From Caprella mutica (taxonomy: Eukaryota > Arthropoda > Malacostraca > Amphipoda > Caprellidae): a DNA stretch of 64,000 nucleotides. The translations under genes were made by a program, and so were the position numbers. Below the pieces are notes generated by a model. That model had not been told where the DNA came from, ran no database searches, and was given only the letters and a program-made list of their open reading frames with translations. Below are positions 1 to 64,000 of this stretch, one piece after another. The stretch covers positions 51,765 through 115,764 of the forward strand of contig CANNZV010002493.1 in the NCBI GenBank assembly GCA_947561585.1. The letters are read 5' to 3'. Positions within the stretch are counted from its first letter, which is position 1, and every line of letters starts with the position of its first letter.

Positions 1-2427
1 CAAGTGCCAAACTGCCAACTTACATTTTTCAACTTTAAGTTTGCCAATAAGCCAAGTACCAAGCTGCAAACCTGGTACATAGGTATTTGAAAAAATAGAT
101 TTTAACAAATTACATTAAAACTAGGTAGCTAGCTATAAAGAGTGAAATAATTTTCTTTGTTTTTATACTATTATTATGTAAAAAATTTCCTAGATAATAT
201 TATGTAGATAATTTTTCCTATGGAATTTATTTATTCCATCCATTACTCGAGACAGATGGTACATTTAAAGAAAACATTACATGACACGAAATTATTCCAT
301 GTACATTATAGGGTTAATAGTTGATTATAACTCAACTGTCTTAACATGGATGTATTTTGTACAACGTACTTAAATACATAAAGGTTATCTAGGTACTGAA
401 AGCTAACCAAACATATTGTTTATTGACATATTATATCTATTTACTTGGCCACACCTATATAATTCTCACTTTTATTTTACTATATGTGACGTCATTTGCT
501 TACATCGTTTCTGAAGACTGGAACAACTTGAATTCGAAACTTTGTATACCTGTCTATTTATTTACCATGCAGCATATGCCCCTTTAATACCAGAGGTCAG
601 GTTCAGTAACTACTTATACCACACACAACATATTATACCCTTTAATACCAGAAGTCATTTATTATAAGTACTTATACCACATGAAACATACACCCCTTAA
701 ACACCAGAAGTCACGTAGTGTAACTCTCAGTATTTCTTCACGTTACGAGCGCGGGTTTAGTTTGCATGTAAATGACAGCATATGCCATAGGAGTGGAGTC
801 TGCTGTGTAATAGAGTGCTGATGGCTTTGTAATTACATTCAGATATTATTACTTCGTCTACAGAATATAATCTTAATTGTAGTTTGTTTGCAAATTTCAT
901 GTACTGGAGTCTGTAACAATTTGGTGTATTCGGATTTTTTATAATATGCAACTGGTGGCCACTGAATTGGATAGAGGCAGATAAATTGAACCTGGTCGAT
1001 CAGTTGTAAAAGAATCTACCTACTTGAATCCAATGGGTTCAGAGAGGATTGGAAGCCAATTTACTTTTAGTTTCTCACAATGTATTCCGTTTGTGGTTAG
1101 GATAAAAATCCGTTAGATTTACCTTTAGTACAGACTCTTTAAAGTACACTCGCTCTTTTTCCGAAGTCTGGCTGAACTGAAGCCCCTCCCACTTCATCCT
1201 ATCACATTTGTTTTCTGTTTGCCCTTTCATCATAAAATGATTTTATGGATACATTTTCAGCTCCCCATTGCACTGGAACTAATCAAGTTTTGATGTCTGG
1301 TACTTACGCCCTATTGAGCGGAGAATTTTTCTGTTATCGACTACACACTCTGTACTTTGCCTCAATTGATAACGGCTTTCGAACTGAGCCATTTCTTAAA
1401 TTGGTTTTAGTGTAGTAGAGTGGATATTACCGACAGAAAAGGAAGAGTTTGAACTCCTTTGGTAACGTCATAGAGAGAGCTCAGGTCCTCTTTAGGTTTT
1501 GGCAGAAGTCCAGCGGCGATACTACAATGCAGGCTCCTCATATTGTGCAAGAGGAACACTGTCTCCTGCAGTCAGATTCACTACCATAGTTACTCAAACA
1601 ATAAGTTTCACTCCAGGCACACATTTATAATTCGTAGCTTTTTCCCTATTATTCAGCTTTGATATTAGATTGCGGAAGTTGATGATTGTTCTACTTTCTG
1701 AATGGCGGACAGAACTGCAAAAGGGAATTGAGAAACTTGGCGCAGATGAGATTTATAGAGAAACTTTCGCTTGGCTGATAATCTAAAGGAAATGCTCTGG
1801 CGACCCGAACTGCCAGTTGTCGTGAGTTAAGTGGAGCGGGATAGACAGCTAGAATAATGAAGAGACAGCTGTTGTGTACCATCTGCCTCCACACCAACTA
1901 CTTCTGCTTATTTCTCATAAACGAAGCCTACTTCTTTACTACCTAAAATATTGAAAAACCACCTGTATTGATATTAATTCTCATAATTTAAAAAATATTT
2001 GTAGGATATACCATAACATATTTAAGTTTCACATGTGATTAGACACATAAAAATGTTTGTACCGGCGATAAATGTATAAAATAACTGTAAAAGATTCATG
2101 TTAATGATAAAATGGAAAATCTTTTTCAGAAATTTGAAGGATATTCGTTTCAATTTATTGGAGATTGCAGAGATTACATATATTTGCCCAGTTAGCATAT
2201 TTGCGAGAGGATCATTTTTGTGCTATATAAAACAAATATGAACCAGAACAAAAAATACTTCCATTAAATCCTTAAACTACAAAAAGATTTACATCAATTC
2301 AACTACATCCACTACTAACAGATCTTTGTGTAATATTTCCAAAAGTGTAGTCAGAGTATTCAATTCATTCAGGGCTATGTACTTAATTACACTGTAATTG
2401 ATTATGTAAATGAAACAGAACGATTAC
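1..2427. other. Non-coding, AT-rich; no gene seen
   Basis: No open frame here resembles a known protein. The stretch around 1130-1900 is less AT-rich than its surroundings but shows no splice-bounded coding frame on either strand. The only structure noted is a weak threefold repeat near 573-714. Confidence 0.5.
573..714. repeat. Degenerate tandem repeat, about 3 x 60 bp
   Basis: Three imperfect copies of a unit containing CCCTTTAATACCAGAAGTCA followed by ACTTATACCACA occur in succession. The copies differ by small indels and substitutions, so the array looks old. Confidence 0.55.
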
Positions 2428-2675
2428 ACTTGGAAAAAAAATTGCAAGTCAGTCTGACTCATCGCTTGAGTCAAGGCTTGCAAAACTCCAATATTGTAGT
2501 CTTTTTTTTGATTGACTCTACCTGAGTCAATCTTACTATGAATTAGGAGTCAAAATGACTCTCGTTTTAGAGTAAAATATTAAGACGAGTCAGATTGACT
2601 CATTTTTGAGCCGGGCTTGGGACATATTGAAAGCTCATATTTTGAGTCAATTTGACTCGTATTTTTTTATCAGTG
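2428..2675. mobile_element. MITE, GAGTCA family, copy 1
   Basis: A 248-bp non-coding element begins CACTTGGAAAAAAAATTGC and ends ATTTTTTTATCAGTG. The ends are inverted repeats of each other and the element is flanked by TA on both sides (2426-2427 and 2676-2677). This suggests a Tc1/mariner-type non-autonomous transposon. Related copies lie at 27718-27966 and 37838-38090. The interior is full of GAGTCA/TGACTC words, including five perfect TGASTCA sites. Confidence 0.8.
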
Positions 2676-3519
2676 TAGTTCATTTTCAGATGTACTCAGT
2701 GCTATATTTTACTTTTTTATATAATGTCAATCACTGTGATTTATTTTTTAACTACATATATTTATATCTTGGTAGACTCCATTTTGCACTGCATTTGAGT
2801 AAATGAATTATATATACGTTCTATTTCCATAACATTCCATATTTGAATTACCGCAATCTAAAAACTGTACAACCCAAACTCAGTTTCAGATAATATATGG
2901 CATCGTTTTTCACCCCTACAATATCTCAAAATTACCATCTGATAAATGTCCGTCATTTCCATCAGTCATTTCTCTTTAATTATCTCATCAGAAAAATCGT
3001 ATATTGACGACTTCTGGTCGTCAAATTACGTCTAAAAATGTGCTCGTTTAATTAACGGAGCTTTCATTTGCCATTTCCAGATCGGAGCCTCCTTATAATA
3101 ATCACGAAATGCCGATATACACTCAGAGCATTTCAGAAATCAATTGAATAACCCAATTACTGGCTGATATTGTACAGATAATTAGGCTGATTTCGCGGAG
3201 AAATCAAGTAATCAGTTAGTGATGGGACAAACCTATCACTGGGACCCATCATTGTAGATTTAATTATGAATGCAGTCATATATTCTGTGCAGAGAGGGTG
3301 AATTTGTTGTGTGTATCATCGAAGAAATGAGCTCTATTGCCTTTGTAAATGGGTTATTTCCTCGGTTGATAGGTTAATTGGATAGATGGGTTAACACTGG
3401 ATAATGAGACTGATCCACTTCATTCGCCCCTAATGATGAAAGAACAAGTATAAAAGTAGATACTTTAAATTTGTTTGCAGTTTAATAGAACGTATACATT
3501 CAATTACAGTCATTATACA

Positions 3520-3676
3520 GTGATAATATGCTTTCGAAAAATAGATTTTTAGAATATTATGGACAAACGAAGTGAAATGGGATCGAATACTATATACAGC
3601 TGGTGTAGATTGATTCAATACTGTAAAATTCTCTCCGTCTATAATATTCTTTATGATATATAAAGCATATTATCAC
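3520..3676. mobile_element. MITE, TAGGG-TGTGACAATATG family, diverged copy
   Basis: The left end GTGATAATATGCTTT and right end AAAGCATATTATCAC are inverted repeats. The interior shares the block running from GTGAAATGGGATCGAATACT to TTCTCTCCGTCTATAATATT with the copies at 46736 and 47340. It sits directly against the next copy, so two insertions are adjacent or nested. Confidence 0.65.
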
Positions 3677-3851
3677 TAGGGTTGTGACAATATGCTTTAT
3701 AAATCATAGATCTTAAGAATATCACAGATGAATTGAAATGGTATCGGATACTTTATATACCGCTGAATTAGAACGATCCAATTCTGTTAAACTCCATCAG
3801 TCTACAATATTTTCAATATCTATGATTTTAAAACATATTGTCACATTCCTA
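3677..3851. mobile_element. MITE, TAGGG-TGTGACAATATG family
   Basis: Starts TAGGGTTGTGACAATATGC and ends with the inverse, ...ATATTGTCACATTCCTA. It is about 175 bp with no coding capacity. Four relatives lie at 3520, 42513, 46736 and 47340. The TAGGG-type terminus and the roughly 8-9 bp flanking repeats at two of the other copies suggest a hAT-like origin, which is inference. Confidence 0.75.
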
Positions 3852-4389
3852 ATCGCTATCAATCTCTTTATATTTCAATTCAAATCATTTACATTTCGTT
3901 CTCTCCTTTTACAATTATTAACGTTCTAATTTAATACCAATATTACAAGCTTTATTTTATAAAACCGTTGCACAGAATAATATTTGTCCAGATAATAATC
4001 ATACCGATAGTTCTGTAATATCATTTCCATAATAATATTCACTTCGAATAGGATGCGTTAACAAAAGAAATATAAATGTAACTAGGAAGTGTGTCTTGAA
4101 TTCAAATACATTTCGTACTCAAAGAATCCAAACAGTATTTCCAACAAATTTGTTTCCAAGCTCGAAATGATTTATTTATACCTTTGGAGTTCGGAACATA
4201 ATATAACAGTAAGCCTAAAAAAGGTTTATAATGATAATACTGAACTTAGTTCACCTCAATTATTTGAATTCCTATTTTAAATATTATTTCAACTTATTGA
4301 AATTCAATCATTTAAGCAAGAGAACTCATACGCCAATTTGATAATCTTTTAAAAAAACACAATAATGAAGCAATAATTTTCGCATCTCC
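3852..4389. other. Non-coding spacer
   Basis: AT-rich sequence between a MITE and the 47-bp array. Only short chance frames are seen and there is no recognisable gene. Confidence 0.5.
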
Positions 4390-5080
4390 TGATTGGCTCT
4401 CAATTTGCCAGGATTTGTATTATGAGAGCTATCTGTTGATTGGCTCTCAATTTGCCAGGATTTGTATTATGAGAGCTATCTGTTGATTGGCTCTCAATTT
4501 GCCAGGATTTGTATCATGAGAGCTATCTGTTGATTGGCTCTCAATTTGCCAGGATTTGTATCATGAGAGCTATCTGTTGATTGGCTCTCAATTTGCCAGG
4601 ATTTGTATCATGAGAGCTATCTGTTGATTGGCTCTCAATTTGCCAGGATTTGTATCATGAGAGCTATCTGTTGATTGGCTCTCAATTTGCCAGAATTTGT
4701 ATCATGAGAGCTATCTGTTGATTGGCTCTCAATTTGCCAGGATTTGTATCATGAGAGCTATCTGTTGATTGGTTCTCAATTAGCCAGAGTTTGTATCATG
4801 AGAGCTATCTGTTGATTGGCTCTCAATTTGCCAGGATTTGTATCATGAGAGCTATCTGTTGATTGGCTCTCAATTTGCCAGAATTTGTATCATGAGAGCT
4901 ATCTGTTGATTTGCTATCAATTAGCCAGAGTTTGTATCATGAGAGCTATCTGTTGATTTGCTCTAAATTAGCCAGAGTTTGTATCATGAGAGCTATCTCT
5001 TGATTGGCTCTCAATTTGCAAGGGTTTATACCACGAGAGCTGTATTCCCTATCTCTTGATTGGCTCTCAATTAGCTATGA
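4390..5080. repeat. Minisatellite, 47-bp unit, about 14 copies
   Basis: Thirteen head-to-tail 47-bp units start TGATTGGCTCTCAATTTGCC, followed by a 14th with an insertion and a partial 15th. Each unit contains GCTCTCA and, 22 bases later, its reverse complement TGAGAGC, so each can fold into a 7-bp stem. Copies near the right end are the most diverged. Confidence 0.92.
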
Positions 5081-5639
5081 GCATACTGAGCTGATTAATT
5101 ATCCTGGTGATCGCATGGGGACATCAATAGTGTCGCACTTTAGTCTTAATACCCCGGAGATATACATAATATGCAACACCAAAACAGATCGGGACTTCAA
5201 TGGGACTTGTTATGCTATAGGTTTAATAAATACTACAATAGGCAGTAATTTTAGAATATCTGTTCCTAATGGAGAATGCGTATGCCGTATATCTTCAATT
5301 TTAATGAATCAATGATTAATTACAATCTAGGTTCGGTATAGTAATCACGATACCCATTGTTTAATAATCATATGAAGATTTAAAATGTGTTGGAGTTATC
5401 TATTGTATATTTTCTTTAAATTGGACAAATAATCTAGAGATAGCAGATATATTTCATTAATAAATATATTCCTAATTTTCAATCATGTTGTGTAATTGAA
5501 TATGCTAACAAACTCCTTTATTTATTACTAATCATGTTACATTTTATACTTTATTATTATATAAAATTTAACATCTGAGTTTTTTACATTTTTACTTTTA
5601 TAATATTTCCTTTTAATATTGATTCAATTCGAATTCGGT

Positions 5640-6140
5640 TGGTATAAAAAGACTTTGGGATTAAAGAACTTACAGCAAACTATTAATCATCAAGGACGGT
5701 ATTTGCCGAAGAAATGTTAAAGATTTTACAATCACAAGATATCCTTCTGTACCAAATGTTTTCTGATGAAGTACATTTGCATATCCACGGTGGAGTAAAC
5801 ACTCACAGTTGCTGTAACTGGAGCACTAGTAACCCTCACTGGACAATAGAGAAGCCACTTTCACCTCGAACAACCGTGTGGGCGACCATATGGGAAGGAG
5901 TTTTCGGCCTAGTTTTCATTGTTACAGATTTTTATCGTCAATTTTTTTTCTCGATTAACTCAAGTCTGGCTTGTGGTCTGCATTTCAATTTTCGGAAATT
6001 ATTTTCTCTATGCAAGATGTAGCCCCACCGCATTGGTTAAGAACTGTCAGACAGTGGCTGAATGATAAGTTTCCAAACAGGTGAATTGGCAGAGATTAAT
6101 ATGGCGACATGAACATTAAGTGGCCACCAAGATCATCAAA
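5640..6140 (+). pseudogene. Degenerate Tc1/mariner-superfamily transposase fragment
   Basis: The plus strand reads FAEEMLKIL, then FSDEVHLHIHGGVN, then NPHW, then VWATIWEGV. A different part of the region gives MQDVAPPHWLRTVRQWL, then FPNR-stop-IGRD, then KWPPRS. These match the order of the insect IS630/mariner DDE core: the first acidic residue in FSDE, the second in QDGAPPH, then a W-IGR segment and WPPRSPDL. In-frame stops interrupt the block where Trp is expected and again soon after, and the third acidic residue after WPPRS is lost. A frameshift is likely near 5695 and another before the QD motif. This is a dead DNA-transposon remnant, possibly from the source of one of the TA-flanked MITE families, though no terminal repeats could be tied to it. 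Confidence 0.8.
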
Positions 6141-7684
6141 ATGAAAGTTGATCATGTACTCAAACCAGGTATATCAAAGAGTTTAAAAACAGTAGCCGTC
6201 ATGCAATTGCAAAAGCAAACTTTGAAATGCTGCATAACACTATGGTTTCAATCCTAACCTGGATAAATTTAGCCATCCAAAATAATGGACGCCAAACTGA
6301 AATATAATATTTATTAAATAAAATACAACCCTAAGTAATAAAACTGCGAATTCTTGAGACTGTATTAATTATAACCAACCGAATCAAAATCGACACAATT
6401 TTAAGGACATTAATAAGGTTAAAAATATGGAACAATACGATTATACACCTAGTGCTACGTATGCCATTTTTATTATCTTGATTATGTATACGTTAATAAA
6501 TTAATTCCACATTTACGTAACTTTAAGCAGTTTTTACAGCTTTAGGTATATTTTTTCAAGAATAATTAGTTATATAACATATTTAATATCTGCGAAGTCA
6601 ATTCTTCCATCAGATACTTTTAAGTTTGACCTTTTTTTCTGATTTCATTTAAGTTAGTGAAGTTGAGCGGAGAAGTCACTTAAATCTAAAAACTGTTCCT
6701 TCCTTCCAAAACTGTCAAGAAATCGTCTGTTTTTTTCTTTGAATGCCAGCCGCACAAGCTGATAATTAAAAAAGATGCAAAAGTTGATATTATAGAATTT
6801 ATAATTCAAATAAATGAATTATTGCGTTTCATGATATTTAATTAATTATGTTTTACCGAGTTATGAATATTTATATATCACAGTAATTAGATGAGCTTAA
6901 TTATATCAAGATATTCAAGAAATAGACAACCATGACTAAAATCACCACATCAGTCAAATCTTCAAGGACATTTATTAAAGCAATAGAATCATCAATCATT
7001 TCCTAATGTGCATGAGATTCAAAAACTCACAATTTTGAATCCAAAAGTCCAAAAGTCACCTCACGCTTGACTCGTTAGAAAATCTTCATATGATGCAATA
7101 GTCGAAGACCGATGGATTGGACGGAAGGATATCTATTCTTTTTATCACTTCAATTTTATGCCTGCAATAAAAATCTACATTCAAGAGTGAGAGAATGAAA
7201 GAGGGTGAGTGAGAGGGAGAGTGAGGGTGAGCAATCAACTTAAACTCAATCTAAATATGAGACGTTCAAAAGATTGGTTGTTTAATGCTCCGTAAAATAG
7301 GGGAACACTTTCGCTCTATTCTCCTCGGGTGAAAAGCCCCTCATTTTTAAATAAATTGAAGCGCACGCCATTCATTAGAGGGAATGAGTATTCTTCACAG
7401 GGAATCATTTATACCATTTAAATACTTTCGTTTATTGTGCCATTATTCGAGTCTTAATTGATTTATAAAGAGGCAGTAGACTACATTTATTTATATGATA
7501 CGAGAGAATACTACGTTAGCAACTACATGTATTAATTATAGTCATTCATGATTACATAGACAATGATTAGATCTGAATAGGGATATTATTGAGTGATAAT
7601 TTGATGCACTGAACTGACGTTGGCTTTGTTTTCATAGTCACTAATGGCCATCATTATTATTAGCCATTAAAGTGCGACTCGAAT
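6141..7684. other. Non-coding; purine-rich tract
   Basis: No gene is recognised. A purine tract of GAGA/GGGTGAG words lies at about 7185-7238. The rest is AT-rich sequence with only short chance frames. Confidence 0.5.
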
Positions 7685-7765
7685 GAGTCAGAATAGGGGG
7701 GGAAATGAGTCAAATAATGAGTCAGGGGGAAGGGAGGGGTAGGGGGTTTAGGGAGGTTTAGGGAG
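7685..7765 (+). other. Cluster of TGAGTCA motifs and G-runs
   Basis: Three AATGAGTCA words occur within about 40 bases, interleaved with and followed by at least six runs of three to seven G. The G-run spacing is compatible with a G-quadruplex on the plus strand. TGAGTCA is the AP-1 consensus. Any regulatory role is inference. Confidence 0.45.
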
Positions 7766-8007
7766 TTAATCTAATGGAGAGTAGAAATGAGTTGACGAGA
7801 GTAATCATTGGCTTAATGAGTTTGTTTTATCTCTTTGCATTGTAGCAAATGAGCATAAAATTAATATAAAAGATGTGTGATTATTTAAATTGATTATATT
7901 TGATTATTCGGATTTATAATATTTGATTATTTAAATCGATAATATTTGATAATTAGGATTTATAATATTTTTATTATTCTGAATAAATTATATTTATTTA
8001 TATTGAG

Positions 8008-8128
8008 TAATTATATTTAATTATTCTGATTAATTATATTTAATTATTCTGATTAATTATATTTAATTATTCTGATTAATTATATTTAATTATTCTGATT
8101 AATTATATTTAATTATTCTGATTAATTA
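8008..8128. repeat. AT-rich tandem repeat, 23-bp unit, 5+ copies
   Basis: Nearly identical units of TAATTATATTTAATTATTCT plus GAT recur every 23 bases. Weaker related copies extend upstream to about 7900. Confidence 0.85.
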
Positions 8129-8572
8129 TTCTTAAACATTATTTTTGATTGATATTTCATGCAAGTGATTGAAAAACCATTTTAAGTATCATTTATAATA
8201 GTTTTCTATTTAGTACATGATTTGCCGAATGGTACTTTATATAAAACAATTTATCTATTAATTTTTCTATTAAAGTTCAACTACCAATAAATATCATATT
8301 TCAAAGAAGAAACATTCAAATTCTCATCGGGAATCGATTCCAGGAACAAAAACGTGTTATGTAAATTATTTTCTATTTGCATACACATATCAGAAACAAT
8401 ATTTTACAGACAATTGGTCTTTTTATTATAAAATATTGTTACTTTACTAAAAAATAATTGAATTAAAGAGTTCTTTTAGAATATAATTTGATTCACTAAT
8501 CACTTAGTGAATCTTGGTTATTATTTATTGATGATTTTAAGATAAAACTATGTGCACTCGTTAGAGCGCATA
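8129..8572. other. Non-coding spacer
   Basis: AT-rich sequence with no recognisable gene or repeat. Confidence 0.5.
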
Positions 8573-9122
8573 CCTTCGCCTCCGCTTTGACCCGTTCTCT
8601 CCCAAAATTAAGGAAACTGCTAACTGGATAATAACCAATCGTCCCACCAAGTTTCATGCAATATGGTACAACACTTTTTCAGTTATAAATGACCTTGACC
8701 TTGACCTTTGACCGGATTGCTTCCAAAATTCTACCAGATCGCTCCTGGTCATTGACCAATCGCACCGTCAAATTTCAGACAATTTGGTTGAATACCTTTT
8801 GAGTTATAAATGGCCTTGACCTTTGACCCGATCACTCCCAAATTCTATCAAAATGGTTCCTGCATATTGACCAATCGTTTCACCAAGTTTCATGCAATAT
8901 GGTTCGATACTTTTTGAGTTATAAATGACCGTGACCTTGACCTTTGACCAGGTCACTCCCAAAAGACTAGCGGCAGGTCACTGGACATGGACCAATCGTT
9001 TCACCAAATTTCAGGCAATTTGGTTGAACACTTTTTTCAGTTAAGCGAATAACAAGATGATAAATAAATAAATAAATAAATAAATTCCAATGAAAATATA
9101 ACCTTCCGCAAGATTGCGAAGG
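8573..9122. mobile_element. Interspersed element, CCTTCGC ends, four internal modules
   Basis: Begins CCTTCGCCTCCGC and ends GCAAGATTGCGAAGG, with TA on both sides. The interior has about four tandem modules of roughly 130 bp. Each contains a TGACCTTTGACC-like word, CCAATCGTTTCACCAA and TTTCATGCAATATGGTT. An (AAAT)n microsatellite lies at about 9058-9084. Shorter relatives occur at 11516-11722 (reverse) and 49851-50032. Confidence 0.8.
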
Positions 9123-9128
9123 TAAAAA

Positions 9129-9600
9129 GAGAAGTTATAATAATTTGTTATTATTTAATGATGAGTTATAATTGTTATTATTTAATGATGAGTTATAATT
9201 GTTATTATTCAATGATGAGTTATAATTGTTATCATTTAATGATGAGTTATAATTGTTATTATTCAATGATGAGTTAAAATTGTTATTATTTAATGATGAG
9301 TTAAAATTGTTATTATTTAATGATGAGTTACAATTGTTATTATTTAATGATAAGTTAAAATTGTTATTATTTAATAATGAGTTACAATTGTGATTATTTA
9401 ATGATAAGTTAAAATTGTTATTATTTAATGATGAGTTATAATTGTTATTATTTAATGATGAGTTACAATTGTGATTATTTAATGATAAGTTAAAATTGTT
9501 ATTATTTAATGATGAGTTAAAATTGTTATTATTTAATGATGAGTTATAATTGTTATTATTTAATGATGAGTTACAATTGTTATTATTTATTGATGAAATG
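9129..9600. repeat. Minisatellite, 27-bp unit, about 17 copies
   Basis: The unit is TTATTATTTAATGATGAGTT plus A(T/A/C)AATTG. Because 27 is divisible by three, the minus strand stays open and reads as a nine-residue Asn/Ser repeat (NSSLNNNNY). There is no start context, signal or conserved domain, so I treat the frame as a by-product of the array. Confidence 0.9.
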
Positions 9601-9640
9601 AAGATTAAATGAACACATAACCCAGGCAATAAGGAATTTT

Positions 9641-9671
9641 TTCCTGGGATATCCCCTTTATATCCCAGGAA
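9641..9671. repeat. Perfect 12-bp-stem hairpin
   Basis: TTCCTGGGATAT and ATATCCCAGGAA flank a 7-base CCCCTTT loop. It may be the core of a small fold-back element or chance structure beside the 27-bp array. Confidence 0.7.
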
Positions 9672-10391
9672 TAATCTTTCTTTCTCTAGAAAATACCACA
9701 AAATGTTCAGATAGGGATATGTTGACGTATCTTTTAATCACAAACGATATAATAATTATTATAACGATATCGAGATTATTCCCCCAGATACAAATTATAA
9801 TATATTTATTTATTTAACAAAATGTTCCCATATTATTTGACCAAGGAGTTGATATGGGAGGTCCAAGATGATACATTTAATAAAGTTGTAAAAAATGTGA
9901 ATAATATAAAGGAATATTAGCTTCTAGGGCATCATACAGAAAATTTAAAAAATAAGGCTCGTTTCCTTTTAAATCTTTTAAATAAACACTAACTGAAAAA
10001 CATGATAGAAATGTAAATAAATTCAAATAACAATATTTAAGGATATCACGATGCCTTATCAAACGCATTAGAAAAAACAAAAGAGAAGCGATGCAGAGGG
10101 AGAAACTTCCTAGGACATATAATAGAAAGTTTCTTACTTAGTTTTATTCCTTAACTTTTGAAATGAAAAGGCCTCACTCTTTTCATGGCACACTAACTTA
10201 TTATCTACTGTCTTAGTTTCCATTTGATGCCCTGGTGTCTATTTATACCCCAAAGAAATACTGTCATTTTTAACGGCAAAATATACTAGTATAAATCAAC
10301 AGTTTTCTTTAGTGTTTGGTATGATTAGAGAAATATGAAAATTATTGAAAACCAGTTATTTTTAACGGGAAAATACACTAGTATGTATTAA
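9672..10391. other. Non-coding; older fold-back fragments
   Basis: No gene is recognised. The right part (about 10250-10390) carries earlier diverged copies of the unit that forms the large inverted repeat to its right, with words such as AACGGGAAAATACACTAGTA and TTTCTTTAGTGTTTGGT. Confidence 0.55.
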
Positions 10392-10656
10392 CAGTATTTC
10401 TTTAGTGTTTGGTTAGAAAAGACACCAATTTAAATATTATTGAAAACCCGTTATTTTTAACAGGAAAATACACTAGTATACAATAACAGTATTTCTTTAC
10501 TCTCTTAGTCTTCATTTGATGCTTTAGTGTCCATTTTATACCAAACACTAAAGAAATACTGTTATTGTATACTAGTGTATTGTCCCGTTAAAAAGAACGG
10601 GTTTTCAATAATATTCAAATTGGTGTCTTTTCTTACCAAACACTAAAGAAATACTG
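10392..10656. repeat. Large inverted repeat, 108-bp arms about 95% identical
   Basis: The left arm 10392-10499 and right arm 10548-10656 are reverse complements with about five mismatches, separated by 48 bases. Both arms carry TTTCTTTAGTGTTTGGT, GAAAAGACACCAATTT and AATACACTAGTATAC. Related fragments occur at 10250-10390, 10735-10790, 12375-12470 and 43050-43100. This looks like a fold-back transposon family, with the high arm identity pointing to a recent duplication or gene conversion. Confidence 0.85.
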
Positions 10657-11515
10657 TCGAAAAAGCGCTTATCTGTTATTCTATTCTTTTTGGGAAATTC
10701 GGAAAAATAATATCTTTTTAAATAGCAAAAAAAATGTATATACTAGTGTATTTTCCCGTTAGTAATAACGAGGTTTCAATAATATTTTATTGTTGTAACA
10801 TACGAATCCACAATTGGATCTGGTCTTCAGATTTACGTAAAGATTATATATAAAAAATGTATAGAAATATATATAAAATTTATATATAAGAATTGAGAAT
10901 TTCTGGAGCTTGAATGATGTATAAATAAATGATTTAATATACTTATAAACACAATTTGCCCTGTATTTATAGGGAGGAATATTGTGTGATTGTTTTGAAA
11001 CATATATTTATTACATAAAAAATCATATGAGATAAAAAATACAATCGATATTTGAATACTACTAAAGAAAAACTTATGCGTAATATTTACGAAATAATTT
11101 GAAATTTAAAAGTCAATTCACATGTGCATCCTAGCTAATAATTGGCTATAAGGGAATGAGGTTAAATTAAGTTTATTTTTGTCCTATGTCACTTATACAT
11201 CATTTGTCATTTATATAATCATTTAGCTCTTTGATACACATTCTATTGAATAATTAAAGTGAACTCGTCACCCCTTCTGCCTTTTATTACAGTAATTAAA
11301 AAGCCCTTAGCCCTTTCTTTGACAAAAGGGTATATTGTACATTGGTACAGAGATCATTGGGGTAATTACTCTCATTTTGCTAATTGTTATTCTCCTTTCA
11401 ATGAATGGTATCAAAAGAGATGAATGCTTATAATGAATTAGTATTTAATTAGCTAATGGTTTACTGTCCATTCGGTAGTCATATAAATAGTTAATAGTTC
11501 GTTATCCATATAAAT
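10657..11515. other. Non-coding; fold-back fragment
   Basis: A further diverged fold-back fragment lies at about 10735-10790 (ATACTAGTGTATTTTCCCGT). The remainder is AT-rich with no gene seen. Confidence 0.5.
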
Positions 11516-11722
11516 ACTTTCGCAGATTGCAGAAGGTTATGTTTTGGGTAGAATTTAATTAATTATTTGTTATCTTGTTATTCGTTAACTGAAAAAGTGT
11601 TCAACCAAATTGCCTGAAATTTGGTGAAACGATTGGTCATTATTCAGGAACGAGATTATTAGATTTCAGAAGCGAACAGGTCAAAGGTCAAGGTCATTCA
11701 TAACTCAAGGAATATTGGATGG
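11516..11722 (-). mobile_element. CCTTCGC-ended interspersed element, reverse copy, truncated
   Basis: Starts CTTTCGCAGATTGCAGAAGG. It continues with the reverse complement of the 8.6-9.1 kb element: GGTGAAACGATTGGTCA, then AGGTCAAAGGTCAAGGTCA. Only one internal module is present and the far CCTTCGC end is missing. Confidence 0.75.
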
Positions 11723-13545
11723 TCAATTTCATTTATATACGGTGGTGAAGCTATGTCGTCTACGAGATACCATCATCTAGTTAGTTATTGGTCTAGTATC
11801 CATTCAGTATTTATCCAATTAGTTAAGTATTTATTATCCATTTAGTATCCGTATAATTAGTAAATAGTTGTTAAGTTTAGTTAAGTATCCTTATATAATT
11901 AGTTAATAATTCGGTTCTTAATTCAGGGTACTAATTACTCTCACATAAATAAAATTTAATTTATTAACATTAAACGAGGCTAATTTGTAATACTAATTTC
12001 AATCTGTCAATTGATTATATGGTTAATAACATGATACTTATGTATTATATATCAGTATATTTATATAATAAATATATGTTTTGCAATGGTGATTGAATGT
12101 AATTAATAATGCAAATTTTAATCTGTTAATTGACTCTGAACTAGCTTTTTGATTTGATTTTTTATTATAATAAGTATAATAATTCATAAGTAGTTAACCT
12201 GCATTAACGGGGTTGAGATTAACAGTCAACATATTGGATTTGAATCTTAGTTTATTTAATAATAATTAAAAGCCTTTTCTTGCAAAGAAATCATGATTAT
12301 GAATACTTAAAACGGCATTTTTTGTTTTAAATCCAATGGTAATTAATGTCCTGTTAGTTAACTCTATGTATATCTTTACTGTCGAAAAAATATCCTTTTT
12401 CTATCATCACAAAATGTATTTTAATATACTAGTTTATCCCTCCGTTAAAATAAATCGTTACTATTTTTTTCCTGTGGAAAAATGTCATCAGGTTGGTGCG
12501 AAAAAAGGCAGAAAATTAAATGATTCAGATCGGCCATTAGATTTTGATAAAAAAAAGTCACTCCAATCCGAGGAAAAGAAACAAATTGTCGCTGGCAGAC
12601 GAGGTGATCAACAATCGGAGAGACAATTACGGTGGTGGCGTAGAAAAACTTTTATATATGGACTTAATTACAATTTCTTTTTCATAAGCAGTTGAAAAAT
12701 TACAAGAGAAACAAAGCAGTTTTAACATGCAGTACAGTTCGGTCAACTGTGTAAAAATTAATCAACAAAATTATTATTATTATTCTCTGGTACCTACATA
12801 TTTTTTGGTGTACAATGCTGTGAAATAAAAACAGATCAAATATAACCCAATCCACTTTACATTGAATATTCAATATCGATTTGCATTTCAAATACGTAAC
12901 ATCAAGCAGAAGATGTAGATTTCACCAATTCTCTTTCGATTGAGTTTATACCAAATAGAGAGGAAATAACACAGCGAAATACGTCTTTGACACGTCAAAA
13001 TGAACGGAATATTTAGTAGGAATAATAGTAGTATTTATTCAAATTTAAACCGATTTGAAATACAATCATTTGAGTAATACAAATAAAATAGGAAAGTTTG
13101 CTTCAAATGCTCCTATTCTTTAATAGTAGAAGCGGGAAGAATTTATTATATTTCATTGAAAGAATCTTTGTACCAATAAATTTTGTAGTTTAGTGATGCT
13201 CAACATATTCTATGTTGTATCGATAGCAATGAAAGCAAATAAAATAAATTATACTAAATTGTATGGATCATTGAACTAGGTTTACTGAAATGAGCTATCA
13301 TAAAATATATAACAAAATAATAAATTACTGTTTATATAGCATTAACCAATGGAAATAGAAGTAGATAAAAAAGCTGAATTGATTCTGTTTATTATCAAAT
13401 TGAAAGTATTAGTAATATAATGATATTTTCGTAATCTTTATTGGTAATGCTCCATTCAGTTATCCATGATATATATTAGTTAGGATTTTTTTTAATGTTA
13501 ACTAAATTATTTAAAAGGCATGGGAAAATATCAGGCCAATTTTAT
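11723..13545. other. Non-coding; no gene supported
   Basis: AT-rich sequence. Positions 12375-12470 share words with the fold-back family (ATACTAGTTTATCCCTCCGTT). A 119-codon open frame at 12336-12695 has a lysine/arginine-rich end but no recognisable domain and crosses that repeat, so it is not called. Confidence 0.5.
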
Positions 13546-13687
13546 AAGGTTTGTTCTGAGTTACCAGACGGTTACAGATATCGACCATATGCAGAATGGT
13601 TTATAATATTTATTAATTAACTTTAATTATATACTTTTTCTTATATGATCGAAAATGTGGAAGCGTCCAATAACTCGGAACTTTCCC
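13546..13687. mobile_element. MITE, GGTTCCATATTTTCGATC family, short copy
   Basis: The right end reads TATGATCGAAAATGTGGAAG, then CGTCCAATAACTCGGAACTT. The left end is a diverged inverse (GTTCTGAGTTACCAGACGG). About 142 bp. Relatives lie at 22711, 31784, 39870 and 52997. Confidence 0.65.
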
Positions 13688-15537
13688 TTGTCACCGCCTT
13701 AACAATCATTGTTTCTATGTACCTACTTCAAGTTCTTTGCATTTATTTGCAAAGAAAAAATGATAATTGCTAAGTAAATTCCTGTAAACATCACAATATT
13801 AATTATCAGGAAGTGTTACATTTATTCATTTACAATAAAATATTAATCTTCATATGGATATGTGACTGTGAGGTGGATTTCCAGATTAGATTTATAGGCA
13901 ATGTGTTTGTTACAAATTCGACATGAAACCAATTATTGAATTAAATATCTTGTCAAAGTGAAAGTTCGTTGAACATTAATTGTTGAAATATAGGTACTAA
14001 ATGTAAATAGTGTATATATATACTATGATCTTTATTCAAGTTAATTGCAATGTATTTTTTCTAGAGTATGTCTTTCACTCTGAGCAAATTGATATTGACC
14101 TTGTGGTGGGATATATCCATTGCCCAATTTACAAATACGTACACGGCAATATCATAATCCCACGTCGTCAATATCAGAAACAGACATTGGCCAGAAATGG
14201 CCGCAGTATTTTGATGTTTCACAGCCAGAAGTCATTCTCTACCGCCTTTCGCACACGCGAATTATCGTGAGAAAAATAACAACATGTGAAGAATTAATAG
14301 TGAGAAGGTCGTCCTTTCATGTTAGCTCACGAAAAACTTCCAGAAAGAAACATGCCAGGAGTAGAAAGTTCTGACGAGTAAAAGAGGCTGAGTCTGGAAG
14401 ACTTAAAGCTTAGCGAATGGAGTCATTATTTAGGGAGAATAATGTGCGCTGGAGCTGATGAATGGCTTCCTGAAATAAAGCAAGCTACTCAAAACACAAC
14501 ACGGACAGCCCATTTTAGCCAGTTAATTGTCAGATGTTCACTATAATGAAAGCGATAATTCTTTCTTTTGAAGAACACTAGCTGGCTTTTCTCTAAATGA
14601 GAATGTTGAAGGTTTTTCTAATTATGAAGCATGGCTCCAGTCTATTCTCTAATGAATTAGTAAAGGGCTTCTGAAATTCTCTTGCATCATTTGAATATAA
14701 ATGAAAGCGTACTCACTCTTCTATTCAAATATGATATGAAGTTCTATACCGTTAAATTATTTCTTTTTAATGTATGGGATTTAATTTTTGCTACGGGATT
14801 AAACTTTTCCTAATGAATTTTGTATTTCCTCAGGGATTTAATATTTTCCATATGCAATCTATACAATTTTAATGGTTAATTAACTAATTGATATCGTTTG
14901 AGAATTAATTTTATTTCACAGTTCCATGTTGTAATTATTCGAACGATCGTACAAAAGTACTAACTTTGATGAAAAAATTCAATGATAATAAATTGATTCA
15001 ATAATGATTTCTATCTCATTTTAATCAATAATTTGAATTACTTCATATCATATAGGATATATTATAATACTTTAACTACTCATGTATAGTCTAACTATCG
15101 TTCAAATTTTACCAATTTCAGAATTAACACCGAAATAACAAACATAACAATGAAATAATTTTAGTGAGGACTTAACGGATTATTATAAGAATCCCATCCT
15201 AATTATACCTAGCCACACGTTCCCTTTCTTTTTAGGTAACACATTATTTGCAGTCCAAACTCTAAACATAGTACACATCGCCAATAAAAAAACTCTTCTT
15301 CATTTTCTACACCGCTGTGAAAATTGGCAATACTTTCCTCACTTCTAGGGCCATGGAAAGAAACATTCTGAAAGACAAAGATTGATTTGACGTGAGGAAG
15401 AACATCGTAAACTTGTGACTCTTTGCTGCTAATTTATTGACATGAAATTCTACAGGAATGGCTTGGAGAAGTTACTCTTTTTATGTCTTTCTTTCTATCT
15501 TCTTTTTCTTTTCTCTTTTACATTGAAATTTTTAATC
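13688..15537. other. Non-coding; no gene seen
   Basis: Short overlapping frames at 14010-14374 have no family resemblance and no coherent splice structure. Nothing else was recognised. Confidence 0.45.
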
Positions 15538-15715
15538 ATTTGATTTTGATGATATAATCATTTAATTTAATTTTGATTATATAATCATTTATTAAAATTT
15601 TAACTATATAATCATTTAATTTAAATTTTTATAATCATTTAATTTAATTTAAATTATATAATCATTTAATTTAATTCAAATTATTTTATCATTTAATTTG
15701 ATTTTGATGATGTAT
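15538..15715. repeat. AT-rich degenerate tandem repeat
   Basis: The word ATAATCATTTAATTTAATTT recurs with variable spacing (about 27-31 bases), giving roughly six degenerate copies. Confidence 0.65.
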
Positions 15716-16061
15716 GGAGAGCAATATTATTAGTTACGTAAAAAGGAAATAATAGGATAATTAATTATTTTCTCATAAAAACTTGAATGTAATATGCAAG
15801 TTATAAATTTGTTCTTGACATTGAAAGTTACAAATAAGTATTAAACATTGAAAGTGATTTAGAAATATATTAGATGTACAACTCAGAATTCAATGAAATA
15901 TCTTGTAAGTGATAACTCAGTTTGTGGTTTTATGTAGAATGAAAATCGCTTCCAAACTATCAACCATGATAGAAAATAGTACTTTTCTAGCCTGCATTTT
16001 TAAATGTTTTTCATTGAAAGATTTTGAGTGAAAAAAGTGATGAGTGAAAGTTTGAGAAAAT

Positions 16062-16292
16062 AGTGTGTTATGTTACGGTATATCCACTAAAGTGTGTTGA
16101 ATCTCAAGATACATATCTAGGTGTGTTAAGTTACGGTATATACATATACTTATGTGTGTAGAATCTCAAGATACATACATAGGTGTGCTAGTTACGGTAT
16201 ATACATATACTTATGTGTGTAGAATCTCAAGATACAACCTATAGGTGTGTTAAATTACAGTATATTCTCTAATGTGTGCTGAATCTACACAT
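16062..16292. repeat. Tandem repeat, about 57-62-bp unit, 4 copies
   Basis: Each copy contains GTGTGTT, GTTACGGTATAT and GAATCTCAAGATACA. The two middle copies are almost identical and the outer two are diverged. Confidence 0.85.
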
Positions 16293-17151
16293 ACTAATCG
16301 AAATGAGCTACGTTATAATATACAAAATCCGTTTTTTTTTTTGCATTTATGTTATATAATTATTTAATCAATCAATTAAGTACTTAATTACTGATATGTG
16401 TCATGATTTTTCTTTGCTATTATTCATTATTTACAAATCACAGTGATTCGCAAAATAGGTTTGTTTCGTCTTATCTTATTTCTTCAGAGTGCAACTATTC
16501 AAGCAAGGAAAATAAGCAGAGTTTAATAAATAATTAAATTCACTTTGTGCAAAATCTGGCTTTAGAATGCAAGTCATTGAATATCTAAAATTATTGAATA
16601 TCTTATCAAATATGTGAAATGCACCCCCTTTCTCTTATATAATTATTGAAGTGTAACCATTGTGTATAATTTTAGTTCTCATCCACTATGGTACGGTAGA
16701 GCGTTACTGAAAAACTGTGTTAAAATTATTAGATAAAATACTTATATAAAGATTCTGAAATAGATTCCTTAATAGCTTTTCCGATAATCTATTCTTTTAA
16801 ACTTATGATTTTTTATTTTCATTTTGACCTTCAAAAATTATCCTACCCATTTATCCTTTACTTACAGAGAACAAATAAACTCGGAATAAATTTTTGTAAT
16901 ATATGTAATTTACAACTCCATTTACATACAGTTTAATGTATATTGAAAGCATAAGTTAAACCTAATTCTTGATTTAATAGCAATGCTATTTCTGTGTAAT
17001 ATTTCCATGATCTTAGGTAAAAATTGAACTAAAATCTCGCCCATCGCTGACTATAATATGGGAATTTCACGAGTAAAGTTAGCGAAGTTTTGAACTACTT
17101 TACCGTAATTACGACTGAAGAGTCTTGCATATCTTCTTTACTTTGCCGATG
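16293..17151. other. Non-coding; presumed intron of the receptor gene
   Basis: No gene, MITE or array is recognised. Because the first receptor exons lie further upstream, this stretch is probably intronic. Confidence 0.45.
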
Positions 17152-17885
17152 GTACGATAGAGACGATAGAGACGATAGTACGATAGTACGATGGAGACGA
17201 TAGTACGATAGAGACGATAGTACGATAGAGACGATAGTAGGATAGAGACGATAGTACGATAGAGACGATAGTACGATAGAGACGATGGAACGATAGAGAC
17301 GATAGAGACGATAGTACAGTAGAGACGATAGAACGATAGAAACGATAGTACGATAGAGACTATAGTACGATAGAGACTATAGTACGATATAGACGATAGT
17401 ACGATAGAGACTATAGTACGATAGAGACTATAGTACGATAGAGACTATAGTACGATAGAGACTATAGTACGATATAGACGATAGTACGATAGAGACTATA
17501 GTGCGATAGAGACTATAGTACGATAGAGACTATAGTACGATAGAGACTATAGTACGATAGAGACTATAGTACGATAGAGACTATAGTACGATAGAGACTA
17601 TAGTACGATAGAGACTATAGTACGATAGAGACTATAGTACGATAGAGACTATAGTACGATAGAGACTATAGTACGATAGAGACTATAGTACGATAGAGAC
17701 TATAGTACGATAGAGACTATAGTACGATAGAGACTATAGAACGATAGAGACGATAGTACGATATAGACGATAGTACGATAGAGACGATAGTACGATATAG
17801 ACGATAGTACGATAGAGACTATAGTACGATAGAGACTATAGTAAGATATAGACGATAGTAGGATAGAGACGATAGTACGATGCAG
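17152..17885. repeat. Minisatellite, 17-bp unit, about 43 copies
   Basis: The unit is AGTACGATAGAGACTAT, with a GACGAT variant at both ends of the array and GACTAT in the middle. The common unit contains the 8-base palindrome ACTATAGT across the junction. The array ends 58 bases before the 45-bp receptor exon, so it lies inside the intron beside that acceptor. A minus-strand open frame across it is an artefact. Confidence 0.93.
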
Positions 17886-17943
17886 ATGATCCACTTTATG
17901 AATTCTTCAAATATCATCTAATAATTTCTTTTTTTCTTTCCAG

Positions 17944-17988
17944 AATCTGAGAGAGCAGATCATGACGACCAACGTGTGGGTTGATCAT
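17944..17988 (+). CDS. nAChRalpha2: nAChR alpha2 exon, 45 bp
   Basis: Encodes [15 protein letters not shown] in phase 0. A 45-bp exon with this content is a conserved nAChR exon. The acceptor is TTTCTTTCCAG and the donor GTAAGT. Confidence 0.95.
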
Positions 17989-20900
17989 GTAAGTTATATT
18001 AGTCAATAAATTAAATACAGTAACTTAAAAAAATAATGACAATGAACAGATAATAATAAGTTATAAATCTTTATATTTTACTCTTGAAAATATTACTTAG
18101 GAACAAGATTTGTTTGTGATCTGTCAAGAAATATGAGTCAAGCAATTCAAATTAGTTGGCAAAAGTCGGATAAGTAAATATTGCATCCAATTTGTTTTTC
18201 ATTATTTATTCTGAATGAAATGGGAACAATAATGTCAGTATTTCGTTCTAAATCGAAATACTCTCGTCAAATATTTAATAGCAATAGCAATTATAGTAAA
18301 TACTTTACATGACTTTACTGCTTCAATAATAATAACTCATTTTTCCTTATAGGTGTAGAGATTGAATATTAAAATATATTATATAGTAAATCATTAATTA
18401 ATATTACAATAAACTGACTCGTTGAATTTAAAATTACAGCGGGTGCATTTTCCTACTTCTTGTGTCCATTTGCTAATAAGTGTACTCCTTTTTCTCCCTC
18501 TACCACGTAATTCGTAATGGTCCATTGCAGGAGTGGAAGGACCACAAATTCCAGTGGGACCCAGACGAGTACGGAGGCGTCACGGAACTCTACGTGCCGT
18601 CTGAGATCATTTGGCTGCCCGACATAGTGCTTTACAACAAGTAAGTATTACGGATTACATAGGTACTCGACATAGTGCTTTACAACAAGTAAGTGTCAGG
18701 GATTACATAGGTACACGACATAGTGCTTTACAACAAGTAAGTGTCAGGGATTACATAGGTACAGACATAGTGCTTTATAACAAGTAAGTGTCAGGGATTA
18801 CATAGGTACACGACATAGTCCTTTACAACAAGTAAGTGTCAGGGATTACATAGGTACACGACATAGTGCTTTACAACAAGTAAGTGTCAGGGATTACATA
18901 GGTACAGACATAGTGCTTTACAACAAGTAAGTGTCAGGGATTACATAGGTACTCGACATAGTGCTTTACAACAAGTAAGTGTCAGGGATTACATAGGTAC
19001 AGACATAGTGCTTTACAACGAGTGAGTGTCAGGGATTACATAGGTACAGACATAGTGCTTTACAACAAGTAAGTGTCAGGGATTACATAGGTACTCGACA
19101 TAGTGATTTACAACAAGTAAGTGTCAGGGATTACATAGGTACAGACATAGTGCTTTACAACGAGTGAGTGTCAGGGATTACATAGGTACAGACATAGTGC
19201 TTTACAACGAGTGAGTGTCAGGGATTACATAGGTACAGACATAGTGCTTTACAACAAGTAAGTTTCAAGGATTATTTAGGTACAAGACATAGTGCTTTAC
19301 GAAAAGTTTACAATAAGTTGGTGTTTTTTAAATAAATTATTTAAAGACACCTACACACTGTCAAACAATATTTGTCAGACTAGTTGAAATTTGTTCGATT
19401 TTTATTGTTTACAAACACTAAAATGGATGATTTGAAGTGATTGCTCAGGTTGGAAAATTATTTATCCATCACTAGAATCGAATAGTTAGTTATTGTACAT
19501 TTCTATTTGAACTTTATTATTTGTAAGTAGTCTAATATACAATCATGCATATAAGTACTTTCATGAGAAATTATAGATACACTCACTATCTATGATTAGC
19601 TTAATTAAAATTAGATATCAAATCCACGTTTGTTAAACAGTTTGACAAATACAATATCTAAACTAAACTATGTTTTAAGATAGTGGTTGAATTTGTCAAA
19701 CAGTATGACGAAGTGTTTGACAGTGTGTACACGGCAGTAGTCTCAGATATAAATCTCCAAGATGAAGTAATATCTTTGTCTGTTTCTTTTTCAAATTTAC
19801 TACATCAGGGAATATACACTAAATAGAATTTGAATATTCTGGATGGCAAAATTTCGTACAGAAATAATTGGAGCATTAAAATTCAGCTCGCTCGAGCATC
19901 TCACTGCCAGAAAAATTCAACGATCGTTACTTGCAATCAGCTTTCTGTTAAAAGACTGAAAAATATTCAAGTTCTGAATTCCGTGAGAGGAATTAGAGAT
20001 TCAATGAACCTTTCTACCAGGATCTTTTTTTGTTAAATATTTCGAAAGTTCTAGTAGTGAACTTTGAAAAAAGTTAAAGTAAATGCATGCTACCGAACTA
20101 TACTAATGGATCTTTGGTGAACTATCAGGATTATTTAATATTGCATGAGGAACTGGTTTGTGAATGCAATTTGCAAGTAATTGTAAAATCTTATCCAATT
20201 TCCAGTGCGGAACGTGACAAGCCTAGCCAGTCATTTTCTTGCGAGTTTGTTCACCGCTTGGCTGAAAAGCGACAAAATTCACACTTTCGGCTCTGAATTA
20301 CTTAACTTTTCGGAGCACATTTGTCACTTTTAACGAATTCCCGACTTCAAAGATCTAACGTGCCAAGAATATCTGTGGAGGAATAATGCCCGACTATATT
20401 CTGCTAAATATTTGTATTCTAAAAGTGAAGTAGTCATGCAAAGGGATTTTAAAATTCTGAAAGAATTTATGTATGAAGAACCTAATCAGTGTTTACTCAA
20501 AGTATTTATTTATTGGAAATAATTTAAATTTCTCATGTTCCAATGGTCCTTCAGTAGATTTTTATTCGATTTCCGAAGTACATTATGCAGTTTTGCAAGA
20601 GCCAAGACTGGGACATATGAGAGCAATTTTGCTGCTAGAGATACAAGATATCAAATAAATTGTCCTCAATCTATACCAGTCGGAGAGTATTTTAATTTAT
20701 TACTCTGGAGATCTCTGGATATTATTTCTGAAAGAATGTACGATATTTTTCTGTTTGAAAATACAGTTATAATACAGCATTGCCTATAGAATACATTGAT
20801 TTATGGATTTTTTTATTTGTTGGGCTTTGATAATTCTTTTACTATACTGAGTTTGATAATTTTGAAGTGAATTAATGTTTCTTATATAGATTGGTTACCA

Positions 20901-23900
20901 CTGAAGCAATAGTTTTTCGGGGTCTAATTTTAAATTTATATTTCTGATTAATGATTGAATAATAAAGATTGTATATTTGATGCCGAGTATATGTTCAATT
21001 GTAGTGAGTTTAGTTGAAATTAATAAATATAATTTTCATTCTGTAGCGCGGATGGAGAATACATCATCACAACTATGACGAAAGCCGTGATACATTTCGA
21101 TGGAAAAGTTGTGTGGAATCCTCCTGCCATCTTCAAGTCGTCGTGCGAGATCGACGTCACGTATTTCCCTTTCGACCAGCAACTTTGTTTCATGAAATTC
21201 GGGTCCTGGACTTACGACGGTTTCCAGGTAAATGAAAAACAGTCATCAATAGAACAGTGTAATAATTTATTGAAGAAAATAGAGGACTCCTTGCTTGCTG
21301 CATTTTGTTTAGGGTGAACAGCTCAACAAGAAGTAGTTTTGAAATTTCCCAAGCTTTCAGAATCCTTCGTGCTTTCCGTCTTCAGAAGAAACCGGAAACC
21401 ACGAAGGATTCTGAAAGCTTGGGAAATTTCAAAACTACTTCTTATTGAGTTCTTCACCCTTAACATAGTGTAATAATTGTGAATCCTTCTTGAATCGATT
21501 TCATTATTCACCTTCACCAACTTCACCAAACTATGTATGAAGATGTTTCATTGAACACTATACAAACTTCAATAGAAGAAGCCATTATTTATACCTATTC
21601 ACCAAGATTTATTGTGTGAATGTTTTGACCAAGCTGTCGTACAGTCTGGTAAAAGTGTAAGCTTGGGTCACGTACATTGATTGTAAGGCTATGTGTTTCA
21701 CTGAGGGAGAAATATGAAAGCTTTTCCAATTACTTTTATTGCTTTCTGTCTGCCCGAGAAAAATGACATTCTATTATTTATGGTCTACTTGTTGACTGAA
21801 GAACGGGGAGAGAAAAACATTGACCAGAAGATGAAACCTTTAAGAGCTCTTCATTTAAAACCCATTAAATATGATTTTATCAATATTGATATCTTATTAA
21901 TATTAGAATCAAAAAGATATCAAAACCTAATCTAATTAGAAAATTATTCATTAATATGATTTGCTACGGGATTTTTCCTTGGTAGCAATGTTTCTAGGGC
22001 CAACATTGGGACAAAATTGACCCAAGAATCATTCCTACCTGGGTTTACACTTTTTTGATTATGATTAATCATTTCTCAAATTTCCATAAAGGGAAACAAC
22101 TACATTTTATTTCCATTTAAATTTAATTTTGACTCTTGAATCGACTAAACTGCTCACTTATTTCCTAACAATATATTCAGATCGACCTGAAGCATCTAGA
22201 CTCAGAAGCTGGTAACAACTCTGTACCAATAGGTATTGATCTGAAGGACTACTATCCTTCTGTCGAATGGGACATCATGGATGTTCCCGCAACTCGAAAC
22301 GAAAAGTTCTACCCTTGTTGCGATGAACCCTACCCAGGTCAGTCTGAATTACCAATATTTTATATTAAAGAATATCTCACTATTTTCTTAAAAGATATTA
22401 TACATATAAGTTTTCCTGCCTATTCTACTAATCATTTTCTAGTTTTCCTTCACAATCAACTTTTCAACGTGAAATAATCCATACAATGCTCTCGAAATTA
22501 TTTATCATAAAAATTTCATGTTATACAGTGTGTCCGCAAAAAATGTATCCACTGCCTTGAATCTGCATTATTCATCATTTCACGATAATATGCATAAAAT
22601 ATTGGTACCATAAATACGTAAATTAATATTATTGAATTACAAATAGTACTTACAAGATAAATACGATGGCAGTGGATGCATTTTTTGCAGACACGCTGGG
22701 AAATGTAATTAGGGTATATTACGAATTGCTGGTCGATTTAAGAAAAAAATTATATATTTTTAATTTTTATTTCAATTGGAATACATGATACCTGCAAAAA
22801 TGTAATTAAATAACAATTATTTATCATCTTTTTCTTATATGACCGAAGATGTGAAACCAACCGACAATTCGTAACATTCTTTCCATTAAATTATAATTTC
22901 TTCCTCGCTTTTCATTTTAAGAAAAGTGAAAATGTTTCCACTTTCTTTCAGATATATATTTCAACATCACAATTCGCAGAAAGACCCTATTTTACACCGT
23001 CAACTTAATTATTCCGTGTGTAGGGCTGGAATACCTTGCCATTCTCGTTTTCTATTTACCTGCCTACTCTGGGGAGAAAGTGGCTCTATGCATTAGCATT
23101 TTGCTCTCACAGACGATGTTCTTCTTGCTAATCTCAGAGATTATACCATCCACTTCCCTGGCACTGCCACTGCTGGGAAAATTCCTCCTATTCTCAATGT
23201 TGTTAGTTGGAGTTAGTGTGCTTGTTACCATTTTCGTCTTGAATATACATTTTAGAAACCCATCCACGCATCACATGGCCCCTTGGATTAAGGAAGTGAG
23301 TTTGGCCTAATTTTGATCTTATGAAATTTAACTCTCCAATGGAGTATGTAATAATAATGTGTTGTTTCTTTTCTAGATTTTCATACATAAGTTGCCTGGA
23401 ATTTTAAAGATGAGAGTTCCAAAGCAAAATAAAGGATGTACAACTAATTACTATAAAACTGACGATGAGTCAGACACGAAGTCTGAACGAGACAGCGAGA
23501 GTAACACGAGGAATGAAGCCTCCATTCCTAAAGAAAACGGCAGTGGAAGATCTGGCTGCAAAGAGCATAGTAGAACGAATCCACCTTGCTATATTGGTAA
23601 ATAATTTCTTTAATTTTCTTTCAATGGATCATTGGATCATAGTTAACTACGTGTACATTATATTTTGAAAGTGATTCACATATCAAATTATATAATTATA
23701 ATTCATTTCAATTCTTTCGCATCAGACGCGTCTTACAATGGACTCTCCAGTGAAGATGTGTCTATTGAGATAGTGGCCTGCCTCCCTCCTCCACCGGCAG
23801 CGACAAGAAACTATAAAGGCAGTCCCACTGACGCCAACGAACCTGTCGCTACAGGCGAGGGAAGAATCGGTCGATTCGCCATTGATAAACGGAACAAGGA

Positions 23901-24606
23901 AATGGCAGAAGAATCGAGGAGTAACAGTAGAGGATCAAATTTGGATCTCATGGGCAAGCAGAGTAGAGGTCCGGCGAATCAAAAGGGATTTGCAGACAAA
24001 GGGGGTTTAAGAACAGGAGTTAGGAAAGATCCTACTAGCAAATCCAAAGGTGGGAAATACCCAGATGGTAGGAAGAGCGAAACTACGTTACGGTTCTCCA
24101 ATCTTAACGATAAACGAGATAACAAGTATTCTTCACAAACTACAAGGAGAATTAACAGCGGCAGATTATTATTCGAAGCATCTTATGATCAGCTGCCGGA
24201 ATGTTTTCACATCGGCCATAACCCTGAAGCTTATTACCCTCCAGAGATTAGGAAAGCTATTCACAATGTTCAATTTATCCACACTCATATGGTACAGCAG
24301 GATAAATTCAATGAGGTGAGGAGTACTGCTTAAAACCCACCTTTAATTCTCATAATCATTAATCTCTCAGCGTTATTTTAATCTTGCAAAATACCTCTCA
24401 CCTTTTTTCAGATAGATGACGATTGGGCGTTCGTTGCCATGGTCTTGGATCGCCTATTACTTTATATATTTTTCGTCATTTCTGTCATTGGGACAGTAGC
24501 AATCCTTTTCCAGTCGCCGTATCTGTACGACACGACTGAGCCTATAGATATATTCATCAGCAAAGTGGCGCGAGCTAGTCTGGGACTAGATGACGACGAT
24601 ATCTAG
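17944..24606 (+). CDS. nAChRalpha2: Nicotinic acetylcholine receptor alpha2-type subunit, 3' part (8 exons)
   Basis: Encodes a subunit of a pentameric acetylcholine-gated cation channel of the neuronal plasma membrane. Exons are 17944-17988, 18531-18640, 21047-21227, 22181-22337, 22952-23295, 23377-23596, 23726-24315 and 24412-24606; all introns are GT-AG and phases join without a stop to give 613 residues. Numbered in this fragment: loop A region [14 protein letters not shown], the 13-residue Cys-loop C85-C99, loop B WTYDG, the vicinal cysteines C158-C159 that define alpha subunits, M1 about 178-201, M2 about 206-229, M3 about 236-263, a very long M3-M4 loop, and M4 about 555-582. The words [20 protein letters not shown] and [12 protein letters not shown] match insect alpha2 rather than alpha1, alpha3 or beta1 as I recall them. 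The signal peptide and first binding-domain exons are missing, probably upstream of the window. Confidence 0.95.
18531..18640 (+). CDS. nAChRalpha2: nAChR alpha2 exon, 110 bp
   Basis: Encodes [16 protein letters not shown] through [11 protein letters not shown], with the last Asn codon split after two bases. It carries the loop A segment of the ligand site. The 110-bp size is the conserved nAChR exon size. The donor GTAAGT at 18641 is the first of a series of tandemly duplicated donors. Confidence 0.96.
18621..19310 (+). repeat. 47/48-bp minisatellite derived from the exon end and its 5' splice site
   Basis: Fifteen copies start at 18621, 18669, 18717, 18764, 18812, 18860, 18907, 18955, 19002, 19049, 19097, 19144, 19191, 19238 and 19286. 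The first is the authentic last 20 bases of the 110-bp receptor exon plus its donor. Each unit carries GACATAGTGCTTTACAACAA followed by GTAAGT and about 20 bases of intron. Thirteen duplicates keep a GT donor (ten GTAAGT, three GTGAGT); the last copy has lost it. The unit alternates between 47 and 48 bases depending on a CAGA, CTCGA or CACGA junction. Confidence 0.96.
19311..21046 (+). other. Remainder of the large receptor intron
   Basis: About 1.7 kb of AT-rich intron between the minisatellite and the Cys-loop exon. It contains several short chance frames (for example near 19830-20300 and 20473-20789) with no family resemblance or suitable splice sites. Confidence 0.6.
21047..21227 (+). CDS. 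nAChRalpha2: nAChR alpha2 exon, Cys-loop
   Basis: Completes the split Asn codon, then encodes [16 protein letters not shown] through WTYDGFQ. It contains the signature Cys-loop [15 protein letters not shown] (residues 85-99) and loop B. The donor is GTAAAT. Confidence 0.97.
21311..21460 (+). repeat. Intronic near-perfect hairpin, 67-bp arms
   Basis: The left arm 21311-21377 and right arm 21394-21460 are reverse complements with about four mismatches and a 16-base loop. The inner 40-odd bases, including AAATTTCCCAAGCTTTCAGA, pair without a mismatch. It lies in the intron after the Cys-loop exon, so the pre-mRNA would contain a long double-stranded stem. It may be a very short fold-back element, a hairpin-RNA precursor or an editing substrate; the sequence alone does not decide. 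Confidence 0.9.
21977..22053. mobile_element. Small MITE, GGTAGCAA family, in receptor intron
   Basis: The left end TTGGTAGCAATGTTTCTAGG and the right end (revcomp CCCAGGTAGGAATGATTCTT) are imperfect inverted repeats. The interior has CCAACATTGGGACAA. A second copy lies at 28583-28679. Confidence 0.7.
22181..22337 (+). CDS. nAChRalpha2: nAChR alpha2 exon, loop C
   Basis: Encodes [14 protein letters not shown] through [10 protein letters not shown]. The adjacent cysteines 158-159 are the alpha-subunit signature at the agonist-binding loop C. NNS at 124-126 is a possible glycosylation site. It ends one base into an Asp codon. Confidence 0.97.
22526..22698. mobile_element. MITE, CAGTGTGTCCGCAAAAAATG ends, in receptor intron
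   Basis: 173 bp with 31-bp terminal inverted repeats differing at about three positions. The left end CAGTGTGTCCGCAAAAAATG is matched by the reverse complement of GCATTTTTTGCAGACACGCT. TA precedes the left end; the right flank is GG, so the target duplication is not intact. Tc1/mariner-type origin is inferred from the terminal sequence. Confidence 0.85.
22711..22884. mobile_element. MITE, GGTTCCATATTTTCGATC family, in receptor intron
   Basis: Starts AGGGTATATTACGAATTGCT and ends with a diverged inverse ACCGACAATTCGTAACATTC. It lies 12 bases from the previous MITE and ends 67 bases before the M1-M3 exon. Confidence 0.7.
22952..23295 (+). CDS. nAChRalpha2: nAChR alpha2 exon, M1-M3
   Basis: Encodes M1, the pore-lining M2 ([18 protein letters not shown]) and M3, ending APWIKE. 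Two residues are unusual for the family: Glu191 within M1 (relatives have a small polar residue in the GISYL segment) and Tyr203 in LPAYSGEK, where Asp is the usual residue before SGEK. The donor is GTGAGT. Confidence 0.97.
23377..23596 (+). CDS. nAChRalpha2: nAChR alpha2 exon, start of cytoplasmic loop
   Basis: Begins [16 protein letters not shown], the conserved segment after M3. It continues into a hydrophilic stretch rich in Asp, Glu, Ser and Lys ([16 protein letters not shown]). It ends in phase 1 and is followed by a 129-bp intron. Confidence 0.93.
23726..24315 (+). CDS. nAChRalpha2: nAChR alpha2 exon, large cytoplasmic loop
   Basis: A 590-bp exon encodes about 196 residues of poorly conserved M3-M4 loop rich in Arg, Lys, Ser and Gly. 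It ends in the conserved amphipathic helix [19 protein letters not shown] just before M4. With the previous exon the loop is about 280 residues, clearly longer than the Drosophila alpha2 loop as I recall it. Confidence 0.93.
24412..24606 (+). CDS. nAChRalpha2: nAChR alpha2 terminal exon, M4
   Basis: Encodes [20 protein letters not shown], the rest of M4 and a short extracellular tail ending GLDDDDI before the TAG at 24604-24606. Confidence 0.96.
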   Translation: MDDDWAFVAMVLDRLLLYIFFVISVIGTVAILFQSPYLYDTTEPIDIFISKVARASLGLDDDDI

Positions 24607-24885
24607 GAGAGGAATATCTCCTAAAGATGTAGATGTTTAAATTAAAACCTTTAACGCTTGAAATGTAAGATAGTAATGAAGATCAAAATATGGGCTCTTC
24701 CCATCTAGAGGACATTTTAGAAGTTTTTACTGCTCATGATATAGTATAAATAATAATGCATTACAACTGTTAATCAATAGATTAAATATTTTGGATATTT
24801 TTTCCATATTTATACGCATCAGTATATATTAATGGTTATATCTAGCAAAGATTAGAGATAACTAAGGCTAACGACAACTTATATC

Positions 24886-24891
24886 AATAAA
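24886..24891 (+). terminator. Candidate polyadenylation signal of the receptor gene
   Basis: AATAAA lies 280 bases after the stop codon and is followed within 20 bases by a GT-rich stretch (AGAGGTGTTTCTTT), the usual arrangement of a cleavage site. Other sites downstream cannot be excluded. Confidence 0.5.
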
Positions 24892-26640
24892 TAGAGGTGT
24901 TTCTTTAGATAAACTTTCTATATTTATTTATTGATTGTGCGTACATTTTTTCACGAAATATTTCAAATCATATTTCAACATTACATTAACAATATTGAAG
25001 ATCAGGTTACTTTCGTCAAAATTAATATTCATTCAAGCTGGAAAACTGTCGTTTAATTGGCTCATTATTTCAATAATTACCAGGTTAAAGAGTATTTGGT
25101 TGACAATTGACTTTCCGACAATTAGGTGCGGAGGAATTTGTGGACATCATTACTATTTCTTGCATGGTAACAAATGAAGTTTAAACCATAATATGCTAAA
25201 CATAACAGAACAGAATGTTAAATGTTAACACTAATTTTACTTTTAATTATACATAGTTATTTAGATATTTTTTGGATTGATAATGCCTTCTGCCAACATT
25301 GAGAAAAATATCCGAACTTTATAATACGATTGAAGTGTCACAATTTTCTACACACAGTGAATTTTTCGACAGATATTAAAACATGAACTGGAAAGGATAC
25401 AAGAACGCTTTCCTCCTTCATTATGTGATTATTAGTTATGAAAGGTTTAATAAATCAGCTAATGTTAATTTTACTCAAACTGTCGTTTATATCAATGCCA
25501 ATTATCTATGGATAGTCCATTATTTTAAATTTATGTTTCAATGTAGTCAATACTGATATCTAATCACTGCCATCTATGGATAATGTACAATACTCTTACA
25601 AAGTAATTGGGGCTATAACAATAAACTGCATATTTACCTACATCAAGAAAACTCACATTTGCTGAATGGTGAATTTAGTGAAAAGGCAGTTCAACAATTT
25701 CATCAATACATTTTGACCATTTTTCATTCGTTTCTTATCGGTTTTGATATTTAAAAAGTTGTTGCCTATGTTCCACCACTAAATGTGTCTCACCTAAGAA
25801 ACTAAACTTCTCAAATGCTCACCACTAAGTACGATTTACGGTACTTTCTCTAAGTACCACTGTATATCGTACTTTGAATCTCATTCTCCATCATTCGTAG
25901 ATTTTGGAGCTGTAGTTATAGGTAGCCATTCGTAGATCACTTAGGTTCTACACATGCTGCTCTATATATACTAGTGTGTAAGGGAGTGAATCAAAATATT
26001 TTTACATGTTCAAAAGATTTAAAATATAATAAATACTTTTTCAATCTTTATCTTCATCATTTTGTGCAGAAAATTAATTTTCCTAAAAAAAATCTCTAGA
26101 TCATTGAATCGGATTCCGAATCTTGTAAATAATATATTTACGTTCTTATCAATATTACTAATAATTGCTTATATATATACTATAATTAATACTATATCTT
26201 CATGATTTGGTGTACGGATGTGCATAAGCCAGATTACAATTGTGAAGTAAGTTCTACCGTTAGTTAAATGATGCCATTTACGCTTTACATAGAGGAGATA
26301 AGGAGATGGAAATGTGTAAATAGGTCTCGGGTATCTCATTAAAGAATAAACTCCTTGGTTGATATACGACGAATGTAAATAGGATAGAAATCAATCTTGG
26401 TCCATTTTTACGTTTCATTTTATAATAACATGGATTTGAATTAGTTATTCAACCCAACTTTTCTCAAAATATGAAAATAATTCCTAATATGGTTACGTTT
26501 CTACTATTCATGTAGCAATATATATTTTTTAAGACAAAGGAAAAACAGAATCATTACATGCAAATCGGGCAAATAACAAATTATCGGATTAGATGAATTT
26601 TATGAATGAAAAATCAAAATTTTAATGCATCCATTCTATT
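24892..26640. other. Non-coding downstream of the receptor gene
   Basis: AT-rich with no recognisable gene. Exons of the alpha1 or beta2 subunits, which are neighbours of alpha2 in some insects, were looked for and not seen. Confidence 0.5.
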
Positions 26641-26920
26641 GTTAACGGTGGCCGGAAAATTCGGTCACGGAAATTTCGGTTTCAGAATTAAAAGTGTCAT
26701 CTTAACATAAATTGCCGTTATGTAGGTTGCTGTATTCACTAGTTTGTTGTACTGCACACTTCACGATTGATTAATAACCTGGCAGGGGGGTCGGAGGGCG
26801 GCACGTCCACAGTTGCATCTAAGTGATAACTTTTATTTATACCTCAGACCGAAAGATATTAGACCGAAATTTTCGAGACCGAATTTTCTGAGACCGAATT
26901 TTCCAAGAACCATTGTTAAC
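26641..26920. mobile_element. Element with inverted GTTAAC ends and repeated AATTCGGTC words
   Basis: The left end GTTAACGGTGGCCGGAAAAT and the right end ...CCAAGAACCATTGTTAAC are inverted repeats. Both arms contain two to four copies of the word GAAAATTCGGTC in opposite orientations. 280 bp, non-coding. Confidence 0.7.
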
Positions 26921-27717
26921 ACTCTCTTACTTGAATCCAGTGTATTTATTTCAATCCAATGAATACATTTAGTTCTGTAATTATCACGTAACATAATAAA
27001 GTCGATGTTGATGACTTAATTCACCTATCTCTATATCATTTATTTACTTTCAGACGACAAATCACATATGTTCAATCATCAAATACACATGCTATGTAAT
27101 TATTATTCGTCAATAAACACTTAACTAACGATTTGCTATCTGAATGAATGATTCAAGGGACTGAACATCTTCGTCACCACTATTCTGTCCCCACCTAGAT
27201 TTAAAATGTTATAATTGTAGAAACCAATAACAAGTGCAAACAATATTAAAACAGATTTCACCTTCACAGTATCAATATAAAACCAGTTTACTAAATTTAC
27301 ACATAGATCACTAAGTTTATTCTCCTAGGTGTTCACCTGCATCTATAGAAATCAAAATATATTAAATTATAAGCATCAGTTCCTTCCCAATTCCTGGAAC
27401 AGAAGAATTACATGTGTGACGCTTATTCACTGGTGTTACCTACCTGCTTTCCACCTTTGAAACGAGGACCTGATTGTCTCCTAAGGTAAATAATCCCCTA
27501 ATGTGGCCCCATGTTTACTCTGGCTCTAATCTGACCAGCTGGAGCACCTTGCTAAATCGCTTGTGTTTCTCCAACACCTTAAACCTCCTAGAGTCACCGC
27601 TAACCATAGTGTAAACTTAAAACAATAATAGCTACTTTACTACGATAAATCGAAGCAACAGTTGGCGAATAGTAAAGTAAAATAAATTGACTGCTAGACT
27701 TTATTCACCGCTAACCA

Positions 27718-27966
27718 CACTGAGAGAAAATTGCGAGGCAACCTGATTCATCGTTTGAGTCAATGCTGGAGAAACTCCTATATTAGAGTCTTTTTCCTTG
27801 ATTGACTCTACCTGAGTCATTCTGACTATGAATTAGGAGTCAATATGTTACTTGTTTTGAGTAAAGTACTAGGATGAGTCAAATTGACTCTGACTTTTGA
27901 GCCTGTTTTATGACAAACTGAAAACACTAAATTTTGAGTCAATTTGACTCGTATTTTACTTGTCTC
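27718..27966. mobile_element. MITE, GAGTCA family, copy 2
   Basis: Starts CACTGAGAGAAAATTGCGAG and follows copies 1 and 3 through CTATGAATTAGGAGTCAATA to TTTGAGTCAATTTGACTCG. The right terminus is diverged. Four perfect TGASTCA words are retained. Confidence 0.8.
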
Positions 27967-28582
27967 GAAACAAGGCATGGAAAATTGTCTGATGTAGTTT
28001 ATAAATTGAGATGTAGATATTGTATCGTCAAAACAGGGTTATTATGTAGAGTGTAAATAGACTTTGTTATCCGATTCTCCTGCTGCTGGAAAGGATTATA
28101 TACAGCACTAAATTCTTGTACATATTACTGTGTTTTTAAGCAGCTAACCTGTTGATTAATCCTGCTCTACCTGCGCTATTTATGGTTTAGATGATTGCTT
28201 TAGTGGTAACATTTCTGTACTTTATAATTCTATATTTAAATTTGATAAGTTATCACATAAATTGTAATGTTATGATAAGTGTTACTTTAATGATTTATCA
28301 TCACTATGTAAAATATGCAATAAACTTTACTCTCTAGATGATAAACCCCTTCAATGTAAATGCTCCAATTACTGTTAATTTTACGAGTTTAAATCAAAAA
28401 TGATACGTTCGTCTATTCATTATTACTGTAAGATTGTATGTGAGCATGAGCTATTCATTCTATTATATTAATATTAGTGATGAATTAGTATTGGTTTATG
28501 CTATATAAATTCCTTCATTCGGCAATTCTTTCATCTGACCAATCATCTTCACCAACTGCGACAACACAATATTATTTTATAA

Positions 28583-28679
28583 CCCGGGTAGCAAGATTCT
28601 CGGGCCAATGTTGTCTCAATGTTGTCCCAATATTGCCAATGTTGTCCCGATATTGACCCAAGAAACCTTGCTACCTAGG
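28583..28679. mobile_element. Small MITE, GGTAGCAA family
   Basis: Starts CCGGGTAGCAAGATTCTCGG and ends with the inverse (revcomp CCTAGGTAGCAAGGTTTCTT). The interior repeats the word CAATGTTGTCCC. About 97 bp. Confidence 0.75.
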
Positions 28680-29000
28680 AACTTTCTCATAACATATTTA
28701 ATTCATTTTATAACTCAACATTCATGCTCAAGTGAGGATCAGAGTAAGTTTTCGGCGATTTTGAAATATAATTAGGTACCATACAACGCAAAGTAAAATA
28801 TCTAATAATGATAAATTTTGTTGTCATATTTATACTTAGTAGTCAATTTCTGAATTTAGAAAATTATCTTCACTATATATTAGTTCTAAACATATTATCA
28901 TTAAATATCATCAATTTTATTGCACATGCTTTCCAAACATTTTAAATACACCTCAACTACATCACAGACTATTTCTCGATTCGTAACATACTGTCGAATG

Positions 29001-29215
29001 CAGTAGAACTCTTTTATAATGGACTCCTCTATAGTGAATGTAGAGTCCTGAATAAGAGAATTATCTCGTATTGGAACAATTTTTGTTTAGTCTACTATGA
29101 GTGGCCATTGGTTCTTAGATAACTGATGGCCATTTTTGTTCATAATTTTGGGTAGTTCTCTTACTCAGGACTCTACATTCACTATAGAGGACTCAACTAT
29201 AGAGGAGATTACCTG
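29001..29215. mobile_element. pogo/Tigger-like MITE, copy 1
   Basis: Starts CAGTAGAACTCTTTTATAAT and has long imperfect inverted ends around CTCTATAGTGAATGTAGAGT. Better preserved relatives at 43632 and 47620 are flanked by TA. The CAGTAGAACYC terminus resembles Tigger/pogo elements. Confidence 0.75.
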
Positions 29216-30030
29216 CAATGAACTAGGTAAGAATCACAGTGATCATTGACATCATTCCTGTTTCCTATCTACCTAGCTGATAAAGTTACTTTTCTAGTAG
29301 AATGGGAGGGGTTATTACGATGCGCTGTACTACTTTTAATAAATCCTTCTCTGTTAGGCCCTATGGTTAGTCTAGAAGATGTTGTTGTTGTCATGGTTGT
29401 TACTTTTCTGATTGTTTTCATCGAATATCCTTTTTGTATAGTGAAGATATATCAAATAATATTGAAAATGTGTAAATTGTGTCTATGTACGTTCAGATGA
29501 AATCTTTATTAGGCAGACTACAGGTCATTGGATTGGTAAGTTTTGGGGAAAGTTGTTTCCTGCATGTTATATAGAATATTTAAAAAAATTATAAATCAGA
29601 GTATGTAAAAAATATTAAAATTATACCTGCCAATAGGAGTTTAAGAAAATGAAATTGTAAATATTTATCTGTAAATAGACATTTAATTTCATGAATTGAG
29701 AGTGAGATTTCAGATATAATTAATTATATTAAAACATGCTAGGCGCTTTACTTATCAATTATACAGATGCTATTTATTTGAATTATATTGATGATATTTA
29801 GTTACGTATTTTAAAACCTAACACATAGTAATATTATTATTGGTGCTATTGTTGTCTCTTCTATAAATTAATTGCTGTATGACGAGAATTAAACGTTTAA
29901 GTAATTTTACGTTAGCTATTACCATCATTTACTTACATATACTGTGAATGTTTTTTCTATTTTTCAGAACCTTTGAGCATTTTAATATTTAATTTAGCAT
30001 GTTAAAGTATTTATTTTTTTAAATACAGTT
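29216..30030. other. Non-coding spacer
   Basis: Nothing recognised. An 84-codon open frame at 29246-29500 is hydrophobic but without family resemblance. Confidence 0.5.
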
Positions 30031-30125
30031 TACGGTGGACTTCCAATACGGCGGCGGCTGAAGCGGCTAGAACCGTACGGCTCTAGCCGCGCGGCTACAC
30101 CCGCCGCTTTGGTAGTCGGCCTTCA
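30031..30125. repeat. GC-rich near-palindrome
   Basis: A strongly GC-rich island of about 90 bp in AT-rich surroundings. Its core is a 28-base near-perfect palindrome: GCGGCTAGA, a centre containing CCGTACGG, then TCTAGCCGC. Outer arms (GACTTCCAATACGGCGGC and the inverse of CCGCCGCTTTGGTAGTC) extend the inverted repeat to roughly 45 bp per side. It is probably a small fold-back element. Confidence 0.8.
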
Positions 30126-30846
30126 GGTTCATAGCTACCGTTCACCTCAGTTTCTTTCCATTGATAACTATTTCGATCAGAGTTCAGTGAGGCAGTAGAT
30201 GACAGCTAACTTTTATGTTTTATTCAGTAGATTCTCTCTGTATCGCTCATATGCTCAATTAACGAACGGTGTTGTTGGCTTTGAAAGTTTTTGTGGTGCA
30301 AACACCAGTGGATCAGATGGTAATATCCGAGATATTATAAAACTGGTAAACTTTTTTTTAAATAATTGTGAAAAAAAATTCACAAATTTTGAATTAGGTT
30401 TATTAAAAATTTCCAAGAATTATTATGAAAATATTTCGGAAAATTATTTCAAAATACTTTTGAATCAAATTTTTGAATTCGGTTAAAAACGTCGATGTTA
30501 GTGTATCTGAATTTTCAATGAAATGTCTTTTTTTTCAGCTAGAAGCAAAAAATAGACTACTTAAATTAACTATGATTATTCGAATATTCAACAATATCTT
30601 CATATGGAAACAAATGAAAGTATTATGAATTGAAAATTAATATTTTTTGATACTAATGATTTTTTTTAATTTTAGCTTTAATTATTGTGATCTCTGTTTG
30701 TGAAAAGATAATATCCACTAAGTACTGTCCTTAATTAAGCACGTACCTACCTAACTACAGTTTGAACTAAGAACACTGTTCTCTTAACTAAGTACAGTTC
30801 TTAAATATGTATCATGCTTAGATAAGTGTTCTACTTATTTTTATTC
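30126..30846. other. Non-coding spacer
   Basis: A 95-codon frame at 30199-30486 has no recognisable domain. Nothing else is seen. Confidence 0.45.
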
Positions 30847-31215
30847 AAGTACCAAGTTCAGTTAAGTACCGTGTTCAGTTAAGAACCCCGATCAGTTAAG
30901 TACTGTGTTCACTTAAGTACCTTGTTCATTTAAGTACCGTGTTCATTTAAGTACAGTGATCATTTCAGTACCGCGTTCAGTTAAGTATCATGTTCATTTA
31001 AATACCGTGTTCAGTTAAGTACCGTATTTATTTAAGTACCGTATTTATTTAAGTACCGTGTTCAGTTAAGTACCGTATTTATTTAAGTACCGTATTTATT
31101 TAAGTACCGTATTTATTTATGTACCGTGTTCAGTTAAGTTCCGTGTTCAGTTAAGTACCGTATTTATTTAAGTACTGTATTTATTTAAGTACCGTGTTCA
31201 GTTAAGTACCGTGTT
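30847..31215. repeat. Minisatellite, 17-bp unit, about 20 copies
   Basis: The units TTAAGTACCGTGTTCAG and TTAAGTACCGTATTTAT alternate in blocks. The left edge is degenerate and the right part is uniform. Confidence 0.85.
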
Positions 31216-31783
31216 CATTCAAGTACAGTTCTTAACTGATGTTTACCCGTGTGATAAAATGGTTCTTGTTGTGCTATGCTGAATGTTTTGCCTACTCTTA
31301 ACCTGTTAAAATTTATTACTTGTAATAATGGAAATAATTAAGCATAGACTCCTTAGACAATATAAAAAATCTTAAATGAAACAAGGAAGTCAAAATGCAT
31401 TAAATAAAATAGTTTGTTGACTCTATTCACAAGTGCATCCTCTACAATTCATTAAGTGATTATTATTGACATACAACCTAATTTGAGATAATATCAATAA
31501 AATTAGTTAATATACTACTATAGCGTGAAGTTCAATTAACATATACAAATTAAATACTTGAAAACTCTAATGGGCTATTACATATATGGTAATTGAAGCT
31601 TTACCCTGTATTCATGCAAATATTAATATAAATGAGATGTATCTTCATATCGCTTATAGCTCGGAAAGGTGAATCGGTTCAATGAATCCTAAACACTTGT
31701 AAGAGGTATGTGGTTGTGAACACTTTCAGTTAATGGGTGGAATTGGGGATACATTATGATGCGAAATTGATAATAGTTTACCT

Positions 31784-31952
31784 AGGGTAAATTACGAATT
31801 ATCGGTTAGTTTCATATATTTGGTAATATGAGAAAAAAACGATATAATAACTGTCCATTTCTTTTTCTTTTTATTTGATAAAATAACAATTATTATATCG
31901 ATTTTCCTCATAGGACCGAAAATATGGAACCGACCGATTATTCGTTACTTAA
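31784..31952. mobile_element. MITE, GGTTCCATATTTTCGATC family
   Basis: The left end GGGTAAATTACGAATTATCG and the right end GACCGATTATTCGTTACTTA are inverted repeats, with TCATAGGACCGAAAATATGG as the inner block. About 169 bp. Confidence 0.75.
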
Positions 31953-34900
31953 CCAAACGTTTCTGTACTATTGAGTTGTACGTATAACACCAATATCACG
32001 GAAATAGGATGAATGGTTAATCCTAGTGTAAATTACATTATATCATACCTACAAATAATGAAACTGTATTGAATGATACAGTAAAGATAAAACAAACCTC
32101 AATAAACTGAATGTACATAGCATAAAGCTTTTAGATGTTCTCTATTAAAATATATTTTAATTTAAAATAATTTTTTTTGATGTATATATCGCTTTCATTG
32201 ATCATTTTCGACTAGTTAAATAATTGTTGAATAGTGTTTTGGAATCTAATGATGGAAAATTTCTTTTGGTAGATAATAATAGATTAATTTGCTACAATAA
32301 CAGTTAATTCCTTTTTTATATATAAATGTCAGTGCTTGATACAATCACTACTGCTAAATGTACTTACAGGAAAATTGCGTGACACTATTATTTGTTATGG
32401 ATAGAATAATATATGGAATAAATTAATTGCTCAACTGTAACCTGTTTCCAAAATGTTAATATGGATTATCAATAATAAACTATTGCCAAGACCATAGGCT
32501 GAATCTTATTGTTGAACTGTCTTTCATTTCCTTCTTCAATAATGAAAATTATATAATATTTAAAAAAAAAACATGATGATAAAAACGAACAACGATGCAT
32601 GTCCCAGAGTGAAAATTGTAATCCTAATCGTAAGATTTCAATCAATGCTTAAATATCATATCTATCAACGATAATAAATATCCAACCATAATTGATCATA
32701 AATTCAAAATACCTTTAAACTTATTCTAATATTCCAAAATAGAAACGTCTGAAATTACGATTTATTCATTTTATCGTTTTTTCTTATAGTCTCGTTGAAA
32801 AAGTAGGAGGAGCTTAGCATAAAGTCTGGTGAAAAGACTTAAAAAACCCTGCGTGTGTACGGCCCTTGAAGGCCAACAGTGGAAGATCTACCGGTATACT
32901 AGGTACTATTTTAACTACTAGTACAGTACCTGTTGTTCATTAATTGAGAGTTCAAGGGTTTAGGATTATATTCAAATACATACATATATGAACATAAACA
33001 ATATATAAAAATCATGAAATTATTTTTTTTACTCCTCAGGGTTAAAACTCTCATTTTCAACTATTATTATTGGTGTGGTGAAAAAAAAAAAATTATCAGT
33101 TTTTCTTTTCAATTAGTGTTTCTTTTATTTTTCTGTTATTATCACCAACCTTATGAGGCGCTGTTGATAGAATGTCTGTTTAACCCATTCTGTGACACAC
33201 GGACAGACAGACAGACATACAGGCAAGCAAACAGACAGACAGATATATTTTTCCTGCCTGGGTACAATTATAACTGAGTTTTTGTTGCTTGTTGTACCAG
33301 AGGAAGAAATTAGATGACGCCAAACCAGATCATGGAAAAAAAGATCACTGTACGGTGATATGGGACAACTGGACGCCTAATTAAGGAACTTCCAAAAAAC
33401 TTCCGCCCGCTAATTAAAACGGATAATTTATTAATTACTTACAGGGGACATAAAAAGCTATGGTTCTTTTTTACTTCAGAGTCACTTTGATCTCCATCCA
33501 AAGTGATGTTTCTACAATGCTCGCAAAATCATTCATAAATAACTAATAATAATATATGAATTTCAATTTCATAATCATTACTAATCATATAAACCTATCG
33601 ATAAATTGTTCATAAATTTAGGTATCTTTATTTTGATCTATCATAATATTGAATTCATCATGAATAATCAGAGAATAAATATTCTATATTATTATTTCGA
33701 GAAAACACCTAAAAACAACGGAGATGCCTACCAATATTTCACTAGAAAATGTTCAATTCGTATTAGTCTATGGTAAAATAAACAATTATTTCACTTAAAA
33801 TTCTTGTTGAAGAAGACAACTTTTTGTTATTGTACAATGAAGAATTGATATTTTATTTCAAATCTAATTTTTTTTTCCAATATTTCACGTATTATATGCA
33901 AATATTCGTACATATTACACCGCGTATACATCATGTTTATATTCCGAACAAATATCTTCTCACGAACACTTCTCAGGAGAAAAACTAGGCATTCAGAACT
34001 CAAGAGCAGAAAGATCAACTCAGTCTATATCAGACGTTCTCAGGCACGAAAGGAATTAGTTTATGTCTGACTCGAGGCGCTACTGCAATCTAGAGCATTG
34101 CAGTCCTCGCCAAATTATTCCTGGGAGACTAGGGTTGGCTGAAAGCAGCTTCTTGCAATACTATCCCTCTGCAATATCAAAAATTATAGTCGAAAATTCT
34201 TGCATTCTTGATTTTCCTAGTAGGTTGTATGTAGTAATTAGTTTCAACTAAATTGACAGTTTTAATATTTTATGTCACAGTTGGTTAAAATGTGAAGAGC
34301 ACACTTTAAAGGATTATTTGATTTTGATTTAGTTAGTTTTGTATTTCACGAAGTTCTCGCAAACAACTGTTTCCAATCCATTGAATCACCCGGACCTTAA
34401 ATCTCCAAATCTATATACCATTTGGTATATAAATACGACGTAGGAACCAAACAAACACGCTCCTGAACCGCAAATCCTTCTAAAGTGCCGAAAATAGATA
34501 AATGTTTTCTCAGAGCAATCCAAATTTCAGAAGAAAATCCCAGGAAACTTCGAATCTGCTGCAAGGCCTGAGTTTGCTGGAAGAGTTTGCAAAATTATTG
34601 CTTGTGAACAAACCATGAGTTATTTGACATTAGAAGAGATATGTTTGGTGAGGAAAGAGCTGCTAATGAAATACGGCGAGTAGGGGACCATACAACACTC
34701 TCAACTGTTTCTGAATTGTGAGAAGACTGTGTAAACTAAGGCGCTCAAACGGAGTATTTAGTGGGCTGTAAATCTGCAGAATCCTGCTTCTCTTGTAGCT
34801 AGTACAATTACTAAATTATCTCTAGTTAAACATTTGGCAGAAGTGAAAAACTGTCTGACATAATAGTTCAAATTAGTTGATTTGCGGTTCATTCATAAAT

Positions 34901-37782
34901 TATAATTGTCTTGATTATATCATAATAATATTTCAGTAAGTTTAAGAAAAAAACCTAATTAAACTTATTACCATAATTGTATTCCACTACCGTAAACATT
35001 GAATAAGAAATATATTGCATATTCACAGCTAAAATGCTTATAGTTTCGTTATTGCAGTCGTTGTATCTTTCCATGCAGTCGTTGTATCTTTCCATGTAGC
35101 AGAGTGATCGAAAACAAATTCTCTCTTGTATAAACATACATTCAACAGATAGAAAAAACTAAACAAATTCTGTGAGTTTGTTCATGGTAATTGTACTAAC
35201 ATTGAATCAATAAGGAGAGAGTTTTTCACCACATCGATTTTAAATTGATATTAATAATTGAAATTTAAGGTATATTGTATATATATTCGGATTGAAAGTT
35301 AGCACTGATTCGTTATATATATTTGTTGCAGAATAGATTTAATTTGCAATCAACATGATTCTTTATTTCAATTTTTTGCATCATCACGTCACCGGAAGAT
35401 GAATATTTTAATCCTTATTTTAATTACAATGTATCATCTGGTACAGTTTGCAATACTATAACAAATAGTCAGTAAATTCATAGAGCAGGAAGAGTTGCAC
35501 ATAGTAAACATACGTACTGAACGTCCAATACTTGAAATCTAAACACGCATATCGTGTAAGGAGACAGAAAATAGAAGTCTAGAACATGCATGAAACATTT
35601 ATTAACTTTAATCTAGTAGATTTACGAATAAAACCCTTTTAGAATGGTAATAGTGTAAAGAAAATGTGAAAATTGCCAAAGAATATATCAAACCTTAAGT
35701 AACTGGACAGTGAAGAAGATATTTTGAAATCGCTAGAAGATCATGGATTGGGCAATGGGTTAAGTACCTTAAAAGGTTATAACTGTTGCAAAATTGAGAA
35801 TTCTTGAATAGTTTTCAATTAAAAGGATTTAATTTTATTCTTAAATTAAAAGTATCCATATCATTATAAAATGGTTTCAACACACATAATTTATTTTCCC
35901 CATTTTCATGGGAGGGCTTAATTTGTTCTATGCTGCTTCCATATGAACATCATTCTAAAGCTACTGCAGTTCCAGCAGAATTTATCGAAACAGTGTATCA
36001 CAATCGGTTTTATGTCATTGATAAAAACAGTCAAAAAGGATGATATTGGCTTTTGAAGGCTTGCATTGAATTCTCTATATAAATAATATTAACAATCGTG
36101 CTCTCTATTCATAATAATCATATCTAATTTGAATTAGCTCACATACAAACAAACACAAATAACTTACTTATTTATAACATTCTTCTAATTAGAGTCATTG
36201 GAAGATGCAGATTCATCGATTGAATATTCATTAATTTGCAACTGCTATTTCAGCTTACAAAGCAAATTAGTAGCGTTTGCAAATAATTTATGTAGTTTGT
36301 TCCAATTTAATTAATTTCAGCTGATTGGACGGCAACAGAGATTGAATTCTGCGCTGCTCGTACATTAGTGATCGTAAAAGGGAATTTGCAACAAAGCTAG
36401 AGTAAAATATTCTCTCTGTTCTCATATTCCCTTTACAGTGTACTTATATTGGTTTGGGATTATTTGTGGATAATTCTGGAAAATTTCCATAGAGATTTTA
36501 AAAATGGTTATTTGAAGGAATCTATAACATTGAAGATTAAGTTAGATAGAAGGTATATTTATAGTATTTGTGTTTTTTTTCCTTTAAGAAAATGGATTTC
36601 GATTGAAGTGCTAGCTCTTGATCAGCTTTGTATCATTCTTCTCTAATTTACAATTATGTGGCCGTATAGTATATTAATCATGTTTCAATAGAGTATTATT
36701 GTTCTAATATTGTACCTGATGATACCAATAAAATTGCCGATATTAATTTACCAATTATGATAATTCTGTCATATAAATTTACTCAAGATCTTCTTGAAAT
36801 CAGCATTAAAATAATAACATTTCTGCAGCACCACAATTAAGCCTCCTTAGTGACATTTTTCCTCTTATTTACAGCAGTATCAATTTTATGTCCATTATTT
36901 ACAATGGAGTCTGAACTTTGCAGACGACTACTCGAGAGAATTCAAACTTTATCCCCACGAGAGTTCCAATTGACTAGCATTTTACTTCTGGAACTAAGGA
37001 AGTTGTTGAAGAGTCTTCCGAAGTTGGCTCATCATTGTGAATACCTGAACTCAAACAAGACTCCCACTGACTCAAATTAGACAATGTGAGAAGTGCAAGG
37101 GAATGTGGTAATTCAGGTCTGGAGAGCTATTCAATTTTGGAGTTATGTTCACTCAACGAGGAACTTTATAGTTCATTTCTTTCCATCAACTATGCAGGGT
37201 AGTACCTACTTTGCACGCTACAATTCTGCAGGAGCATTCCTTGCGTGCTTCATTTGCTTATTTCTTTTCATTCATTCAAAACATGCATATAGTTTCGAGT
37301 AAGTTTTATCATTCGAATCACAACCTTCCCTTTAATATGGAGAGCAATCAGTGGATAGATTCAGTTTCAGGAAATCGCAGAATGGAGCTGTTCATGTCCA
37401 ATTTGTCGTTGTGGAGCGAATGACTGACAGAGTTGGAGGCGAATCTTCAGCCATCTTGGAACTCCTTTCAACACTCAAATCTTACTCTCTAAAATCTAAA
37501 GGAACATCATATATTCTAGTATAAATCATAAAGATTAAATCACACTATCATTCGCAATATATGGACATGAATACTATTTCTGTTGTTATGTATTATCTGT
37601 GTCGTGAAATTAAATGTAACTTATATTAAAACGTGTAATTTAGGCCATAATATATGTAGATAATTGAATTACTTAAACTGTTATTGTTTTATGTGCAAAT
37701 ATTATAAATTAATTTACTGTTCTACAGTCAATAGATTATTTGACTTCACAACGGGGAAAATTACTCAGAAGTCATCATGTAT
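31953..37782. other. Long stretch without a recognised gene
   Basis: Short open frames occur but none resembles a known family. Small items: a (GACA)n-type microsatellite at 33201-33244 and an 18-bp direct duplication (GCAGTCGTTGTATCTTTCCA) at about 35055-35094. The frame starting at 36904 (MESELCRRLLERIQTLSPRE...) lies after a plausible TTTACAG acceptor and is leucine-rich but unidentified. Confidence 0.45.
33201..33244. repeat. Imperfect (GACA)n microsatellite
   Basis: Runs of GACAGACAGACA are interrupted by TACAGGCAAGCAAACA. Confidence 0.8.
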
Positions 37783-37837
37783 GACTGAGTGTAGAGTCTG
37801 TAGATCACTTCTCTCTAGAAAGGAGACTTTAAAAGTG
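37783..37837. repeat. Diverged outlying copy of the 56-bp repeat
   Basis: GAGTGTAGAGTCTGTAGATC, then CACTTCTCTCTAGAAAGGAG, then ACTTTAAAAGTG. It aligns with the 56-bp array on the other side of the MITE, showing that the MITE separates it from the rest. Confidence 0.75.
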
Positions 37838-38090
37838 CACTGAGTAAAAATTGCGAGTCAACCTGACCCATTGCTTAATTGAGTCAATGCTGCAAAACTT
37901 CAATATTGGAGTCTTTTTTCTTGATTGAATTTAATTGAGTCAATCTGACTATGAATTAGGAGTCAATATGACTCTTGTTTTTGAGTTAAATGTAAGGATG
38001 AGTCAAATTGACTCACATTTTTGATCCGGTTTTGGGGCAAAAGGGAAACTCAAATTTTGAGTCAATTTGACTCGGATTTTTTTCTCAGTG
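37838..38090. mobile_element. MITE, GAGTCA family, copy 3
   Basis: 253 bp, from CACTGAGTAAAAATTGCGAG to ...GGATTTTTTTCTCAGTG, with good terminal inverted repeats. The flanks read AAAAGTG and TGGTCTATG, where the uninterrupted repeat junction reads AAAAGTGGTCTATG. The insertion therefore duplicated TG. Five perfect TGASTCA words are present. Confidence 0.88.
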
Positions 38091-38538
38091 TGGTCTATGT
38101 GTCACCGAGTATAGACCACTTCTCACTAGAATAGACTCTTTAAAAATGGTCTATGTGTCACCGAGTATAGACCACTTCTCACTAGAATAGACTCTTTAAA
38201 ATGGTCTATGTGTCACCGAGTATAGACCACTTCTCACTAGAATAGACTCTTTAAAAGTGGTCTATGTGTCACCGAGTATAGACCACTTCTCACTAGAATA
38301 GACTCTTTAAAAGTGGTCTATGTGTCACCGAGTATAGACCACTTCTCACTAGAATAGACTCTTTAAAAGTGGTCTATGTGTCACTGAGTATAGACCACTT
38401 CTCACTAGAATAGACTCTTTAAAAATGGTCTATGTGTCACCGAGTATAGACCACTTCTCACTAGAATAGACTCTTTAAAAGTGGTCTATGTGTCACCGAG
38501 TATAGACCACTTCTCACTAGAGTAGACTCTTTAAAAGT
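38091..38538. repeat. Minisatellite, 56-bp unit, 8 copies, hairpin unit
   Basis: The copies differ by only a few bases. Across each junction AAGTGGTCTAT pairs with ATAGACCACTT, giving an 11-bp stem with a 12-base loop in every unit. Confidence 0.95.
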
Positions 38539-38935
38539 AGTTAATTTGTAATTATTTGCAGATATAACAGAATTATTTTATATATTTATTACTAGGTTCA
38601 CATATATGTGACTTAGACCAGTATATATCTCTCAATAAAATGATCTAGTCGAAAAGATCTCTACTGAATAGAGCATAGATTAGTAACTCGTACAATTTTT
38701 TAATTAATGTGCTTCATTAAATTTTAGTGCATATATTCTTCAACTTATATAGCCGAATTATATAAATAATAACTAAAAATTTAATAAAATTACATACCTC
38801 AATCAATAATTACAATATATTAGAAAACATAAACAATGGTATGATTTGGAGATAATTTGTAATATTAGTACTCGCAGTATATGTATATATCTTTATAAAT
38901 ATGTAATTTAACTGCCTGTCATATACAGAGTGACC
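38539..38935. other. Non-coding spacer
   Basis: AT-rich, nothing recognised. Confidence 0.5.
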
Positions 38936-39127
38936 CACAAAAAAGTGTACCCATGTTTGAATTAATATAAATATCGTACACGTACAATCTTAAGCAATGA
39001 CGGTGGTAGAATGGATACATGAAAAAAAATCTAATTTTTCATTTACTTCAACTCATTTTTTGACTACTTATAAATAAGATATTTATATTAACTCTTAATT
39101 GGGTACATTTCTTTGTCGGTCACCCTG
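38936..39127. mobile_element. MITE, CAGGGTGACC ends with TA duplication
   Basis: 192 bp. The left end CAGAGTGACCCACAAAAAAG and the right end (revcomp CAGGGTGACCGACAAAGAAA) are inverted repeats. TA lies on both sides (38934-38935 and 39128-39129). The terminal sequence and target fit Tc1/mariner-type elements. Confidence 0.85.
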
Positions 39128-39869
39128 TATATACTGTTCATTTCCTAAGGACTAGCCATGGTGCCTTTATCGTAACCATTTCACAACAAATTGTGATTAA
39201 AGAATAGAACCATGACTTACTTCTTACTAAAACACATGATGGCATCATTTCCGCGGTAAAACAAAGGATTTCTGAGGAATTTTTCCGCAGCATCACGTCT
39301 TATGGGAACATTGGTAACAAATGCCAAAGTTGTGACAGAAACTACAAAGATTTTCACACTCTGGTGCCTTTCCATTTCAAGACGGATATTACTGTGGCCG
39401 TGCTTGCTCTTTATTTGGATTGCTCGGCTATCCTTATAATATTTATTTACCCTGACATTATTCTACCTACCACCAATATATCTGTACCAAGAATGCCAAT
39501 CATGAAAACGCAGAATAGCTTCTTTTTTTCTACACATTAATACATAGGTTTATTTTCATGATGTTTTTCATAACCTAATATGTATGAGTTTCCATTTTTT
39601 ATCTTTGGAAACTAATTAAAAATTACGAACATGTGATGTTTTTTTTTATTTTCATCTTAAACCAAATATTTTTCTATGCCAAATAGTTGGAATTGGAATA
39701 ACAGTTAATTTCAATCGTTTACTGGCTTTGACTTATTTACTAAACAGGTTAATTTAATTCCTAACGTTTATTATAAAATTGGATTCGTTGACTAAGACCA
39801 TCATGAACTAGTGAACGAATTAAAAAGTAAGAATGATACACACTGTATCAATATATTTAAGTACCATGT

Positions 39870-40255
39870 GTAACGTAAATTTAGAGTTTTCGAACACCTA
39901 CGCTTTTTCTTATAAAAATATGTAATTAAATGTTTTAACTCGTTATTCAATTTCGTATTCATGATACCTACCGGTATCTTGGATACTAAATTAAATAAGA
40001 TACCTATCGGTATCTTGGATACTAAATTAAATAAGATACCTGCCGGTATCTTGGATACTAAATTAAATAAGATACCTGCCGGTATGTTGGATACTAAATT
40101 AAATAAGGTACCTACCGGTATGTTGGATACTAAATTAATTAAGATACCTGCCGGTATCTTGGTTACTAAATTTAATAACGAGTAGAAATGTTAAATTATA
40201 TACTTTTTTATATGATCGAAAGTGGAGCTGTTCATTAACTGGCAATTAACCCTAC
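39870..40255. mobile_element. MITE of the TTTCGATC family with an expanded centre
   Basis: The right arm (TATATGATCGAAAGTGGAG, then TTCATTAACTGGCAATTAAC) matches the family at 13546, 22711, 31784 and 52997. The left arm is the inverse (TTTTCTTATAAAAATATG, then AACTCGTTATTCAATTTCGT). Between the arms lies a six-copy 36-bp array instead of the short palindromic centre seen in the 52997 copy. Confidence 0.75.
39961..40176. repeat. Minisatellite, 36-bp unit, 6 copies
   Basis: The unit is GATACCTGCCGGTATCTTGG followed by ATACTAAATTAAATAA. GATACC and GGTATC make a short palindrome in every unit. The frame stays open as a 12-residue repeat (IPAGILDTKLNK) because the unit is a multiple of three. It is not regarded as coding. 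Confidence 0.93.
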
Positions 40256-41496
40256 ATATGGTACATACTCAAAAATATTTATATTGTGTGATGTATCATT
40301 CTTACATTTTATTTATTTCTTTCTTATTTATTTCTCTAAGTAGAAAAAACAGTCCATGTCATCAAAGAGAGAACTCATTCAATTGTGTACGATGACTTCC
40401 GTCACAGAAAAGTCCTGTGAATTACTATTCCAGTGACACTGGTAGAGGGGGCAGGGGGGCTAAGGGAGGGGGGGGGGTATGTTAGGTTATTTTACAGAGA
40501 CATGAGAAATTGCCTCAGCATGACTAGAATTCAGTTAAAGTCCAGGAAAAGGTAAACACAAAAAGGGGGCTTGAAGATAAAAAGGGTTGGTCTATAGTTA
40601 TTATTTACTATATAGGAATGATTTATGATATTAAATTTATTGTTTTTCTTTTCGTGAAGTTTCTTAGGCATTGTACGATGGATGGTATTAATCATAATTC
40701 CATTAATTGGTATAAATATATGCTTTAAGTAGTGAAAAAAAAACAGATAAAGCGAATTATTTAATAGTGCAGCTAAGTAATTTTTTAGCATTTTATCACT
40801 ACTTCACTGACAACTTCACTCTCAAAAACAGTAAACTTTCACTCCAATGATGTAACAAACAAAAGAGCACAAAAAATACAGCCTTACAAGCATAAAGTGG
40901 AAGCTGACAAACTCCAACATAAACTAAAATCAACTAATTTTTCTACCTTCTTGAATTTCAACACAGGAAACCTTGAAAGGAAAAAAGTAGAGCGGAAGTG
41001 CTAAGCTCTGTACATGAGACCTTGCTTCTTACTTCATTATTCATTTAGCTAAAGCACCGGCAAAATATAGCAACTACAAATAATAAAGTGTAAAATATCA
41101 GGCCATTACCAGCCAGTGGCGACCTACTTTCTCCTACAGAGAACATCCTTAGTCGCAGAAACATTACTGAATTTAAAATGGAACACCATGGTCAATTTAC
41201 AGTTTTTTTCATTTTATTAAGGCTTAAAATTATAATTTACTTACTTACATTAAAATAAACTATTATTGTTATAATTTTTTTCTATTTAAAATCAATTATA
41301 TGTAATAAAAAGTAAACCTATGAATTAACTTACCAAGACAAAGACAGTATACATTTTACACAGTCTCCCATGCAGTTACATTTTGTAGCAAACACAATTC
41401 TCAAGTCAATATTTTATCTTCACTCCTGTCAACCATAATTTGGACACTAAATAAGTTTTTGAAGTCTCTAACGCCACCACTTAATGACAGCATCAA
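40256..41496. other. Non-coding; G-run tract
   Basis: A plus-strand G-rich tract at 40446-40477 has runs of five, six, three and ten G. Otherwise AT-rich with no gene seen. Confidence 0.55.
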
Positions 41497-41895
41497 AACA
41501 CATTAGTTCCGACTAAAAGTGCTGAATGTTACTGGAAACACTTTAGTTCCGACTAAAAGTGCTGAATGTGACTTTACACATTAGTTCTGACTAAAAGTGC
41601 TGAATGTGACTGGAAACACATTAGTTCTGACTAAAAGTGCTGAATGTTACTGGAAACACATTAGTTCTGACTAAAAGTGCTGAATGTCACTGGAAACACA
41701 TTAGTTCTGACTAAAAGTGTTAAATGTGACTGGAAACACATTAGTTTTGACTAAAAGTGTTAAATGTGACTAGAAACACATTAGTTCTGACTAAAAGTGC
41801 TGAATGTGACTGGAAACACTTTAGTTCTGACTAAAAGTGCTGAATGTGACTGGGAACACATTAGTTCTGACTAAAAGTGCTTAATGTGACTGGCA
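41497..41895. repeat. Minisatellite, about 40-bp unit, about 10 copies
   Basis: The unit is ACACATTAGTTCTGACTAAA followed by AGTGCTGAATGTGACTGGAA. TTAGT and ACTAA form a small stem in each copy. One unit is shortened by three bases. Confidence 0.92.
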
Positions 41896-42512
41896 GACAA
41901 AGCATGCAGGCAGCGAGTCGCCAAAACGAATGCATTCAGTTGCTCTCAAAGGACGATAATTGATTGTACGCGAGGACCAAAACAATTGCTACAGAAATGC
42001 TCCTCATGGTTATGAAAGCAGTGATGAATTATTTCTGAAATCATGAATAATGGAGAAGAATCTAGTATATTCTAAAGCACTATATGATATTTAATGAATA
42101 AATAAGAAGTATCCAGTATTTATCAACGTGAATTAATTATGAAGATTAATTAATTAATGAAGCAGTATTCCGTAACATTGAATTAATTAATCCAGAAAAT
42201 TATTCAATAATAAAATCTGGTATCATTAACATTATGAATTACATATAAAATAATATCATATAAACTATATTTATAATTATACTGGATATATGTTCCAAAG
42301 TGGCTATTCAATTTTCATAATTATTATATTAATATTCATAATTATTATCACAGACATATCAATATAAATATTATTGCTAAATAGTCACATACATAAGCCA
42401 TTACAAATATAAAATTAAACAAGTAAATATACAATTTTTAGGAAATTAGTTTCACTCTATTGATAATCAATACCATGTCAAAATTTCTAAAGTTCACATT
42501 ATAGTTCTAAAC
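41896..42512. other. Non-coding spacer
   Basis: AT-rich, nothing recognised. Confidence 0.5.
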
Positions 42513-42690
42513 TAGGGTTGTGACAATATGCGTTCAAAATCATAGATCCCAAAAATATTGTAGACGGAGAGAATTAAAGAGTATTGAAACGTTTAAAACA
42601 GGTGGTATAAAGTATTCTACACCATTTCATTTCGTTTAGTCTATGATATTCGTAAGATCTATGATTTTAAAAACATATTGTCACAACCCA
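42513..42690. mobile_element. MITE, TAGGG-TGTGACAATATG family
   Basis: Starts TAGGGTTGTGACAATATGCG and ends ACATATTGTCACAACCCA. 178 bp with about 40-bp inverted ends including AAAATCATAGATC. Confidence 0.8.
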
Positions 42691-43631
42691 CTGACACAAC
42701 CCTTGACAATACCCACTGTCCAAGTACATCGACGTAACTTTATGTTATTCCTACCTCTCTGAAATCATCTTGCTGATAGTACTTCCTCTACACAGATTAA
42801 CTAGCTGATAGTACCGTGCTGCTGATGAATGGTTGATTAATTTAGATACCTGAGAGCGATGTAGTCAATATATGTATTCTAATAAGTAATCAGCTACATG
42901 AGTTATTTAAGGAGACATTACAAGATGAATATGCAACATCAACTGGCATGTATGGTGAATGAAAATTCTTCAGAAATGAGATTTAAGTACATAATTAAAC
43001 CAATGTAATTTTTATTCAAATATATAGCGAATCTCCTAACATCATTATTAATGCTATTGAAAATTCATTATTTTAACGGGAAAGTACAGCTAGTGTTTAA
43101 ATAATTTACAATTTGTAATGTATTTAATAATTATTATTATATTCCCTAATGCTATTAAATACAGTAACTAATATTTATACTTCATATTATTTTATTCCAT
43201 TATTGTTTAATGTTAAAAGGAAAGATTATCAACTCTATTCCATACTCATATAATCAAAGCAATACACTGATATATACCATCGGTGTTATAATCATATAAT
43301 AAACATGTTTGCTGTGTTTAATGATGATATTTTACAGCGGAATACAACTGTTGAAAATCTAAAGCTAAGTGATATAATTTCTCACCAAGGAGTTACTTGA
43401 GTTAAAACATTGCGATATATCCTCCCCGCTCATCGACTAATCACGTTGAAGTAATATTCAAGAAAGTACGTGAAACTGAAGGTGCCACAGTACTGCGAAA
43501 TGAGTGTCAACACTCCTCTAGATTGAATTTTTGATTGGGAGATGTTCTTCTTCTCATTTCACTGATAGGAGAAGATGTTCTTTCATCTTCTTTAAGTAAG
43601 GGGATAACTCATAGTGAAAAGAATATGATTA
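42691..43631. other. Non-coding; fold-back fragment
   Basis: A fold-back fragment lies at about 43050-43100 (ATTATTTTAACGGGAAAGTA). No gene seen. Confidence 0.5.
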
Positions 43632-43842
43632 CACTGAAATAGAACCTCTACATATAGTGGATGTAGAGTCACGAGTAAGAGAGTTATCCCGTAGAGTGAA
43701 CAAATTTCACTTAGTCTGCCATGAAATGGCAATTAGTTTTCTAAAATTGATGCTATCTATGGCAGACTAAAGAAAATTTGTGTACTATACAGGTTAGTTC
43801 TCTTACTCAGGACTTCACATACACTGGAGAAGAGCTCGACTG
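43632..43842. mobile_element. pogo/Tigger-like MITE, copy 2
   Basis: Starts CACTGAAATAGAACCTCTAC and ends GAAGAGCTCGACTG, with TA on both sides. It shares TAGTCTGCCATGAAAT and GCAGACTAAAGAAAATT with the copy at 47620. Confidence 0.8.
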
Positions 43843-44080
43843 TAATGTGATATTTCAGCTATCAAAAACACCCCTTTTTTATATGGGAAAATGATCGTAA
43901 ATCGGATACGTGAATCTATAATAACATGAGGTTTCAGTTTCGTAACGAATATGAAACTGAATTATTTCATTTGATTACTATCGAAAAATTGGAAATTGAA
44001 ATGGTGATATAGAACATGTTTTATTTCAAATTTTCTTATGTGAAATTTCAAATATATAAATAGCTGACGTCTTTAATTTA

Positions 44081-45046
44081 TTGTGTATGTTGGTATTCAT
44101 AATAATAAAAAAAAAATATCTGATAAAAAATACTCGTTTCAGAAGAAGAATCAGTTACCGTGGTTACACAAAATCATTTCCAGTTCCGAATAGCAGTTGT
44201 AGAAGAAGAATCAGTTTCGTAGGTTCCATAAAATCATTTCCAGTTCCGAATAGCAGTTGTAGAAGAAGAATCCGTTTCGTACGTTACACAAAATCATATC
44301 CAGTTCCGAATAGCAGTTGTAGAAGAAGAATCAGTTTCGTAGGTTCCATAAAATCATTTCCAGTTCCGAATAGCAGTTGTAGAAGAAGAATCCGTTTCGT
44401 AGGTTACACAAAATCATATCCAGTTCCGAATAGCAGTTGTAGAAGAATAATCAGTTTCGTAGGTTCCATAAAATCATTTCCAGTTCCGAATAGCAGTTGT
44501 AGAAGAAGAAACCGTTTCGTAGGTTACACAAAATCATATCCAGTTCCGAATAGCAGTTGTAGAAGAAGAATCAGTTTCGTAGGTTCCATAAAATCATATC
44601 CAGTTCCGAATAGCAGTTGTAGAAGAAGAATCAGTTTTGTAGGTTCCATAAAATCATTTCCAGTTCCGAATAGCAGTTGTAGAAGAAGAATCCGTTTCGT
44701 AGGTTACACAAAATCATATCCAGTTCCGAATAGCAGTTGTAGAAGAAGAATCAGTTTCGTAGGTTCCATAAAATCATTTCCAGTTCCGAATTGCAGAAGA
44801 AGAATCCGTTTTTGCCCTGGTGTTGATGTGCGCGGTCAATACGCCGACAGTTCTGTCAAGATGATTCATGAGCCGCATGTAGCAGGTCAGTTAATCCGCA
44901 ATGCTTACCTACCAAAGGCTGAATCACCACCATGTTGTTTTCGAAATAGAATTCATATGTTGTACTTATTACAGTCTATAATAATGGTTATGCAGAATAG
45001 GATAACTTCCAAAATATACATTTTGATTACAACTCTGTTTTGGTAA
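44081..45046 (+). CDS. Doubtful 321-codon open frame over the 60-bp array
   Basis: I do not recognise this frame. It begins from a non-ATG-rich AT stretch, runs through eleven 20-residue repeats (RRRISFVGSIKSFPVPNSSC alternating with an R/Y version) and ends in about 80 unique residues containing FCPGVDVRGQYADSSVKM. The frame stays open through the array simply because 60 is divisible by three and the unit lacks a stop in this frame. Differences between unit types change amino acids, which gives no sign of purifying selection. No signal peptide or known domain is seen. Most likely non-coding; a repeat-containing lineage-specific protein is possible. Confidence 0.15.
   Translation: MCMLVFIIIKKKYLIKNTRFRRRISYRGYTKSFPVPNSSCRRRISFVGSIKSFPVPNSSCRRRIRFVRYTKSYPVPNSSCRRRISFVGSIKSFPVPNSSCRRRIRFVGYTKSYPVPNSSCRRIISFVGSIKSFPVPNSSCRRRNRFVGYTKSYPVPNSSCRRRISFVGSIKSYPVPNSSCRRRISFVGSIKSFPVPNSSCRRRIRFVGYTKSYPVPNSSCRRRISFVGSIKSFPVPNCRRRIRFCPGVDVRGQYADSSVKMIHEPHVAGQLIRNAYLPKAESPPCCFRNRIHMLYLLQSIIMVMQNRITSKIYILITTLFW
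44141..44812. repeat. 60-bp minisatellite with 120-bp higher-order alternation
   Basis: Eleven full copies and a partial one repeat at exactly 60 bases. Most alternate between type A (ATCAGTTTCGTAGGTTCCAT, then CATTTCC) and type B (ATCCGTTTCGTAGGTTACAC, then CATATCC), making a two-unit higher-order repeat that is broken near 44561-44621. Confidence 0.95.
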
Positions 45047-46735
45047 TATGGTAATCACTAATTTTGAAACAATTGTTCATGTTTGATTGCTAACCTAACA
45101 AGATACTATATTTATAGACACTGGAATTAATTTTCTGTTTGTTAATATTATTTATTTCATATTTAGATTTTCTCAATAAAAGTTATATAAATAATTTCCT
45201 CAATAATGGCAAGATTCAAATCCGAGAAAAAAATATATGTCATGACTGCATTTTCCTAGAGGAATATTAAAATAAAAATCACTGAATATTCACTGTGGAA
45301 GTATCTAATCACCAATTTAATTTTTGTCACAAGGCACTATAGATCTATAAGCAGCAGCCATTCAATCAGAAGTTCTCACAAACTCCGCCAATTAGTGTCA
45401 AACTTGCCAATCACGAAAGTCAAATCACTCAACGATAAATTTTCCCTGACGAAGCATTTGTGGTCCAAATGAATTCTCATTCTTCTGTGGTAGAGGTAGA
45501 ACTCATTAACGGAAACTCTTATCACGTTCATCTGCCATAGCTTTTTGATAAACTGGTTGAAATTCAAAAAACCGAAACAATCACAGAGTATAGTTTTGAT
45601 CAGTTAGAAAATTTATAATCAGTGTATCAGACATCAATATTGATTACCGTAAATATAGAATATATCTTATTTTAAATATCAAATATTACTTTTAGATATA
45701 AATCTCAGTGCTGTGACAAGGGATCATTGGGAATTTTGTCGGGAATGTCAGAAGTATATTGGGGGTTTCATCGAATCATCTATCGTAGATTTTTTAACAT
45801 CGACTATGAACACTGACCGAAAACCAGCGATCAACGATTTAACTTTCCAACAAAAGTCAGCTTAACGTTTTTATGACACTTAATCAACTTCAAATACATA
45901 AAATTATTCAAACTCTATCATCAAATGTACTCATTGGAAGCTATACATAGAATAGACTCAACAAAAATAATTGCATCTCCAACTTTTTCGTCCAATCTAT
46001 ATTTGTAGAATCCAATAAGCGTTCGGCAAAGAACTTTTCTGCTGAAAATAGAAGTAGGTACCGAAGCAAACTTGCATAATATGCACTGGCGAGTCTGCTT
46101 CACAAAGTTACTAATTGGAAGTCTTTGTGAGTAAATATTGCAGTGAATAATTCCCAACTTTCATCGGAGATCATGCTAATTGTTTAATAATTCTGGACTT
46201 TTAAATAACTTTAGCTTTAATTGCAGTAATATGCTCGTACCATTGGTATACATTAAAATGTCAATAAAACTAGACTTGTCCTACATGCGGTCATTTTTAT
46301 TTCCATAAAAATAAAAATTGAGAAATACGATGTCACAAATTATGGTAATTATATTGAAAAGATACAATTAAGGAATACAATATTATAGTGCACAGAAAAC
46401 GGATAGCCAATAGATTTAATCAGAAGGAGATATTAAAAGGAATATGAAATATAATAATAAATACCTATACAGTAGGTATATACCTTGTCTTAACAATTTC
46501 AATCTAAAATCTTGTACGAATATCCAATGGGTTCAGACCTGTCCTTGGGAACCAAAAGTGCATGATGCCGCATCAAGCATTAACCACTCAATTAAAACAC
46601 TCTTTGTTCAAATAAATAAAAAATCAAGTATCTACCAATAAAAGTTTAAAAGATACAAAGTTTTGCAAAATAGACTGCAGTCTAATTGACTGCTTGGTAG
46701 TTCTAGAGTTAAAAACCTACTGATATAGCGATTAC
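45047..46735. other. Possible degenerate coding remnants, unidentified
   Basis: The region is somewhat less AT-rich than its surroundings. Open frames include minus-strand 45921-46157 and 45376-45567, and a plus-strand frame from about 45697 (after TTACTTTTAG) reading DHWEFCREC, then QKYIGGFIESSIVDFL, to a stop near 45865. None was matched to a family, and the strands conflict, so no gene is called. Confidence 0.3.
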
Positions 46736-46914
46736 TAGGGCTGTGACAATATGCTCTTAAAATCACAGATCCCAAAAATGTCTTAGATGAAACGAAATGA
46801 AATGGTATCGAATACTCTATACCGCTGGTTTAGAACGATTCGATACTCTTTAATTCTCTCCGTCTATCATATTTTCGGGATCTATGATTTTAAGAACATA
46901 TTGTCCCAGCCCTA
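46736..46914. mobile_element. MITE, TAGGG-TGTGACAATATG family
   Basis: Starts TAGGGCTGTGACAATATGCT and ends ATATTGTCCCAGCCCTA. The flanks AGCGATTAC and AGTGATTAC look like a 9-bp target duplication with one mismatch and a one-base offset, compatible with a hAT-like element. Confidence 0.85.
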
Positions 46915-47339
46915 AAGTGATTACTCTAGAACTTTTTTGTGCCCAAGTGAGCATCAACAGCGGGCATTATTTAGTGCAGGAAGCTGCACTTCCAGTAGCA
47001 ATCTGACACTGAATATGTTATATCTGTAGTAAAGAATTGTAAAGTAGTGTCCTGTTTCACATAGGATTGTATCCATTTTATTTACCGATGGGAAATTTCG
47101 TGTCCAGTAAAAAAAATAAATGGAGAGATTTTCGAAAATAGTTGTAAAATCTTCTTTCGAGTCACTTGCATTCAAGTCTCAGAACAAACAATTATTAGTG
47201 TTCGTAACTATCTGAATTTTTTTTCTACTTTTTAACCAAATCATCACTTCACGAAAACAATATTTATAAATAAGGTAAGCAATCAAAACAGTAAAGGTTC
47301 TCGTCTTGAAACGAAGATAGTGTAATTAGTAGGGTTGTG

Positions 47340-47494
47340 ACAACATGCGTTTAAAATCATAGATCCTGAAAATATCATAGATGGAGAGAATTAAAGAGGA
47401 TTGAATCGTTCTAAGCTATTCGATACCATTTCATTTCGTTTCATCTATGATATTCTTAAGATCTATGATTTTAAAGGCATATTGTCACAACCCA
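47340..47494. mobile_element. MITE, TAGGG-TGTGACAATATG family, shorter copy
   Basis: Starts TAGGGTTGTGACAACATGCG and ends CATATTGTCACAACCCA. The flanks GTAATTAG and GTAATTTAG resemble a target duplication. Confidence 0.82.
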
Positions 47495-47619
47495 AGTAAT
47501 TTAGTAGTGCAGCCATACTTTTCGTATTCATCGAAGTGGCTTTTGTGTTGGATGAAACATTTTTTGATACCTGGTGTGAACAGAGCTTTAAAGTACTCGT
47601 AGATTATTGAGTGCAACTA

Positions 47620-47827
47620 CAGTAGAACTCTTCTATAGTGAACTTCTCTATAGTGAATGAATTGGAAAGTACCCCGTATAGTGAACCAATTTTCTTTAGT
47701 CTGCCATGAAATCGTGTTAAATTTTCTAAAACTGATGATTTTAGACCGGTTTTCATCACAGACTAAAGAAAATTCGTTCACTATACGGGGCACATCCTAA
47801 CTCATTCACTATAGAGGAGTTCTGCTG
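47620..47827. mobile_element. pogo/Tigger-like MITE, copy 3 (best preserved)
   Basis: 208 bp, starting CAGTAGAACTCTTCTATAGT and ending ACTATAGAGGAGTTCTGCTG, with TA on both sides (47618-47619 and 47828-47829). Inner inverted blocks include GTATAGTGAACCAATTTTCT and GAAAATTCGTTCACTATACG. Confidence 0.88.
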
Positions 47828-49256
47828 TAATTCTAAAAACTGTAGTACGCATTCACACGTGTTATTTCAAGGAATATAATACATATTACTACACCATGTG
47901 GATTCAAGCCAAGTCATTAATCAAGGATGGCAACTTTCAGATTGTTTGTCGAGATGAGAAGCTGGAGAGTGTAAACAACCTTTGCCAGAGAATGAGGCAG
48001 GAAAGAGTCCAATGTTACACTTTTATCACCGAGAGAAGTGTACATATGAAAGGATTATCACGGAAACTGTTTCATCTTTGCAGCTTATGTCACAGAGAAT
48101 TGAACTTTTCTTTTGGAATTTACATAATGTGAGAAAATACATTACGACGACAGCATCTCGTTCACTTTATAGCACATAATTATTGAAGAGAATTCCCTTT
48201 GAAGGAAGTTACATTACGAATATTTAATGTCTAAAAATAACATTTTTCCTACATGAAACATATCTTCCTACGTGAAATTTTGTTGTAGGTTAGGCTAGGC
48301 TGCAATTAAACCATGAAAACAAAGGACACATCAATACATTGTACTGAACAGCTTATAGATAAAGAACAATAAAAGTTTCTAATCCACGAGTTTCGCAAAG
48401 TATTATGAGATGAAGCAAGGAAAAACATTCTTCATCTTAAGTTTTGACGCTTTGGGAGCTCCTCCAAATTATTTTCAAGTAGTTTAAACTTTCGCGTGCC
48501 ATGGATTATAAACTGACGATTCTAGAATGAGTGCCAAACTAGAAACTTTCGTTGACAACTTCCGTGTATCTTCTTCATCCTTGTTGATACGATCAAATCA
48601 CCCTAAGAATATCGTAGCTTCCTTTAACGATATTCTGAGCATCATTGATAGTTCATGAAGGCGCAAAAGTATAAATCTATATAAGTATCTATATAAGTAA
48701 AAGTATAAATCTATAAGTAAATAAATCTTTATTGTATCCGATGTCATTAAAATCCGAAATAGGTTAATCATGATATTTCTTCTACTTTTTATATGTTTTT
48801 TAATAAATATAATTAAATATGTTTAATACAATCAGTTAATTTTAAATATTAAATGAATTAATGGATACATGGGTACTCTTCGTTCAGTACAAAGGAAGAA
48901 TAACACAACGATTCAGATTCTCTGAAACCATCAAAGGAGATCCAAATATACCATCATTTAGCTCTTCATTCATTGAAATTATCATGTGACGGCTTAATTC
49001 ATAATCTGTAACTAAATACCCTTCAGTCTTTACAATGAAAGTTATTGCGTATCACATATCGTGTATAAGGAGATCTTATATGTTATTATTACAGAGCTCA
49101 GAGACGATATTTCAGAGGCTTATGAAGAGACAAGAAGAACGGAAAGTATATCCTGAACATATGCTCACAAACAGTGTCTTAGAAATGTTAGTGTGATGTA
49201 TAGTCAGTATATTATTACAGAGGGTAAACATATTTTTAAAATGAATTCCCTACCCA
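47828..49256. other. Non-coding; no gene supported
   Basis: Two overlapping frames at 47896-48179 have a cysteine-containing, near-average composition but no recognisable motif. Nothing else is seen. Confidence 0.45.
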
Positions 49257-49527
49257 GAGAGGAAGAGTTCATGGCGGGGCCATAGAAGATTAAGAGGTGG
49301 TGTCCTCCTAATCTTTCATGGGTTTCTACCTAGGTAGTAAAAATTAAATTCAATTAGTGTGCAAGTATTTTTTCAGATACTTCGAGATCATATGAATATA
49401 CATCCTAGACTTAAAGGAATAGGTTGTTTTTAGTATGTTTATCCAGAAAGAAGTTATTGTGGGTCATATAATAGTAAGAGTGGACTTTACTAATCTTCTA
49501 TGGCCCCTCCATAACCTCCTCTAAGAG
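49257..49527. mobile_element. MITE, GGGGCCATAGAAGATTA inverted arms
   Basis: The left arm (AGAGGAAGAGTTCATGGCGG, then GGCCATAGAAGATTAAGAGG) is matched by the reverse complement of the right arm (AGAGGAGGTTATGGAGGGGC, then CATAGAAGATTAGTAAAG). About 270 bp, non-coding. Confidence 0.75.
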
Positions 49528-49850
49528 TATATAGGACTGAAGGTAGATTATTGCAGTACGATTCGATCTAACGAATTTACCGAATACTGAGATAAAATGA
49601 TCCACAATCTTCACCAGATGTTCCCTATTATAATAAATATGACTCTAGCGGAAAACTCAATTCCAAAATTACTAAAATTTCCTTCTGTTTCAAAAAAAAA
49701 AAAAATTGTAATAATTGTGGTAAAAATAGTAGCTGTAACCTAAAAAAATAGAGAAGTGAACACTATAAAAAGTTATATATAAGTATATAAAGTGGCTCCT
49801 TATACTATAATATATATTAAACTAGATACGTGCAGTCGGCAGATCAAATA

Positions 49851-50032
49851 CCTTCGCCACCGCTTATAAATGATCTTGACTTTCAAATAATACATGAGTT
49901 ATATATGACCTTGACCTAAACCTTTGACCTGTTCGCTCCCAAAATTCTACCAGATAGTTCCTGGATATTGACCAATCGTTCCATAATTAAATAAATGCCG
50001 TCTAAATTATAACCTTCCGCTTTCTGCGAAGG
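49851..50032. mobile_element. CCTTCGC-ended interspersed element, short complete copy
   Basis: Starts CCTTCGCCACCGCTTATAAA and ends CCGCTTTCTGCGAAGG, flanked by TA on both sides. It has one internal module with GACCTTGACC, ACCTTTGACC and GGATATTGACCAATCGTT. Confidence 0.82.
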
Positions 50033-52599
50033 TAATAACCACATACTTATTAACATATACATATAAATTATATGAACCAAATATATAGTATAAGAACCAT
50101 ATATCAGCATATCCTATAAAATGATCATACACAATATTATATAACCAATTTATCTTTAACGGCCACCGAAAATTTTCCACCTGTTCATGGTCTTTCGAGT
50201 CGAATCATCATTACCAAAGATTGACTGCCTACTCAGAGCTAATTTCACAGAAACCAGATATTCTGAATTGCTTAAACATTATAAAATACGTTTAATAATG
50301 GACTTAAATATTTAGTACTTTGAAACAATAGAATAACATTTTGAATAAAAGTTTAAGTAAAATATTATTCATCAAGAGTTGAAAGGTTTAAACGTAAACA
50401 ATATTAAAATTTAACTCTTTAGGGACACTCACAGATGAACTCATTGAATTTGTCTAGATTTTTAGTATGTCATTATTTAACTTTTTTCAAGACATTTTTA
50501 TTTGTGTATTTTTATTTTTTTTAAATAATTTTCTTTGGAAACTCATATATTTATTGTATATTTCATAGATTATCTGATAGAAAACGACCGATGTCTGCTA
50601 TTGTAACTGAAGCTAAACATGTATCTAAAATAATAAATAAAAAGTTAAGATGCATATTTCCCACTAACCTCAGTACAGGTTAAGGTATTCATGTTACAGG
50701 TATCCAATAGAGATCCAAGCTTTAGATGGAATATATCCCCTTCATATCCCCTCTATATTACTTCATTAAAATCGTATGGAAATCTAAAGAAGGGTTGATA
50801 AATTGAATTGTTTCTAATGAGACATTCAAAGGGTTTTGTTATTTTATATTTAAAATATAAATCGCTGCATTTACGGATTAAATAACATTTTTACTAGTAC
50901 ATACACAGCATACGATGAACCAAATTCACAAGGATTGATGTAGGTTATTTTTACTACATTACCACTTCACTGTGTATATTAAACCTGAAAAATCATATTC
51001 AGATTTGGCTGTTTATAATGGCTTTATTGCTCCTATCTATGAAAAGCTAATAATGCTTTAAAATGAACATCATATTATATATGGTTTTATATAATACAGC
51101 CACTATTGTCATATTTGCGTCGTACAGAATTTTGACTTATACAAGTGTTATATAAATCCATATTTTTATTTTATTTTTAAATTTTAGATTGACGAAATTT
51201 TTTAACAGTTAATAGACAAATTTAATTTAAAATAAAAGAAAGTTATATGGATGTTTAGTAAATATACAGTAATGAATTAAACTCTATCACTTCTGTTAAC
51301 ATTATTTAAATGGCCAGAAAATTAGAAACACTGTTTATTTCTAACTCACAATGCTATTGAATAATATGTTTTGATGTTGATGCGGTTGGAACAATGTTGT
51401 TACACTCCACTAATGAGTGTCCTTAATTAGGCTACCTAAGTAATTATAATTCCGAATATATATATACATATAAGGGAACAAACGTCACACAGACAGAGCT
51501 AGAGTACACTGCTTGAATTATTCTCAACATGACTATTGTTCGTTACCATTAAGCCTTGCAGAATATCATCACAATAGTTATAGTTAATACAGGTCTGTAT
51601 TATATACTGCAACGAGGTGGAGTATATGAAACAAGTTCTCATTTGCGATAGTGTCTTGGATAAGGTATTCAAATTAATGTAGGTATCTGTATAACAATAA
51701 TTGTATTACAATATATAAATATATACAAAAGATAGAAATTAAAATTAATTCATATAGTTGTACAATTGTTCATACTCACAATCTCTAATGCAGGAACGGG
51801 GGAGACTGAATCCATCAACAGAAATGTGGAGTCTTGATATAGGCAATCCAAGTTAAAAGCAGCGCCGTTCCATCTCAGCTATATAAGTTATAAAAAATCA
51901 CTTTTATTTACAAAAAATGACTGATTGCTATTATTTGTTATAGAATATACAAATTGTCACTTTATACAAAATCTAGTATACGTTTATTGGAGTAAGGGGG
52001 GAGGGTGGTTAGGGAAGGAGGTATGTATATTTTCTTACTGGTGATAGGCAAGCTATTAGAAAAAGACGGACAAATAACATAGTAGAACATTCTGATTTAA
52101 TATTTGTACTTCATGATAAATTTCTGGCTTTGGGAAATAAATGGTATCAAACATCAACTGAAGTACTCAATTGAAAAATTCAGGAACTAATTAAAAGTTA
52201 TCAGCTATATATACGATTTGAAAATTAATACTTATTTCGTTATTCTAGTTGTCTTTATAGTTATAATATCAATAGAGATTCTAATTTACTTAATAGAAGC
52301 TAATAAAATAAACAGCTTAGTATTGCAGTGTTATTCTATGTTCCTAACATTTAAATAATCGTGAATGGAGATTGCATTATATCTATTAAGATGGAGGGAG
52401 GGAATTATATTGAATGTGTTAAATATATTAAACGTGGAATAATATTGTGTTCATATGCGCACTCCCCCTTTAGAATATTTACCATGATAACATCTCCAGG
52501 TAGGATTAAGCCAATTAAATGTTCTTTGCAATGTTCAACCCGCTCAACAATTCTCTTTAAATTGGTTAAATAGTACTGATGATATATAGTCATCCCCCC
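50033..52599. other. Non-coding; G-run tract
   Basis: AT-rich with no gene recognised. A G-rich stretch at 51995-52020 resembles those at 7.7 and 40.4 kb. Confidence 0.5.
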
Positions 52600-52674
52600 G
52601 CTTTAGTTACCAAATTAAGACTCGCTTTAGTTACCAAATTAAGACTCGCTTTAGTTACCAAACGGTAACTAAAG
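52600..52674. repeat. 24-bp triplicate ending in a perfect hairpin
   Basis: GCTTTAGTTACCAAATTAAG recurs three times at a 24-base spacing. The last copy continues into CTTTAGTTACC-AAAC-GGTAACTAAAG, an 11-bp stem with a 4-base loop. Confidence 0.85.
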
Positions 52675-52996
52675 AGAATAAAAGTAACAAGAAATTTATA
52701 AATGTCACTCCTCGATTATATTCTCATTTTTTATCATTTATAGATAGAAAATTTGTTTTAGAGTTATTAGAGTACTATGTATATAAGCATATTAATAACA
52801 ATATACGGTCTTTCATTGTTTGTGACTGTGATGAAAAAGTTTAAAGTCGTGCATTTATTAAATGTTTTAAAATTCATCCATAGCTTAACTCTCACGCAGC
52901 AGAGGTGGGTAATTATTAGATACTTAGACTTCTATAGTTATTGTGCTACATTTAACAAGCCGCAATTTTATGCTCTATGAAATGTTTTTGGTAGTA
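52675..52996. other. Non-coding spacer
   Basis: Nothing recognised. Confidence 0.5.
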
Positions 52997-53194
52997 GGGT
53001 ACTAAGTTCCAAGTTATTGGTTGGTTCTACAATTTCGGACACGTCAGAAAAGAAAGTATTATAATTATTATTTAACTTCTATTCTAATTGGTATCATGGA
53101 TACCAATTGAAATAAAAAGTTAAATAATGATTATAATATAAAGATTTTCACGTGATCGAAAATATGGAACCGTGCAATAACACGGAACTAACCT
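52997..53194. mobile_element. MITE, GGTTCCATATTTTCGATC family, palindromic centre intact
   Basis: The right arm TGATCGAAAATATGGAACCG, then TGCAATAACACGGAACTAAC, is the inverse of the left. The centre is AATTGGTATCATGGATACCA, a palindrome that corresponds to the amplified unit of the 39.9 kb copy. Confidence 0.78.
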
Positions 53195-53707
53195 TAAAAT
53201 AGGACATGTTGAATTTCTGAATCAATTGCTTCTAATAACATTATCTGGATTATAATTTTGATGTTTTTTAGTTACCGTGAAATAAACACAAAAAATAATT
53301 GTCTCCGTTTTCTATGTCTACCAACGGTTCTTATTTCGAAACATGACTCGAAATAAGTACCACTTTTACTAAAGTGAGTTGTACTTAAAGCGAGGCTTGC
53401 CTGTACATTGAACTAGTTTTTATTCAATATAAATATTCTTTATAAAGTAATTGTGTAGTTGTTATGAAAAGAAAATGAAGAAGATAAAATTTAATCAATT
53501 GATAAAATATTTAATTAGTTTTGGCTGTTTTCTTAATTCATTTTACTCACTTAATTTTTCTTCAGACAATATTTTTCCATTTAAAATAATAATAAGAAAC
53601 TATTGGGAAAAGTATATATCTCATATATTAAAAAGTGTTTAACATATTTTTCAATCAAAATTCCGCTGCCTCAATTTTGTAGAAATTCCGTGTAGAATCG
53701 AATGCAA
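53195..53707. other. Non-coding spacer
   Basis: A 10-bp-stem hairpin (CTTATTTCGA, 8-base loop, TCGAAATAAG) lies at about 53328-53355. No gene seen. Confidence 0.5.
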
Positions 53708-53839
53708 AAAACCCCAATGCTGTAGGTTCAAAACCCCAGTGCTGTAGGTTCAAAACCCCAGTGCTGTAGGTTCAAAACCCCAGTGCTGTAGGTTCAAAAC
53801 CCCAGTGCTGTAGGTTCAAAACCCCAGTGCTGTAGGTTC
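53708..53839. repeat. Minisatellite, 22-bp unit, 6 copies
   Basis: The unit is AAAACCCCAGTGCTGTAGGT plus TC. Only the first copy differs (CCCCAATGC). Confidence 0.95.
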
Positions 53840-54398
53840 AAAATTGTGAACGCCTTAGGCTTTTTGTAAAAGGGTCGAAATTCGTTCAAAATTCGAATAA
53901 CTCGTCTTCTATGGGTCGAATCGAAAAAGTGTCATGAACAAAAACGATAGGGAATTCAATTTTATATATGCATACTAAGTTTCAGAACCTTAGCTTCATT
54001 AATAAAAAAGTTTTCAAAGTTTTTCTCTTAATTTACTTATTTCGATAATTTATATATTTTCAGGATAGGGAAACCCCACAGGAATCGAAAAGAGAGCGTA
54101 ATACACTTTATGAACTAATCTGACCTTTAGTAATTTTCGATTGACTTATCATGACCTGTGTTAACACCTACTTTCCGAGTACTGTGAGTAGTGAGACATA
54201 CTTCCTACTGTTTTCCTTAAGATTTTCCCCCAAATTTAAAATTATTTACAATCTGATACACAAATAAGTTAACCCAGAGAAAGATACTGAAATGTTTTCA
54301 ATATTTGTTCTTTGGAATTATATTCTATTTCTTAAAGTATATTTACTAAACGATAATATATATCTATGCAAAACTTAGGAACCAAGAACCCTTACTGC
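53840..54398. other. Non-coding spacer
   Basis: Nothing recognised. Confidence 0.5.
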
Positions 54399-54637
54399 TA
54401 GGGTCACACAAGTAAATTGCGGCACTGCTAATTTTAAACAAGTTTAATGAAGAAAGAGTGAGTCTATATCCAGCTGCACCGAAATTAATCTAAAAGGTTG
54501 CATATCAAATTTAAAAAATAAAGTAACTATGTTATAATATAAATCTACCCATGCTCTAAAGCTGTGATTTTTATCAGCGCTTCTGTCTTTTGAGACCGAA
54601 GTTAGTTAGTGTGCCGCAATATACCTACTTCACCCTA
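54399..54637. mobile_element. MITE, TAGGGTCA...TTGCGG family, copy 1
   Basis: 239 bp. Starts TAGGGTCACACAAGTAAATT, then GCGGCAC, and ends GTGCCGCAATATACCTACTT, then CACCCTA. A second copy is at 55156. Confidence 0.82.
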
Positions 54638-55155
54638 AATATGTTACGTACAAATTCTATACAGTCAATACAAATCAGAACTTTTTTGATATCAGTGTCA
54701 CTTGAATTCTGACGGTGATTGGTTGCGTGGTTGTGTGCTGTGCAGTTTTTAAGTGTTTCCGTGATGAAAAGATAAGTTCTTTATTTGAATTTTCAGCTAG
54801 TTGTACGACTTGCAAATATTATAGTTGAAGATGAATTGCTAGACGAAGAAGACAAGATGGAAGTCCTACATGACGACTTTGGTCTGTACCTTATTAGAAA
54901 GTAGTTTTTTCTTTAAATATGAGTACCTACCTAGTATTCCTGGACATTATTGTTTCATATCTAATTAACAGTTGAGTAGGGTAATTTAAAATAGGCATTG
55001 CTAAATATTATAATGACTTATCACACTTGTTTTACGGAGTGATAAATCTTTGATCGTCGTTTATATTTAGTTACTATGGCAAACTGATATGTACCTACAT
55101 GTTGAACTCTAACATTTTTTTACTTACCTACCTACAAACTTTTATTTAAACTAGA
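54638..55155. other. Non-coding spacer
   Basis: Nothing recognised between the two related MITEs. Confidence 0.5.
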
Positions 55156-55387
55156 TAGGGTCAAGCAGGTAAATTGCGGCACACTAACTAACTGCGGTCT
55201 ATAACAACAAAATATCATAGCTTCAAAACACACGTTGAAAATTTAAATTAATAAATTATAGCATGCACTGCGCTTCTTTTGGTAGCTATGCAACATTTCA
55301 ATGTAATTTCGGTTCCGAATGTTTTAGACTCGCTTGGAAGGGCCGCAATTAAAACTTAAAGGACCGCAATTTACCTGAGTGACCTTA
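55156..55387. mobile_element. MITE, TAGGGTCA...TTGCGG family, copy 2
   Basis: 232 bp. Starts TAGGGTCAAGCAGGTAAATT, then GCGGCAC, and ends GACCGCAATTTACCTGAGTG, then ACCTTA. Confidence 0.82.
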
Positions 55388-55601
55388 CCTATAATTTCCT
55401 ATTATCTATTTATGACTATCTAGCCTGTACGTTATATTAACTAGGCAACCGCTTTATACTGTTCATTGTAATATTTTTTTTGCTTATGGTAAGTACACAA
55501 TTAGAAAATAGATAATTATAGATTTGATTTTAGTTTTCGTTGGGAAATGGCTTGCAAGGATCTGTTCAGTGTAGCGTGTCGTTTAGTTTGAATAACACGT
55601 T

Positions 55602-56305
55602 AAACTGAAAAATCCTTCCTAGCCACTACACGGTACACTGAAAAATCCTTCCTAGCCACTACACGGTACACTGAAAAGATCCTTTCTAGCCACTACACGG
55701 TACACTGAAAAGATCCTTCCTAGCCACTACACGGTACACTGAAAAGATCCTTCCTAGCCACTACACGGTACACTGTAAAGATACTTCCTAGCCACTACAC
55801 GGTACACTGAAAAGATCCTTTCTAGCCACTACACGGTACACTGAAAAGATCCTTTCTAGCCACTACACGGTACACTGAAAAGATCCTTCCTAGCCACTAC
55901 ACGGTACACTGAAAAGATCCTTCCTAGTCACTACACGGTACACTGAAAAGATCCTTCCTAGCCACTACACGGTACACTGAAAAGATCCTTCCTAGTCACT
56001 ACACGGTACACTGAAAAGATCCTTCCTAGCCACTACACGGTACACTGTAAAGATACTTCCTAGCCACTACACGGTACACTGAAAAGATCCTTTCTAGCCA
56101 CTACACGGTACACTGAAAAGATCCTTCCTAGCCACTACACCGTACACTGAAAAGATCCTTCCTAGCCACTACACCGTACACTGAAAAGATCCTTCCTAGC
56201 CACTACACCGTACACTGAAAAGATCCTTCCTAGCCACTACACGGTACACTGAAAAGATCCTTCCTAGTCACTACACGGTACACTGAAAAGATCCTTCCTA
56301 GTCAC
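55602..56305. repeat. Minisatellite, 34-bp unit, about 20 copies
   Basis: The unit is CACTACACGGTACACTGAAA followed by AGATCCTTCCTAGC. Variants (CTTTC, CACCG, TGTAAAGATAC) recur at intervals, suggesting duplication of blocks of several units. Confidence 0.95.
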
Positions 56306-57184
56306 ACCCTATCGAAAACTGAACTTCTTTTTGTAACTTGCTATCGGCTATTATGTAATATCGGCTATTGAGTGTTTACCCTAACTAATATAATGATAAA
56401 CTGTATAACTTCGTCTTTAATTTATTTATTACGGTTTATATCAACCCATTGTTGATAATATGCGGTATGTTTGGATTGATATTCTCTATGAACTATTTAA
56501 AATTGATTCTTACATTATTTATTTTTAGATTATTTAATACTAAATATCTAAATATAAACAGTGTATCGGTTCCTAATTTTACTTTGTTATTCCGTATTGT
56601 AAAATGAAATAATTCAGAAATGAATGAATTTTGACTAGTGTATATATTATGAACATATTTGGTAACGGATTCTTAAATGTTATTTAAATCTTAAAGGACG
56701 AGTAAGGAAGAATTGCAGTAAAATTTAACAGCACATGAAATTTAACAACACTCCAAATTCATGACGTCACAAACTAGCTCAACTGTGATTGGTTTAATTC
56801 TCATTTTGGTGAGAAACCTAACTATTATTTTAATGGAGCTATGTTTATTGGATAAAAGTTTTAAAAGTTCTATCTAGAGTTAATTCATTAATGTATAATC
56901 ACGTAAATGAAGAATTTTTACATGAATGTTTAAAATAATTGAAATACGATATTGATGATTTTAATCAAGAATGCAAAGTCGTAAATAGAAATAAAAGCTG
57001 AATAAGAGAATATAGATAAATTGTTAGATCGTACATTTTACAAAATATCTAATTAATTTTTTTTTGTGACATCCTGTATCTCGAAATGAGATTTACTTGT
57101 ATATTTTTGTGTATTATAATATGAAAAATTTATTGCTTTTATTTAATCTATTGATTGATTTTCTTCAAACTCACGTTTCTGTTT
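56306..57184. other. Non-coding spacer
   Basis: AT-rich, nothing recognised. Confidence 0.5.
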
Positions 57185-58301
57185 TCCTATTATAATATAA
57201 GGTTAGAACGACTACCTGAATCACTTTAAAACGCGTGGTTATTTCCTATTATAATATAAGATTAGAACGACTACCTGAATCACTTTAAAACGCGTGGTTA
57301 TTTCCTCTTGTAATATAAGGTTAGAACGACTACCTGAATCACTTTAAAACGCGTGGTTATTTCCTATTATAATATAAGGTTAGAACGACTACCTGAATCA
57401 CTTTAAAACGCGTGGTTATTTCCTATTATAATATAAGATTAGAACGACTACCTGAGTCACTTTAAAACACGTGGTTATTTCCTATTATAATATAAGATTA
57501 GAACGACTACCTGAATCACTTTAAAACGCGTGGTTATTTCCTCTTGTAATATAAGGTTAGAACGACTACCTGAGTCACTTTAAAACGCGTGGTTATTTCC
57601 TCTTGTAATATAAGGTTAGAACGACTACCTGAGTCACTTTAAAACACGTGGTTATTTCCTATTATAATATAAGATTAGAACGACTACCTGAATCACTTTA
57701 AAACGCGTGGTTATTTCCTCTTGTAATATAAGGTTAGAACGACTACCTGAGTCACTTTAAAACACGTGGTTATTTCCTCTTGTAATATAAGGTTAGAACG
57801 ACTACCTGAGTCACTTTAAAACACGTGGTTATTTCCTATTATAATATAAGGTTAGAACGACTACCTGAGTCACTTTAAAACACGTGGTTATTTCCTATTA
57901 TAATATAAGGTTAGAACGACTACCTGGATCACTTTAAAACACGTGGTTATTTCCAATTATAATATAAGGCTAGAACGACTACCTGAATCACTTTAAAACA
58001 CGTGGTTATTTCCTATTATGATATAAGGTTAGAACGACTACCTGGATCACTTTAAAACACGTGGTTATTTCCTATTATAATATAAGGCTAGAACGACTAC
58101 CTGAATCACTTTAAAACACGTGGTTATTTCCAATTATAATATAAGGCTAGAACGACTACCTGGATCACTTTAAAACACGTGGTTATTTCCAATTATAATA
58201 TAAGGCTAGAACGACTACCTGAATCACTTTAAAACACGTGGTTATATCCTATTATAATATAAGGTTAGAACGACTACCTGAATCACTTTAAAACACGTGA
58301 T
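57185..58301. repeat. Minisatellite, 59-bp unit, 19 copies
   Basis: The unit holds CCTATTATAATATAAGGTTA, GAACGACTACCTGAATCACT and TTAAAACRCGTGGTTATTT. Seven copies, mostly at the left, read ACGCGTGG; twelve, mostly at the right, read ACACGTGG, creating a CACGTG E-box. No spacer variation of the CRISPR kind exists. Confidence 0.95.
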
Positions 58302-59839
58302 AGATAAAAAATTCTAAGCTCTTGATACGATTTCATTAAAACTTCTTTCAGAATTTAAAGAGCTGTAGACTGGCTATTTAGCTTCACCTGCAGCAATTGA
58401 TATCCAATATCGTTCCATTACAGCCTCCAAATGTAGTATTTATAAATGCATTCAGATCCACTCCCTTATTCTGAAAGAGTCTCGACTGCTGCCTTATGGA
58501 ACTTGGATGCTATATTTCACTGCCATGTCGAAGACAGCTCTACGGATTTATTGGCGTTTAATCATTTATCGAAATGTATTTTAGTTTGGACCATCTGGTG
58601 GATATTAATCTTGAAATATTTAGGAATGAAATCGTAACTCTTCATTTAAACTCGAAGGAAAACTAAGTTTCCATCTTTTAGGTTAAAGTGCTTCTGTAAA
58701 TTAAACATTTGCTTTAGTACCTACCTGTATTTGATGTAGGTATTTTAAAATTTGATCATGTTGGATACCAATTCAATTCATACCAGAGTAACTGGAAAAG
58801 AACGAAAAATACTCATGATATATAAAATTGAAGGTAACTAGCTTATAGTTTCAACAAATATTATTCAATCTATTTCTTTTATTCATATATATATATTATT
58901 GAAAAACCTTATATGTTCATACATGCTTATCACGAATACAAAAATATCTCTATATTCAAAACAAAATCTCTTTAGTACATAAAAATATAAATTGCCTCGC
59001 ATTTCTCATATTTTGAATTGCAAATACACCAACTTTCATTCATCTTTGTCTTCACGTATCAACTGAGTGAATAAAGGACGATTATGGGCCTCTTGTTCTG
59101 ACGTGAGTGATGGCTTGATTATTCTTCAAATGCCCCCCACCCCAAAGTTTTAAGAATAGCGAAGGCCACAATCAGACCGCTGCATCATTAATTATCCAGA
59201 TCTTCTATCACCAAGTCAGTGAATAATTAAGGTAGAGCATTCAGTGTTGGAATTGACGGGCGGATACTTTGTATTGGCTGCTAATCTACATAATGTGGTT
59301 ATTTGGAAATTTCTGTCGTTATTCTGCAAGGCGTTAAATGATTTCTAGTTTTTAGTATAAGTTCAACATTTACTAATTTCATCACGCAATACTATCATTA
59401 TTTACAGCAAAAGTTTAAATTTTCTGAGGCCTCTTTTTTCATGGAGGTTAAACTCAAAATAATGTTAGTTTATTCAGGCTTCCTCAATAGATGCATTTGG
59501 TTAATTTTCTAGATTACGTTGGTTTGTCAATTAGAATTTAATGTGTGAGCCTAACCCTCTCAAATGAAACAGTGTATCCTTCTCTTAATTTGTGTACTTA
59601 GTGCTCTCAAATGATCTAGTTGAACCCTCTTCTGTGCTTCGATTTAACACTCTATTTCACTCGCCCTCTCCCTTTTCACTCTCACTCTAACCCTCTCCCT
59701 CTCTCTTTAACCATAGTAACCTAGGGACTGATCCATGCGCACCAGTCCTCACGAAAAATATTAATTCTATTTTTTAACTAATTTGGAAGCTATCTTTTCA
59801 TGACTTTTATTTTTTAACATAAATACATACGATTATCCT
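58302..59839. other. Non-coding; no gene supported
   Basis: A 63-codon frame at 58446-58637 is unidentified. A pyrimidine-rich CCCTCTC tract lies at about 59640-59712. No inverted-repeat end of the downstream retrotransposon could be defined here. Confidence 0.45.
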
Positions 59840-60383
59840 CTGTCTGCTTAGGTTCGTTAGGGGAAAACTGAGAAGCGTTCGTGCATTCGTGGTGTGTTCA
59901 GTGTGTTTTTAGCAATCGTGAAGTGTGGTAACAAAGTGTCAGCTCCTGTTAATATAAACTGTCATAGCTACTACAGCGTGAGTTGACAGAAAATAAATTA
60001 AATGGAAAGAAAATTATTCCATTTATGATTCATTTGTATATACAAATGCAAAATAAAATGAATTCTTGGAAATTTCGGGACTAGTCCCTTTTTCCCATAA
60101 GAATTGGCTTACTCTAGGGTAATGCTTGTGAATGATTGACCATAGTCTGGATTAAACTCTATTTTATGAATAGTGTTCAAAGGTTACAAGAATTTTGAAA
60201 CTTTACAATGAACTGAAAATTAAATACCTATAATCATTATTTGAATTTCGTTTTCGATTATTAGGAAAGAAACTTACCTTACTATAATTTCTCGATGGAA
60301 ACTCTAACTTTTGTATAGGTAGCTACTATCTCGACAATTATTTGACTTTAATATTCTTGTTAATTGTTTACAGTTCTCTAGTC
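59840..60383 (+). promoter_or_regulatory. Putative leader/promoter of the DIRS element
   Basis: This stretch precedes the gag-like ORF. It contains TTCAGTGTG at about 59898, which resembles an arthropod initiator. GTGGTAACAAAG (donor-like) at about 59927 and TTGTTAATTGTTTACAG (acceptor-like) ending at 60373 would remove most of the leader if spliced. All of this is inference. Confidence 0.25.
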
Positions 60384-61577
60384 ATGTCTTCTGATATTTT
60401 GAGTGAAATTATTGACAGCAATGCTGTACCAGTTAAAGAAACTAAAACTACTGAAAAAGAAAAAATTAAAACTGGTAGCAAGAATGACTCGAAACGTACG
60501 GAAGCCGGTGGTAGTAAGCAGTCCTCTAGTAGTGCTAATGGAAGTAAATCTACCGATTCTGGAGGTAAGCAGTCTAAACAAACTACTAGCACGGCTTCAA
60601 AAAATGATTTTCTAGAAAAACTAGGAAATATCATGGAAAACGGATTTTTAAATTTACAAACTAGTTTGTCTAAACTAGGAGATGATGTGGCAGATAAAAT
60701 AGCCACCAGGTTCTCTCCATCGAATGAATATGAGGATGTGATTGATCATGATAATGGAGTCGAAGATGTTAGTGATGAAGATTTTGATGATGAAACTGGT
60801 GATAAACTTTTTGATTCTATATCAAAGGAGTTCGCTTCGCCTGAAGTAACTGATCCACCTGCTTCACCAAAAATTGCAAAACTAGTTGACATGATGTTAG
60901 GCATGAAGATTAACCCTAAAACGGCAAAGGAACGCAATGAAAAGTATCATCGACCGGAAAACATTCAATTTCTCTCTGCTCCCAAAGTTAACAAGCAGGT
61001 GTGGCTAGGTTTGAAACCTAAGACAAGAGCAGTTGATGCCCAGTTGCAGGAGGTACAGAAGGAATTCCTTACTAGTGCCATACCTATTGTGAATGCAATT
61101 GGTAAATTGAATGATGTCAGGGAAGGAAATGGAGATCTTGATTTAGGTCACTTAATACGGACTCTCTCTGATGCTGTGGGATTCATTGGTTCAGCTAATC
61201 AGAAAATAGTGCAAAACCGTAGAGATTTTATCAAAGAAGATCTCTCTCCTAAACTGAAAGGAATCTGCAGCATGGACGTACCCTTTTCTGGAAATTTTCT
61301 ATTCGGTGAAAACTTGGTGCAGAACATGAAGGATATGGCTGAAACTTATAAATTCTCTGAGGATTTGAGAAAATCTCCTACTTTTTCTTACCCTCACCGT
61401 GGAAAACTGAGACATGGAATGAATCAGCAATATGGATCCCACAGAGGTAGATTCCCTTACGTGGCTAGAGCCCGTGGAGTTAAACGGGAGAGGTTTTTTC
61501 CCTATGGCCAAAGAGGAGGCTATCAGTCGACGTCATTCAGAGGAAAAAACAAAGAAAGGATTCAGAGGGAGAAGTAG
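60384..61577 (+). CDS. DIRS gag-like protein (ORF1)
   Basis: Structural protein thought to package the element's RNA. The 397-residue reading starts at the ATG of MSSDILSEIIDSN. The frame is open 14 codons upstream, but only with a TTG and after an acceptor-like sequence. In order: a Lys/Ser/Thr/Gly-rich segment (about 15-75), a helical stretch FLEKLGNIMENGFLNLQTSL, an acidic cluster (115-140), a conserved DIRS-gag-like core (about 170-325) with RPENIQFLSAPKVNKQVW, RTLSDAVGFIGSA and LFGENL (306-311), and a basic Arg/Gly-rich tail (338-397) likely to bind nucleic acid. It ends 17 bases before the next ORF and lies in another frame. Assigned from arrangement and core motifs; no CCHC knuckle is present. 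Confidence 0.85.
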   Translation: MSSDILSEIIDSNAVPVKETKTTEKEKIKTGSKNDSKRTEAGGSKQSSSSANGSKSTDSGGKQSKQTTSTASKNDFLEKLGNIMENGFLNLQTSLSKLGDDVADKIATRFSPSNEYEDVIDHDNGVEDVSDEDFDDETGDKLFDSISKEFASPEVTDPPASPKIAKLVDMMLGMKINPKTAKERNEKYHRPENIQFLSAPKVNKQVWLGLKPKTRAVDAQLQEVQKEFLTSAIPIVNAIGKLNDVREGNGDLDLGHLIRTLSDAVGFIGSANQKIVQNRRDFIKEDLSPKLKGICSMDVPFSGNFLFGENLVQNMKDMAETYKFSEDLRKSPTFSYPHRGKLRHGMNQQYGSHRGRFPYVARARGVKRERFFPYGQRGGYQSTSFRGKNKERIQREK

Positions 61578-61594
61578 ATTCTGTTCAAGACAGA

Positions 61595-63637
61595 ATGCAG
61601 TCGAATGGGGTGAGTCTTAATTTTGGTGGTAGCATTACAAATTCTTTAGAATTCTGGAAATCCTTCACCAACGATAGTATAATTCATGATATTGTGAGTG
61701 GCGTTAACTTGGAATTCGATGGTAAATTACCAGCTCAAAAATTTGTGCCAAAACAAATTAGTTGTAATTCTTCTGAATATGATGCCATTACTAATGAACT
61801 GTCTTCATTCCTTGAAAGAGGAATTATTGAGAAAACTGAACATTGCGCTAATGAGTTTATTTCGCATATTTTTACTAGACCTAAAAGTGGTGGTAGAGTG
61901 CGCATTATCTTAAATCTAACTAAATTGAACGAGTTTATCGAGTACAAACATTTCAAAATGGAAACTTTTCCTGCAGCTTTAACTCTTATTGAAAGAAACT
62001 ACTACATGGGATCAGTAGATTTGAAAGACGCTTATTACTCTGTTCCAATTAGTGAAGATCATAGAAAGTACCTTAGATTCTTTTGGGATGGTGTTTTGTA
62101 TCAATATACATGTCTTCCTAATGGGTTGGCTAGTGCACCGCGCACTTTCACAAAGTTATTAAAGCCACTGTTTTCTCATCTTAGAAGTATGGGATACTTG
62201 TCACTTTATTATTTAGATGATACTCTGTTGATAGGAGACTCTATTTCTAAATGTAAAGACAATATTGATGAGACGGTTAGTGTCCTGACTAATGCAGGGT
62301 TCGTAGTTAATGAAGATAAAAGTGTTATTTGTCCAACCCGAGAAATCGAATTCTTAGGATTTACAATTAATTCTACTTTAATGACAGTAACTCTACCATT
62401 AGAAAAGGTCGCTGCTGTTGAATCGAAAAGTGCTACTTTATTGAAATCGAGTACGACTACTATTAGAGAGTTGGCGTCATATATAGGGTTAATTGTTTCT
62501 ACTTTCCCTGCTGTTAGATATGGTCCTTTGTATTATAGGAACTTGGAAAATTGCAAAATAGCAGCGTTGAAATTGAATTGTGGTAACTTTGATAGGCCTG
62601 TAGAAATTAACTTAGAATCAAAGAATGAAATCAGTTGGTGGCGTGACAATGTTTCTAGCTCATTTAAAAATATTAAAGACAGTCATTACGATGCTATTAT
62701 TGATGTAGATGCCTCGTTAGAAGGATGGGGTTGTGTTTATAATGGTAAAACTACTGGCGGAAGATGGTCATCTATTGAATGCTCTCTGCATATAAATGCA
62801 TTAGAATCTAAAGCTATCTTGTTTGCAATCCAAAGTTTCTTCCGTGATGAGAAGGATTTTCATATAAGAATTCGTTCTGATAATGTTACTGCAGTTACTT
62901 ACTTGAATAAAATGGGTGGTACTAAGTCTTCAGCATGTAATACTATTATAAAAGAATTATGGCTATATTGCATAAACAGAAATATTTGGATTTCGGCCGA
63001 ACATTTACCTGGTACTGATAATATTATTGCTGACAAAGAAAGCAGGAAATTTAATGATGACATGGAATGGACATTGAAAGATTTATATTTCAAGTGGATA
63101 GAAAATTATTTTGGAATAGCTGAGGTAGATTTATTTGCTACTAGACTTAATGCAAAATATGATTGTTATGTTTCATGGAGACCAGATCCTAATGCTTTTT
63201 TCATCAATGCTTTTTGTAGAAGCTGGTACTCATTTAAATTTTATGCATTTCCTCCCTTCAGCCTTATTCCTGCTTGTTTGACAAAAATAATACAAGATCG
63301 AAACGAGGGAGTTCTAGTAGTACCACTGTGGACAGGACAAATTTGGTTTCCGAAATTGATGAAAATGCTAATATCTCCTCCTCTGTTATTCCCCAAAGAC
63401 GCATTGTTCCTGACACACAAAATCAAGCTGGACCATCCACTAAAGAAGTCATTGCGACTGATGGCATGTCGTGTATCAGGAAATTTTATGAAAGTCGAGG
63501 AATTCCGTCGGACGCTGTCTCAGTCATTATGTCATCCTGTAGAAAGAGTACAGCAATTCAGTATGAAACGTATTTTAAGAAGTGGTATAATTTCTGTTGT
63601 CGAAGGAAAATCAATCCTGTGTGTGCTTCCGAAATAA
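61595..63637 (+). CDS. DIRS reverse transcriptase-RNase H-methyltransferase-like polyprotein (ORF2)
   Basis: 680 residues. It copies the element's RNA into DNA. RT: GGRVRIILNLTKLNEF (99-114), VDLKDAYYSVP with the first catalytic Asp at 142, LPNGLASAPRTFTKLL (174-189), and the active-site box YLDD at 206-209. RNase H: IDVDASLEGWG (Asp372), Glu404 in NALESKA, Asp429 in RSDN and Asp480 in HLPGTDNIIAD, so all four catalytic acids are present. C-terminal domain (about 505-630): VDLFATRLN, SWRPDPNAFFINAF, FYAFPPF, as in the Dam-like methyltransferase region of DIRS and Ngaro elements. No premature stop. The last 57 codons overlap the recombinase ORF in the -1 frame. Translation is probably by reinitiation from ORF1 or an internal start. 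Confidence 0.95.
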   Translation: MQSNGVSLNFGGSITNSLEFWKSFTNDSIIHDIVSGVNLEFDGKLPAQKFVPKQISCNSSEYDAITNELSSFLERGIIEKTEHCANEFISHIFTRPKSGGRVRIILNLTKLNEFIEYKHFKMETFPAALTLIERNYYMGSVDLKDAYYSVPISEDHRKYLRFFWDGVLYQYTCLPNGLASAPRTFTKLLKPLFSHLRSMGYLSLYYLDDTLLIGDSISKCKDNIDETVSVLTNAGFVVNEDKSVICPTREIEFLGFTINSTLMTVTLPLEKVAAVESKSATLLKSSTTTIRELASYIGLIVSTFPAVRYGPLYYRNLENCKIAALKLNCGNFDRPVEINLESKNEISWWRDNVSSSFKNIKDSHYDAIIDVDASLEGWGCVYNGKTTGGRWSSIECSLHINALESKAILFAIQSFFRDEKDFHIRIRSDNVTAVTYLNKMGGTKSSACNTIIKELWLYCINRNIWISAEHLPGTDNIIADKESRKFNDDMEWTLKDLYFKWIENYFGIAEVDLFATRLNAKYDCYVSWRPDPNAFFINAFCRSWYSFKFYAFPPFSLIPACLTKIIQDRNEGVLVVPLWTGQIWFPKLMKMLISPPLLFPKDALFLTHKIKLDHPLKKSLRLMACRVSGNFMKVEEFRRTLSQSLCHPVERVQQFSMKRILRSGIISVVEGKSILCVLPK

Positions 63638-64000
63638 CTGTCATCGAGTTCTTGTACGAGCTGTTTTCTCATGATCACAGTTACAGTAGTTTGAATACTG
63701 CTAGATCTGCTTTGTCAACGATCTTGTGGAATGATAATGGCTTGACTATTGGGAAATATCCTGTAATCAAGCGGTTTTTAAAAGGAGTGTTTGAAATTAG
63801 ACCTCCCTTACCCAGGTATAATTCAACCTGGGATGTAAATATTGTTCTGTGTTATTTGAAAAACTTTTTCCCGTTGGAAAATGTCACGCTTGCGCAGTTG
63901 ACGCACAAGTTAGTTACGCTCTTAGCGTTAGTTACTGCTCAAAGAGCTCAAACTCTTTCATTATTTAATACCAAATACTTGGTAATTGATCACGAAAAGT
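63466..64000 (+). CDS. DIRS tyrosine recombinase (ORF3), partial
   Basis: Integrates the circular DNA intermediate. From the ATG at 63466 (MSCIRKFYESRGIPSDAVSV) 178 codons are in the window. The same frame is open back to about 63238, so a frameshift from ORF2 is also possible. The core-binding part includes SLNTARSALSTILW, then KYPVIKRFLKGVFEIRPPLP, and the catalytic domain begins near LAQLTHKLVTLLALVTAQRA. Arg160 in TAQRAQTL is the expected first catalytic Arg. The HxxR and Tyr of the active site lie beyond the window. It overlaps ORF2 by 172 bases in the -1 frame. Confidence 0.9.
   Translation, partial: MSCIRKFYESRGIPSDAVSVIMSSCRKSTAIQYETYFKKWYNFCCRRKINPVCASEITVIEFLYELFSHDHSYSSLNTARSALSTILWNDNGLTIGKYPVIKRFLKGVFEIRPPLPRYNSTWDVNIVLCYLKNFFPLENVTLAQLTHKLVTLLALVTAQRAQTLSLFNTKYLVIDHEK

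Follow-up and report, generated by a model that had tools for sequence, protein, structure and literature searches.

"Mirages" is the name given in amphioxus to tandem repeats extending across an exon-intron boundary, and they occur there in Adh3 and in the globin genes BflGb6 and BflGb9. RT-PCR is reported to show that they leave regular splicing undisturbed (PMC3087553). In human ABCA7, retention of a single unit of the intron-18 VNTR is given as 2 ± 1%, and longer arrays are reported to bring more exon-19 skipping and lower expression (PMC5954066). The human CBS gene carries a 31-bp VNTR at exon 13/intron 13, c.1444_1467+7(16_21), in 16-21 copies (PMC2630376, PMC5188458, PMC1395315), and more repeats are reported to go with lower enzyme activity (PMC5188458). 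Another junction duplication of CBS, 844ins68, is described as spliced at its distal copy (PMC2630376). In the human IFI6 (6-16) minisatellite, the repeat units are reported to serve as alternative splice donors (PMC4526556). Among the titles and abstract openings of the matches listed in the open-licence literature, none concerned a splice-junction array in a nicotinic receptor gene or an insect gene.

Here we analyzed a stretch of 64,000 nucleotides from Caprella mutica (contig CANNZV010002493.1, positions 51,765 to 115,764), referred to below as the window. It holds a minisatellite built on the splice donor of a receptor gene. An earlier sequence-only reading had found this array and knew of no such case in an ion-channel gene. 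With that wording the claim still stands for ion channels; the architecture itself has been reported in amphioxus Adh3 and globins (PMC3087553), ABCA7 (PMC5954066) and CBS (PMC2630376).

The receptor gene and the array over its exon b donor

Eight exons, separated by GT/AG introns, span 17944-24606 of the plus strand and give a product of 613 aa with 0 internal stops. Exon a (17944-17988, 45 bp) is followed by exon b (18531-18640, 110 bp), which ends in phase 2 (AAC AA) and whose last 20 bases supply the exonic portion of the repeat. The next exon past the array is exon c (21047-21227). Exon d (22181-22337), exon e (22952-23295), exon f (23377-23596) and exon g (23726-24315) follow, and exon h (24412-24606) carries the stop codon. 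The first transmembrane segments lie in exon e.

The product matched PF02931 at 4.8e-63 and PF02932 at 1.4e-67, the ligand-binding and transmembrane domains, with the frame intact. Its top PDB matches are nicotinic acetylcholine receptor (nAChR) subunits, the best being the neuronal alpha-4 subunit (6.3e-119). When exon b was spliced in phase 2 to 21047, the sequence LYNN-ADGEY was restored, and it aligned gap-free to LYNNADG of the alpha-4 subunit (8ssz_A). Judged by these matches, the gene is a nicotinic acetylcholine receptor subunit, and both the gene and its 110-bp exon are as first read. Exon d encodes YPCC. Vicinal cysteines are the mark of alpha subunits, and the gene may be of the "insect type". 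The first exon lies outside the window; the 613-aa frame covers exons a-h. At 32214-32333 of this contig, ∼37 kb 5′ of exon a and on the plus strand as well, a further match covers the beginning of the binding domain; by its order and strand it may be the first part of the gene.

The minisatellite at 18621-19307 (plus strand) was called by TRF with a period of 47, 14.5 copies and 94% match. Cutting at GACATAG gave 15 starts; 14 belong to complete units (47 or 48 bp each), and the last, at 19286, to a degenerate one. The 47/48-bp unit of the sequence-only reading is right. Its count of 15 copies holds for 14 complete units with 14 donors, whereas the 15th is decayed and has lost its donor. Each complete unit consists of the last 20 bases of exon b, the GT donor and ∼21 more intron bases. 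The first copy is the authentic junction of exon b, as had been claimed and as the in-frame LYNN-ADGEY join confirms. A tandem unit spans the exon-intron boundary, the authentic junction is terminal and the splice signals are retained; in these respects the array has the layout of a mirage minisatellite.

The 14 GTRAGT donors start at 18641, 18689, 18737, 18784, 18832, 18880, 18927, 18975, 19022, 19069, 19117, 19164, 19211 and 19258. The native donor (18641-18646) is GTAAGT, and the thirteen duplicates (18689-19263) are 10 GTAAGT and 3 GTGAGT, so that GTAAGT makes up 11/14 and GTGAGT 3/14. GTRAGT is thus present in every complete duplicate (13/13), the number first reported, and absent from the 15th copy. 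The 9-mer CAAGTAAGT occurs 11 times on the plus strand of the window, each time inside the array (11/11). Mismatches to the unit consensus over the 14 units were 6/280 sites in the exon part, 3/84 in the donor and 10/294 in the intron part. Compared with the consensus of the duplicates, the native unit differs at 3/26 positions of the intron part and 0/20 of the exon part. The units have private and shared variants and fall into two length classes.

Reading past the first donor gives AAC AAG TAA, a stop within the binding domain, as the sequence-only reading had stated. By translation, all thirteen downstream donors (13/13) lead to a stop directly after LYNK and none to an open extended protein of the IFI6 type. 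Of the 14 donors, the native one alone yields an open message; a receptor would be obtainable from no downstream donor. Exon b would be 158 nt long via donor 2 and 727 nt via donor 14, with 48-617 nt added. The LYNK stop would lie upstream of the next exon junction, by 44 nt with donor 2 and by 92-613 nt with donors 3-14. The native donor has a predicted U1 duplex of -7.5 kcal/mol; the values are -7.5 or -7.6 in 12/13 duplicates and -5.6 in the last.

Other repeats were seen in the window. A 17-bp array of 43 copies (17152-17881) ends ∼60 bp before exon a, short of the junction. A dispersed repeat at 19348-19697 lies directly 3′ of the minisatellite, and 38/40 scored genome matches fall there, at 66-93% identity. 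Introns of the gene hold inverted repeats at 21301-21470 and 22526-22698, with arms of 83 nt (89% complementary) and of 31 nt (90% complementary, 111 nt between), which resemble small mobile elements. Frames of 429 and 717 aa on the plus strand at 60288-63637 belong to a retroelement, the second with an RVT_1 reverse transcriptase domain.

Junction arrays in related receptor genes

The genome (903 Mb, 7,200 contigs) was searched with the PF02931 profile. From the 124 matches listed, 30 were cut as loci, and 20 more stretches were fetched. We removed 18 small loci inside larger ones. TRF on 33 loci (302 kb including the window) gave 101 arrays with three or more copies, covering 11% of the bases. 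L028, which nearly duplicates L024, was dropped after this step. In the same genome, many near full-length Ion_trans matches in single open frames were seen on high-numbered contigs (C6458, C5707 and C7038, for example); they are candidates for single-exon genes or contaminant sequence.

Arrays cover 9/122 recognised receptor-gene splice junctions in 32 loci, window included (donors 7/65, acceptors 2/57). Besides the window donor, the covered donors are L037 7118 (31 bp × 13.6), L037 1204 (42 bp × 8.9), L040 2769, L040 8997 (14 bp × 12.3), L041 3894 and L029 1504 (60 bp × 7.6); the acceptors are L038 1125 (65 bp × 4.6) and L045 2954 (25 bp × 24.8). Reading of the ladder sequences confirmed that the splice site lies inside the unit. 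Three donor positions (L040, L029, L041) were corrected by hand. Five first exons (5 donors, 5 acceptors) were added to the count, and those of L037 and L041 had been noticed for arrays beforehand; the count before these additions is 8/112 junctions, made up of 6/60 donors and 2/52 acceptors. By eye, the L041 first-exon donor resembles a further ladder, whose first copy falls outside the TRF call and which was left uncounted. The acceptor-side arrays (L045 2948-3567, 24.8 copies, and L038 1083-1382, 4.6 copies; minus strand) repeat the polypyrimidine tract, the AG and the exon start 5′ of receptor exons. There, choice of the last acceptor is a harder question still than choice of a donor.

Seventeen other exon b homologues were examined, L001 being left out of the list. 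All of them have the homologous junction; 15 have no array over this donor and two do, namely L040 (C2077; 19 bp × 21.9) and L041 (C2978; 53 bp × 5.7). We therefore read the window array as an addition to an old junction. In L037, an array begins some 30 bp past the homologous donor. Counting the window gene, the homologous donor thus bears an array in three paralogous nAChR genes. A common origin of these three arrays was considered and rejected, since the units (47/48, 53 and 19 bp), the breakpoints and the intron halves differ, and we read them as separate events.

In a founder model, each array was given one founder unit placed at random within its own locus. The model expects 0.51-0.80 donors and 0.47-0.74 acceptors (∼1-1.5 junctions), compared with 7 and 2 observed. 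Seven donors were attained in 0/20,000 runs. When the window was excluded, 6 donors were observed and 0.45-0.71 expected (P 5e-5). The two acceptors by themselves were not significant (P 0.08-0.17), nor was the difference between donors and acceptors (P 0.17). In a second comparison, the first or last array unit lay on 9/122 junctions and on 35/1812 intron positions (19 distances; P 0.0013, and 0.004 without the window). An opposing count came from cover by any array, found over 8/112 junctions and 224/1812 intron positions, i.e. less often over junctions; we read this as exons bounding the arrays. The G+C content is 38% in arrays, 32% in background and 44% in exons, and composition may contribute to the excess because arrays and exons are both G+C-richer than background. 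The excess applies to one gene superfamily and includes the two pre-noticed first exons (L037, L041) among those added by hand.

Present-day array cover was also tried as the null. The window gene has 15 junctions; random placement over 64 kb covered a mean of 1.6-1.8 of them, and at least one in 60-69% of runs, so that one covered junction would be ordinary. We did not adopt this null, since a junction occupies a single ancestral position and array founders make up only ∼0.9% of the ancestral bases. Donor hexamers were examined as a general minisatellite motif. GTAAGT occurred in 1/101 array units (mean of 90 permutations 1.7) and GTGAGT in 6/101 (mean of 60 permutations 1.4, the highest). 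The test is a poor one and nothing was concluded from it, as several GTGAGT units are junction arrays themselves and a spurious 23-bp unit stood for the window array.

Arrays recur at splice junctions in this receptor superfamily. The genome seems unusually prone to them, because related genes carry several more ladders, and its splice junctions are likely candidates for hot spots where minisatellites arise. A broader statement is possible but doubtful as a whole: that junctions, donors above all, are such hot spots, with ∼1 in fifteen ligand-gated-channel junctions laddered and the same donor struck separately in three nAChR paralogues, and that leakage yields defective receptor transcripts varying with copy number.

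Probable use of the first donor

We consider it probable that the window array is a tolerated mirage, in which splicing takes place at the first donor, the copies belong to the intron and a small leak gives defective mRNA. Such an array would have started as a tandem duplication reaching from ∼20 bp before the end of exon b to ∼27 bp into the intron, and slippage or unequal exchange would presumably have raised it to 14 units. The genome has produced arrays of this kind repeatedly at splice junctions of receptor genes, as shown for this superfamily. The first donor is probably used in most cases, since it gives the exon its normal length of 110 nt and the U1 pairing of any later donor is at most 0.1 kcal/mol better. 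The ordinary message would result, because nothing is altered in the exon as far as the first donor, and the duplicates would normally be removed with the intron. Occasional use of donor 2 or a later one would add the extra sequence with its immediate stop, and the mRNA would decay or encode a truncated binding domain. This reading is supported by the 613-aa frame, open with the first donor only, by the 15/17 exon b homologues whose donor is free of an array, by the differing units of the seven donor and two acceptor arrays, and by the uneven retention of GT among duplicates. By analogy, the amphioxus RT-PCR and the low ABCA7 retention also suggest that the first donor is mostly used. A first copy need not win, however, as CBS 844ins68 is spliced at its distal copy. 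Also counting against a tolerated mirage, the duplicate GT is intact in 13/13, 21/21 and 11/11 copies of three ladders.

By analogy with ABCA7 and CBS, length-dependent harm is a real rival, though we think it unlikely here: an unselected array would measurably reduce correct splicing, either because its donors compete or because the following exon is skipped, and the effect would grow with copy number. Junction arrays are not always harmless, because ABCA7 skipping and expression and CBS activity worsen as repeat number rises (PMC5954066, PMC5188458), and the predicted U1 pairing of 12/13 window duplicates equals that of the native donor. The undisturbed splicing reported for amphioxus mirages argues the other way (PMC3087553).

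The sequence-only reading had also suggested that the ladder tunes receptor output. Identical donors would then compete and divert a set fraction to the NK-stop form, and this tuning would be selected. We find this improbable. The GTRAGT kept in all window duplicates and the arrays on one donor of three paralogues agree with it, but intact duplicates are expected anyway because unit variation is only ∼2%, and the three exon b arrays are unlike in unit and breakpoints, with 15/17 other homologues free of an array. Acceptors are affected too (L038, L045). In six donor ladders, with copies picked at ≥60% identity to the first copy, the duplicate GT is retained in 13/13, 21/21, 11/11, 4/5, 12/13 and 2/7 copies, with overall variation of 2-10%. 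Across these six, the GT columns showed no consistent extra conservation over the rest of the unit; L040 hints at it, and L029 shows the opposite (2/7). The L029 ladder (1066-1520, minus strand) has a shared G-to-C change that abolishes GT in 5/7 duplicates. The tuning claim thus has no positive support, and nothing in these sequences requires the ladders to work.

Multiplication or miscounting of copies by the assembler is very improbable given the private and shared variants, the two length classes and the unrelated units at other junctions, although a genome match search found a single full match to the locus and no second allele in the assembly, which leaves the length without independent confirmation.

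Comparison with described junction repeats

It is rare in nature for a spliceosome to meet a dozen near-identical donors that all share one exon context. A genome with several ladders is a natural experiment on first-donor choice and on copy number versus leak, and its ladders bear on where minisatellites begin. They are relevant, too, to a proposed contribution of boundary repeats to intron gain (PMC3087553, PMC2812944). In Plutella xylostella, mis-spliced and truncated transcripts of another nAChR subunit are reported to be associated with spinosad resistance (PMC2792709), which makes array length variation in receptor genes worth typing; a resistance link for the window gene is speculation.

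The window array shares several features with the amphioxus mirages. In both, the authentic boundary is one terminal copy and many copies have splice signals, and both amphioxus and the present genome have donor-side and acceptor-side arrays. They differ in phylum and gene, and in unit length: 150-160 bp in the globins and 10-72 bp in Adh3, compared with 47/48 bp in the window. Regular splicing and length instability were assayed for the amphioxus mirages (PMC3087553). The ABCA7 repeat also starts with a canonical exon donor; its 25-bp unit has the GT as its first bases and, unlike the window unit, repeats no exon sequence. The ABCA7 repeat has ∼24 units in the reference, retention of a single unit causes a frameshift, and its polymorphic length correlates with exon-19 skipping and lower expression (PMC5954066). 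The CBS unit is by its name the last 24 exon bases and 7 intron bases, boundary-spanning like the window unit, but it lies in a human enzyme gene and is associated with lower activity. In IFI6, use of downstream units gives further isoforms, whereas the downstream donors of the window all lead to a predicted stop (PMC4526556).

The architecture of the window array is already known from the amphioxus mirages and the ABCA7 exon-18 and CBS exon-13 VNTRs. What is new, and shown for these genes, is the recurrence of junction arrays within the genome of the window, at donors and acceptors, three of them on the same homologous donor.
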